IMG/VR virus record: IMGVR_UViG_3300044616_001451
Span: 1 to 37,719 of that record
Direction: 5' to 3' (one strand)
DNA length: 37,719 nt
Source: a virus
The notes beneath the pieces are model-generated. The model saw only the letters and a list, made by a program, of their open reading frames with translations. It was not told the origin of the DNA and made no database searches. This document shows positions 1 to 37,719 of this stretch, piece by piece. The number at the start of each line of letters is the position of its first letter. Position 1 is the stretch's first letter. Made by a program: the position numbers and the translations under genes.

Positions 1-127
1 CACCATCTACAAGGTTAAAGGCAAGCAAAAATGAATTGGATACCGCAATATCCCGACACCGAGGTGGACTACCCGCTAAATTCCCAAACGTCCCCCCTAC
101 AGTCGTGTCATATCGCTGAAGGACATT
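1..127. repeat. terminal direct repeat, left copy
   Basis: Bases 1-127 are identical to 37593-37719. The open frame of the tail gene continues through the join without a break, so the overlap marks a circular unit of 37,592 bp. A length of exactly 127 matches a widely used maximum assembly k-mer, so it is more likely an assembly overlap than a packaged terminal repeat. Confidence 0.95.
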
Positions 128-478
128 TTCAAAGTTTGTCGCCAAAACCACTTCATCATAAAGATCAAACCGCCAATCTATCGCCGCAGAATTGTACGTT
201 GTCCCGCTCACGTCAGACCATGTATTTGATCCCGTTAGCAAATAAAGATTTGTCTTTGTTCCAGCAAAAATATACTGCAAACCACGAGGCGTTTGAAACC
301 GAGCCGCCCCAATCACATCACTGGGCAATGCACCCGTCTGTTCACTTAATGTTTTAAAAGGCACATAATCCGTACCTTGAATCAACACATTCTTAGCCAT
401 GACAAGATTGCCATCGTTCCTATACGACCCCATATCAGGCCGCCATGGGCCAAAAGGAATCATATCCGTAAACGTCAT
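1..478 (-). CDS. tail hub/stabilisation-like virion protein, N-terminal part (gene wraps the join)
   Basis: This is the first 159 codons of a 490-residue protein whose remainder lies at 36598-37719. The start ATG at 478-476 overlaps the TGA of the upstream adaptor gene in an ATGA, which supports the start. The protein begins MTFTDMIPFGPWRPDMG and goes into beta-rich sequence without a signal peptide or membrane segment. Its place directly after the head-tail adaptor, and its size, fit a short-tail component that plugs or extends the portal, in the role P22 gp4/gp10 play. The family assignment is by position and general character; no catalytic motif is visible. Confidence 0.7.
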   Translation of the reverse strand, partial: MTFTDMIPFGPWRPDMGSYRNDGNLVMAKNVLIQGTDYVPFKTLSEQTGALPSDVIGAARFQTPRGLQYIFAGTKTNLYLLTGSNTWSDVSGTTYNSAAIDWRFDLYDEVVLATNFENVLQRYDTTVGGTFGNLAGSPPRCRDIAVSNSFLLAFNLVDG

Positions 479-1137
479 ATAAGACCTGCCGGACGCCTAA
501 CGACACGCTCACTTATTGTCTTTCTCACAGTCTCACGGCTAAACCATGCCGAAGAACGACGATCAAACATCCCTTGCCACGCCGCCATCTTATTTTCATC
601 ACTAAATCGCGGCGGGATATGCGCTAACGACCCATACAAATATAAAGATGGGTCCAGCCTCAATAACCAATTTGTCGTCTGTGTGTTGCTTAATGGCAAC
701 AGTTTCATCCAATACACAACATCCATTGTATAGTCCGAATCACTTGTGGGATAAAATTCTAACGCGCTTGTTATAACATCCGTATTTGAGGTGTTGCTAT
801 GCGTGATTTTTTCCGCATAAACCTCTGGTTTACCAGGGTATCCCGTCATTCTCGCTTCCCGAATGTCTTTTAAGGACCCAGACCGCAGCGTCTGATTGCC
901 AGAAATTGTGGCATCATAAACGCTTAAAACATCCGAAGGCAATGTTACTGTAGATGACCCCGTTGTCACCGAAAGCGACACTTCATTTTTCTTTTCTTGA
1001 GGCCAAAACGACGTGTCTACAGAATTTTCAAACAAGGCTATGGCCAGATCAATATCCGCCGTTATATCGTCACTGCGAGGAAAATACCGACGAATGGCCG
1101 CAACCAACTCTGAATAACTACTGATGGCAACTGGCAT
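475..1137 (-). CDS. head-tail adaptor protein (SU10/gp6-like)
   Basis: This 220-residue protein sits between capsid and tail genes. It has a helical N-terminus (SYSELVAAIRRYFPRSD), a beta-rich centre with TLPSDVLSVYDATISG, and a C-terminal part with YLYGSLAHIPPRFSDENK and a basic tail. This layout is typical of podovirus adaptor proteins that bind under the portal and begin the tail. It overlaps the upstream pentapeptide gene by 20 bp and the tail gene by an ATGA, so the genes are translationally coupled. The call rests on remembered family pattern plus synteny. A role in DNA gating is possible but not shown. Confidence 0.7.
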   Translation of the reverse strand: MPVAISSYSELVAAIRRYFPRSDDITADIDLAIALFENSVDTSFWPQEKKNEVSLSVTTGSSTVTLPSDVLSVYDATISGNQTLRSGSLKDIREARMTGYPGKPEVYAEKITHSNTSNTDVITSALEFYPTSDSDYTMDVVYWMKLLPLSNTQTTNWLLRLDPSLYLYGSLAHIPPRFSDENKMAAWQGMFDRRSSAWFSRETVRKTISERVVRRPAGLI

Positions 1138-1501
1138 CTAAACTGCTCCATCTGAGATCGGCATCTGTCGTCACAATGTCTTTTAACGTACAGTCCTTAA
1201 AAACCACACCCTGCAAACATGATCCAGTAAAATCACATCCCGTGAAGTTACACCGATTAAACACAAACCCACGAATATCATACCCACTAAAGTCTGTCCC
1301 AGAAAAATCTATCCCACTCGCATTCTTGTTTTTGACGCAAGAAAAGTCTAAATCATTGTCCCGCAAAACGTTTTCATCAACCTGAAAAGGATCAACAGAG
1401 TCTGATGTGTCTTGCAACGTCTCTTTGTTTTCTACCAAAACGTGTTCACCGTCTTGGTTTTTAATAATTCTAGGCGGTCGCCTTCTGCGTTTTATCGTCA
1501 C
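1118..1501 (-). CDS. pentapeptide-repeat protein in the structural module
   Basis: This 127-residue protein has a basic, disordered N-terminus (TIKRRRRPPRIIKN). From about residue 50 to 118 it carries pentapeptide-type repeats such as IDFSGTDFSGYDI, FNRCNFTGCDFTG and LQGVVFKDCTL. Such repeats fold into a right-handed quadrilateral beta helix. Some family members mimic DNA and bind gyrase; most have no known role. Its start overlaps the stop of the upstream gene in an ATGA. Its position inside the head-tail operon suggests a virion or assembly role, or simply late expression. No homologous structural function is known to me. Confidence 0.75.
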   Translation of the reverse strand: MTIKRRRRPPRIIKNQDGEHVLVENKETLQDTSDSVDPFQVDENVLRDNDLDFSCVKNKNASGIDFSGTDFSGYDIRGFVFNRCNFTGCDFTGSCLQGVVFKDCTLKDIVTTDADLRWSSLDASCHQ

Positions 1502-1821
1502 ACCATACTCCCGTGAAAAACTTTTGCGTGTGGGAAATGCTTTTCTATAATCCGTATCAATTCCGGCACGTCTTTTGTAATGTCATGACCATAATGCTTA
1601 CGAATAAAAGCCAATTCCAATTCATCTAAACGAAACATAGGAACATGATCTTTATTGCCATGCCACATTCGTTTACTAGCATCACGAGCATCCTGCCGCG
1701 ATTCATTGATCTTTTTTTGCGTATCGCCAACATAAGACCGATGAACGTGAACATCGTCACCATCCAAAACCAAATCTGTTTTGATGCCGTTTATAACCTG
1801 TCTTTTAACAATCTCTGTCAT
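1498..1821 (-). CDS. hypothetical protein in head-tail operon
   Basis: I do not recognise this 107-residue soluble protein. It is rich in charged residues (VHVHRSYVGDTQKKINESRQDARDASKRMW), and its C-terminal half looks helical. It has no membrane segment or known motif. It follows the small basic 44-residue gene and ends in an ATGA overlap with the pentapeptide gene. Its ATG comes directly after the T-run of an intrinsic terminator, so the only purine-rich stretch that could act as ribosome binding site lies inside the terminator hairpin. Translation may depend on read-through or on unfolding of that hairpin. Confidence 0.65.
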   Translation of the reverse strand: MTEIVKRQVINGIKTDLVLDGDDVHVHRSYVGDTQKKINESRQDARDASKRMWHGNKDHVPMFRLDELELAFIRKHYGHDITKDVPELIRIIEKHFPHAKVFHGSMV

Positions 1822-1823
1822 AC

Positions 1824-1853
1824 AAAAAAAGGGGAGGGAAGACCCCCCCCCTC
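1824..1853 (-). terminator. rho-independent terminator after the capsid genes
   Basis: Read on the minus strand there is a G-rich arm, a TCTT loop, CCCTCCCC and then seven T. The stem has about 8 pairs including a G-U. It lies between the capsid plus 44-residue genes and the tail genes, where it could lower downstream transcription relative to capsid. A nine-C run on the plus strand makes the exact length sensitive to sequencing error. Confidence 0.7.
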
Positions 1854-1857
1854 TCCA

Positions 1858-1992
1858 TTACTTCTTTTTAAACTTAGGGTCAACCATAGGTGTAGGCTTG
1901 CATTTCGCAAACATACTTTCCTGACCTGGTTTCTTCGCGTTATTCGGCATACTGCGGCCTTTAACGGGAGGATTCGTTGATTTCTTATCCAT
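1858..1992 (-). CDS. small basic hypothetical protein (44 aa)
   Basis: This short frame follows the major capsid gene. The product begins MDKKSTNPPVKGRSMPNN and ends MVDPKFKKK, strongly basic and rich in Pro, Lys and Asn, probably disordered. An AAAGG precedes the ATG at 1992. It is followed directly by a terminator. Small basic proteins directly after capsid genes can be minor head or DNA-binding proteins, but that role is only inferred from position. Confidence 0.6.
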   Translation of the reverse strand: MDKKSTNPPVKGRSMPNNAKKPGQESMFAKCKPTPMVDPKFKKK

Positions 1993-2014
1993 AAAAAAAA
2001 CCTTTCGTTTGTGT

Positions 2015-2956
2015 TTAGGTTAAGTCTGCAATAACGCCAGAGGCACGCTCATTACTGGCTTGCAAAGTATACTCTGCAAGAATCATAAAGCGTTCACTGT
2101 CTCCAATTTTAGCCAAAGGAACGTCTTGCAATTCACGCAAAAACGGAACTTCCCACATGTCGTTATCCAAAATGTGAACCGTCCGCGCACGAGAAAACGC
2201 ATTCAAAACAACTTTCACTTCACCAAAAGAGGTTGCAATGATCTCGAGTGCCGCCGTCAAACGCCCGTCCGATGTGTCTTGACGCTTAACTGTTGAATAC
2301 CAATCAAAAGTTTCAAACACCATCTTTTGACCAGTTGTCATCATAACCGTTTTGGTACCAGGACCAGCATTGTTAAAAATAGACTGCTGAACGGTCTCAA
2401 ACAAAGTTCTTGTAAAAGCACGTTGCGTTCCATCCGTGGCGGCCGTCGTTGTTGTTCCGTTAGCACCAGTAGCACCACGAGACACATTGGTAGAATACCA
2501 ACCTTCCAAAGGACGAAGCTGTCTTGCCGTGTTGGTTGCACCCGCCGCAGGAGCCTGATTCTGCGTCAAAATAAACTCCATGTCGCGCATAAGGTTTTGA
2601 TACCCATACGCAACCTGCTTGGCATACTCACTTTTATTCCCCGCCTTGTTGACACTTTCTTGTGTTCCAGAAACACCCGCTGTCAAAGTAGAGATCTGAG
2701 TGACGTTTGTCGGACGCACAGAAACTGTGTTTTGCAAAGTCGCAGCATCATCACCATCAATTCTTGCGTTGGCCGCAGGTGCCCGCAAGGTTACCGTTTG
2801 CCACTGATGGGTTATCCCCGTTGTAGTCGATCGTTTGCAAATCTCCGTCAAAAACGGACATTGCATCATGGATACGTTGTAGATAGCGTCAATAAACGCC
2901 TCTCGGTTGGACGTTGCACCCGTGTAGGTGTCAACAGCATTTGTAGGTAAAGGCAT
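2015..2956 (-). CDS. major capsid protein (SU10/DUF5309-like)
   Basis: This 313-residue protein opens MPLPTNAVDTYTGATSNREA, followed by FIDAIYNVSMMQCPFLTEI, the N-terminal pattern I associate with SU10-type (DUF5309) capsid proteins. The interior has alternating beta and helical sequence with GYQNLMRDMEFILTQ, and the C-terminus is an all-beta region with LRELQDVPLAKIGDSERFM. It would form the icosahedral shell with an HK97-type fold. It follows directly after the acidic scaffold gene, as in podoviruses. No protease gene is nearby, which fits a separate-scaffold assembly route instead of proteolytic maturation. A terminator follows it after one small gene. Confidence 0.88.
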   Translation of the reverse strand: MPLPTNAVDTYTGATSNREAFIDAIYNVSMMQCPFLTEICKRSTTTGITHQWQTVTLRAPAANARIDGDDAATLQNTVSVRPTNVTQISTLTAGVSGTQESVNKAGNKSEYAKQVAYGYQNLMRDMEFILTQNQAPAAGATNTARQLRPLEGWYSTNVSRGATGANGTTTTAATDGTQRAFTRTLFETVQQSIFNNAGPGTKTVMMTTGQKMVFETFDWYSTVKRQDTSDGRLTAALEIIATSFGEVKVVLNAFSRARTVHILDNDMWEVPFLRELQDVPLAKIGDSERFMILAEYTLQASNERASGVIADLT

Positions 2957-2979
2957 AAGATTGTCTTTCTTTTAAAAGG

Positions 2980-3924
2980 TTAATTTGTTTTTAGGGTCCT
3001 CCACAATGCCGCCACATTGTCGATCTTTTCTGATTGGCTGGACGCATTTCGTATATTAGCCCGCAACGTGCGAATGTTGGATTGCTTAATATCGCTGTCC
3101 GTAACCGTCACCTTGCCAACAGAACGCTTTATCACCTTGGGTGCCTCTTTCACAGGTTTCAAAACCTCCGAGGATTTTATCTTCATGTCATTGTATGCCA
3201 TTGCATCTTTAGCCATCACAAAAAACCGAGCATCCATTATCTCTGCCACAATGTTTTGAGGAACGTCATAAGTTTTGGATACAAACTCAGCAACCTTTTG
3301 TAAACCATTATCTTTCAACAAATCAGGCGCACGTTTTTCTAAAATTTTATGTTGCTCTCTGAAAAAAGCCTCGTTGTATTGATTCGACTCTTGCTGCTTT
3401 TCCTCTCGGATTTTACGCAACGCTTCGCCCCGCGCCTTGGCTTGGTCTTCAATAGATTGCTTTTGGTACTGCAACTTAGCAACCTCTGTCCAATCATCTT
3501 CAGCCGCCGCCTGCCGAATCAAAGCATCCACCTGTGAAAGACTCGCGCTAACATCTGAATTATCAGAAAGGATTTTTTCCATCACATCCAGCTTTTCAAT
3601 TAGCTGCTGTTTCATGTCCAAAACATCCTGCGGCAACCCAACATCCTTAGGTTGCTGCTTTTCCGAATAAGAAGCCACCAACTCACTCAAAGGCACCTTC
3701 TTCGTTTCTTCACCAACCTGAAACTCTATCAAATCATCAGGACTAGAATCCTCAACCGCAACCTCTTCAGTGCTTTCAGGGGATTCTACAGCCGCTTCCG
3801 GCTCTTTGTTTTCTTCCACAGCAACGTCTTCGTTTGCGGGCTCAATAACCTTTTCTGGCTCGGCAACCGCAACATCTTCACTTTTCATTTTTTCGTATGC
3901 TTCAATGGCAGAATCAATAGACAT
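2980..3924 (-). CDS. capsid scaffolding protein
   Basis: This 314-residue, very acidic, helix-rich protein lies just upstream of the capsid gene. The N-terminal third is almost all Glu, Val, Ala and Pro (residues about 18-75). The middle is a likely coiled coil around LIEKLDVMEKILSDNSD and LQYQKQSIEDQAKARG. The C-terminus is basic (KVIKRSVGKVTVTDSDIK), as scaffold proteins often have for contact with the capsid shell. Position between portal and capsid is the classic scaffold slot. I see no protease motif. Confidence 0.82.
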   Translation of the reverse strand: MSIDSAIEAYEKMKSEDVAVAEPEKVIEPANEDVAVEENKEPEAAVESPESTEEVAVEDSSPDDLIEFQVGEETKKVPLSELVASYSEKQQPKDVGLPQDVLDMKQQLIEKLDVMEKILSDNSDVSASLSQVDALIRQAAAEDDWTEVAKLQYQKQSIEDQAKARGEALRKIREEKQQESNQYNEAFFREQHKILEKRAPDLLKDNGLQKVAEFVSKTYDVPQNIVAEIMDARFFVMAKDAMAYNDMKIKSSEVLKPVKEAPKVIKRSVGKVTVTDSDIKQSNIRTLRANIRNASSQSEKIDNVAALWRTLKTN

Positions 3925-3928
3925 AATG

Positions 3929-4162
3929 TTAATCCTTGGTTGAATTGTGTTTATTGATAATCCCTTGAAGAATCAAGTTAATTGATTCAAGACCCTTGAT
4001 TCTTGCATAAAAAGATTCTCTAAGGACGGTTTCTTCAGGTTTTGATGACATCATCTGATCCACAAGGGACATCCGCGCATCCGTAAGGATAGACTTAAAC
4101 ACAGGGCAATCTAACAACTCCCTTGCCTTCATAGCCTTATCTGACAGTGCAACGTAATCCAT
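3929..4162 (-). CDS. conserved small protein before the scaffold gene
   Basis: This 77-residue all-helical protein contains MMSSKPEETVLRESFYARIK and then GLESINLILQGIINKHN. Small proteins with this type of SSxPEET-R-x-x-YxRIK segment occur between portal and scaffold genes of related phages, but I know no function. It ends five bases before the scaffold ATG, so the two are probably cotranslated. A head assembly role is inferred from position only. Confidence 0.65.
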   Translation of the reverse strand: MDYVALSDKAMKARELLDCPVFKSILTDARMSLVDQMMSSKPEETVLRESFYARIKGLESINLILQGIINKHNSTKD

Positions 4163-4173
4163 ACAATCCGTTT

Positions 4174-4689
4174 CTAAAGTATAACTCTCATAGCACTTAG
4201 TAGTGCCATTGTTTCTTTTTGTTCTATTTCCAAATAAATGTCAATAATTTCCATATCTTCTTTTAAAAGAGCTTTAAGGGCCATCAAAGCATCCTGTAAT
4301 TCCTTTTGCTTTTGCTTTTCTTGGGCCTCAAAAACTTGCTGTGTTTTTAATGCCTTTTCTAGCCGTTTAATCTCTAAGTCTAAAACTTTAAACTTTTCAA
4401 TGTTTTGAGAATAATCAATAAGTTTTCGGACAACCCTTTTAATTTTGGGCTGTTCAAACGCAATGATTTTTTGTCCAATGCTTTGTAACTCTTGATCTTC
4501 TATTTTCCGAACGCTAAACCTAAGAACCTCTCTTTCTTTCTCCCATCTTTTTCTTTGTTTTTCCCGTATTTGTTTTCTTTTGGCTTCCAATGTGCCGCCG
4601 CCAACAGCAGGCACGCTTGGTGATGTAATGGCCGGTGTCCAGTAGTTTCCTGCCCAGTATGTTTTTGCCCAATACTGATTTGACCACAT
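4174..4689 (-). CDS. coiled-coil protein with N-terminal Trp/Tyr repeats
   Basis: This 171-residue protein has two parts. Residues 2-18 hold a repeat built of W/Y-W-A/G units (QYWAKTYWAGNYW), then a Pro/Gly-rich hinge. From about residue 35 to the end it is a long charged coiled coil (KRKQIREKQRKRWEKEREV and later LEIKRLEKALKTQQVFEAQ). The aromatic N-terminal repeat is seen in some phage proteins next to portal genes; its role is unknown to me. It lies ten bases after the portal stop. It could be a capsid-internal or portal-associated protein. Confidence 0.65.
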   Translation of the reverse strand: MWSNQYWAKTYWAGNYWTPAITSPSVPAVGGGTLEAKRKQIREKQRKRWEKEREVLRFSVRKIEDQELQSIGQKIIAFEQPKIKRVVRKLIDYSQNIEKFKVLDLEIKRLEKALKTQQVFEAQEKQKQKELQDALMALKALLKEDMEIIDIYLEIEQKETMALLSAMRVIL

Positions 4690-4698
4690 TTTAAAAGG

Positions 4699-6966
4699 CT
4701 ACTCTGTTTCAATGCGCGTAACGCGACCATTCTCACGGACAATGCGCTTTGGCTTCTGTATCATAGATAAAGCACTCTGTGTGTTTTGCGTACTTGCAGC
4801 CGAAAACTCCTTAATGGCATCCCCAATCTTTGAAATAGCCTCACTCACAGATGCCATCTGCTTTTCCATATTGCTTTCTTTTTCAGAATCATCACTTTTT
4901 TCTTCCTCTTCCTCTTGCTCTGGCGGCTCAGCCATCATCAATGCACGGTTTGCCTCTTCATCCGCAATCTTTTTGCCCTGTTCCATCAGTAACTTGGCTT
5001 TCTCAAGTTCCAGTTTCTGAAGAGAGATTTGCGCTTTCATGACTTCAACCTGTAACGAACCCGCCTTATAAGCCGCATCCGCCGCCACTCTTCCCTCTTC
5101 AATGTCCATAGCCTTATCCATAGGCTCAGGCGGCGGTGGCGCAGGCTGAAACTCATCAGGATTTGCAAAGTACTTTTCTACATCACCCAAACCAGACAGC
5201 GTCACCAACTCCGACATTGTCCTATACAAATGCTGAGGCGTTAACAGAGGATTGTTCATCAAACCCTGCGCCGCTATGTTCTGCTGCAACGCTAAAACAC
5301 CCTGCAACGCTAAAACCTTCGCTTCCTTATCCGTCCGACCCGTGCCCACCGTAATGTCAAAAGACTTCCGCTTTCTCCACTCCCTAGGATCAACCTCGTA
5401 ATACTTACCCGAATCACGCAAGATCATAGAATCTTTAGCATACTTCCTAAGTAACTCATGCGTCTTTAAATACAAAGACTTAATGCCAGTCTCAGCAAAG
5501 ATACGCACAATGTTCTTTAATTTCTTCTGAGACGCATTTAAAATACTTGCACCCACAAACTGCGTACTCTCCGATAATGCCGCTGGGTCCAACCCCTGCG
5601 TCACCTTCGATATACCCGTGCGACGCTCCGCTAACTCGTCCAACAGCCCCAATATAGGTATGTTCTTGTCCGCCACATACTCCACGTTCAACGGCATTAT
5701 GCCTTCCGTATTTGCCGCTGGAATCACACCCCCAGGATCAGCATCCGCCAGCATCTTTGTATCCAATCCCGTCGTATCAGGAACAATCGTCACAGGCGCA
5801 TTATGCTGCATCATGTTGTTCAACGTACCACGCAACAAAGTACTCTTATACCGCTGAATATCCCCAATCTCGTCATACTTGGAAATACCCCAAAACCTAT
5901 GAGGCACAATGTTTGGTGACAATGCGCAGTAAGGAATCGAATCCGCCTCCTCACATTCCAACACCACAGTCACACCATTCCCAGTTTGTCCATAACCAAA
6001 TGTTCCACCAACAATGGCACGATATAACCGCATATCCCCATTGTTCTTAACATCTGCACGAAAGTATGTCTCCATAATCTCAACGCGATCCGTAAACGTG
6101 CTTTTATCGCCCGCTCCAACATTCTGAAACGAATTTAAACGATCAGAATCTCTCGCCCGTTCTTCTTCGGAATTAAACAAAATCGTTGTTTTAGGTACAC
6201 GATCAATCTTTTCCAAACTATAGCCAGCCGCCACCAAATCAGAACGACGCGCATACACACGCTCTGCGACAAACATAGCATCATCAAGATTTAAACTCGA
6301 ATGCGTCTTATCCACAAAAAAGTTTTCAGGCTGTATGCACTCAATACGAACCTGCGACACATCACTCTTTCTAACACAATCCACATCAAACCGCGCCATC
6401 ATCACCATCTCAGGCGGCATCATCTGAATCTCATCAATAGATAACTCTTGCTCACCAAGAAACGCCGTAACCGCCTTAACCTCTACGTCCTTATCATTCA
6501 TCAAGGCCGCAAACGCCTGAAACGATTGCATCTTATACGTCTCGCGTTCTTTGTTGACCACATCGTCCCAATAAACTTTGACAATCCCATTCTTTTGAAT
6601 CAAAGCATCCTTTAACCACGTATAGAACAACAAGAACCCATTGTTCTGCTCTTCGATAATGGTTTTCACCATCTTCGTTTCTTGCTCCGCCGCCTGTATA
6701 TCGTTCATGTTCTCAGCCACAAACGATCCAATGGGTGAGGTGCTAAAGTATATGTCCATGCACTCTGCTAACGTCCACTCCACAGCATCAAAGACATCAG
6801 AGGATACAAACTGACTCCATCCCTCTTTCTCACCGCCAAACAAATCACGGTTGTAATACTTAAGACCTAACGTCCTCTCTCTAGTCAAGTCGGTGTTATA
6901 TTGCCCAATGTCACCCCAATAGGACTGCACAATACCAATCACATCATCATCTTTTAACTTAGCCAT
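4699..6966 (-). CDS. portal protein (podovirus P22/SU10-like)
   Basis: This 755-residue protein follows the large terminase with a TAATG overlap. N-terminal features such as RTLGLKYYNRDLFGGEKEGWSQFVSSDV and DAVEWTLAECMDIYF match long podovirus portals. The middle includes YCALSPNIVPHRFWGISKYDE and GISKVTQGLDP, typical of the stem and wing. The C-terminal 150 residues are a long helical, Glu/Lys-rich barrel region (VMKAQISLQKLELEKAKLLM). It would form the dodecameric DNA channel at one vertex and bind the terminase. The length agrees with P22-type portals, which have a C-terminal barrel. Confidence 0.88.
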   Translation of the reverse strand: MAKLKDDDVIGIVQSYWGDIGQYNTDLTRERTLGLKYYNRDLFGGEKEGWSQFVSSDVFDAVEWTLAECMDIYFSTSPIGSFVAENMNDIQAAEQETKMVKTIIEEQNNGFLLFYTWLKDALIQKNGIVKVYWDDVVNKERETYKMQSFQAFAALMNDKDVEVKAVTAFLGEQELSIDEIQMMPPEMVMMARFDVDCVRKSDVSQVRIECIQPENFFVDKTHSSLNLDDAMFVAERVYARRSDLVAAGYSLEKIDRVPKTTILFNSEEERARDSDRLNSFQNVGAGDKSTFTDRVEIMETYFRADVKNNGDMRLYRAIVGGTFGYGQTGNGVTVVLECEEADSIPYCALSPNIVPHRFWGISKYDEIGDIQRYKSTLLRGTLNNMMQHNAPVTIVPDTTGLDTKMLADADPGGVIPAANTEGIMPLNVEYVADKNIPILGLLDELAERRTGISKVTQGLDPAALSESTQFVGASILNASQKKLKNIVRIFAETGIKSLYLKTHELLRKYAKDSMILRDSGKYYEVDPREWRKRKSFDITVGTGRTDKEAKVLALQGVLALQQNIAAQGLMNNPLLTPQHLYRTMSELVTLSGLGDVEKYFANPDEFQPAPPPPEPMDKAMDIEEGRVAADAAYKAGSLQVEVMKAQISLQKLELEKAKLLMEQGKKIADEEANRALMMAEPPEQEEEEEKSDDSEKESNMEKQMASVSEAISKIGDAIKEFSAASTQNTQSALSMIQKPKRIVRENGRVTRIETE

Positions 6967-8234
6967 TAAACCATCATCCTTCTGCTAGGGGCTGCATATT
7001 GCATCTGACGTGATGCCACCTTACTAAATCCTTCGCACGCATACCTTAAAGCGTCAATGCAATGGTCATCTTGCCCTTTTGCTATCTCAGGCAATACCTT
7101 ACCGCTGTCTTTATCCGTTGCATAGCTATAAAAGGACAGTTCGTTTATCGTCTCTTCACACCGTGGATGCACAACAATCCTGTATCCCTTTAGCAACTCT
7201 ACACCCTCAATCACGCTGTTCTTGCCCTTGAGGCTAGGCATCATCTTAGGGAATCCGTGCCTTTTCATGTGCGATATGGTCTCAGGCCGTGATGAATCCG
7301 CCACAATGATATACCGTTGGCTCTCTGGTATGCTCAGAAACATCTTAGGCAAGTCTATTGTCTCACACTGTTTGAGTACAAGCTCTTGGTCAATGTATAA
7401 CGTGCGCTCTTTGAGATAGCAGCGTATCAGGACCGTGGGGTCAACGCTAAACCCAAAGTCACAGCCAAATTGGAACACAGCATCAGGGTCAGTCTCAAAG
7501 GATTGTATCGTCCAGTTGGTGAACACAGTCTTTTCATCGGGGTCTGTAGCAAACTGGCCAAAGATAAACCGCTGTTTCTGCTGTTCATTCATGTTCTCCA
7601 TTAACTGCTGGATATAATCGCTGGATATGTTTTGCACATTATCGCTAGGATTAAGCACTAGGGAAACATAATCACCAGGCGTGACGTGCTTTTCCTTGGT
7701 GTAGTAGTTCATGCCCTGCACGAACATGGGAAAAGACCAGTGCGAGATATGCGGCGGGTTTTGGTCATAAAAGAACTTGTTCTTGGCCGCGCTCTTTTGG
7801 CTCAACCGTGAATACATGAAGGACACGGTGCTAAACATCATCTCGCTGCATTCGTTGAAGTATATGGTGGTGTATTCATTCCCCAGCATCTTCTCTTTCG
7901 CGCCTTCATCCACGCCCATGATCTCAATCATCGACCCATTGGGAAAGGTCACCGTCATCTCTGTCTTGTTTACTCTCAGCGCGACATTCGCATATCGACT
8001 GGCTATCACATCCTGCACAGTGCCAAGCCACAACGAACGCCTTGCTGCTGTCTGTGTCTGCCTAATAATGGCGTGACGTGTGCCAGGATACTTCAAAGCC
8101 CTAAGAAAGACCGTATGCATTAAAAGGAACGTCTTACCCGATCTTGAGCCACCATAAAGCATGACATGCTTTGCATCGCTTCCCAGCAGCTTTAAGGCTT
8201 CCTTTTGCTTATCCGTCCACGCAATAAGCATCAA
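6966..8234 (-). CDS. terL: terminase large subunit
   Basis: This 422-residue protein is the packaging motor. The ATPase domain has a Walker A GGSRSGKT at residues 28-35 and a Walker B-like TIYFNE at 123-128 with catalytic Glu128 (Asn instead of the usual preceding Asp). The RNase H-like nuclease domain shows the acidic cluster: Asp259 in CDFGFSVDPT, Asp313 in ADSSRPE and Asp390/Asp394 in DDHCIDALRY. It overlaps the small terminase gene by 4 bp and the portal gene by 1 bp. The size and motif order are those of a complete enzyme. Confidence 0.95.
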   Translation of the reverse strand: MMLIAWTDKQKEALKLLGSDAKHVMLYGGSRSGKTFLLMHTVFLRALKYPGTRHAIIRQTQTAARRSLWLGTVQDVIASRYANVALRVNKTEMTVTFPNGSMIEIMGVDEGAKEKMLGNEYTTIYFNECSEMMFSTVSFMYSRLSQKSAAKNKFFYDQNPPHISHWSFPMFVQGMNYYTKEKHVTPGDYVSLVLNPSDNVQNISSDYIQQLMENMNEQQKQRFIFGQFATDPDEKTVFTNWTIQSFETDPDAVFQFGCDFGFSVDPTVLIRCYLKERTLYIDQELVLKQCETIDLPKMFLSIPESQRYIIVADSSRPETISHMKRHGFPKMMPSLKGKNSVIEGVELLKGYRIVVHPRCEETINELSFYSYATDKDSGKVLPEIAKGQDDHCIDALRYACEGFSKVASRQMQYAAPSRRMMV

Positions 8235-8671
8235 AGGTCTCTCTCATCAGGGGCAACAATGATCGGATTGTCTTTCTGCCCACCTATGTTTAACTTGACA
8301 GCCTCATTGAACCCATACATCGCGTTTAGCTCTTTTAAAGCCCCTGTCATGCCTTGTGAGTGGTTTTGGCGTCTAGCTATATCGGCTGCCTCTAACAATG
8401 CCTCAGCGGCCATCTGGCGAGTCCAAACAACGCCTTGCTCGGCTCTTGCCTTAAGTTCTTGTATCATAGCCGCGACGTTATCCTTTCGGGTTTCGTGCAA
8501 TGCTTTGACTCTTTGGGTGTTTTTGTTCGTTGTTTTTGTGTCGTAAGCATCACGATAAGCATCGACTTGCTTCATGCCACTTGCAACATTCCTAGCAAAC
8601 TTTTCTTGTTTTGGCGTGAGCTTCTTTTTCTTTGACTTAGATGGTTTTTTTTCATCCATAAAATCAACCAT
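8231..8671 (-). CDS. terS: terminase small subunit
   Basis: This 146-residue protein has a Lys-rich start, then LTPKQEKFARNVASGMKQV and DAYRDAY, the helix-turn-helix signature of the Terminase_2 small-subunit family that recognises the packaging site. A helical oligomerisation segment follows (MAAEALLEAADIARRQ). It is the first gene of the leftward late operon and overlaps the large subunit gene, the standard arrangement. The start could be the first Met or the Met four residues later (8659); both lie in the same frame. Confidence 0.88.
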   Translation of the reverse strand: MVDFMDEKKPSKSKKKKLTPKQEKFARNVASGMKQVDAYRDAYDTKTTNKNTQRVKALHETRKDNVAAMIQELKARAEQGVVWTRQMAAEALLEAADIARRQNHSQGMTGALKELNAMYGFNEAVKLNIGGQKDNPIIVAPDERDL

Positions 8672-8679
8672 GCGTTGTG

Positions 8680-8712
8680 CTTACGTTATTTTAACTTGTT
8701 CTTACTATATTG
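8680..8712. promoter_or_regulatory. probable divergent promoter pair between late and early operons
   Basis: The short gap holds TTACTATATTG, which reads as TACTAT or TATATT on the plus strand and TATAGT (8709-8704) on the minus strand. The -35 matches are weak on both sides (TTACGT on plus, TTGATT with a long spacer on minus). The two -10 elements overlap, so only one strand could be transcribed at a time. The minus promoter would drive the terminase-capsid operon. Confidence 0.4.
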
Positions 8713-8744
8713 CACCAACACCACAAACAATCAAGGAGAAATAC

Positions 8745-8822
8745 ATGTACGAGCAAACATTAGGCTTAGTCGTTGTTATCTTGCTGGGGTTTTTCTTATC
8801 ACTGAATCCTCTTTCAAGATAA
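8745..8822 (+). CDS. 25-residue single-membrane-span peptide
   Basis: An AAGGAG eight bases upstream supports this tiny frame. The product (MYEQTLGLVVVILLGFF then LSLNPLSR) is essentially one membrane helix with a short charged end on each side. It is the first gene of the rightward operon and is followed by a structured region instead of another gene. It may be an early membrane peptide or a leader peptide. No family is recognisable at this size. Confidence 0.6.
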   Translation: MYEQTLGLVVVILLGFFLSLNPLSR

Positions 8823-8837
8823 AGATTTTGAATAGAC

Positions 8838-8931
8838 TTCCCCTTAAGAACCAGCTAACGCTGGGTTTGTTTCATAGGGGACGCTCGCCGATAGGCTAAC
8901 GCCTATCTGCCGCTCCCCTAAATACCCCTAG
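8838..8931 (+). ncRNA. structured leader with competing hairpins
   Basis: The stretch holds two hairpins with the same C-TAAC-G loop: CCAGC/GCTGG (8851-8864) and GATAGGC/GCCTATC (8890-8907). TAGGGGA at 8875-8881 encloses the second through TCCCCTA at 8914-8920, but could also pair with TCCCCT at 8839-8844 or CCCCTA at 8925-8930. These pairings exclude each other, as in an attenuator or riboswitch expression platform. UAAC belongs to the UMAC tetraloops, which fold like GNRA loops. It lies downstream of the tiny membrane peptide gene; the rest of 8823-9093 holds no gene I can support. Confidence 0.45.
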
Positions 8932-9093
8932 GCGTATGTGTTTTTAAGAATATCTTAATGGTTATTCAACAATCAGGGTATTGAGATATTAAGTTTACGC
9001 GCGCAAGGCTTTGTAACAAACACAAACAGCACTGTCAAGTGAATAAAAACTACATCTTTTTACTTTGGGTTTTTCTTGTGGCTTTTTTATTAT

Positions 9094-9144
9094 GTGAAAT
9101 AATTTCACTTTTCTCTTGACAGATAGGAAATAGTTTCGTATAGT
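9094..9144 (+). promoter_or_regulatory. early promoter with two operator-like dyads
   Basis: TTGACA (9116-9121), a 17-bp spacer and TATAGT (9139-9144) make a near-consensus sigma70 promoter. A perfect dyad GTGAAATAATTTCAC (9094-9108) lies just upstream, and a related GGAAATAGTTTCG (9126-9138) fills the spacer. Their centres are 31 bp apart, about three helical turns. This fits repression by a dimeric phage repressor binding cooperatively. Confidence 0.85.
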
Positions 9145-9181
9145 AGGTTATCAAGACAACAACTAACACGGAGTAAAAACC

Positions 9182-9322
9182 ATGACTGCAAATCAATTTG
9201 TATCACTTTGCGAATCACTGACCATTTGTCCAGAAATTGCACTGGAAGACGAGCAAATACAAGAAGCCCTAACAAGTCGCGATGATGATCTTGTTAAGGA
9301 ATTATTAAAAGAGCTTTTTTAA
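9182..9322 (+). CDS. small acidic hypothetical protein (46 aa)
   Basis: This is the first gene after the strong early promoter. It begins MTANQFVSLCESLTICPEIA and ends DDLVKELLKELF, a small helical acidic protein. A CGGAG with AT-rich spacing precedes the ATG. The 5' leader (ACAACAACTAACACGGAG) is nearly repeated in front of the gene at 9717. No known family; acidic helical proteins of this size in early phage operons often act on host or defence proteins, but that is only a possibility. Confidence 0.7.
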   Translation: MTANQFVSLCESLTICPEIALEDEQIQEALTSRDDDLVKELLKELF

Positions 9323-9342
9323 CCAACAAAGGAAACCAAGCC

Positions 9343-9645
9343 ATGACCAACACAATAGCCAACACAATTTTTCAGCAACTGGGCGGCAATCGCTTTGTTG
9401 CTATGACGGGTGCCAAAAACTTTTTAGCCAGAGAAGATGCTTTGAGTTTCAGAATCGGTAGAAACAAAACCCGCTGTAACTACGTGAAAGTGATTTATGA
9501 CGCGGGCCTTGACCTCTACACGATGATGTTTGGCTACGTCTCCGCTAACAAGGGCCTAAAAGAACTTGAAAAGATCGACGGCCTTTATTTCGATGACCTA
9601 CAGCCAAAATTTACGGCTTTTACCGGCCTTTACACAAAACTTTAA
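9343..9645 (+). CDS. conserved phage/plasmid protein of unknown function
   Basis: This 100-residue protein follows the pattern of a widespread phage and plasmid family: IFQQLGGNRFVAMTGAKNF near the start, LSFRIGRNKTRCNYVKVIYD in the middle, and DDLQPKFTAFTGLYTKL at the end. The family is common among early or accessory genes; I know of no established function. It has an AAAGGA upstream of the ATG and is followed by an intrinsic terminator. Length agrees with the family, so the gene looks intact. Confidence 0.75.
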   Translation: MTNTIANTIFQQLGGNRFVAMTGAKNFLAREDALSFRIGRNKTRCNYVKVIYDAGLDLYTMMFGYVSANKGLKELEKIDGLYFDDLQPKFTAFTGLYTKL

Positions 9646-9651
9646 TCCGCA

Positions 9652-9683
9652 AAGGGTGGGGACTTATTGTCCCCTTCCTTTTT
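9652..9683 (+). terminator. intrinsic terminator or attenuator inside the early operon
   Basis: GGGGAC (9658-9663), a TTATT loop, and GTCCCC (9669-9674), followed by TTCCTTTTT. The stem may be extended by outer AAGG/CCTT. It is followed by further genes on the same strand, with no clear promoter before the next one, so it would reduce rather than stop downstream expression. Confidence 0.75.
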
Positions 9684-9716
9684 AACAAACACAACAACCA
9701 ACACGGAGTAAAAACT

Positions 9717-9962
9717 ATGACAGACTTTAAACCTTACCCCATAAAAGAAGCCCTAGAAATCATAAAAAACGCAAAAAGCGTTTATGTTTTAAGTCAAATT
9801 TCATTTAAAAAACCAAGCCCAGAAAACAAGTTACGCCAGTATTCGTACTGTGTTGCCCTATCCAAAAAGGACAAAGCTGAAATGATCAAAAAGTTTTCCG
9901 ATTGGAGAGAGGACCTAACAATGGACCTTGAAATAGACGGCGAAGAAATCTGTATCGGATAA
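9717..9962 (+). CDS. hypothetical early protein (81 aa)
   Basis: I do not recognise this soluble protein. It begins MTDFKPYPIKEALEIIKNA, has a central SQISFKKPSPENKLRQYSY and an acidic end (DLEIDGEEICIG). CGGAG precedes the ATG, in a leader almost identical to that of the gene at 9182. Together with position after an attenuator this suggests a duplicated expression unit. No motif indicates function. Confidence 0.65.
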   Translation: MTDFKPYPIKEALEIIKNAKSVYVLSQISFKKPSPENKLRQYSYCVALSKKDKAEMIKKFSDWREDLTMDLEIDGEEICIG

Positions 9963-9995
9963 AAAATTTAATTATCACTCAAAGGAGTAATTACC

Positions 9996-10181
9996 ATGAT
10001 TGAAATCAACAAACACATAGAGTGGCTTGTATCTAAGTATTTTCCAGATGCGGTAAACCCAAACGATATAATCTCCCTTGAAAAAGAGAAGTTTATACGG
10101 GTTTTGAACTCTGTTTTTTATTACACAAAAAGCATGGAACAAATGGAAGAATTAAACAATCCCAAAGCCTTGTACCAATAG
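9996..10181 (+). CDS. small protein, paralogue of the gene at 10418
   Basis: This 61-residue protein has an AAAGGAG site nine bases before the ATG. Its segment WLVSKYFPDAVNPNDIISLE aligns with FLVSLFFPENVDSDEIIHIK in the product of 10418-10636, and both continue with a helix ending in a Tyr-rich patch. The pair therefore looks like a gene duplication with one different gene inserted between. Function unknown. Confidence 0.65.
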   Translation: MIEINKHIEWLVSKYFPDAVNPNDIISLEKEKFIRVLNSVFYYTKSMEQMEELNNPKALYQ

Positions 10182-10203
10182 AAATTGAAAAAGGAGAATA
10201 ACC

Positions 10204-10398
10204 ATGAACACCAAAATCATCCTACGAATCATCAGAGGCAAGCGCGGTGGATACGTTCCTGCCTATATCGTGAAGTCACAAGGCAAAACGCTGTTTACCA
10301 AAATGGAGCGCGTGGAATTTATCAGCAAACAAGCCGCGAAATACTTCGGACAATACACCGTGAAAGAAGCCCTACAAATCGGATACCTTCCCGTTTAA
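10204..10398 (+). CDS. small basic hypothetical protein (64 aa)
   Basis: An AAGGAG precedes ATG 10204. The product is basic and beta-like at first (MNTKIILRIIRGKRGGYVPA) with AYIVKSQGKTLFTKMERVE and a short helical end. An overlapping longer frame (10185-10421) reads as low-quality, His/Gln/Arg-rich sequence and has no ribosome binding site, so this frame is preferred. No family recognised. Confidence 0.65.
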   Translation: MNTKIILRIIRGKRGGYVPAYIVKSQGKTLFTKMERVEFISKQAAKYFGQYTVKEALQIGYLPV

Positions 10399-10417
10399 CC
10401 CTAACGAAAGAATCGCC

Positions 10418-10636
10418 ATGACTGATAAAGAAAAAATAATCTCAGATAAAGAATTTCTTGTTTCTTTGTTTTTTCCTGAAAACGTTGATTCCGATGAAAT
10501 AATCCATATCAAAAGGGAAACATTGATTGATTTTACTGGCGTTGCGTTGCGCTATTCTCGAGCTATCCAAAATTGCACGAAGGCACAAAGACAAGATCCA
10601 GAATTTAAAAAATGCCTTGCTGTATATTGTGTATAG
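10418..10636 (+). CDS. small protein, paralogue of the gene at 9996
   Basis: This 72-residue protein shares the LVSxxFPxxVxxxxII core and following helix with the product of 9996-10181, but has a longer N-terminus (MTDKEKIISDKE) and ends with Cys-containing AVYCV. It stops exactly where the next operator and promoter begin. Its start has a weak Shine-Dalgarno site (GAAAG). Function unknown. Confidence 0.6.
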   Translation: MTDKEKIISDKEFLVSLFFPENVDSDEIIHIKRETLIDFTGVALRYSRAIQNCTKAQRQDPEFKKCLAVYCV

Positions 10637-10677
10637 TGAAATTATTTCTTGACAACACGAAACCGTTACGCTATTGT
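10636..10677 (+). promoter_or_regulatory. second early promoter with operator dyads
   Basis: TTGACA (10649-10654), 17 bp, TATTGT (10672-10677). GTGAAATTATTTC (10636-10648) abuts the -35 and CGAAACCGTTACG (10658-10670) lies in the spacer, centres 22 bp apart or about two turns. These match the dyads at the 9.1-kb promoter and at 12928, so they are probably read by the same protein. Confidence 0.8.
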
Positions 10678-10710
10678 GTGTGTAAGATACAAACATGAGA
10701 GGTGAGTGAG

Positions 10711-10902
10711 ATGAATGATAAAAAGTCTTTCCTTGAAGAACTTGACGATGTTCTAAGAGAAAGCCTTGTGGAATGTGAAAAAGAGTATGGCAAAAAAGCC
10801 ACAAAACAAGAGATGACACTTATTTTGCTAGTGTTTTCTTTCATCTTAGCGGCGATAGGCACGGGATTTTTTATGCTTTTTCAATACTTTTTTATAGGCT
10901 GA
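10711..10902 (+). CDS. small single-span membrane protein (63 aa)
   Basis: An acidic and charged N-terminal half (DKKSFLEELDDVLRESLVE) precedes one strong membrane helix (LILLVFSFILAAIGTGFFML) at the C-terminus, so a cytoplasmic domain would be anchored to the inner membrane. I chose ATG 10711 over the in-frame GTG 10702 because the leader AGGTGAGTGAG provides the ribosome site. The same leader recurs before the next gene. Function unknown. Confidence 0.65.
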   Translation: MNDKKSFLEELDDVLRESLVECEKEYGKKATKQEMTLILLVFSFILAAIGTGFFMLFQYFFIG

Positions 10903-10912
10903 GGTGAGTGAG

Positions 10913-11107
10913 ATGAATTGTCGTTTTTGCAATGCAGAGGAAAAACACATTGGAAAGAGCATGGACGGCCCCGTGTGTAACCGCTGCTTTAGATACCAAG
11001 ATATTGACCCAGAAAAGCCAGCGTTTCCTTTAGGAAAGGTCCTAAGCATTGATCGTATGAGGGAAATTTGGGCACAAAAAGATAAAGAGAGGAAGCCAAA
11101 TAAATGA
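10913..11107 (+). CDS. small zinc-ribbon-like protein (64 aa)
   Basis: The product has two CxxC pairs: CRFC near residue 3 and CNRC near residue 23, spaced as in a zinc ribbon or treble-clef knuckle. The rest is charged and helical (IDRMREIWAQKDKERK). The start ATG 10913 is preferred to GTG 10904 because the leader AGGTGAGTGAG repeats that of the upstream gene. Four cysteines imply metal binding and possibly nucleic-acid or protein contact. It overlaps the HTH gene by 4 bp. Confidence 0.7.
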   Translation: MNCRFCNAEEKHIGKSMDGPVCNRCFRYQDIDPEKPAFPLGKVLSIDRMREIWAQKDKERKPNK

Positions 11108-11286
11108 CCAAAGAAGAATTTAGAGCCGCCCGATTATCTTTAGGACTAAGCCAGGCAGAACTTGCTGAGGCACTAGGAAAATCAACACCGCGCATGATTG
11201 TTCACTATGAGGCGGGAACAGTTAAGGTTCCAAAAAGCGTTAAACTGATGATGGATAAGATTTTAAAGGAAGAAAGCGATGACTGA
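11104..11286 (+). CDS. XRE-type helix-turn-helix regulator (60 aa)
   Basis: The 60-residue protein is almost only a DNA-binding domain: FRAARLSLGLSQAELAEALG, then KSTPRMIVHYEAGTVKVPKS and a short helix. This is the classic Cro/CI-like HTH. It is in the early rightward operon, coupled by ATGA to the zinc-ribbon gene, as expected for a Cro-like protein. The GTGAAA..TTTCAC dyads at 9094, 9126, 10636 and 12928 are possible targets. Not enough residues remain for a multimerisation or cleavage domain like CI. Confidence 0.85.
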   Translation: MTKEEFRAARLSLGLSQAELAEALGKSTPRMIVHYEAGTVKVPKSVKLMMDKILKEESDD

Positions 11287-11563
11287 AGACAATAAAACAA
11301 TGCGTTATTTGGTGATCAATTACCATAGATGGGCTGATGTAAAATATTATGATCTTGATGGGCAAACTACCATGGCAGAAAATAACACAATATTCCGCCA
11401 AGATAAAGAAACCATGGAGAATTGCGATGGTTTTTGTCCTGTGTTTAGTTGCCTAGAGACAGCAAAAAAGCATTTCCCCCATAGCCCTATATGGGAAATT
11501 TTAATCACTGGAATTAAAAGTGGAGCAAGCCATTACAACCCCGGGGAGAAACCCAATGACTGA
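11279..11563 (+). CDS. hypothetical protein (94 aa)
   Basis: I do not recognise this 94-residue soluble protein. It contains aromatic-rich YLVINYHRWADVKYYDLDG, two Cys pairs around DGFCPVFSCLE, and a Gly/Pro tail. It overlaps the HTH gene by 8 bp and the next gene by 8 bp, so it is part of a tightly coupled early cluster. No membrane segment or catalytic motif. Confidence 0.6.
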   Translation: MTEDNKTMRYLVINYHRWADVKYYDLDGQTTMAENNTIFRQDKETMENCDGFCPVFSCLETAKKHFPHSPIWEILITGIKSGASHYNPGEKPND

Positions 11564-11738
11564 TATGACATCTGAACAACGAGAAGCATTTGAGGAACAG
11601 GCCAACCGAGAACACCCGCGGTTTGATTATCGGATTGTATATGAGCGCCGGGGAGGATGGATAATAAAAATTACAGATAAAAAAACAGGACAAGTTTGGG
11701 GCTCTCAACTGGCTTGCCTTAATATCCAAAAAAACTAA
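11556..11738 (+). CDS. hypothetical protein (60 aa)
   Basis: The start ATG 11556 follows GGGGAGAAACCC, a good ribosome site; a longer in-frame form from 11520 lacks one. The product is short and charged (TSEQREAFEEQANREHPRFD), with a beta hairpin-like end IVYERRGGWIIKITDKKTG. It could be a small binding protein. No known family. Confidence 0.55.
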   Translation: MTDMTSEQREAFEEQANREHPRFDYRIVYERRGGWIIKITDKKTGQVWGSQLACLNIQKN

Positions 11739-11750
11739 AGGAGAAAATCA

Positions 11751-12056
11751 ATGATTAAAACCCAAACTACTATCAAACAAAAATACGACAGAATTATTGG
11801 CGGAGTACCCGAAGAAGCGGAGGAAAAATTCCCATGGTTAAAAACAGCTACGTTTCATTCAGCAATTATCAACATAACTGCAGACGAACTTCAATGGAGA
11901 TTTGGCGTTTGGGAAGATGGCGTTTGGGAAGATGGCATTTGGGAAGATGGCGTTTGGAGGGGCGGCACATGGCTACAAGGAGTAATGTGGTCCAACGTCA
12001 GAAGTGACTTCGTCAAAATTATTCAAAAAAACGGAACGCTAGAGGAGGCTGAATAA
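11751..12056 (+). CDS. protein with W-x-D-G-V/I tandem repeats
   Basis: This 101-residue protein has a helical N-terminus and, at residues 51-80, Trp repeats every five residues (VWEDGVWEDGIWEDG, then VWRGGTWLQG). Such repeats are relatives of pentapeptide repeats and are common in phage and bacterial accessory proteins; they probably form a beta helix. The DNA shows a 15-bp tandem repeat at 11904-11958, so copy number may vary by slippage. An AAAGGAG precedes the ATG. Function unknown. Confidence 0.7.
   Translation: MIKTQTTIKQKYDRIIGGVPEEAEEKFPWLKTATFHSAIINITADELQWRFGVWEDGVWEDGIWEDGVWRGGTWLQGVMWSNVRSDFVKIIQKNGTLEEAE
11904..11958 (+). repeat. 15-bp tandem repeat inside the Trp-repeat gene
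   Basis: About 3.6 copies of GGCGTTTGGGAAGAT; the third differs at one base. Each copy codes for one five-residue W-E-D-G-V/I unit, so gain or loss of a copy keeps the reading frame. Confidence 0.9.
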
Positions 12057-12058
12057 CC

Positions 12059-12292
12059 ATGATTAACACCATCTACATCCAAAAACTACGCGACCTTGGC
12101 TTCTATAGCCTTTGCATGGACCAAATGGAAAAAGCCGGACATAAGGCCCTCTTTGTAAATGAGAAAGGCCGTCCTTCCGCCGTAACGCTGGCAGAGTGCA
12201 AGGTGGAGATCAAGAATATCAATCATGACCTGATGATGCTTAAAGCGTCCATGCCGCGTGAATGGACAGAACACTACAAAATCGTATCGTGA
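12059..12292 (+). CDS. hypothetical protein (77 aa)
   Basis: A soluble protein with SLCMDQMEKAGHKALFVNEK, then a coiled-coil-like segment VKIKNINHDLMM-type near the end. It has GGAGG upstream of its ATG and begins two bases after the Trp-repeat gene stops. I know no family. The following gene starts 7 bp later. Confidence 0.6.
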   Translation: MINTIYIQKLRDLGFYSLCMDQMEKAGHKALFVNEKGRPSAVTLAECKVEIKNINHDLMMLKASMPREWTEHYKIVS

Positions 12293-12299
12293 GGGAAAA

Positions 12300-12521
12300 A
12301 TGGACAACAAAGAACATCTTAAAAAAGCCCTGTTTTTGACAAGCTACTTCTTAAAAAACATAGGAAACTTTTTCTTGATAATCCTTTTGCCCATCTTGGC
12401 ATTGTATTATATCGCCGGCATGACCGAAGACGCAGACAAAATTATCAAAGTTTTGGCGTTTCCGATCCTGTGCCATGCTCTCAGGTTTTTCTGTAACCGC
12501 ACCTTTAATCAATTATCGTGA
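12300..12521 (+). CDS. membrane protein (73 aa)
   Basis: ATG 12300 follows TATCGTGAGGGAAAA, a leader repeated before the next gene. The protein has one clear membrane helix (NFFLIILLPILALYYIAG) and a second hydrophobic segment (VLAFPILCHALRFF). An in-frame start at 12258 lies inside the previous gene and lacks a ribosome site. It is one of four small membrane proteins in this operon. Function unknown. Confidence 0.6.
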   Translation: MDNKEHLKKALFLTSYFLKNIGNFFLIILLPILALYYIAGMTEDADKIIKVLAFPILCHALRFFCNRTFNQLS

Positions 12522-12528
12522 GGGAAAT

Positions 12529-12789
12529 ATGAAACCATGCCTATACATTTCCCTGGCCCTTATAGCCTCCTCAGCCCTTCTTGGGTACGTCAAGTATCAT
12601 GATGACCTAACATTATCCTGGTCCGTTGTCATGGCCCCCGTATGGCTTCCTGTGGCCGTGCTGGGATTGTTCATTGCCTTGGTGTCCCTATGGGAATCCA
12701 TTTATTTTTCCTTGCAAAAGCGGCGCGCCTATAAACGGAAAAAACAAAAAGAGCAGGAACAATACAAAACCTATTCGATCTTGGATTAA
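12529..12789 (+). CDS. two-span membrane protein (86 aa)
   Basis: The start ATG 12529 follows TATCGTGAGGGAAAT, the same leader as the gene before. Two hydrophobic segments (YISLALIASSALLGYV and VVMAPVWLPVAVLGLFIALV) are followed by a very basic C-terminal tail (QKRRAYKRKKQKEQ) that would stay in the cytoplasm. The N-terminal segment could also act as an uncleaved signal. Role unknown; membrane-remodelling or exclusion functions are possible. Confidence 0.65.
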   Translation: MKPCLYISLALIASSALLGYVKYHDDLTLSWSVVMAPVWLPVAVLGLFIALVSLWESIYFSLQKRRAYKRKKQKEQEQYKTYSILD

Positions 12790-12793
12790 AACC

Positions 12794-12925
12794 ATGCAAT
12801 ACGAAATCTACACCCTGATTTACCTTCTCAAAGGCGCAATCCTTAAATCTATGATAGGCAAACCCCTTCCCGCAGCCGTAGGGCCCTTAGTCTTAAAACT
12901 AAAAAATGAATTAGAAAAACAATAA
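12794..12925 (+). CDS. small hypothetical protein (43 aa)
   Basis: A short frame begins with ATG 12794, four bases after the previous stop. The product (MQYEIYTLIYLLKGAILKSM then IGKPLPAAVGPLVLKLKNEL) is hydrophobic at the N-terminus and amphipathic after that. No clear Shine-Dalgarno site is visible apart from coupling to the previous gene. It ends just before the next operator. Confidence 0.5.
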   Translation: MQYEIYTLIYLLKGAILKSMIGKPLPAAVGPLVLKLKNELEKQ

Positions 12926-12927
12926 AA

Positions 12928-12984
12928 TGTGAAACCGTTTCTTAATCTTTGTTCTGTATGGTGCATATACCAACCAACAAAGGA
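12928..12984 (+). promoter_or_regulatory. promoter-leader cassette with operator
   Basis: GTGAAACCGTTTC (12928-12940) matches the early-operon dyads. A -10 TATGGT (12956-12961) is followed by GCATATACC and AACCAACAAAGGAG, the leader cassette also found at 19.9 and 23.1 kb. The -35 is poor (ACCGTT) and overlaps the dyad. It would drive the following two-span membrane protein gene. Confidence 0.65.
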
Positions 12985-12990
12985 GTTACC

Positions 12991-13290
12991 ATGTTACCGT
13001 TTCAATACCTCTTTATCGCCGCCGCCGTCATGTGGGCACTGTCTCAAATGATCCCCGTTAATCACATCCAAATCAAAATGCAGAGCACGTCTGCCTTGAT
13101 TATGATGATGATCGGCATGACCATCACAGGTGTGGTTACAATCCCTCAATTCGAGCCAGAGAAGCCCCTGCACTATTCAGAGCCGCAACAAGCCCTGTTA
13201 AGGGATAGGGACATCCCCAAGGCCGCTAAAATGGATACGTTTGGCCCTGATGACCTGGATCGCGACATTCAACGCTTAAGGAAGTACTAA
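12991..13290 (+). CDS. membrane protein (99 aa)
   Basis: ATG 12991 follows AAAGGAGTTACC. The protein has two hydrophobic helices (FQYLFIAAAVMWALSQMI and ALIMMMIGMTITGVVTI) and then about 50 polar residues with Pro and charged amino acids (FEPEKPLHYSEPQQ, GPDDLDRDIQRLRKY). It has its own promoter-leader cassette. It is the last gene of the rightward early operon and converges on a minus-strand operon. Function unknown. Confidence 0.65.
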   Translation: MLPFQYLFIAAAVMWALSQMIPVNHIQIKMQSTSALIMMMIGMTITGVVTIPQFEPEKPLHYSEPQQALLRDRDIPKAAKMDTFGPDDLDRDIQRLRKY

Positions 13291-13399
13291 AAAAACGGGC
13301 GCACAGAGGGGAGTAGGCAACTGTGCGCCCTATTGCTTTGTCCACAATCTCCAACAAAGCGAGCATGACCCGCCGGTTTGTTGGAGGTTTTTCAGTCAT
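13226..13399 (-). CDS. possible truncated gene running through a terminator
   Basis: The ATG at 13399-13397 overlaps the TGA of the upstream gene in an ATGA. The first 35 residues look coding (MTEKPPTNRRVMLALLEIVD), similar in start to the MNKPPT gene at 13883. The frame then runs through the terminator hairpin and the end of the convergent gene, and its last 20 residues look random. The 3' end of the gene was probably lost and replaced by the terminator. Confidence 0.35.
   Translation of the reverse strand: MTEKPPTNRRVMLALLEIVDKAIGRTVAYSPLCARFFSTSLSVECRDPGHQGQTYPF
13289..13330 (-). terminator. strong rho-independent terminator of the leftward accessory operon
   Basis: GGGCGCACAG (13297-13306) and CTGTGCGCCC (13321-13330) form a perfect 10-bp stem with a 14-base loop. 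On the minus strand it is followed by a G and seven T. On the plus strand no T-run follows, so it stops mainly the leftward transcripts. Confidence 0.9.
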
Positions 13400-13590
13400 T
13401 TTGTCACCTTTATTGAATTAAATTTATCAACAAAATCATTGATATTATCTTTTTGATTCAAGGAAAATTCGTCTATGATTCTATAAGCAAATGTCACAAT
13501 CTGCATATAATCAACCTGAATAAAATGCTCAGGTGGTCCAAATTCTTCTTCAATCAGTTTTTCAATTCTTTCTTGGTATTTTGTTTCCAT
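13396..13590 (-). CDS. small helical protein, paralogue of the next gene upstream
   Basis: The start Met at 13590 follows AGAGGAAGAAG; a frame from 13608 is longer but lies inside the preceding gene. This 64-residue protein (KYQERIEKLIEEEFGPPEHF and FAYRIIDEF) aligns with the product of 13562-13723 (HKYERISKVIKETFGDDYEN and LCYAVLEEF). The two overlap by 29 bp and look like a tandem duplication. Function unknown. Confidence 0.65.
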   Translation of the reverse strand: METKYQERIEKLIEEEFGPPEHFIQVDYMQIVTFAYRIIDEFSLNQKDNINDFVDKFNSIKVTK

Positions 13591-13723
13591 CTTCTTCCTC
13601 TTTTTCAAACTCCTCTAAAACCGCATAACACAAATGTACAAGATTCCCATGGTCAAGGTTCTCATAATCATCACCAAAGGTTTCCTTGATAACCTTTGAG
13701 ATTCTTTCGTATTTATGCGTCAT
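13562..13723 (-). CDS. small helical protein, first of a tandem pair
   Basis: ATG 13723-13721 is preceded by AAAGGAGGACAAAAGCC, a strong site, and overlaps the TGA of the gene before in an ATGA. The 53 residues begin MTHKYERISKVIKETFGDDY and end EEFEKEEEDGNKIPRKN. The KYERI..I-E-FG..EF pattern is shared with the gene at 13396-13590. Function unknown. Confidence 0.65.
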   Translation of the reverse strand: MTHKYERISKVIKETFGDDYENLDHGNLVHLCYAVLEEFEKEEEDGNKIPRKN

Positions 13724-13883
13724 GGCTTTTGTCCTCCTTTTTCCAAAATTGCCTTGTCAACCGACTGTTCCACCTTTTGCTCATACGCCGATAATTCCGT
13801 GATGATCTATTCCGCACAAACCACTTGGTTTCCTTATAGAAATTCTGAATAATCATGATGGCTTTAGTCGGGGGCTTGTTCAT
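13720..13883 (-). pseudogene. frameshifted small gene between two ATGA junctions
   Basis: The start ATG at 13883 overlaps the TGA of the Thg1-like gene; the expected TGA at 13722-13720 overlaps the next ATG. Between them are 164 bases, not a multiple of three. One frame reads MNKPPTKAIMIIQNFYKETK then WFVRN; the other gives TELSAYEQKVEQSVDKAIL then EKGGQKP. A one-base loss (or two-base gain) near 13800-13820 would explain this. Without repair the first frame ends after about 58 residues in basic nonsense (RRMSKRWNSRLTRQFWKK). It could be a real mutation or an assembly error. Confidence 0.65.
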
Positions 13884-14689
13884 GTTTCTGGTTGCCCTTG
13901 GTTAAATATCACGGCCTCTCGGTTTTTTACCTTGGTGAAATTTGGCATATCAATGCGCTCAACAACAAAACGGCTGAATGTTTCTCCGGTTTCCGGTCTG
14001 TTTTCTTTTGGTATGCGTAGAAGCTCCTCGTCGGTCAGAGATTTCTCGGTAACAACCTTGCGAAAAAAACTACCGCGTTTGAAAAACGCAGGATAATCGT
14101 TAAAATTTATTCCTTTTTGAAAAAGCATTTCTTGCATTTCCGAACTGGTTTTGTTTTGAAGTTCGCTGCTTTTGTAATACGCTCTCGCTGCCATACTAAT
14201 AGCATTCTTGGTGGCATCTTTCTCTCGCCAAAGTAGGGTGTTGGCAGCTTCCTCTTTATTGGGGAGTTGAAAAACTCGGCAATCGAACGCTGGGGTATAT
14301 TTAATGGCACGCATACGCATATCCTCCCCGCTTTCAAGGCAGAAAATAGTAAATTTCGCCGACGCCATCCCCGCCAAAACAGAAACTATTTTTTGAATTT
14401 TTCCACCAAAAAACATTTGCGAATAAGGACAGTCTTGTAGCCACAAAAGACTTATCTCATCGGATTGTGTGTACCCGATAATAGCGTTAGTTTCTTTAAT
14501 CAGGTATTTTGTCGTTTCTTGCATTATGGTTGTTATGCGCTGGTCATATGGCCGTTCTAAGCCTCTAGTAAATGTGGAAAATGCCCTTCCATCCAACCTG
14601 GCATAAATAGGTAGTAGCGGCACAAAACGACGGCCAGTCTCAATCCCCTCGTAATTTTTCATTCGGTCGCCAAAGTCGTCTTTACTCAT
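13880..14689 (-). CDS. Thg1-like 3'-5' nucleotidyltransferase
   Basis: This 269-residue protein matches the Thg1 / Thg1-like family, which adds nucleotides to the 5' end of tRNA in the 3'-5' direction. It has YARLDGRAFSTFTRG with metal ligand Asp33, IIGYTQSDEISLLW with Asp77-Glu78, and FDCRVFQLPNKEEA followed by LLWREKDATKNAISMAARAY. The HINNLYN signature of eukaryotic Thg1 is replaced by KNAISMAA-type sequence, as in bacterial and archaeal TLPs that repair truncated tRNAs. Length agrees with the family and catalytic carboxylates are present, so it is probably active. It is in an accessory operon of small unknown genes, with no tRNA gene in the phage. Confidence 0.88.
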   Translation of the reverse strand: MSKDDFGDRMKNYEGIETGRRFVPLLPIYARLDGRAFSTFTRGLERPYDQRITTIMQETTKYLIKETNAIIGYTQSDEISLLWLQDCPYSQMFFGGKIQKIVSVLAGMASAKFTIFCLESGEDMRMRAIKYTPAFDCRVFQLPNKEEAANTLLWREKDATKNAISMAARAYYKSSELQNKTSSEMQEMLFQKGINFNDYPAFFKRGSFFRKVVTEKSLTDEELLRIPKENRPETGETFSRFVVERIDMPNFTKVKNREAVIFNQGQPET

Positions 14690-14691
14690 CT

Positions 14692-14922
14692 TTATCTTTC
14701 CATAAACAGCTTAGGATCAATTTTATAAGCACTTTCGTTCCCAGAAATAATGCCATTGTGATTGTATGTTCTTTGCCAAAGAATTGCGATTGGGAATCCC
14801 TTTTTTTCAAACCTCGCCACCTCAAAACAACCGACTGTCTCAATAGAAATCCAACCATCTTTTTCTGCGGCTTTTTTAAAGGCTTTTAATGTTCTATTTA
14901 AAATGTGCTTAGGAAGGCTCAT
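14692..14922 (-). CDS. hypothetical protein upstream of the Thg1-like gene
   Basis: This 76-residue protein starts MSLPKHILNRTLKAFKKAA and continues WISIETVGCFEVARFEKKG then FPIAILWQRTY: a basic helix followed by a beta sheet. It ends two bases before the Thg1-like ATG and starts inside the last codons of the broken gene upstream, so it is part of one coupled operon. A partner role for the Thg1-like enzyme is conceivable, but no family is recognised. Confidence 0.65.
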   Translation of the reverse strand: MSLPKHILNRTLKAFKKAAEKDGWISIETVGCFEVARFEKKGFPIAILWQRTYNHNGIISGNESAYKIDPKLFMER

Positions 14923-15151
14923 CCAAAAATCTCCCTATTTCCGAAGGCAAAGGCACCCGCCCCGTTTGGTGTATAATCTCTTTCACAGCCCTCACAACGC
15001 TGTCTCCGTCATAGTCCTTGGCCAGTATATCTTAGAACGCCATAACGGTGCCTTCAGGGTCTCCTGTCACCCCTTTATACTCCTTCATCACCCGGCACAC
15101 CCGATGCAGGTGATACAGCAATTCATTCCGGTGCTGTTCTTTCCATTCCAC
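14909..15151 (-). pseudogene. gene interrupted by an in-frame ochre codon
   Basis: An 81-codon frame starts at GTG 15151, three bases after the DUF551-like stop, and ends at 14909 overlapping the next gene. It reads VEWKEQHRNELLYHLHRVC then RVMKEYKGVTGDPEGTVMAF, stops at TAA 15034-15032, and continues DILAKDYDGDSVVRAVKEI then IHQTGRVPLPSEIGRFLDEP. Both halves look like one helical coding sequence and fill the gap between overlapping neighbours, so a point mutation has probably made the stop. Suppression or re-initiation cannot be excluded. Confidence 0.6.
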
Positions 15152-15153
15152 GG

Positions 15154-15420
15154 CTATAGGCTTTCTGTTTTTGGCGCTTCTGATAACGGCATCCAATACT
15201 TAGGATCAAAGGCCTTATCTTTATAAGGATTGCTTGTAACTGTCCAAATACCTTCCTCCCCGTATTTTGCTACACGCCAAGAATACTTTGGATCACAATT
15301 TTCTCCATCGGCTCCATCCCAATCCCACCGGGAATAAACAAGAATTTCTGGATTGTTATTGTCTTCTAAGAAGTCTACTTCTTTACCAGGCGCCGTTTCA
15401 ATAGGTTGCCATTCAGTCAT
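15154..15420 (-). CDS. DUF551-like protein
   Basis: The 88-residue protein starts TEWQPIETAPGKEVDFLED and ends KAFDPKYWMPLSEAPKTE. The WQPIETAP opening and YWMPLSEAP ending are the hallmark of the DUF551 family, found in many phages and of unknown function. It overlaps the upstream gene in an ATGA. The family is short and usually complete at this length. Confidence 0.8.
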   Translation of the reverse strand: MTEWQPIETAPGKEVDFLEDNNNPEILVYSRWDWDGADGENCDPKYSWRVAKYGEEGIWTVTSNPYKDKAFDPKYWMPLSEAPKTESL

Positions 15421-15800
15421 ACCAACTCCACCCTTGATTCATCAATAAAATAAACGATTCTCCCATCCTTATCTTTGCTAAGGACAAGATCCAAAGTCAC
15501 TTCTGTTTTGATAAAGGTATTTCCTAAACCATCTTCACGGTAAATTTTACCAGAAAAATACTTACCGAGAGCATCATTCACAGCGCTATCAAACATGCTC
15601 GCTATAAAATCCCTAAACACCACTTTCATACCCGCACAGTCGTTCTCGTTTTTATTTTCCTCAAACCACTCTTCAATCGTCGAAAGAATTTTCTCTTCAG
15701 TCTTGTTTATCTCTTGTACTTTTTGAAGTAACTCAGAAAAGCAATCAGGGTCCTCAAACCACTTTTCAAACATCGTCGGCAGTTTTTTCTCTTCAGTCAT
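15417..15800 (-). CDS. acidic hypothetical protein, first gene of the leftward accessory operon
   Basis: This 127-residue acidic protein has a helical first half (MFEKWFEDPDCFSELLQKVQ and ILSTIEEWFEENKNE) that looks internally repeated (FEKWFED / IEEWFEE) and a beta-rich second half (EVTLDLVLSKDKDGRIVYFI). It is directly under a strong minus-strand promoter at 15822-15857 and has GGAG before its start. It is linked by ATGA to the DUF551-like gene. No family recognised. Confidence 0.65.
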   Translation of the reverse strand: MTEEKKLPTMFEKWFEDPDCFSELLQKVQEINKTEEKILSTIEEWFEENKNENDCAGMKVVFRDFIASMFDSAVNDALGKYFSGKIYREDGLGNTFIKTEVTLDLVLSKDKDGRIVYFIDESRVELV

Positions 15801-15821
15801 GATTCACTCCATCGTTTGATT

Positions 15822-15857
15822 CTATATGTACTATACACTAAGATTCCACCCTGTCAA
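15822..15857 (-). promoter_or_regulatory. leftward promoter with shared operator half-sites
   Basis: On the minus strand TTGACA (15857-15852), 16 bp, TATAGT (15835-15830) followed by ACATATAGAA. The -10 lies within GTGTATAGTACATATAG, a dyad like those at 19893, 21647 and 23134. It drives the accessory operon with the Thg1-like gene. Confidence 0.85.
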
Positions 15858-15866
15858 CAGTTAAAT

Positions 15867-16118
15867 TCATACCTTTGCCTTTGCACCTTTGGACGAAATC
15901 AACTTAATCTGCTTCCCAGGAAATATCCGTTTGAGATAAGCCTCATACTTGCCAGCCATAAATTGCAACGGCGCCTTCTCAGGGTATATCATCACCTCAT
16001 CCCCATGAATTTTTATCTGCACGGCGCGAAAATCTACCTCCGCCTGCCAACGATCTACCTCCGCAGGCAACATGGGCAAAATCTTCCCCAACAAATCTAT
16101 TTTGGTTTCCTGGTTCAT
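15867..16118 (-). CDS. hypothetical protein after the replication genes
   Basis: An 83-residue mixed alpha/beta protein (MNQETKIDLLGKILPMLPAE, EVMIYPEKAPLQFMAGKYEA) with a basic C-terminus (PGKQIKLISSKGAKAKV). It starts in an ATGA overlap with the gene upstream and is the last gene of the replication operon. No family recognised; a nucleic-acid contact through the basic tail is possible. Confidence 0.6.
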   Translation of the reverse strand: MNQETKIDLLGKILPMLPAEVDRWQAEVDFRAVQIKIHGDEVMIYPEKAPLQFMAGKYEAYLKRIFPGKQIKLISSKGAKAKV

Positions 16119-16603
16119 GACAAATCCCCAATTTGCTTCGTCTGCCCACCCTCAAGAATACCCTGCATACTAACAACCTCTCTTTCCAAATTTACCACGT
16201 TTTCCGTATATTTTTTAAACACTTGCGATATTTCGTGGTACTGTGGATACCAAGGGCTGTTAGCCTCCTTCAACGCCTGATAAGCCATCAGCAACGACAG
16301 GGCAGATATGCGGCCGTGAAAATCCTCCGAAACTTCGTTTATCAAAATCGTGAGGGTTGCCCCACCATTTGATGCGTGTTTAATCGCCATTAGACGGGCA
16401 AGGGCATCGCTTATCATCTTTTTGCTTGCCAGGGTAGCCTGAAGACGCTTGACATCATCGTAGAGGCTTCCTAGCGCGTTTTTGACGTATTCTGCATTTT
16501 GAGGGTCTTCACCCAACTTGTCAAAAATATCGGTTTTTTGCCTTGGATCCCACCGTAAACCGTATCTTCCTTTAGGTGCTAAGGCCGAGATTACGGCGGA
16601 CAT
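16115..16603 (-). CDS. hypothetical protein coupled to the replication initiator
   Basis: I chose the Met at 16603 (162 residues, MSAVISALAPKGRYGLRWDP) because the longer frame to 16780 lies inside the initiator gene and its extra 59 residues are Thr/Ser-rich shadow sequence. The rest is helical (YVKNALGSLYDDVKRLQATL, ISQVFKKYTENVVNLEREV) with a possible coiled coil at the end. It overlaps the initiator gene by 32 bp. By position it could be a replication accessory or helicase-loading factor; I see no ATPase motif. Confidence 0.65.
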   Translation of the reverse strand: MSAVISALAPKGRYGLRWDPRQKTDIFDKLGEDPQNAEYVKNALGSLYDDVKRLQATLASKKMISDALARLMAIKHASNGGATLTILINEVSEDFHGRISALSLLMAYQALKEANSPWYPQYHEISQVFKKYTENVVNLEREVVSMQGILEGGQTKQIGDLS

Positions 16604-17378
16604 CGAGCATTTTACGTTCGTAGTCGCTAAGCCTGGGAGCGTATCCCGAATCCTGCTGGTATCCGTTGAAAGGCTGGTATTCCGTGCCGTTGGTATCGTG
16701 ACCACTGTTCCAATTTTCTGCATTGTGTTTTCTCCCGTTGGTTTCTTTGGTTTCGTAGACAGTCTGCCATCCGCGTTCAATGGCCATTTCCAGTAATTTC
16801 GTGGGATCGTTCCCGTCGTTGTAGAGATTTATGATTTTGCTGATGAGCAATTCCTTCGCCCGATGCGTCATGGGCTTTTTGATGTTCTTGCGATGCTGGA
16901 AAAAATCTAACAGCAGGTCTTCCGGAATGTAGCTGGGAATATCCAACACCTCCTCTGGTTTCACGGATTCGGTTTTTTTCTTTTTTATATTTTTCTTTTT
17001 TATATTTGGTTCTTGGTTATTGGTTATTGGTTCTTGGTTAACCAGTGTGGGTTTCGTTTGGGTTTCGTTTGGGTTTCCAAAATTAACCCACTGGGTTTCT
17101 GAAGTATCTGTATTTTCTATTGTATTTTCAAAAGTAGTTTTTTTAGGTCTTCCGCCGCGTTTTCCGTTGGTTTTATTTTTCTCGCAAACCTTTTCGTAAT
17201 TTTCGCTTGAAAAATGCAATTCTTTGAACAGGGAATGGTCTGCAAATGCTTTGGGGATTGTGCCCGTTCTGTATGCCTTGAAGAAGGTTTTCATGTACGC
17301 GCCGAGTTCTTCATCGGTCATATCCAATGAGTCACAGATAAGGTCTTTCACGTACAGCTTTATGTAGGGGGGCTTCAT
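16572..17378 (-). CDS. replication initiator, DUF1376/DnaT-like
   Basis: This 268-residue protein has an N-terminal domain (YIKLYVKDLICDSLDMTDEE, then LGAYMKTFFKAYRTGTIP) of DUF1376/YdaU type, a basic stretch NGKRGGRPKK, a low-complexity Asn/Gln/Lys linker at about residues 95-140, and a C-terminal domain (LLDFFQHRKNIKKPMTHRAK, then LLEMAIERGWQTVY) like those in DnaT and phage replisome organisers. It probably binds the origin and loads the host helicase. The linker DNA carries tandem iterons, as in lambda O. A leftward promoter with the shared leader lies about 110 bp upstream. Confidence 0.75.
   Translation of the reverse strand: MKPPYIKLYVKDLICDSLDMTDEELGAYMKTFFKAYRTGTIPKAFADHSLFKELHFSSENYEKVCEKNKTNGKRGGRPKKTTFENTIENTDTSETQWVNFGNPNETQTKPTLVNQEPITNNQEPNIKKKNIKKKKTESVKPEEVLDIPSYIPEDLLLDFFQHRKNIKKPMTHRAKELLISKIINLYNDGNDPTKLLEMAIERGWQTVYETKETNGRKHNAENWNSGHDTNGTEYQPFNGYQQDSGYAPRLSDYERKMLDVRRNLGLST
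16980..17077. other. candidate replication origin inside the initiator gene
   Basis: Five tandem 7-mers TTGGTT(C/A) fill 17006-17040. Next to them is an AT-rich stretch with two copies of CTTTTTTATATTT (16980-16992 and 16995-17007), a natural melting region. On the other side are two and a half 11-mers GGGTTTCGTTT (17049-17077). Iterons plus an AT-rich tract in the linker region of the initiator gene is the lambda-type origin layout. The repeats also encode a low-complexity linker, so a protein-level reason for repetition is the alternative. Confidence 0.65.
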
Positions 17379-17487
17379 TTCGTGATACCTTCCTCTTCTC
17401 CCTCTTTAGAAAAATATGGGGCAACCCGTCCCGAGGAAGGAAGAATTGGGCTTTCGGCTGGCCTGCCTAGCCCCATGTTGTTGGTAT

Positions 17488-17509
17488 ATTATACAGAAAG
17501 AAAAGTCAA
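17488..17509 (-). promoter_or_regulatory. leftward promoter of the replication operon
   Basis: Minus-strand TATAAT (17493-17488) is followed by ATACCAACAAC, like the shared leader cassette. TTGACT lies only 10 bp upstream (17509-17504), too close to act as its -35, and at 17 bp there is no good match, so an activator or an A-rich upstream element may help. The palindromic operator cluster lies just upstream. Confidence 0.55.
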
Positions 17510-17514
17510 CCATT

Positions 17515-17580
17515 TTTGTGACTCGTATTTTGAGTTTTGCAGGACACAAACTATTTTGTGACTCGTGGACGAGACACAAA
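17515..17580. promoter_or_regulatory. palindromic operator cluster
   Basis: TTTGTGACTCGT occurs at 17515-17526 and 17555-17566. The second copy faces ACGAGACACAAA (17569-17580) across two bases, giving a 26-bp dyad with one mismatch pair. The first faces GGACACAAA (17542-17550). A further CCACAAAA lies at 17609-17616. The cluster lies between the leftward replication promoter and the rightward promoter of the structured RNA, so one dimeric regulator could control both. It differs in sequence from the other two operator classes. Confidence 0.75.
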
Positions 17581-17625
17581 CCATATCGAGCATATCCTCG
17601 GAATGGTCCCACAAAATCACATGAT

Positions 17626-17654
17626 TTCCCATCTATGCCCAAATGTGGTATAGT
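17626..17654 (+). promoter_or_regulatory. promoter of the structured RNA
   Basis: TTCCCA (17626-17631), a 17-bp spacer, TATAGT (17649-17654). The -35 matches the consensus at four of six bases. The expected start, about 17660-17661, coincides with the first base of the closing stem of the RNA, which supports both calls. Confidence 0.6.
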
Positions 17655-17659
17655 CAATC

Positions 17660-17760
17660 ATGCTTAGAGGTGAGAAGGCCCTCCTCACGCACCGCCAATC
17701 GGTAAATAACGTAGGAAACTACGCCAAGAGATGCAGGAACCGGGGGCCCTGCCTAAGCAT
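17660..17760 (+). ncRNA. cloverleaf-like structured RNA, possibly C4-like
   Basis: A perfect 8-bp closing stem (ATGCTTAG 17660-17667 with CTAAGCAT 17753-17760) encloses four hairpins: GTGAG/CTCAC (17670-17688), ACCG/CGGT (17691-17703), CGTAG-GAAA-CTACG with a GNRA loop (17710-17723), and GCAGG/CCTGC (17733-17752) stacked directly on the closing stem. GCCC in the first loop (17678-17681) can kiss GGGC in the fourth (17744-17747), like D- and T-loop contact in tRNA. The GNRA loop fits the plus strand. No useful reading frame lies in it. The phage C4 antisense RNAs, which are cloverleaf-like, are the nearest idea, but I cannot confirm it. No T-run terminator follows. Confidence 0.65.
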
Positions 17761-17770
17761 CAATCTAATG

Positions 17771-18130
17771 TTAATCAGGGATTTTATAAGGATTAAAGGG
17801 TTGTAGACCCGTCGGCGCTGGCATGATAACTGGCGTTTCCATTTTTAAATCTTTCAAAAGGACAAACTCTAATCTTTTTTTTATATTTTTTATATCATCA
17901 ATCATTGGCAAAATATCCCCATTATACTCCTTAAGTTTTTCCGAATAGAACATTTCTTTTTTAATGCCGTCTACCTCTAAAAAAGCATAAACCTGAAGCG
18001 CAAAATATGATCCTTCTTTTTCAACAATAGTCCACCCAAACTCACCTTGTTTTAATGGCCTTCCATTTCTTGGCACACCAATGTTGTTCTCAATAAGTTT
18101 TATAATTGAATAATTAAGTTTTATTGTCAT
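17771..18130 (-). CDS. hypothetical protein (119 aa)
   Basis: A soluble alpha/beta protein: MTIKLNYSIIKLIENNIGVP, then FGWTIVEKEGSYFALQVYAF, a Lys/Ile-rich helix and a Pro-rich end (ETPVIMPAPTGLQPFNPYK). It is the last gene of the GapR-like operon and ends 10 bp from the structured RNA, which is read toward it; the RNA would be antisense to this transcript if either reads through. No family recognised. Confidence 0.6.
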   Translation of the reverse strand: MTIKLNYSIIKLIENNIGVPRNGRPLKQGEFGWTIVEKEGSYFALQVYAFLEVDGIKKEMFYSEKLKEYNGDILPMIDDIKNIKKRLEFVLLKDLKMETPVIMPAPTGLQPFNPYKIPD

Positions 18131-18142
18131 AGATAATTCTTT

Positions 18143-18805
18143 CTAATTGCTTTTTATTTCAGCAAGCAATGATTCGTATTGGGTGATCCCTTCCAGGGCT
18201 GGGATACATTTTTTGAGTAGCTGCCGTAGCTTTTCTTCTTCGGTAAAAGGCTGCTCTTCGGGTGTCTTTCTCATTTCAGGATGCTTCACCCAATTTTTAA
18301 AATTTATCCGAGTTTCTCTGTTGGCAAGAGAGCAATCAAGGCCATAGTCCTGATAAGTATAAATATCCTCAAACGTGGCATCATATTGAAAACACTCCGC
18401 GACAAAACCAATGTCGTAAAAGCGTTCGTCATCAGTCATAAAAACACCCGTGTATTTTTCGTCACCGACAAAATACACCGTGTCGATAGATTCATCGGGA
18501 TAATACTTTTGTAGAAATTCAATGATTGTTTGTTTGCACGCTTCATTTAATAAGCATTCACTTCGATATGTTTCATAAACCTTTATTTCCTCAAATTTAT
18601 AGTCGTAATATAAAGATTCCGCAATCAACGCTATACTAAAATACCTATCACTTATATCAAAAATTGTTGTGTTGTTTCCGTATTCCCCTACAAAGCAAAC
18701 ATCATCTATATGTTCTTCAGGATAGTATTTTTCCAAGAATGCAACGACTAGTTTTTCACATGCTTTGTTGTATTTTTCCCATGCTTTGTATGATTTTTCA
18801 CTCAT
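18143..18805 (-). CDS. protein with an internal ~70-residue duplication
   Basis: The start Met at 18805 (MSEKSYKAWEKYNKACEKL) follows GGGGA and overlaps the GapR-like stop in an ATGA; the longer frame to 18862 is inside that gene. The 220-residue protein contains two similar units: KYYPEEHIDDVCFVGEY with YFSIALIAESLYYDYKFEEI, and KYYPDESIDTVYFVGDE with FYDIGFVAECFQYDATFEDI. Each has a helix, a beta hairpin and an acidic helix. A C-terminal segment of charged helix follows. No known family; the acidic repeats suggest a protein-binding role. Confidence 0.7.
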   Translation of the reverse strand: MSEKSYKAWEKYNKACEKLVVAFLEKYYPEEHIDDVCFVGEYGNNTTIFDISDRYFSIALIAESLYYDYKFEEIKVYETYRSECLLNEACKQTIIEFLQKYYPDESIDTVYFVGDEKYTGVFMTDDERFYDIGFVAECFQYDATFEDIYTYQDYGLDCSLANRETRINFKNWVKHPEMRKTPEEQPFTEEEKLRQLLKKCIPALEGITQYESLLAEIKSN

Positions 18806-19062
18806 AACGTCATCCCCGGCAATAAAGGTTGTTGAATCTGGCCCGCATACAATTCCATGCATTCCGATAGCTGTCGCATCTTTTCCCGCTTCTTTTCATC
18901 CGCAGACGCGATCTTCACCAGCTTTTTCATGACAGGTACGTTAAAGCCATCGTCCTTTGCATCGGCGTATATCGTTTTGATGTCCTCGCGCATGGCGTGA
19001 ATCTCTGTCATCAGGTACACAACCTTGTCGATTCTGTCTTTTAGGTCGTTTTGGTCACTCAT
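18802..19062 (-). CDS. GapR/DUF2312-like nucleoid protein
   Basis: This 86-residue protein has LKDRIDKVVYLMTEIHAMRE, then DIKTIYADAKDDGFNVPVMK and KLVKIASADEKKRE, the pattern of GapR (DUF2312), an alphaproteobacterial DNA-binding protein that encloses overtwisted DNA. The C-terminus is longer and different (MELYAGQIQQPLLPGMTL). In a phage it may bind supercoiled or replicating DNA, or interfere with the host GapR. It overlaps both neighbours by 4 bp. It is one of the best host clues, since the family is essentially alphaproteobacterial. Confidence 0.85.
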   Translation of the reverse strand: MSDQNDLKDRIDKVVYLMTEIHAMREDIKTIYADAKDDGFNVPVMKKLVKIASADEKKREKMRQLSECMELYAGQIQQPLLPGMTL

Positions 19063-19289
19063 AATTTAAATCCCTTTGGAAGTTGGGCGTTATAAAGGCT
19101 TGCGCCATAAAGATTTGTTTTACTTAAATCACAACGGCATAAATTAGAATTTTCAAGATCTGAAAAACTCATATTTACGCCATCCAATTTATGGGGATAA
19201 ATATCTAAATTTGATAAATCACAATATGAAAAATCCTTTTGTCCATTCCACATTGCTGTATCAAACTCTGATTGCGTGTACTTTTTCAT
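19059..19289 (-). CDS. small pentapeptide-repeat protein (76 aa)
   Basis: The product has pentapeptide repeats from about residue 18: DFSYCDLSNLDI, then VNMSFSDLENSNLCRCDLSK and TNLYGASLYNAQL. Such repeats fold into a beta helix; some bind gyrase, and being next to a GapR-like DNA-topology protein is suggestive but not proof. It is the first gene of the operon under a minus-strand promoter (19354-19325) and overlaps the GapR-like gene by 4 bp. Confidence 0.75.
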   Translation of the reverse strand: MKKYTQSEFDTAMWNGQKDFSYCDLSNLDIYPHKLDGVNMSFSDLENSNLCRCDLSKTNLYGASLYNAQLPKGFKL

Positions 19290-19300
19290 AATTTATCCTC

Positions 19301-19354
19301 TTGACGTGTTGATGTTCTTACTGTATGATACACATAGAATCAGATGAAAGTCAA
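19301..19354. promoter_or_regulatory. divergent promoters with overlapping -10 elements
   Basis: Plus: TTGACG (19301-19306), 17 bp, TATGAT (19324-19329). Minus: TTGACT (19354-19349), 18 bp, TATCAT (19330-19325). The two -10 hexamers cover the same seven bases, so RNA polymerase can occupy only one at a time. The plus transcript starts about eight bases before ATG 19344, leaving almost no leader. Confidence 0.8.
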
Positions 19355-19592
19355 GACAATGATTTTAAGTTATTACTATTCTTGTATCCACAAAGATGAC
19401 CTGCCAAAGTTTGAGAAAAAAGCAAAGGCATTGGGCGCGGAGTATCAATCGTTTCCTGTGGGTCTCATTGAGAGAAACCTGTCTGTGAAGTTTTTGGGGA
19501 AAGACTTGAAGGATTGTGAACGTAAGGCGGGGTTGTTTCGGAAGATTTATCAAACAAAAAGGGAGATCGGACCATGGTCAAAAGAGCTTTAA
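19344..19592 (+). CDS. hypothetical protein (82 aa), nearly leaderless
   Basis: A basic soluble protein: MKVKTMILSYYYSCIHKDDL, then KFEKKAKALGAEYQSFPVGL and VKFLGKDLKDCERKAGLFRK. The alternation of helix and strand resembles a small ferredoxin-like fold, but no family is recognised. The predicted transcript start is within ten bases of the ATG and there is no Shine-Dalgarno site, so translation may be leaderless; Met6 at 19359 is the alternative start. It overlaps the next gene by 19 bp. Confidence 0.6.
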   Translation: MKVKTMILSYYYSCIHKDDLPKFEKKAKALGAEYQSFPVGLIERNLSVKFLGKDLKDCERKAGLFRKIYQTKREIGPWSKEL

Positions 19593-19855
19593 TTCTAATT
19601 GGGTTGTTTTCTAGTAGTGCCGTGGCTGAGGCGCAGTACTACTATTATCAGGCCCCAACTACGTATATGCCTTTGACTTGTGGCGTAACATGGACGGCTG
19701 ACTGTGAGGCTGCCGCAAGAATGCAAGAATTAGAAACCCAAGAGCAAATTTTGAAATCTTTAAAAAGACAAAATCTAGAGATCCAAAAGTTACAAAAACC
19801 GGAAAATGAAAATCACTTCCGGGATGTCATGGGGGATGGTCTTTATAAGCCATAA
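19574..19855 (+). CDS. secreted or periplasmic hypothetical protein
   Basis: The first 22 residues (MVKRALILIGLFSSSAVAEA) form a Sec signal with probable cleavage after AEA. The mature part is Tyr-rich (QYYYYQAPTTYMP), has a Cys pair (LTCGVTWTADCEA) that could form a disulfide, and then a helical Gln/Lys-rich stretch (LKRQNLEIQKLQKPENE). No lipobox is seen. A periplasmic role such as exclusion or envelope modification is possible. GGAG-like site in GGGAGATCGGACC before ATG 19574. Confidence 0.7.
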   Translation: MVKRALILIGLFSSSAVAEAQYYYYQAPTTYMPLTCGVTWTADCEAAARMQELETQEQILKSLKRQNLEIQKLQKPENENHFRDVMGDGLYKP

Positions 19856-19877
19856 AGGCCAATACACAAAATAATCC

Positions 19878-19929
19878 TTGACGCAAGGGCATGGTATATG
19901 TATTATACATATACCAACAAACAAGGGAG
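19878..19929 (+). promoter_or_regulatory. promoter-leader cassette with a 23-bp dyad
   Basis: TTGACG (19878-19883), 17 bp, TATTAT (19901-19906). The dyad GGTATATG-N7-CATATACC (19893-19915) covers the -10 and is perfect apart from its centre. The leader CATATACC, AACAAACAA, GGGAG (19908-19929) matches those at 12963 and 23149. Confidence 0.9.
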
Positions 19930-19936
19930 ATTAACC

Positions 19937-20329
19937 ATGGTCACCAAAGAAGACTTTAAATACCCGTTCCAGGTCAACGATGTTTTGCGGCGCATAACGC
20001 ACACACTCACAACCGTTGAATATACGGGGACCGAGCCTATTGGCGATTATGTCACCGTGACGGATTTTGTCTTCTACCCACAGGATATGAAGCGAAGCCG
20101 GTTTTCCGTTGTTGCGCCTGATTATGGGCAAAAGTCTATGCAGCAAGGGTCATTGTCTTTTGATGCCTTGGAATCGCTTGTAGGGGAAAAGGATTTTAAT
20201 GCTTTTCTTGGTTTCCTTCACGATCTTTGCAGTGATTTTGCCATAGGCGAAGATGAAGAAGGGCGCGTCAAATACGATTACGATACAGAAAAATGGGAAG
20301 AGGAAGAGATTCCTGATCCTGTTTATTAG
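19937..20329 (+). CDS. hypothetical protein (130 aa)
   Basis: ATG 19937 follows AAGGGAG, while an earlier in-frame Met at 19898 overlaps the promoter and is unlikely. The product reads MVTKEDFKYPFQVNDVLRRI, a beta-rich middle and an acidic end (AIGEDEEGRVKYDYDTEKWE, then EEEIPDPVY). Soluble, no membrane segment, no known family. It is first in a three-gene unit with the next two. Confidence 0.65.
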   Translation: MVTKEDFKYPFQVNDVLRRITHTLTTVEYTGTEPIGDYVTVTDFVFYPQDMKRSRFSVVAPDYGQKSMQQGSLSFDALESLVGEKDFNAFLGFLHDLCSDFAIGEDEEGRVKYDYDTEKWEEEEIPDPVY

Positions 20330-20340
20330 GGAGAATGATT

Positions 20341-20748
20341 ATGACGCCACAATACAGTCCGGATGATTTTGAAAGTATTGGAAACGATACTCATAATCAA
20401 TTTATTTTAATGAAAAAAACTACTATTGAAGAGCCTTTGATTGTGGTTTTGTCTTTGTATATTCAGTTTTTTTTACAGCCACTTGCTGCTAATAAAAAAT
20501 TAGCACGGGAGTTTGTTTCTTATTACAAAAAAAGAAACAAATTAACGGATAGAAGCAAAATACCTTATGGGTACGAATGCCGCTACGCTTCGGTAGATTT
20601 TGATACAAAAAAGCACACAATTATCAGGTTTAAAGTGATACTTGACTGGCACATGTTGGCCCAAATATGGATAGTGCGTTTATGGGATGCTGAAATAATA
20701 AAAGACCCCAAGTTTACTGATCAAACACCAAATACTACGGGAGAATGA
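20341..20748 (+). CDS. hypothetical protein (135 aa)
   Basis: GGGAGAATGATT precedes ATG 20341; the ATG at 20335 is too close to the ribosome site. The protein has PQYSPDDFESIGNDTHNQFI, a hydrophobic helix (IVVLSLYIQFFLQPLAANKK) and beta-rich C-terminal sequence (KHTIIRFKVILDWHMLAQIW). The next gene begins with the same GGGAGAATGATTATG leader, a small duplication of the translation start. Function unknown. Confidence 0.6.
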   Translation: MTPQYSPDDFESIGNDTHNQFILMKKTTIEEPLIVVLSLYIQFFLQPLAANKKLAREFVSYYKKRNKLTDRSKIPYGYECRYASVDFDTKKHTIIRFKVILDWHMLAQIWIVRLWDAEIIKDPKFTDQTPNTTGE

Positions 20749-20750
20749 TT

Positions 20751-21104
20751 ATGGACAACAACAAGCAATTCCAAACTTCTGAATCTCGCGCAAAATCAAA
20801 AAGAAAAGAGGAAATTATTGCAAAAAGAATAGAAATATATGAACAATTATCTTATCAAGAAATGAAAATACAAAGAGATCGTCTGTTTGCGGCACTTCAA
20901 GATACAGTAATTGACCAAAAATCCATGTTGGAAGGTTTTAAAAGAGTTATAGAGGACACTATGAATTGGGAGGATGCTCTTAATGACAGACATTATTACC
21001 CAGAACTTAGAAGTTTTGTTGTTAGTTTTGAACTCAATAAAAAGCTTATTTACGAGATTCTAAACTATAAGTTATCCGATGAGGATAAATGTACAAATTA
21101 CTGA
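20751..21104 (+). CDS. hypothetical helical protein (117 aa)
   Basis: Start ATG 20751 follows GGGAGAATGATT, the same leader as the gene before. The product is basic and helical at first (ESRAKSKRKEEIIAKRIEIY), with RDRLFAALQDTVIDQKSMLE and a later SFELNKKLIYEILNYKLS. A coiled-coil, perhaps DNA- or RNA-contacting, protein of unknown family. It converges on the minus-strand pair below, overlapping the end of the first by 7 bp. Confidence 0.6.
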   Translation: MDNNKQFQTSESRAKSKRKEEIIAKRIEIYEQLSYQEMKIQRDRLFAALQDTVIDQKSMLEGFKRVIEDTMNWEDALNDRHYYPELRSFVVSFELNKKLIYEILNYKLSDEDKCTNY

Positions 21105-21355
21105 TCAAACACCAGACACCCGCCCTGCTCTTTAACCCTATCCAGCAAATCGTCAATCTCTTGCCTCATGCTTTCTAGGCAATGCACAGATGCGCTAATA
21201 TGGTAGTTATCCGCGGTCTTTGCGTATTCTTTGGATATGCGACAAAGGCACTCAATGGTTTTGATGTTATTGCTTCTTAGGATAATGTCCTGAACGATCT
21301 CTAGCGGTGTGGATTTTCTGTTTTTGTATTTGAAAAAGTTAATTACCTTCGTCAT
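21098..21355 (-). CDS. hypothetical protein downstream of the regulator
   Basis: The start Met at 21355 (MTKVINFFKYKNRKSTPLEI) is preferred, because the longer frame to 21430 lies within the upstream gene. The 85-residue helical protein (IILRSNNIKTIECLCRISKE, MRQEIDDLLDRVKEQGGC) overlaps the regulator gene by 17 bp, so it is its partner in a two-gene operon. No known family. Confidence 0.6.
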   Translation of the reverse strand: MTKVINFFKYKNRKSTPLEIVQDIILRSNNIKTIECLCRISKEYAKTADNYHISASVHCLESMRQEIDDLLDRVKEQGGCLVFDQ

Positions 21356-21632
21356 ATTGGATTTTGCCTTCAAAATAGGCTTTTTTAATCTTTTCCGGCA
21401 CAAAACCAATCTCACGCGCCACATCGTCAATGCTTAGTTTAAAAAAACCGCAAAGACAACGCAAAAAACGCTCGTCCTTTGTTTTTTTAGATTTTGTTTC
21501 TAGATTTAAAATTTTCTGCACAATAGTGTCTTGACTGCCAAATTCTGCAAAAAAATCTGCAAGTCTTTCCCTAGACAATTCTTTTCTTTCACGCGCTTTT
21601 CTCAATAACTTACTTGCCATTGTTTTTTCCAT
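21339..21632 (-). CDS. candidate helix-turn-helix repressor (97 aa)
   Basis: The protein has a basic, helical first half (SKLLRKARERKELSRERLAD, then FFAEFGSQDTIVQKILNLE) and FLRCLCGFFKLSIDDVAREI in the second, consistent with an XRE-like helix-turn-helix fold though less typical than the protein at 11104. It is the only larger regulator candidate and is divergent from the plus operon at 21693. The operator in between matches those before several other operons. I therefore infer that it represses those promoters. Start at Met1 or Met5; the GGAAAA before Met5 favours the second. Confidence 0.5.
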   Translation of the reverse strand: MEKTMASKLLRKARERKELSRERLADFFAEFGSQDTIVQKILNLETKSKKTKDERFLRCLCGFFKLSIDDVAREIGFVPEKIKKAYFEGKIQYDEGN

Positions 21633-21646
21633 TGACTAGTTTCTGT

Positions 21647-21663
21647 GTATATAGTACATATAC
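21647..21663. promoter_or_regulatory. operator and overlapping divergent promoters
   Basis: GTATATAGTACATATAC is a near-perfect dyad over the plus-strand -10 TATAGT (21650-21655); the plus -35 is weak. On the minus strand TTGTTG-17-CTATAT would drive the regulator gene through the same site. The layout is that of an autoregulated switch. Confidence 0.75.
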
Positions 21664-21692
21664 CATACACACAACAAAAAGGAAAGTGTTTT

Positions 21693-21920
21693 ATGTCTAA
21701 AAAAACCAAGACTGAGATTGAATACGAATCGTTTCCCTTTTTTGGGCTTAATACAGATGTTGAGAAAACAAGCCAATACCTTAAGGACATGGCGGAAGAC
21801 GGGTACACCCTTTACTCAGAACAACTTGTCCTTAACAGTGAGGGTGGTATCCAGACGTTTATCCACAGAAAAATTGTGGATGCTACTGAGGTTAAAAAAG
21901 AGTCCTACCTTAACCCTTAA
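21693..21920 (+). CDS. hypothetical protein (75 aa)
   Basis: ATG 21693 is preceded by AAAAAGGAAAG; the earlier Met at 21645 is inside the operator. Product starts MSKKTKTEIEYESFPFFGLN and continues EKTSQYLKDMAEDGYTLYSE, with a beta-rich end. The first gene of the rightward operon that runs to the nuclease. Function unknown. Confidence 0.6.
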   Translation: MSKKTKTEIEYESFPFFGLNTDVEKTSQYLKDMAEDGYTLYSEQLVLNSEGGIQTFIHRKIVDATEVKKESYLNP

Positions 21921-22160
21921 ATGATACGCGATCGCTCTTTGGATGATGCGGAGATAGACGTGGTTTTTGAAGTGTTGCCTCGGCCGCACTTCATCATCAC
22001 ATTTTCCCCGTTCCCAGATGAGCCTGATTGCTTTGTTGAATGCGAGTTACCAGATTTGATATGGCAGGTGGTTTGCGACAAAATAGACGCTGGAGAAGAC
22101 CCCAGAACGCTATCAAACTGGCTTAGAATGTTATCTTATGAAATAGATGGAGCTGTGTAA
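21921..22160 (+). CDS. acidic hypothetical protein (79 aa)
   Basis: It begins directly after the stop of the previous gene (TAAATG). The protein is acidic with alternating beta and loop sequence (EIDVVFEVLPRPHFIITFSP, FVECELPDLIWQVVCDKID), and ends in a helix. It overlaps the next gene in an ATGA-type junction. No known family. Confidence 0.6.
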   Translation: MIRDRSLDDAEIDVVFEVLPRPHFIITFSPFPDEPDCFVECELPDLIWQVVCDKIDAGEDPRTLSNWLRMLSYEIDGAV

Positions 22161-22354
22161 TGAGTAATATCTTTAAAATAAGATTGTCTTTTGGTGTGTT
22201 GCTTTTATGCTTTGTTACATGGCTTTATTTTTTGAGACATACCTTATTAGATGGAGAGTTTGGCTTGGTTTTTCCATGGGTTATTGCTGGTCATTTTTTC
22301 CTTTTGGGCAATCAATACCGCGAAGAAAAGACAAACAAAGATGCTGATTCTTAA
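22160..22354 (+). CDS. two-span membrane protein (64 aa)
   Basis: Two hydrophobic stretches (LSFGVLLLCFVTWLYFLRHT and FGLVFPWVIAGHFFLL) separated by a short polar turn, with a charged tail (NQYREEKTNKDADS). It overlaps the preceding stop by one base. It precedes another membrane protein, and both are of unknown function. Confidence 0.6.
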   Translation: MSNIFKIRLSFGVLLLCFVTWLYFLRHTLLDGEFGLVFPWVIAGHFFLLGNQYREEKTNKDADS

Positions 22355-22502
22355 ACTCTCTTGCGCGGTGCTTTTCATCACCATCCTGGCCCTGCTGGCG
22401 TTGATTGTGGTGGATGATGAAAAGGTGTGCTTTGATTATGGCGCACTCAAGGATAGGGCCGTGGGTTTGGTTGTGGGATCTGAATCGGTGCCTGTGGAGT
22501 AA
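22341..22502 (+). CDS. small membrane or secreted protein (53 aa)
   Basis: ATG 22341 starts a short frame MLILKLSCAVLFITILALLA with one membrane or signal segment, then DDEKVCFDYGALKDRAVGLV. The longer in-frame form from 22251 is inside the previous gene and would be an unlikely hydrophobic extension. Cys8 in KLSCAV could belong to a weak lipobox, but the motif is poor. Function unknown. Confidence 0.55.
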   Translation: MLILKLSCAVLFITILALLALIVVDDEKVCFDYGALKDRAVGLVVGSESVPVE

Positions 22503-22508
22503 ATAACA

Positions 22509-22763
22509 ATGAGTGAAAAAGAAGAGCCAAAAGTTGTTTATGCAACAGTTAGGGACAGCGGGGATGAAGTGTTCCCTATGCTTGATATTGAATGTCGGTT
22601 TTCTGATGGTCGAAAATTTGCCGCTATTCAAGTTGACGGTGATTTTCCTGATTTAGCTGACAGTATACGGGCTTTTCTTTGCAAAGAAGGAAAAGAATTT
22701 TTTGAAATGAAAAAAATGAAAAACCCGAATGATCCGATTACCAAAATCTTTCCTAAAAGCTAA
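22509..22763 (+). CDS. hypothetical protein (84 aa)
   Basis: A soluble acidic/basic mixed protein (MSEKEEPKVVYATVRDSGDE, CRFSDGRKFAAIQVDGDFPD) ending in a basic helix. No clear Shine-Dalgarno site. Its end overlaps the nuclease gene by 35 bp, so it is cotranslated. Function unknown. Confidence 0.55.
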   Translation: MSEKEEPKVVYATVRDSGDEVFPMLDIECRFSDGRKFAAIQVDGDFPDLADSIRAFLCKEGKEFFEMKKMKNPNDPITKIFPKS

Positions 22764-23115
22764 AAAATCCACACCTAAAGCACCTAAAGTGCGAACTATC
22801 GAGCAATCCTCTGGACTTGAATGCAAGTTTCATTTTCTTTGGAATCTGCTGTCAAAGCACAACCTGGAAAAGGAATACAAATTTCACCCCGTGAGGAAAT
22901 GGCGGTTTGATTATGCCCACCCCAAAAGCAAAATTGCCATTGAGATTGAAGGGATTAACCCGCACAAAATGGGCCGTCACCAGACGCTTGTGGGCTACTC
23001 AAAGGACTGTGAGAAATACAACCAGGCGCAATTTATGGGTTGGAAGGTTTACCGTCTGACACAGTCAATGCTTACCGAAGACTGGATTCTGTTTATCAAC
23101 AATCAGATCAAATAA
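22729..23115 (+). CDS. PD-(D/E)XK-type endonuclease
   Basis: This 128-residue protein has the phage nuclease pattern KWRFDYAHPKSKIAIEIEG (Asp61, Glu72, Glu74 as metal ligands), then GRHQTLVGYSKDCEKYNQA with basic and polar residues, and GWKVYRLTQSM at the end. This resembles VSR-like or DUF559-type single-domain nucleases that are often coded next to recombination genes. It could resolve junctions or process concatemers with the ERF protein coded next. The start is uncertain, since no ribosome site precedes 22729. Confidence 0.75.
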   Translation: MIRLPKSFLKAKKSTPKAPKVRTIEQSSGLECKFHFLWNLLSKHNLEKEYKFHPVRKWRFDYAHPKSKIAIEIEGINPHKMGRHQTLVGYSKDCEKYNQAQFMGWKVYRLTQSMLTEDWILFINNQIK

Positions 23116-23118
23116 CCG

Positions 23119-23170
23119 TTGACTTAATCCTATGCTATGTGTATGGTACATATACCAACCAACAAGGGAG
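23119..23170 (+). promoter_or_regulatory. promoter-leader cassette before the annealing gene
   Basis: TTGACT (23119-23124), 17 bp, TATGGT (23142-23147). The right arm CATATACC is conserved but the left arm (GCTATGTG) is degenerate, so the operator (23134-23156) may be weaker. The leader AACCAACAA, GGGAG (23157-23170) matches the other cassettes. Confidence 0.9.
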
Positions 23171-23177
23171 TAAGGCA

Positions 23178-23864
23178 ATGAGTGTTTTATATGAATTGCA
23201 GAAAAATATCGCTGTTCCAAAAGACAAAAGAAATGATTTTGGGAAATATAATTATCGGACAGCCGAAGGCATTTTATCAGCGGCAAAAGCAGCCATGCCT
23301 GATGGTGTGAGCATTGTTCTCAGCGACGATGTTGTTGAGATTGGCGGGAATATCTTTGTCAAAGCCAAGGCCACGTTAAAATCAGGAACAGAGATTATTG
23401 CAGAGTCCTTTGGTTTTGCTGGTCACCCTCTTGAACTTAAAGGGATGGTACTTTCTCAAATAACGGGTTCTGCATCGTCTTACGCCCGTAAATACGCTTT
23501 ACAAGGTCTCCTGGCCATAGATGACAGCTCTGGCGACCCAGATGCTACAAACAAGCATGATAGCGCACCTACGGGCGGCATAACGCCCAAGACAGACTAT
23601 CGCAAGCCAACGCATCCCGCTGGTGAAACAGGGGATGGTCCTAAGCTGGCAAGCGATAAGCAAAAGGGGATGATCCAGGCTATATCAAAAAGCCTGAGCC
23701 AAGAGGTTGTCAATGACATAAAAATCAGCATGGGGATCAAACACAAAGATGACTGGACCTATTTAACGTCATTTAAGGCGTCAAAATTGATTGAGTCATT
23801 ACAGAATGCCCAAAAAGCATCTAAATCTGATCCGGTCCATGATGACATTCCCTGGCCTGAATAA
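23178..23864 (+). CDS. erf: ERF-family single-strand annealing protein
   Basis: ATG 23178 follows AAGGGAGTAAGGCA. The 228-residue protein has the ERF core: LYELQKNIAVPKDKRNDFGK, then YNYRTAEGILSAAKAAMPDG and the signature LKGMVLSQITGSASSYARKY followed by LQGLLAIDDSSGDPDA. ERF proteins form rings that anneal complementary single strands during phage recombination and circularisation of ends. A polar linker with Thr/Pro/Gly follows residue 130, and a small C-terminal domain (KQKGMIQAISKSLSQEVVND) completes it. It has its own promoter-leader cassette. The upstream gene is a nuclease, a functional match. Confidence 0.92.
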   Translation: MSVLYELQKNIAVPKDKRNDFGKYNYRTAEGILSAAKAAMPDGVSIVLSDDVVEIGGNIFVKAKATLKSGTEIIAESFGFAGHPLELKGMVLSQITGSASSYARKYALQGLLAIDDSSGDPDATNKHDSAPTGGITPKTDYRKPTHPAGETGDGPKLASDKQKGMIQAISKSLSQEVVNDIKISMGIKHKDDWTYLTSFKASKLIESLQNAQKASKSDPVHDDIPWPE

Positions 23865-23927
23865 TATGTTTGAAAATCAAGAAAATGCTGTGTAAGGTAA
23901 CAGAAAATTAACCAAAAAGGTGGATGA

Positions 23928-24221
23928 ATGAAGTGGTTTTTTTCATCTTCCAAACCCAAAACACCTAAAAAAAAGGAAGACACCATGAGTGAAGTGCAAC
24001 AACACCTGGCCGCCATTGATGAAGTTTACAAAACGGCATACTTTGCATTATCGCAAAGCCTGATCAATTCCGCATGGCGCATTATTAACTGCCCTGAGAT
24101 TATTGGAAAAATCACCAAGGCGGATGGGGAAAAACTGCTTCAATTTGCCATTTCTGATCCTCAAAATTTTGCTAACCAAGCCAAAAGCATTGTTGCCGAA
24201 GTGCAACAACGGGGAAACTAA
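23928..24221 (+). CDS. hypothetical protein between recombination and lysis genes
   Basis: GGTGGATGA is upstream of ATG 23928; a second good start is ATG 23985 after AAGGAAGACACC. The product has a basic N-terminus (KWFFSSSKPKTPKKKED) and a helical body (VYKTAYFALSQSLINSAWRI). No membrane span or signal. It stops 12 bp before the first lysis gene. Function unknown. Confidence 0.6.
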   Translation: MKWFFSSSKPKTPKKKEDTMSEVQQHLAAIDEVYKTAYFALSQSLINSAWRIINCPEIIGKITKADGEKLLQFAISDPQNFANQAKSIVAEVQQRGN

Positions 24222-24232
24222 GGGCCCCTGTT

Positions 24233-24472
24233 GTGGAGAACAACAGCAACACAAATACCAAGCTGCTTGTGACACTGCTTGGTATTGTCATCGCTACCAT
24301 TGCGGGGGCTGGCCCCTATTTTCTTCAGAGTCAAGCTGCCATAGATAAAAATATGGCCGTGATGGTAGCTTTGCAGCAAAAATCAGAGAAAGACTTTGAG
24401 AAATTAGAAGAGCGCGTCACCAACATCGAAAACGCCATCCCCACCCTTATTGCCAACCAGGGGGCTAAATAA
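24233..24472 (+). CDS. single-span, coiled-coil lysis-cassette protein (holin- or spanin-like)
   Basis: The GTG start at 24233 gives 79 residues: a short polar N-terminus, one membrane helix (LLVTLLGIVIATIAGAGPYF) and a coiled coil (KSEKDFEKLEERVTNIENAI) after it. No lipobox. The topology is that of small holin or inner-membrane spanin partners, and the gene overlaps the lysozyme start by one base. Which of the two roles applies cannot be told from sequence. Confidence 0.65.
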   Translation: MENNSNTNTKLLVTLLGIVIATIAGAGPYFLQSQAAIDKNMAVMVALQQKSEKDFEKLEERVTNIENAIPTLIANQGAK

Positions 24473-24945
24473 TGAACCATACTCTCAAATTATCTAAAGA
24501 TGGGGTGCGTTTAATCCATGCTTTTGAGGGGTGCGTTCTGCATATTTACAAATGCAGCGCTGGTTATGAAACAATCGGATGGGGCCACCGCGTATGGCCC
24601 GAAGAGATTGCTGAGTTTAGAAACGGAATCACTCAGGAACAGGCAGACGCTTTGTTTTTGGACGATGCCAAGAAAAAAGAAAACTCCGTCAACGATCTGA
24701 TTTTCTATCCCCTAAACCAAGGCCAGTTTGACGCACTCGTGTCCTTCACCTTTAACCTGGGGCGCAAGAACCTTGAGCAATCTACCTTGCGGCGCATGGT
24801 AAACGCAGGCCGTATGCACGAAGCATCCAAGGAGTTTGAACGCTGGATTTACATTAACAAAATACCCTCTAACGGCCTCCGCAGACGCAGACAGGCAGAA
24901 TCCTTAATGTTCCTTAACGATCCAAAATGGGAAGAGTTGCTGTGA
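24472..24945 (+). CDS. endolysin, GH24 lysozyme
   Basis: The 157-residue enzyme has the T4-type muramidase core. Glu19 in HAFEGC, Cys28 in YKCSAGY, and Thr34 in ETIGWGH are spaced E-8-x-5-T as in the E-D-T triad, with Cys in place of Asp. Later landmarks are FDALVSFTFNLGR and the C-terminal GLRRRRQAESLMFL. There is no signal peptide or anchor, so a pore-forming holin must release it. The length agrees with the family. Confidence 0.92.
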   Translation: MNHTLKLSKDGVRLIHAFEGCVLHIYKCSAGYETIGWGHRVWPEEIAEFRNGITQEQADALFLDDAKKKENSVNDLIFYPLNQGQFDALVSFTFNLGRKNLEQSTLRRMVNAGRMHEASKEFERWIYINKIPSNGLRRRRQAESLMFLNDPKWEELL

Positions 24946-25244
24946 AAGAACAATCTATCTACCAAGAAATTTTTGAAAACCTTAAGGGTGAAACCAACGT
25001 GCATTGGCTGTGCGTGGCTTTGAATGATAAACTGAACGAAATGTATAATTTTCTTCCTATCGTTGCCGCAACAATGCGCCTGAATTTGGATGACGTGGAA
25101 AAAGAAAAACGAGAAAGCCTGGAAGAAATTGTTGAATTTGTAGATGACCTTGCAGAACATATCCGTGTTGAACAATGCCGTCATATTGAAAAAATGAGAG
25201 AGTTCACAGGATTAAGGGAATACGGGAAAGGCATGAAACTATGA
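24942..25244 (+). CDS. helical hypothetical protein of the lysis cassette
   Basis: I chose GTG 24942, which overlaps the lysozyme TGA and follows GGAAGAG by five bases; ATG 24927 lacks a ribosome site. The 100-residue product is acidic and helical (VKEQSIYQEIFENLKGETNV, VEKEKRESLEEIVEFVDDLA) with no membrane segment. By position it may help lysis or be unrelated. Function unknown. Confidence 0.65.
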   Translation: MKEQSIYQEIFENLKGETNVHWLCVALNDKLNEMYNFLPIVAATMRLNLDDVEKEKRESLEEIVEFVDDLAEHIRVEQCRHIEKMREFTGLREYGKGMKL

Positions 25245-25750
25245 GTACATGGAAAGACGTTGGGGCATGGCTAAGCAGAAACGGCACGGAAGGCGCAAAC
25301 CTTGTCGGTTCACTTTTAACTGGAAACCTTGGAAATGCTGTAGAGGCTGGCGTAAAGCTGGTTTCTGGGGCCACCAACTACGCCACACCTGATTTGGCAC
25401 TCTCTGTCCTTCAAAACGATTCACAGGCTCTAGAACGGCTTAGAAAGATGGCTAACGACAATGAAGCCTCTATTCGCTCTCACCTGCTGGAAATGGAACG
25501 CATCCAGCTACAGGATGCCCAACTAGAACAAAAGGAAACGCAAGACACGATTAGGGCAGGCGACAGAGCGCAAGATATTTTTGTGCGCTCTACACGACCA
25601 GGGTTGGCTTGGTCTGGGTTTTTTGCAGCTTTCGCTTACATTATCGTCATGGATAATCCCAACGAATTTTTTTTCCAGCTTCTTATAGGGTTTCCGTACG
25701 CTTATATGGGAGCCAGGGCTTACGACAAATACCTGAAATCAAAGCAATAA
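25241..25750 (+). CDS. holin, 3-TM gene-transfer-agent type
   Basis: This 169-residue protein resembles the GTA_holin_3TM family. The N-terminal part has weak hydrophobic segments (GSLLTGNLGNAVEAGVKLVS), a helical middle (HLLEMERIQLQDAQLEQKET), the conserved block FVRSTRPGLAWSGFFAAFAY and a final hydrophobic segment (FFFQLLIGFPYAYMGARAYD). Such proteins release endolysin in alphaproteobacterial gene-transfer agents and phages. It overlaps the previous gene by 4 bp. With 24233 it gives two membrane proteins for one endolysin. Confidence 0.85.
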   Translation: MSTWKDVGAWLSRNGTEGANLVGSLLTGNLGNAVEAGVKLVSGATNYATPDLALSVLQNDSQALERLRKMANDNEASIRSHLLEMERIQLQDAQLEQKETQDTIRAGDRAQDIFVRSTRPGLAWSGFFAAFAYIIVMDNPNEFFFQLLIGFPYAYMGARAYDKYLKSKQ

Positions 25751-25754
25751 AATC

Positions 25755-26015
25755 ATGAAATACAAAAGAAAACCCGTTGAAATTGATGCCATGCAATATG
25801 ATGGGACACGCGATTCCTACTATGCCATGAAAGAACATTGGGGCATAGATTTTTTTGCAATGACTTACCATTATGATGATCGGTGTAGAATTCACATTGA
25901 AACTTTAGAGGGACCGATGCTTGCGTCTAAAGATGATTTTATCATTAAGGGTATGGAAGGTGAATTTTACCCGTGCAAACCGAGCATTTTTCACAAAAAA
26001 TATGAGCCTGCATAA
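25755..26015 (+). CDS. conserved small phage protein (86 aa)
   Basis: The sequence pattern MKYKRKPVEIDAMQYDGTRD, a central IHIETLEGPM, then KDDFIIKGMEGEFYPCKPSI and FHKKYEPA is that of a very common phage family of unknown function, often near lysis or tail genes. The length is usual, so the gene is intact. It is the last gene on this strand and is followed directly by a terminator. Confidence 0.8.
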   Translation: MKYKRKPVEIDAMQYDGTRDSYYAMKEHWGIDFFAMTYHYDDRCRIHIETLEGPMLASKDDFIIKGMEGEFYPCKPSIFHKKYEPA

Positions 26016-26068
26016 ATGCGGATGTCGTTCAGTCTAGCCTTAGAAAGCGAACCACCCGCATAGTTTTT
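26016..26068 (+). terminator. terminator at the end of the lysis operon
   Basis: ATGCGG (26016-26021) pairs with CCGCAT (26056-26061), with an inner GTTC/GAAC arm and an A-C mismatch, followed by AGTTTTTAT. It separates converging lysis and fibre operons. The 5' half also resembles the first arm of a tRNA-Gly, see findings. Confidence 0.65.
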
Positions 26069-26087
26069 ATGCCACAAAATTGATTGA

Positions 26088-26129
26088 CTAGCAACCCTTC
26101 CCGCCGCCTTTTCCTTTTTTCTTTTTCAT
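26088..26129 (-). CDS. 13-residue Lys/Gly peptide gene
   Basis: ATG 26129 is preceded by AAAGGAGTTTCT, a near-ideal ribosome site. The product is MKKKKGKGGGKGC, followed by TAG. It is last in the fibre operon. Such a short peptide is easy to dismiss, but the ribosome site is stronger than those of many longer genes here. Confidence 0.45.
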   Translation of the reverse strand: MKKKKGKGGGKGC

Positions 26130-26139
26130 AGAAACTCCT

Positions 26140-26787
26140 TTAAGTCCAGTCTACTGTTGGAGCATTTCTATCACCTGTTGGTGAGGTTAATGCCTGTGCA
26201 AAAATCGTTGTACCATCCAATTTATAAATTGTCACTTCCCCTGTTGTCTCGTTAATAGCCACTTTGGCAAGCTGTGTACGGGCAATACCCCTAAGCATTT
26301 GTCCGGCAGAAACAGAACCTTCTAAGATATAATTCCACACTTCCTGAGCAATCTCTTGCGCTGTAGGGCATGGACCCGTACCTGTCCCTGAACCCGTTAA
26401 AGCCCCAAGGGTTACAGATCCTTGTCCCTTAATCTGCAAAGACCCTGTCGCCGTACCCGTCAAGGCTCCAAGGGTTACGCTGGCCGCGCCTGAAATAGTA
26501 AGCGTTCCTGCCCCCGATCCTGTCAATGCTCCAAGCGTGACACTACCTACGCCTGAAATTGATAGAGAGCCTGTTCCTGAACCCGTTAACGTGCCAAGGG
26601 TTACGCTTCCTGTTCCTGTAATAGCCAGTGTGCCCGCACCAGAACCTGTAAGAGATCCAAGCGTGACACTGCCTTGGCCAGCAAGAGATAAATTAGCCGT
26701 TCCTGACCCCGTCAAAGCCCCTAGTGTTACACTGCCCGTGCCCGTTATGCCGCCCGTTGCAATCCTAGGAAACCGAACCCGCAACAT
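26140..26787 (-). CDS. tail-associated protein with 21-residue repeats
   Basis: The 215-residue protein has a short leader, six tandem 21-residue repeats of the form GxGSVTLGALTGSGxGxLxIx (residues 16 to about 136), and a C-terminal domain (PTAQEIAQEVWNYILEGSVS, then INETTGEVTIYKLDGTTI) of a type that caps repeat regions in prophage tail proteins. The repeats would fold as a beta solenoid. As the last protein of the host-range cluster it is likely a decoration or receptor-interacting protein. It shows a Ser/Thr/Gly bias and no membrane segment. Confidence 0.75.
   Translation of the reverse strand: MLRVRFPRIATGGITGTGSVTLGALTGSGTANLSLAGQGSVTLGSLTGSGAGTLAITGTGSVTLGTLTGSGTGSLSISGVGSVTLGALTGSGAGTLTISGAASVTLGALTGTATGSLQIKGQGSVTLGALTGSGTGTGPCPTAQEIAQEVWNYILEGSVSAGQMLRGIARTQLAKVAINETTGEVTIYKLDGTTIFAQALTSPTGDRNAPTVDWT
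26380..26742 (-). repeat. 63-bp tandem repeats, six copies
   Basis: Each unit codes for 21 residues; units share most of their bases but vary at third positions and in the variable residues. Copies five and six differ most. Recombination between units would change protein length in steps of 21 residues. Confidence 0.9.
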
Positions 26788-26789
26788 AA

Positions 26790-27536
26790 TCAGTCACCGA
26801 TGACAGGTGGGTCGTTTCGGAAGGGGTGCGTGGCGGGCAGGTTAGCGACGAGGCCCCATTTCCAGGCTGCGTATCCTTCCGCTCGGGCGCGCTCTGCGTC
26901 CGACCAGACGAAATCTATCCCCACGACCTCGAAAATTTTGCCGCGCCAGCCGCGCGTAAACCCCGTAAAAAACCGATCATTGCCGATAAAGAGACTAGTT
27001 CTGTTGGCGCTCTGCGCGAAGTTTGATGTGAGTACGAAAGGCTGCCTGATTGTCGGCAAAGCCGTTTGGGTCGCCGAGGTGGCACCGTTATGAAAAAATG
27101 AGCCAGCGATCCAAAGAGTGCCGTTATTACTCGTGATAATAAGTTCGGTGAGTGCGGCACCGTTGTGTGAAACCAAACCAGCATACTCATTGAACGGGTT
27201 CGGCCCTTCGTAATGCGCGACGATCAGGTAGCGCGTCGGATTGAAGTTGGAAACCGCGAGGTTGCGCAGCCCTAAATTATTTGTCGCTGCCCCCCAGTCG
27301 ATGGCCGTCAAGCCGTTTTGAATATTCTGTTGCAGCGTAGGGGCATTTACTGTGGCTGGCACGGTCACGTGTCGCTGGAACCCGCTTTTGTCGCGCCATT
27401 CAGTGACGCCGTTACCAATGGTTGTGACAGTGGACAAATCAGCCGCATCAAACCAGACCGCCGTCCGCCACTGCGCGGGCGTCCACAGCCTTCTTTGCAC
27501 CACGGCCTCATCATAAGGATTTAGGCCGCGGGGCAT
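26790..27536 (-). CDS. LamG/concanavalin-like lectin domain protein
   Basis: This 248-residue protein starts with a short linker and LWTPAQWRTAVWFDAADLST, then WRDKSGFQRH, the signature of LamG/ConA-like jelly-roll domains in phage and bacterial surface proteins. The end (RAEGYAAWKWGLVANLPATH, PFRNDPPVIGD) is typical for the same family. It probably binds carbohydrate on the host surface. The DNA is clearly richer in G+C than the neighbours and uses codons such as GCG and CGC, a sign of recent acquisition. It lies between small tail-cluster genes of ordinary composition. Confidence 0.8.
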   Translation of the reverse strand: MPRGLNPYDEAVVQRRLWTPAQWRTAVWFDAADLSTVTTIGNGVTEWRDKSGFQRHVTVPATVNAPTLQQNIQNGLTAIDWGAATNNLGLRNLAVSNFNPTRYLIVAHYEGPNPFNEYAGLVSHNGAALTELIITSNNGTLWIAGSFFHNGATSATQTALPTIRQPFVLTSNFAQSANRTSLFIGNDRFFTGFTRGWRGKIFEVVGIDFVWSDAERARAEGYAAWKWGLVANLPATHPFRNDPPVIGD

Positions 27537-27947
27537 TTAAACAATGTCCTCGTTCCAAGTGCGCGTGTAAACCGCATTGCCACTGGCTGCACTTGTCACA
27601 CCTAAATTGTTTGTCCAATAAAGACCAAATGTTCCTCCATGAGGAATCCTCATTACCGTTGCCAACTCAACAACCCGTGCGCCCGTACCATTTGTAGCAG
27701 CCACATATTGCTCTAAAGTGTTTTCTGAATACGTTGATGATCGTTTTTGCCGCAACTGTAATGTAACGCTAGCGCCTGTGGTAGGAGTTATACTACCTAG
27801 GGTTACCCATACGTTAAGATACAAATCTTTGTCGGTTGTATTCGCTATATCCGCAATAAACGTTGTTGTACCATTGGCTTTACTATCAAGGGCGGTTCCA
27901 GCAATACTTGATTCCGTGCCAAGAGCGGTCCATTTTGCTACAGACAT
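27537..27947 (-). CDS. beta-rich virion-associated protein
   Basis: A 136-residue protein with AKWTALGTESSIAGTALDSK, alternating beta strands (LYLNVWVTLGSITPTTGASV) and an end TSAASGNAVYTRTWNEDIV. It stops exactly where the lectin gene starts. Similar small beta proteins accompany fibre genes in alphaproteobacterial prophages. No enzyme motif. Probably a tail or fibre accessory. Confidence 0.6.
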   Translation of the reverse strand: MSVAKWTALGTESSIAGTALDSKANGTTTFIADIANTTDKDLYLNVWVTLGSITPTTGASVTLQLRQKRSSTYSENTLEQYVAATNGTGARVVELATVMRIPHGGTFGLYWTNNLGVTSAASGNAVYTRTWNEDIV

Positions 27948-27948
27948 A

Positions 27949-28425
27949 CTATGATGCTCCTCTCGCTAACCCTACGTCACGAGATGTGACAGGTGGTAAA
28001 TTATTGGCTTCTGCCCATGATACTGTTTTATCCGGCAAAGAAAGAACGGCGTTGCGAATGTCCGTTGAAATCAGCCCTGCGTTCAGCAGAACTTGCGAAA
28101 GCGCCTCAAGCTGGGCAAATGTCTCAGGGTTACTAGTGAATATAATTTCGCGGGTCTCAACTGACACTGATTCTATGGCGAGACTGCACACCTCAGCTAA
28201 AGCCCGCACGTTCGGATCTGCGCTATCCAAATACGTCTGGTGAACCAGCCGCTTAATCGCTGGAATGGCACTAAAAAACGCTAGACGCAAATCTTGTGGC
28301 TTAATATCCTGTTTAACTTTTGGCAAACTGGCATCCGGTGCATTGAGGATATTAGCAACCTGCCACTCAGGCAGACCGTTAAATTGAGATTCCGCGACCT
28401 TGTCGATAAGGACCTGGGATACCAT
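27949..28425 (-). CDS. helical hypothetical protein of the tail cluster
   Basis: A 158-residue helical protein: QFNGLPEWQVANILNAPDAS, LRLAFFSAIPAIKRLVHQTY and a C-terminal segment WAEANNLPPVTSRDVGLARG. The last block (ending in V-T-x-x-D-V-x-x-A-R) resembles a small family in tail clusters of prophages. Its role is unknown. Confidence 0.6.
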   Translation of the reverse strand: MVSQVLIDKVAESQFNGLPEWQVANILNAPDASLPKVKQDIKPQDLRLAFFSAIPAIKRLVHQTYLDSADPNVRALAEVCSLAIESVSVETREIIFTSNPETFAQLEALSQVLLNAGLISTDIRNAVLSLPDKTVSWAEANNLPPVTSRDVGLARGAS

Positions 28426-28436
28426 AAAAATACTTT

Positions 28437-28844
28437 CTAAGCGTTACCGGCTGTCAAAGAAAACGATGTGATCGTAAATTGCTGGCCCGTGGCGAAAGAG
28501 ACGTTATCCACGGTTATATCACCGCCACCGCCCGTAGCCGTTATGCTGCCTTGAAGGTGACACGTTGTTTCAGCATTATCGTAAATACGAAAATGTGCTG
28601 CTGTTCCTGTGGCATCTGCTGCCGTATCTTGCCATGTACCTAAAAGGGATTTAACGCCACCAGAAGCCGCAGACATCCAGTCGCTAGGCAAAGTAAGTGT
28701 TGCCAAAACAGTACCAGAATTTGCCGCCGCACAGTTTGCTGGCTGCGCTCCTGTAAAAACTTTTAATTTGGCAGCCGTCCCCACTGTTGTTTCAAATGAA
28801 TCGAGACTGTTATTACGAGCAGTAACGCCTAGTTGAATTGCCAT
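28437..28844 (-). CDS. beta-rich tail-cluster protein
   Basis: This 135-residue protein (MAIQLGVTARNNSLDSFETT, LPSDWMSAASGGVKSLLGTW, and an end TGQQFTITSFSLTAGNA) belongs to a type often found next to tail genes in prophages. It is Gly/Thr/Ala-rich and beta in character. It is likely a minor virion protein. No motif indicates an enzyme. Confidence 0.65.
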   Translation of the reverse strand: MAIQLGVTARNNSLDSFETTVGTAAKLKVFTGAQPANCAAANSGTVLATLTLPSDWMSAASGGVKSLLGTWQDTAADATGTAAHFRIYDNAETTCHLQGSITATGGGGDITVDNVSFATGQQFTITSFSLTAGNA

Positions 28845-28863
28845 AAAAACCTCGTATTTTTAA

Positions 28864-29247
28864 TTATTGTTTCCGAAAAGCCCGTCTCACTCTTGGTATA
28901 ACACCAAAAACCAAAAACACAAGAAAAGAACCTATGGTTAGATTCAAAAAATCCATGTTTTTGATAAAAAATACAATAGAAAAGATGCCCCCCACACCCT
29001 GAAATATCCAGTCAATCAAAGAATCCTTGAAAGAAGAATTTCTAAGCATATCAATGCTTTCTTTTGCCCCAGCAAAAACCAAAGCAGGAAGAATCGCAAA
29101 ATGAATTGGCAAAAGCTGAACAGCAATAGCCGTGATAATCACACCAATAGTAAAGTGCCCCATTTGGTTTGTCACCCACCCATACCAGTCACGTTTCTGA
29201 TCGTCTGGCGTTTTTAGGCCCTCTAAAATGATGGATATGAATCTCAT
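28864..29247 (-). CDS. membrane protein of the tail cluster (127 aa)
   Basis: The product has three hydrophobic segments (FTIGVIITAIAVQLLPIHFA, SLIDWIFQGVGGIFSIVFFI, TIGSFLVFLVFGVIPRVRRA) with a basic C-terminus. Amphipathic polar loops with WYGWVTNQMGH precede them. A membrane protein in a virion operon is unusual. It could be a superinfection-exclusion protein or a third holin-type protein expressed late. Confidence 0.7.
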   Translation of the reverse strand: MRFISIILEGLKTPDDQKRDWYGWVTNQMGHFTIGVIITAIAVQLLPIHFAILPALVFAGAKESIDMLRNSSFKDSLIDWIFQGVGGIFSIVFFIKNMDFLNLTIGSFLVFLVFGVIPRVRRAFRKQ

Positions 29248-29555
29248 ATCGCCGCCGCCTGTATAAACATACCGTCAATCTGTTCGCTTGTGAGTGATAA
29301 TAGGGCGGCAAAAGCTGAGACAAGCGAATCGTTTCTTTCCACATAGGTTAAATTCGCCCATCGTATTTTAATTGCTGCATTCTCTGCCGCCGTGCCACTA
29401 AGCAAAGCACTAAAGGCCGTTGGGAATATCGTCCTATCCGTGGCCTCTGCTTCCGTTATAAATCCCATGGCCTGTAAAACAATCAGCATTTGCGTGGCCG
29501 TTATGGTAGGAATAGGAGGCGTGTAAAGGCTATTATTAATTGTGATAATTGTCAT
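29244..29555 (-). CDS. hypothetical helical protein (103 aa)
   Basis: A soluble protein: MTIITINNSLYTPPIPTITA, then TQMLIVLQAMGFITEAEATD and ENAAIKIRWANLTYVERNDS. It has a helical body without a known motif. It overlaps both neighbours by 4 bp in ATGA-type junctions, so it is part of the coupled tail cluster. Such proteins occur beside fibre genes of many prophages. Confidence 0.6.
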   Translation of the reverse strand: MTIITINNSLYTPPIPTITATQMLIVLQAMGFITEAEATDRTIFPTAFSALLSGTAAENAAIKIRWANLTYVERNDSLVSAFAALLSLTSEQIDGMFIQAAAI

Positions 29556-29806
29556 AAACCACCATTGTTAGGAAAATTATTACCTTCAGCACCGATGCCA
29601 TCTGTTAAAAGATTGACATCGACATCCCAATAATTTCTTGTGCTGCGATCAGGCAAATCTTGATCATTAATAATTTTAAAGGCTCTCCCTTCAGGAACAT
29701 CCTTTAGCGCAATGGCTTGTATTCCATAAGTAGACAAAGCCTCTTGTGTTGGATAAATCACCGCAATACCACCTTCGTCTTTTTTATAAATAATGCATTG
29801 GCTCAT
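29552..29806 (-). CDS. small protein downstream of the fibre gene
   Basis: An 84-residue protein with MSQCIIYKKDEGGIAVIYPT and QDLPDRSTRNYWDVDVNLLT near the end. Small proteins of this pattern follow fibre genes in many phages and may be fibre-assembly chaperones, but no function is established to my knowledge. It lies nine bases after the fibre stop. Confidence 0.6.
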   Translation of the reverse strand: MSQCIIYKKDEGGIAVIYPTQEALSTYGIQAIALKDVPEGRAFKIINDQDLPDRSTRNYWDVDVNLLTDGIGAEGNNFPNNGGL

Positions 29807-29815
29807 GGTAAAATC

Positions 29816-30889
29816 CTATCTAATAATAGCCGCCGATACAATCAAAGGGTCTCTTCCAGCGCCCGTTGTTGCAACAGCATTAAAAACCCTAAAATTTCCC
29901 GCACCTGGACCAAATCCGTCTTTAATACAAATTAAATCTACAGTGGACCCGTTAGATTGACTGGCTAATAAAACACTATAATTACCATCTGGCATTGAAT
30001 TTGTTAAATTAATGGTATAATCCCCAACGCCGTTATCCGTTATACTGCTGACATTCCCAGAAGCGCGAATCGCAACAGTCCCCGTACCATTAAAGTTTAC
30101 CCAAGCACGGCAACCGTAAATTGTGCCAACAGAGCCAAAGCCAGAATTTATCCCAAAATTCCCACTAGAATCAATTCTAGCTGCCTCCGCATTGTTTGAA
30201 ACAAGCGTTAATGATGTTGCGGCTCCTCCTCCGTTAGCTGAGCCAAACCTAGCCGCGCCAGACACAAAGTCTATGAAAGCACGGTTTCCACCACCGGAAA
30301 AATTCCCATCGGGACCCGTTACAGAAAGACTGTTACCCGCAACAGTAAGCCTGCTTTCATTAACGGGAGAGGTTGTCCCTATACCCACTCTTCCTGAAGA
30401 ATCCCAATAAGGACCATTTGTAGATAATTTTGATGGCGTCACAGAACCATCGGAAATTTTTGCCGTAGTAACGGAATTATTAGATAATCTTTGTGCCTCA
30501 TAATCCGTAAACGCCAAATCCACCCGCGATAAATTGCTTGTCAATGCCCCACTATCCAAAACAACCGTGACCGTTGTGTTAGGGGAAGAATAAGCACTTG
30601 CTGTGATATTCCCGTAAAACGTACCCATAATCGGGCCATAAACACGAATACGCCGCCCCACTGTGTAATAAGCAGTCACATCCGTAGGAATGGCAAACGA
30701 TGTGGCACTAACGTAGGTAGGAACGTGGCCTAAATCACACCATCCACCGCCCTCGTAAAACGAACGTGTGTCTGCCATCAGTTGACGCATGGTATTGTTC
30801 ACCAAACCCGCCGCCATGCCCTCTGGTGCCCCGTTAGGAGGCGTTAGAGTGTTGTTGGCCGCTGTTGTGCTGTAATCCTTAATCGGCAT
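29816..30889 (-). CDS. tail fibre protein
   Basis: The 357-residue protein starts MPIKDYSTTAANNTLTPPNG and then APEGMAAGLVNNTMRQLMAD, an N-terminal pattern of podovirus fibres or tailspikes. The middle is Asn/Ser/Thr-rich with beta-helix character (SKLSTNGPYWDSSGRVGIGT). The C-terminus (FNGTGTVAIRASGNVSSITD, GVGDYTINLTNSMPDGNYSV) looks like a receptor-binding head of the kind seen in fibres with intramolecular folding domains, though no chaperone cleavage motif is clear. It probably binds the primary receptor. Confidence 0.8.
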   Translation of the reverse strand: MPIKDYSTTAANNTLTPPNGAPEGMAAGLVNNTMRQLMADTRSFYEGGGWCDLGHVPTYVSATSFAIPTDVTAYYTVGRRIRVYGPIMGTFYGNITASAYSSPNTTVTVVLDSGALTSNLSRVDLAFTDYEAQRLSNNSVTTAKISDGSVTPSKLSTNGPYWDSSGRVGIGTTSPVNESRLTVAGNSLSVTGPDGNFSGGGNRAFIDFVSGAARFGSANGGGAATSLTLVSNNAEAARIDSSGNFGINSGFGSVGTIYGCRAWVNFNGTGTVAIRASGNVSSITDNGVGDYTINLTNSMPDGNYSVLLASQSNGSTVDLICIKDGFGPGAGNFRVFNAVATTGAGRDPLIVSAAIIR

Positions 30890-30898
30890 TTGCTTTTC

Positions 30899-33679
30899 CT
30901 ATTTTGTCTGTTCCCTAGCCATCATTTGGCCTGATTGTAAACTGATAAATTTATCAATCAACTTTTGTTCTGCCGTGGAATTTTTCTTCACCCTACCAAG
31001 GGCCACCAACGTATCGCGCACGGCCTTACTTTGATACGCACGACCCGCCAAACCAACACCCGCCGCAACACCTGCCGCAGCCTTAGCACTTCCCGTACCA
31101 ACAAAAACACCTAAAAGAGGAACACCACTTAATGTTACTGTTTGAAGCCAAGGCGTTGATTTTGAAAACCTTTCAGCGTCTTTTGTTGCCATTAAAGCAG
31201 TTTTAAGCCCCTCAAAAGCATCTTGTTCTTGTTTAGAGAAAAATGTTTTAAACTGGTTGCTTCTTTGAGAAGCAATCTTGAGAAACTTATCAGGGTCAAT
31301 CGTATCCCCGCCATCAATCTTAGAACGGGCAAACAAATCCTCTACAATAACCTTTTTTGCATTATTCTTTCCTTTTTCGTTTAAATACCGCCCTATATTT
31401 GCAACCTCACTGGGTTTTTGACTTAAAATCATGCTTTTTGCAGCCTCGGGAACAACAGCACCCTTGTTGATAACCCTAGATAAAGCCGTTCTCTTCGTTT
31501 CATCCCCCAAAACCTGTAACCCCTGGTTACCAGATTTCCATTTTCTGTAATCCGATGGGTTTTTTGCTTTTAAAAAATTCCCTATATCTTCATTCAAAGG
31601 CGCGTAAATTTTATTAGCTATATCCTTTGCAGATGGATCATTTGCATATTTATCACTCAACAATTTTCTTTTGCTCTCCAAATAACCAAGGCCGTCGTTT
31701 TTATTAAAAACCTTCTTCTCTTTATTAAGAATGCCGACAATCCGCTTGGCCTCTTTGTCATTTCCGCGAGTTGCAAGGCGATTCCATTCTCCTAAAAGTT
31801 CATCTATTTTTGCCGTTACAGAGGGAACAGGCACGGATTTTTCTTTCGATTTTAATACGTCCATTTGATTTAAAGACGCATCCAACTGCTCTCTTTTTTT
31901 CAAAAGATTATTATTTAAAGTGATTGAATCCACCGTAGGATCAAAAGATCTCTGGGAGTTGATTCCCTCTAACTCCTTTTTGGCCTTGGCAATCCCTTTA
32001 TCAATGTTTTTTTGAAAAATTATTGGATCATTAATCCCATAATCCGTTGCAATAATAGACTTCGCGCGCTCAACTTGTGGAAATTGCTGCAAATAATCCT
32101 CAAAAGCAAGGCCCTTGCTTGCATCTTTAGGATGGTAAATATGACCTATTCCCGTATCCCGAGCCGCTTCATCCGCAGAAATTAAATCCAGCAAATCCTC
32201 CTTAGAGACATCTCTACTTATCCAGCCTTCATCCTCCAAAGACTCCCGGATATAATCTAAAGATTTTTGTTCCGCATTCCTAGAACCGCGCAACCTAACG
32301 TCCATTGCTTTAATGTCACTGATGTTTCTATCTACATTCTTGACGCCACCAAGCTGGTTTATTCTCTGTTTTAATGTTTTTGGTTGAGCAACAGGGGATA
32401 GCTTCTGTGTAGCCCCTTCCAGTAACGATTTAAATTCTTCTGGGTTATCAATGTTCACGCCCTGCAAAGATGCCTGATAAGTAGGGTCTAGCTCTTCTTG
32501 CAATAGATCAGCATACCCCCTGCTTTGTCCACCTTTCAACTGATCCTCTAATTTTGCAATGTCTTTACGGTAGCTTGATATATTGTTAAATAACTGTTTC
32601 TGCTGTTCAAAAACAATGGGATCGGTATTGTATTCTGGCTTTTCCAAAACGCCCGACTTTAATTGTTTAAATTGCTCTAATTTTGCTTGGCTTTTTGACT
32701 TTACCTCTTCATTGATTTCTTTAAGCCAAACAGGATCGGATTGCGCCTCTGGTACATATTGCTTAACAAAATCCTCTGCCGACTTTTGCCGAGCGGCTTG
32801 TGTTTTAACGAGATTCCCCCCTGTACCCGCAATAGGAATCCTGTCTGTAACCTGCTGGAGTTTCTTTCCCGCCCAAGATTGAGGCGGATAAACATCCGTA
32901 GTTCTAACGGGAATGTTTGCTTGCTTTCCAGCCTGTATGACTTTTTCCGCCTCTGTAAGGGGGCCTTTTGCTGTACCAAGAATTGCACGGCCTCCGGTTA
33001 AAGCAACATCACCAACCCCAGAAAATAACCCACCCAACCCAAATTGCGTTGCTTTTTGTGTCCAATAATCTCCTTCACCCGTTGCAGGCGTAAATGCCGC
33101 CGCCTGAACGCCACCCTCTAAGGCCCCACGAGCCAAACCAACAGCCTTTAACGGCATAAATGGTATCTGTGGCGCAATCTGACCAACCATCCTTGGAACA
33201 TTGGCATTAACCAACCCAGTTTGGGGACGTTGAGCCTCTTCCGCTTGGATGCCCTGTTCCCTCTGTCTCAAATACTGGTTTATATCCTCAACAGGCTTTT
33301 CCGTTTGGGGCAAACCCAAAACGGATTGAGCACCGCGTAAAACATCATTTCCAGCAATGTTCGCTACAGCCTGACCGCCAGAATAAAGGAAATCTAAACC
33401 ACCCGTACCAATGTCACTTAAACCTTGCCCTATATCCTCATATGTTCTTTGTGCCGCACGAACAACCGCAGGATATTTGGGTTCCTTCATTAAACCCACA
33501 TTTTTTGCCACATTGTCGGCTAAACCCCCAATGGCTGGTTGTGACCCTTGTTGTGGCGTTGGCAATGACGGTTTATAATTATTGCGAAAATACTCCTCCG
33601 CTTGCTGTTGAGTTGCCCCATCAGGACCATTGATTTCAAAAAGCTGACCATCCGGGGCCTTTATCTGAAACTTGGGCAT
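30899..33679 (-). CDS. large internal virion/ejection protein (926 aa)
   Basis: I chose the Met at 33679 (MPKFQIKAPDGQLFEINGPD then GATQQQAEEYFRNNY), which overlaps the upstream TAA in a TAATG; the longer frame adds 11 residues inside the previous gene. The opening domain is typical of phage DNA-transfer proteins. The rest is helix-rich with long charged segments, and near the C-terminus an Ala/Gly-rich hydrophobic segment (GTGSAKAAAGVAAGVGLAGR) that could cross a membrane. It is likely ejected to make part of the DNA conduit, as P22 gp16 or T7 gp16. No transglycosylase motif was seen. Confidence 0.75.
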   Translation of the reverse strand: MPKFQIKAPDGQLFEINGPDGATQQQAEEYFRNNYKPSLPTPQQGSQPAIGGLADNVAKNVGLMKEPKYPAVVRAAQRTYEDIGQGLSDIGTGGLDFLYSGGQAVANIAGNDVLRGAQSVLGLPQTEKPVEDINQYLRQREQGIQAEEAQRPQTGLVNANVPRMVGQIAPQIPFMPLKAVGLARGALEGGVQAAAFTPATGEGDYWTQKATQFGLGGLFSGVGDVALTGGRAILGTAKGPLTEAEKVIQAGKQANIPVRTTDVYPPQSWAGKKLQQVTDRIPIAGTGGNLVKTQAARQKSAEDFVKQYVPEAQSDPVWLKEINEEVKSKSQAKLEQFKQLKSGVLEKPEYNTDPIVFEQQKQLFNNISSYRKDIAKLEDQLKGGQSRGYADLLQEELDPTYQASLQGVNIDNPEEFKSLLEGATQKLSPVAQPKTLKQRINQLGGVKNVDRNISDIKAMDVRLRGSRNAEQKSLDYIRESLEDEGWISRDVSKEDLLDLISADEAARDTGIGHIYHPKDASKGLAFEDYLQQFPQVERAKSIIATDYGINDPIIFQKNIDKGIAKAKKELEGINSQRSFDPTVDSITLNNNLLKKREQLDASLNQMDVLKSKEKSVPVPSVTAKIDELLGEWNRLATRGNDKEAKRIVGILNKEKKVFNKNDGLGYLESKRKLLSDKYANDPSAKDIANKIYAPLNEDIGNFLKAKNPSDYRKWKSGNQGLQVLGDETKRTALSRVINKGAVVPEAAKSMILSQKPSEVANIGRYLNEKGKNNAKKVIVEDLFARSKIDGGDTIDPDKFLKIASQRSNQFKTFFSKQEQDAFEGLKTALMATKDAERFSKSTPWLQTVTLSGVPLLGVFVGTGSAKAAAGVAAGVGLAGRAYQSKAVRDTLVALGRVKKNSTAEQKLIDKFISLQSGQMMAREQTK

Positions 33680-34914
33680 TATTTCCCACCTTTCACAGGA
33701 GCCATGGTCCACTCCCCTTTAGGCTGCTCTTCGGGAAACAATTCTAAATAACGCTGTTTTGAATACTTACCCGCCGCATCAAAAAGTTCCTTCTCACCCG
33801 CAGAATCCCATTTTCCCGTTTTATTGACATACTCGTTGGCAAAATTTCTTCTAAAATCGGCAATATCCGTCAAAGCCTGAGACGCAAGTTGAGTCCTTGC
33901 CAAGGCTTCTTGTCTCATTGATCTATCAGGAATCGTCATGGCCTTCATTTTTTGTTCATAATCAGAAACAGCACCTTGACCTTTAAAAGGATTATACTCC
34001 ACGTTCAGTTGTGCAGATTCCTTATCTGCTAACTGCGCAGAATCCGTTAAGGCTGGCAATGCACCACCCGCTATCCCTGTTTGCCATCCTGGTGCTTCAT
34101 TATAATAAGCTAAAATGTTTTCAACCTTTTGTTGCCTTGATTTGGCAATATCAGGTGCAGATGTTATCGCCGTAAACCTATCGCCATACTCACCAGAAAT
34201 TCTTTTATCCTGCGGATTTTGACGCTTTAAATTCAAGAAGGTTTCTTGTTGCTCGGGATTTTGGCTTTGATAAAACAGATACTCTTTAACGGCTGCTGGC
34301 ATATCACCCATACCACCACTTTGACGGGCTTTATATTCTTCCAAAGCCCTCTGATTGCCGTATTGCATATTCTGCAACTGGACTTTTTGAGCAAAATCGC
34401 GTTCCGCCTCTTGTTGGTTAAACGCATTCGTCGCAGCTAACTTGACCGTTCCAAGAGGATCAAGAACCGCAAGACCTTGATACTCTTTCGGCAAATTTTG
34501 TGCCTGTTGCGCCGCCGCATCATACTGCATGGCCTCTCTTTGCGCCGACAAACGACTCAGATTGTCCTGAAGCTGCGCCCTTGCAAGCTGTGCATCCTGA
34601 ATCTGCTTTTGCTGCTGATCCAGCATGGCTTGTCTTTGTTGCTGGGCATACCGCTGTTGTTCGTCCAAAAAAGCCAAGCCTCCCTGACCCAGTGCCTCAC
34701 CCGTACTCAAACCCTGCCCACTGTTCGCAAGCATGGTCACACCCATGCGCGTTAAAGCGTTTCCAAAAGCAGGATTGTTAAAAATGGATTTGCTTTGCTG
34801 AGATTGACCCATAACTTGCTGCTGTTGGGGCTGCTGCTGCAAAGCCTGCGCTAACATATCCTGATAAGAAGGAATCATCGCCATTTTAAAAACCCCTCCT
34901 TCCAAACCACCCAC
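33679..34914 (-). CDS. Gln-rich ejection/internal virion protein (411 aa)
   Basis: The product is Gln-rich (QALQQQPQQQQVMGQSQQSK) and helical (YAQQQRQAMLDQQQKQIQDA, then QLARAQLQDNLSRLSAQREA). The C-terminal third is charged and likely folded (FRRNFANEYVNKTGKWDSAG). It sits between two other ejection-type genes, overlapping both. Such Gln/Ala-rich coiled proteins are common as the middle of the three podovirus ejection proteins. No enzyme motif. Confidence 0.7.
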   Translation of the reverse strand: MGGLEGGVFKMAMIPSYQDMLAQALQQQPQQQQVMGQSQQSKSIFNNPAFGNALTRMGVTMLANSGQGLSTGEALGQGGLAFLDEQQRYAQQQRQAMLDQQQKQIQDAQLARAQLQDNLSRLSAQREAMQYDAAAQQAQNLPKEYQGLAVLDPLGTVKLAATNAFNQQEAERDFAQKVQLQNMQYGNQRALEEYKARQSGGMGDMPAAVKEYLFYQSQNPEQQETFLNLKRQNPQDKRISGEYGDRFTAITSAPDIAKSRQQKVENILAYYNEAPGWQTGIAGGALPALTDSAQLADKESAQLNVEYNPFKGQGAVSDYEQKMKAMTIPDRSMRQEALARTQLASQALTDIADFRRNFANEYVNKTGKWDSAGEKELFDAAGKYSKQRYLELFPEEQPKGEWTMAPVKGGK

Positions 34915-35815
34915 CTATAGAAGTTGGGGCATAACTATAATTGCCCCCTAAAGGCATATTCCCCGCCGAAGGGAAGCCTTGCACCATGTTAGTCGCCCCG
35001 CCGCCGCCAAAAAAACCACCTAATGATCCTCCAGCCATCCCACCCACAGGGCCACCAAACGCAAGCCCACCCAAAGCCAACCCTCCCCCAATAAGCTGCT
35101 GGCCTAAGCTCGATTTCTTATAAGGCGTCGCCGATGTCGTAACGCCCGTACCTGGTATATTTGCACCTTGTAAATTGCGATTAAAAGCCTCTAATAAAGC
35201 CAATGGTTTATTTTGACGAGTTGTACCAATTTTTGACAAATCAGAACCTGCAGCTTGTTGCGCCAATAAAGGACTATACGACAACTGCTCATAAGACGGA
35301 GCAAGGCCCAAAGCATTTTGCTGATTCCCACGTTCCGCCTGATAATTCTGCAAAGCAACCGTTGACATGTTATCCGCAAGTTCACGCGAAAAATCTCTCC
35401 CTGATGTGGCTAAACCCTGCTGAAAATCCGATCCCCCAAAAGCCCCAGAACGCCCATAACCCGCCCTCAAAGACGGCAATACATTCTCATTGTATGACTG
35501 TTCTGACCGACGAGCAATCACATCCATATAATTTTGCAATTCCGGCGTAATACCCAAATAATCGCCCTGCAACGTCCTTTGTAGTTGGTTTTGCGCCGCT
35601 AACGATGTTTGAGACAATCCGCCAGACGCTTGGTCATATAAAGCCCGCGTCGCCGCCTCTTCCTCTGGTGATATATAAGGACCACCAACACCTTGATCGT
35701 ATAGCTTTCTTGCCTCACCAGCGGAAAACTCCAACTGAGGCTGCAAATAAGCAGGGGCAGAATTCGTTGTGGTTGTGGTTTGAACCCCTTTTTTTGGCTT
35801 AAAAATACCACCCAT
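34886..35815 (-). CDS. Gly-rich ejection/internal virion protein (309 aa)
   Basis: Starts MGGIFKPKKGVQTTTTTNSA, then a helical middle (LAAQNQLQRTLQGDYLGITP, ALQNYQAERGNQQNALGLA), and ends in a long Gly-rich hydrophobic segment (LIGGGLALGGLAFGGPVGGM) that resembles membrane-inserting parts of ejection proteins. It is the first of three such genes and overlaps the next by 29 bp. It probably enters the host envelope with the DNA. Confidence 0.72.
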   Translation of the reverse strand: MGGIFKPKKGVQTTTTTNSAPAYLQPQLEFSAGEARKLYDQGVGGPYISPEEEAATRALYDQASGGLSQTSLAAQNQLQRTLQGDYLGITPELQNYMDVIARRSEQSYNENVLPSLRAGYGRSGAFGGSDFQQGLATSGRDFSRELADNMSTVALQNYQAERGNQQNALGLAPSYEQLSYSPLLAQQAAGSDLSKIGTTRQNKPLALLEAFNRNLQGANIPGTGVTTSATPYKKSSLGQQLIGGGLALGGLAFGGPVGGMAGGSLGGFFGGGGATNMVQGFPSAGNMPLGGNYSYAPTSIGGWFGRRGF

Positions 35816-35816
35816 A

Positions 35817-36266
35817 TTATTGCCCCACCATTAAAACACCAAGTTTTTTAAAACCAAATTTTGCCCATAAGTTATGAAACAATCGATCTGTTTTTTCACT
35901 TATACCAGAACCACACAAAGCATACACAATTTTTGCATCTAAAGCCTTAGCTAACTTCACAACAGAACCCGCTAACATTCTGGATGCAACCGTGCCACGA
36001 AACTCAGGAACAATGTAAAACTTGTCCACATCGCCTTCCTTCTGCACATAATACGTATGACAAACATTGAGGGAACAAAACCCAACTGGCACACCATCCC
36101 CTGTTTCAATCAAAAGGATATATTGCCAGTCCCTTATCATCTCTAGTGTATTTTCTTGACTGTAATCAAGCACTTTATACATGGTCTCAGAAAAAAACTG
36201 ATAACAAAGCCTTTCCACCAAAGGAAAATCCTCTACATCGGCTAGTCTTATCTTAAAATCATCCAT
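35817..36266 (-). CDS. GNAT acetyltransferase-like protein
   Basis: The 149-residue protein has the GNAT layout: N-terminal FKIRLADVEDFPLVERLCYQ, beta strands (YILLIETGDGVPVGFCSLNV), the acetyl-CoA-binding region VDKFYIVPEFRGTVASRMLA and C-terminal LWAKFGFKKLGVLMVG. The motif A (usually Q/R-x-x-G-x-G/A) is degenerate as RGTVAS, so activity is uncertain. Such genes occur in the tail-ejection clusters of several podoviruses, perhaps acting on the host or a virion protein. Single complete domain. Confidence 0.75.
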   Translation of the reverse strand: MDDFKIRLADVEDFPLVERLCYQFFSETMYKVLDYSQENTLEMIRDWQYILLIETGDGVPVGFCSLNVCHTYYVQKEGDVDKFYIVPEFRGTVASRMLAGSVVKLAKALDAKIVYALCGSGISEKTDRLFHNLWAKFGFKKLGVLMVGQ

Positions 36267-36268
36267 GA

Positions 36269-36598
36269 CTACCCTAAAATGATGTATCCATAATTCATGT
36301 CTGTATGGTTTTTTGATGCGTGGGTCAAAACAAAAGACCCATTATTCCTGCTCGCAAGGTACATATCTACGGTATGTCCTGCTGCATGTGCCGTCAATGG
36401 AACCCAAAACACTAACGCATTTGCTCTCATTCTTGCATCTGTAATTGTTGTGGACGTGGTGTGCGGCGCAACGGTAAACTCACCCGTTACATTAAGGCGG
36501 CCCTCCATCATCCCATCCCAGATGCGCGTCATTTTAACCAGATCAATGTTATCAGGATTGTAAACCTTGGGCACACGTTCATAGGTATTAACGGCCAT
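36269..36598 (-). CDS. conserved virion protein (109 aa)
   Basis: The 109-residue protein has RLNVTGEFTVAPHTTSTTIT, a region VPLTAHAAGHTVDMYLASRN and the ending FVLTHASKNHTDMNYGYIIL. This pattern (GSF..THA....D..YGY) recurs in many phage virion operons, where it codes for a small beta-rich structural protein. It starts in a TAATG overlap with the tail gene. The exact location in the particle is unknown. Confidence 0.7.
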   Translation of the reverse strand: MAVNTYERVPKVYNPDNIDLVKMTRIWDGMMEGRLNVTGEFTVAPHTTSTTITDARMRANALVFWVPLTAHAAGHTVDMYLASRNNGSFVLTHASKNHTDMNYGYIILG

Positions 36599-37719
36599 TA
36601 TTCATTCCCCGTAGGTCTAAACTCAACCATAAACCCCTTGGCCCGTGTCCACGTGCCCGATAACTTAATGACAAACTGCGTATACCGCGCAATTACATCA
36701 AAGTTTACGTTTTCCGTTATTGTGTTAAGGGCACCAAACGACGTTTGCGTTGGCATCTCTGTCTGCAGGTTTCTGTGATTTGTTGCCACCATAACCGTTG
36801 CATCCGTAACCACATGAAGGCCACTTAAATGCGCCCGACCATTCTTATTTAACCGGAAATCCTCCGTGTGCAATTCACCTTCCAAAGATGCACCACTAAA
36901 CGCCCCATACTTGTTGTTTGACGAAAACCCACCAAACACACGCAAACCCCCCGCATAAATCGGATCATCCAAAGACCCAGGAATGTTATCAATAGACCCG
37001 TAAAGCGTCTCTAACGTCTCCAGCGTTTGGGCTGTCGTGTACGACGATAACAAAAACCGCACAGGATACTGAATGACCGTCCATTCCTGCAATGACGTGT
37101 TATAAGATACCATCATATCAGGATACCCATTGGGAGAATTGATAGACGCAAAACTCCATAGGATATTCTTAGTCACAGGATCACGGGCACCCTGAATGCT
37201 TCTTAACTTTCCAAAGTCCACAAGATCATAAAAATACCGATCAATCTTGTTTTCCCCAATAGGTACAGAATTTGTCCCGTCAAAAGCATAAAACCCATCT
37301 GTCCCATAATAATAAATAACACTTCCATCCCTCACAAGAGAATTGGGGGCTAACGTCCCACGACCCCTTGGCAAAGGCCGCAATCCAAACGATGCTGGCT
37401 GGGCAATGTATTCCACCCGATAAATGGAATCCGTAAAGAACAACACCGCATAGTCATTAAGGGCCATTACACGCTGCCCAGTGCCTCCTACGTCCTCTCT
37501 AACATCATTAAAGCCCGCCCCTAGCCCTGAAGTCGTCCAGTCCGTTATGAGGCCCTGTGCTGACCATCTCAGGCGGGTGTAACGATCCGTCCCACCATCT
37601 ACAAGGTTAAAGGCAAGCAAAAATGAATTGGATACCGCAATATCCCGACACCGAGGTGGACTACCCGCTAAATTCCCAAACGTCCCCCCTACAGTCGTGT
37701 CATATCGCTGAAGGACATT
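36598..37719 (-). CDS. tail hub/stabilisation-like virion protein, C-terminal part (runs off the right edge)
   Basis: This part codes for the last ~340 residues of the 490-residue protein that starts at 478. The reading frame passes through 37593-37719, the copy of 1-127, without a stop. A TTG at 37620 is the first start-like codon if the window is read as linear, but it is not the true start. The sequence is beta-rich, with repeating blade-like segments (YAVLFFTDSIYRVEYIAQPA, SVIYYYGTDGFYAFDGTNSV, MVSYNTSLQEWTVIQYPVRF) that suggest a beta-propeller, as in P22 gp10. The C-terminal 100 residues have a jelly-roll-like character. Confidence 0.72.
   Translation of the reverse strand, partial: NVLQRYDTTVGGTFGNLAGSPPRCRDIAVSNSFLLAFNLVDGGTDRYTRLRWSAQGLITDWTTSGLGAGFNDVREDVGGTGQRVMALNDYAVLFFTDSIYRVEYIAQPASFGLRPLPRGRGTLAPNSLVRDGSVIYYYGTDGFYAFDGTNSVPIGENKIDRYFYDLVDFGKLRSIQGARDPVTKNILWSFASINSPNGYPDMMVSYNTSLQEWTVIQYPVRFLLSSYTTAQTLETLETLYGSIDNIPGSLDDPIYAGGLRVFGGFSSNNKYGAFSGASLEGELHTEDFRLNKNGRAHLSGLHVVTDATVMVATNHRNLQTEMPTQTSFGALNTITENVNFDVIARYTQFVIKLSGTWTRAKGFMVEFRPTGNE
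37593..37719. repeat. terminal direct repeat, right copy
   Basis: Identical to 1-127; see that entry. Removing it gives the true unit length of 37,592 bp. Confidence 0.95.

What the first reader, a model, noticed from the sequence alone, without database searches (positions are those of the whole stretch)
17660..17760. New candidate structured RNA with its own promoter and tRNA-like outline
Seen: an 8-bp closing stem, four hairpins including a GNRA tetraloop, and possible kissing between the first and fourth loops. The start predicted from the -10 coincides with the first base of the closing stem. Known: phage C4 antisense RNAs of P1/P7/P4 are short cloverleaf-like RNAs that control lysis or immunity genes. 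Inference: this is a regulatory RNA beside the replication origin and operator cluster, either of a C4-like class or of a new one.
Basis: partly seen in the sequence, partly recalled or inferred. Interest (0 to 1): 0.85.

Follow-up and report, generated by a model that had tools for sequence, protein, structure and literature searches.

The report
Phage skipping-rope RNA, probable RNA antitoxin
This phage carries a known but unexplained small RNA ("skipping-rope") whose relatives sit beside small genes for a predicted RNA-cutting toxin, suggesting that the RNA class is a tRNA-shaped antidote and that this phage carries it without the toxin.

Summary
The structure is real and not new: 17660-17760(+) is Rfam RF02924, skipping-rope RNA (52.9 bits, cut-off 36.7, end to end). 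The kissing of loops 1 and 4 is the family's known pseudoknot and covaries here (0 of 20,000 loop swaps reach the observed fit).
It is not C4: no Rfam match to C4, no antisense signal, and both large loops are occupied by the kiss.
New here: the family has a partner gene. In the same 391 Clostridia genomes, 34 of 39 small ORFs with a PBECR3 domain (a predicted BECR-fold RNase) have a skipping-rope RNA directly downstream on the same strand; PBECR3 domains in giant polyvalent proteins do not. Five proteobacterial loci are convergent. RNA and protein distances correlate (r 0.71). The modelled protein is closest to colicin D, a tRNase. The RNA has tRNA-like junction linkers (2/1/4/0), and in some phages lies 0-3 nt after a tRNA CCA.
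Best reading: skipping-rope is a tRNA-shaped RNA antitoxin for solo PBECR nucleases. This phage has no PBECR gene that I could find, so its copy looks like an orphan decoy; it shares a cassette with a convergent 119-aa ORF of unknown role. No wet-lab evidence exists.

The parts
17660..17760 (+). skipping-rope RNA (RF02924), whole family fold P1-P4
   Evidence: cmscan 52.9 bits, gathering score 36.7, model 1-80 complete
17660..17667 (+). P1 5' strand (closing stem, acceptor-like); pairs with 17753-17760
   Evidence: alignment; P1 column pairs covary (94.9% paired)
17670..17688 (+). P2 hairpin (D-arm-like), loop 17675-17683
   Evidence: helix 2, 95.9% paired
17678..17683 (+). kissing segment GCCCUC in the P2 loop
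   Evidence: pairs with 17742-17747 (sequence); covariation
17690..17728 (+). P3 arm: 17690-17728 closing pair, 17691-17694/17700-17703 hairpin, insert hairpin 17710-17723 with a GAAA loop
   Evidence: alignment; insert hairpins of this kind also in L086, BL57, L008, L026, L090
17729..17732 (+). AGAU linker between P3 and P4 (variable-loop-like)
   Evidence: AGAT in 29 of 37 representatives
17733..17752 (+). P4 hairpin (T-arm-like)
   Evidence: helix 6, 99.5% paired
17742..17747 (+). kissing segment GGGGGC in the P4 loop
17626..17654 (+). promoter-like site TTCCCA-17-TATAGT with TG before the -10; start predicted at 17660
   Evidence: consensus match only
17812..17845 (+). weak terminator-like hairpin plus T-run, 52 nt after P1, inside the 3' end of the convergent ORF
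   Evidence: unusual distance, since relatives have it 0-28 nt after P1
17771..18130 (-). 119-aa ORF of unknown function, convergent with the RNA at a 10-nt gap; part of the same cassette
   Evidence: no hit in Pfam, PHROGs, PADLOC, NCBIfam; 38% identical homolog beside an RNA remnant in L263; absent with the RNA from five relatives

Best explanation
The element is a skipping-rope RNA (shown). As a class, skipping-rope RNAs are the RNA half of a two-component module whose other half is a solo PBECR-family nuclease of colicin D-like fold (linkage shown). The RNA most likely acts as an antitoxin: it folds into a tRNA-shaped body (P1/P4 and P2/P3 arms, loops P2 and P4 kissing as an elbow), binds the nuclease and keeps it inactive (inferred). 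The copy in this phage has no PBECR gene in its record (tested for PBECR2 and PBECR3). The best guess is an orphan decoy that protects the phage from such nucleases in the host or in resident prophages, as pseudo-ToxI RNA does against ToxIN (inferred). Family level about 0.65; orphan-decoy role of this copy about 0.4.
For: Identity. Fold and kissing covariation. Linkage: in the same 391 Clostridia genomes 34 of 39 small-ORF PBECR3 hits (29 of 31 over the Pfam cut-off) have the RNA downstream on the same strand, 37 of 37 pairings in that order, while the PBECR3 hits in ORFs over 531 aa have none. A profile of the neighbour protein hits 56 of 108 RNA loci, 51 upstream same-strand and 5 convergent, all of proteobacterial type. 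Mantel r 0.71 over 46 non-redundant pairs, 0 of 10,000. Other BECR-type neighbours: PBECR4 twice, ParE-like once. Fold: model pLDDT 91, top structural match colicin D nuclease 1tfo, Z 6.8, rmsd 2.9 over 85 residues, with RelE-family and colicin E5 below. A His that could be catalytic is conserved, matching the active-site description of Iyer et al. (PMC5512222). Asymmetry: RNA without PBECR is common in phages (window, Caulobacter BL57 and CcrBL10, Streptococcus MissC and Javan308, satellites) while a strong solo PBECR3 without RNA is rare (2 of 31). The orphan MissC RNA is 99% identical to a toxin-paired one. tRNA likeness: linkers 2/1/4/0 and P2-P4 loop kissing; P1 starts 3 nt after a tRNA-Gly CCA in BL57 and CcrBL10 and abuts a CCA in L026. 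Precedents: abiF RNA, another motif of the same 2017 survey, is a shown antitoxin (PMC12373285); phage pseudo-ToxI (PMC3475682).
Against: No toxicity, binding or rescue has been measured. About half of RNA loci have no recognisable PBECR neighbour. Genetic linkage and correlated distances also fit co-inheritance or a regulatory role. Z 6.8 is within the range of common arrangements (note), so the colicin D match is suggestive only. In this phage the RNA has a convergent neighbour ORF that is not recognisably PBECR, and the terminator is weak and distant. Two strong solo PBECR3 genes lack a good RNA: G497 has none and G678 has a decayed copy.
Confidence: 0.6

Rival explanations
1. The RNA works with the convergent 119-aa ORF 17771-18130(-), a new protein partner that has replaced PBECR in this phage group; RNA and ORF form a two-gene module of unknown activity.
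For: RNA and ORF are absent together from five related phages and present together in the window; L263 keeps the ORF with a 3' remnant of the RNA. The convergent layout with a short gap is that of proteobacterial PBECR loci (L142 39, L144 17, L145 14, L090 38, L039 36 nt).
Against: The ORF is intact in L263 although its RNA is truncated and no other copy is found in that contig, so it is unlikely to be a toxin that needs this RNA. No family hit, poor model, only one homolog.
Confidence: 0.25
2. The RNA is a cofactor, guide or activator of the PBECR nuclease rather than its antidote, as RNAs are in CRISPR-like or retron systems.
For: Tight linkage and correlated distances do not tell inhibitor from cofactor.
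Against: Orphan RNAs are common while orphan solo nucleases are rare, the pattern expected of an antidote. No free guide-like segment: both large loops are in the kiss.
Confidence: 0.15
3. C4-like or other antisense RNA acting on phage mRNA.
For: Cloverleaf outline, position beside a regulatory region.
Against: RF02924 match and no C4 match; no antisense signal; loops sequestered by covarying kissing.
Confidence: 0.04
4. A tRNA decoy or tRNA-pathway factor with no relation to PBECR in phages, for example a substrate or inhibitor of RNase P or of other tRNA-binding enzymes.
For: tRNA-like linkers, tRNA-array location in Caulobacter and other phages; the window phage has a Thg1-like tRNA guanylyltransferase.
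Against: Does not explain the PBECR linkage; no CCA end, no tRNA model match.
Confidence: 0.12

Closest known systems
Skipping-rope RNA, Rfam RF02924 (from the 2017 survey of 224 candidate structured RNAs, by memory)
   Same: Sequence, P1-P4 fold, pseudoknot; the window copy is a full-length member
   Different: Carries an insert hairpin in the P3 region, as do other proteobacterial phage copies; no function or partner is given in the papers held here
Type III toxin-antitoxin systems (ToxIN, CptIN, TenpIN, AbiQ; AbiF-RCd22 as a recent relative)
   Same: Small endoRNase gene next to a structured RNA gene; phage-borne orphan RNA copies have a precedent (pseudo-ToxI, PMC3475682)
   Different: Nuclease is of predicted BECR fold, not ToxN; RNA is a single compact tRNA-shaped unit with its own promoter-like site, downstream of or convergent with the gene, not an upstream repeat array
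Colicin D and its immunity protein
   Same: Closest solved fold to the PBECR model (1tfo, Z 6.8); colicin D cuts tRNA; from memory, its immunity protein is described as tRNA-mimicking (not checked here)
   Different: Antidote is a protein there and proposed to be an RNA here
C4 antisense RNA of P1, P7 and P4
   Same: Short cloverleaf-like phage RNA
   Different: No Rfam match, no antisense target found, kissing loops sequestered

Membership tests
RF02924 skipping-rope | Covariance-model score above gathering cut-off over the full model | tested here: met
   52.9 against 36.7 bits, positions 1-80
RF02924 skipping-rope | Pseudoknot between P2 and P4 loops | tested here: met
   GCCCUC with GGGGGC in the window; covariation; Rfam 14 paper shows pk_1
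Type III toxin-antitoxin | Nuclease toxin gene adjacent to the RNA | tested here: not met
   Met for the RNA family but not in the window: no PBECR2 or PBECR3 in the record and none by the neighbour profile
Type III toxin-antitoxin | ToxN, AbiQ, CptN or TenpN toxin family | tested here: not met
   Partners are PBECR2/3/4; the one CptN neighbour has its own 46-nt repeats
Type III toxin-antitoxin | Antitoxin RNA encoded as tandem repeats upstream of the toxin | tested here: not met
   Single copies downstream or convergent; one triple array
Type III toxin-antitoxin | RNA binds and neutralises the toxin protein | not testable with these tools
   Needs expression and binding assays
C4 antisense RNA | Match to the C4 family or complementarity to a target mRNA | tested here: not met
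tRNA | tRNA model match | tested here: not met
   ARAGORN 0 genes; no RF00005 match at E up to 10
tRNA-like architecture | Four-way junction with linkers 2/1/4-5/0 and contact between arms 2 and 4 | tested here: met
   RF02924 consensus line; linkers in 37 representatives (the junction layout was imposed when many were found, so Rfam's consensus is the independent source). The 3D shape was not tested

The most novel reading that the evidence does not exclude
Skipping-rope RNA is a tRNA-shaped RNA antitoxin for colicin D-like PBECR nucleases: a widespread, undescribed protein-RNA toxin-antitoxin class. Phages of hosts in several phyla carry orphan copies as RNA antidotes, some embedded in tRNA arrays.
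Probability: 0.45. Interest if true: 0.9.

Novelty: new variant of a known kind. Interest (0 to 1): 0.78.

Why it matters
RF02924 is a family without a reported function in the papers held here. The strong linkage to solo PBECR genes gives it a testable one, and gives the solo PBECR RNases, whose targets are debated (PMC5512222), a likely antidote. A tRNA-shaped RNA blocking a colicin D-like nuclease would extend type III-like toxin-antitoxin biology to a new toxin fold, and orphan copies would be a general phage counter-defence.

Tried and rejected
C4 or antisense. The 119-aa ORF as PBECR: no Pfam, PHROG, PADLOC, NCBIfam or neighbour-profile hit; its single-sequence model is poor (pLDDT 59) and the fold matches are meaningless. 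CptN beside one RNA (L135) as evidence for type III membership: withdrawn because CptN has its own repeats there. A covariation of the AG linker with the AGAU linker, suspected by eye, did not hold up in the counts. A MAFFT alignment of all types misaligned P4 by one base and was replaced by a covariance-model alignment. BLAST searches of the phage collection with two Clostridia-type RNAs found nothing. The plasmid search gave only short terminator-like matches. Most loci of the first pattern scan were false matches and were dropped after structural checks.

Full report
What is there. The stretch 17660-17760(+) matches Rfam RF02924, skipping-rope RNA, over the whole model (52.9 bits against a cut-off of 36.7). 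The Rfam 14 paper shows a covariation-supported pseudoknot in this family. The -10 box places the start on the first base of the closing stem, by consensus only.

Is the structure conserved. I gathered relatives by DNA patterns and a structural descriptor, by the Rfam model in 1,071 drawn genomes of three groups and by similarity in phage records. RF02924 occurs in 51 of 391 Clostridia, 20 of 295 Lactobacillales and 5 of 385 Alphaproteobacteria (two of these five over the cut-off). The Rfam model misses some proteobacterial copies with an insert in P4 (L008, L026). On 90 aligned copies 91.1% of pair cells are standard pairs against 66.0% when shuffled, with changes on both sides in 23 of 27 pairs. 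The alignment was fitted to P1-P4, so those counts lean to the model; the kissing helix was not in the model and still covaries. Swapping loops between 37 representatives never reached the fit of the true pairs in 20,000 trials.

A stand-alone RNA. In 31 of 37 representatives an intrinsic terminator follows within 110 nt (8% in shuffles), mostly 0-19 nt after P1. A -10-like box is found in the last 30 nt upstream in 21 of 37 (35% expected). The window copy has a weak terminator 52 nt away.

Where it sits. In Streptococcus phages it follows the lysis genes near the attachment end. Two satellite phages carry it. In Caulobacter phages BL57 and CcrBL10 it lies inside a tRNA array, 3 nt after a tRNA-Gly CCA end. 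In L026 it directly abuts a tRNA CCA.

The partner. [quoted passage not shown] I then searched PBECR3 in the same 391 Clostridia genomes. Of 39 hits in ORFs up to 215 aa, 34 have the RNA immediately downstream on the same strand (29 of 31 over the Pfam cut-off); the hits in ORFs above 531 aa have none. The RNAs had been found without any knowledge of the protein. Over 108 RNA loci a neighbour profile finds the protein at 56: 51 upstream on the same strand, 5 convergent, all of proteobacterial type. RNA and protein distances correlate (Mantel r 0.71, 46 pairs), though host relatedness can contribute. Other BECR-type neighbours are PBECR4 (two loci) and a ParE-like protein (one).

The fold of the partner. 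A model of the L079 protein (pLDDT 91) is closest to the colicin D nuclease domain, 1tfo (Z 6.8, rmsd 2.9, 85 residues), then BrnT and RelE-family toxins, with colicin E5 lower (Z 4.2). Z below 8 is not proof, but the ranking agrees with the Pfam assignment and with Iyer et al., who describe a colicin D-like active site and solo PBECR genes in phages; the passages read there name no RNA partner (PMC5512222).

tRNA likeness. The RF02924 consensus has junction linkers of 2, 1, 4 and 0 nt between P1, P2, P3, P4 and P1 again, and loops P2 and P4 touch. These are the linker lengths of tRNA and the analogue of its D-loop/T-loop contact (established knowledge). P1+P4 gives a 13-bp stack. No tRNA model matches and there is no CCA end, so this is likeness of architecture, not membership. 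I could not test the 3D shape or measure how often such linkers arise by chance.

The window copy. No PBECR2 or PBECR3 domain is found in the window record, nor by the neighbour profile. Related phages show that the RNA and the convergent 119-aa ORF come and go together: five relatives lack both, and L263 keeps the ORF beside a truncated RNA. The intact ORF without RNA in L263 argues that it is not a toxin dependent on this RNA. The nearest toxin-paired RNAs include the proteobacterial L090 and L142.

Explanation. Shown: family, fold, kissing, linkage to solo PBECR genes, orphan copies in phages. Inferred: the RNA inhibits the nuclease; the mechanism is tRNA mimicry; the window copy is an orphan antidote. 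The asymmetry (many orphan RNAs, few orphan nucleases) favours an antidote over a cofactor. Precedents are the abiF motif of the same 2017 survey, shown to be an antitoxin RNA (PMC12373285), and phage pseudo-ToxI (PMC3475682).

Limits. The 2017 survey paper itself is not held, so I cannot exclude that it mentions PBECR neighbours. Searches for PBECR and skipping-rope in the held library found no such link.

Noticed in passing
window 17400-17477 (-): Sub-threshold match to int-alpA RNA RF02996 (32.7 bits, cut-off 35.8), a leader-like hairpin ending in a T-run, about 20 nt upstream of the DUF1376-like ORF; the sequence is conserved in related phages L261-L267.
   Followed up: partly
window 17515-17590: Repeats of the type ttgtgactcgt and acgagacacaa between the two RNAs, possible operators.
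   Followed up: no
window 13880-14689 (-): Thg1-like tRNA-His guanylyltransferase (Pfam PF04446, E 2.5e-30), a tRNA end-repair type enzyme in a phage that also carries a tRNA-shaped RNA.
   Followed up: no
window 18802-19062 (-): GapR-like DNA-binding protein (PF10073), pointing to an alphaproteobacterial host.
   Followed up: no
window 1-478 and 36598-37719: ORFs at the two ends share the sequence NVLQRYDTTVGG...LLAFNLVDG, so the contig ends overlap and the genome is probably circular or circularly permuted.
   Followed up: no
L002:4156-4260: Unannotated stretch conserved at 74-80% in Caulobacter and Brevundimonas giant phages inside or near tRNA arrays; possibly another RNA.
   Followed up: no
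L199:7956-8281: Three skipping-rope RNAs in tandem in one Clostridia genome.
   Followed up: no
L135:1605-2189 (-): CptIN-family type III toxin (NCBIfam NF047359) with two 46-nt repeats, 27 nt upstream of a skipping-rope RNA.
   Followed up: partly
L181:1582-2166 (-), L190:949-1482 (+): PBECR4-family genes 4 and 19 nt upstream of skipping-rope RNAs, a further nuclease family with the same partner layout.
   Followed up: partly
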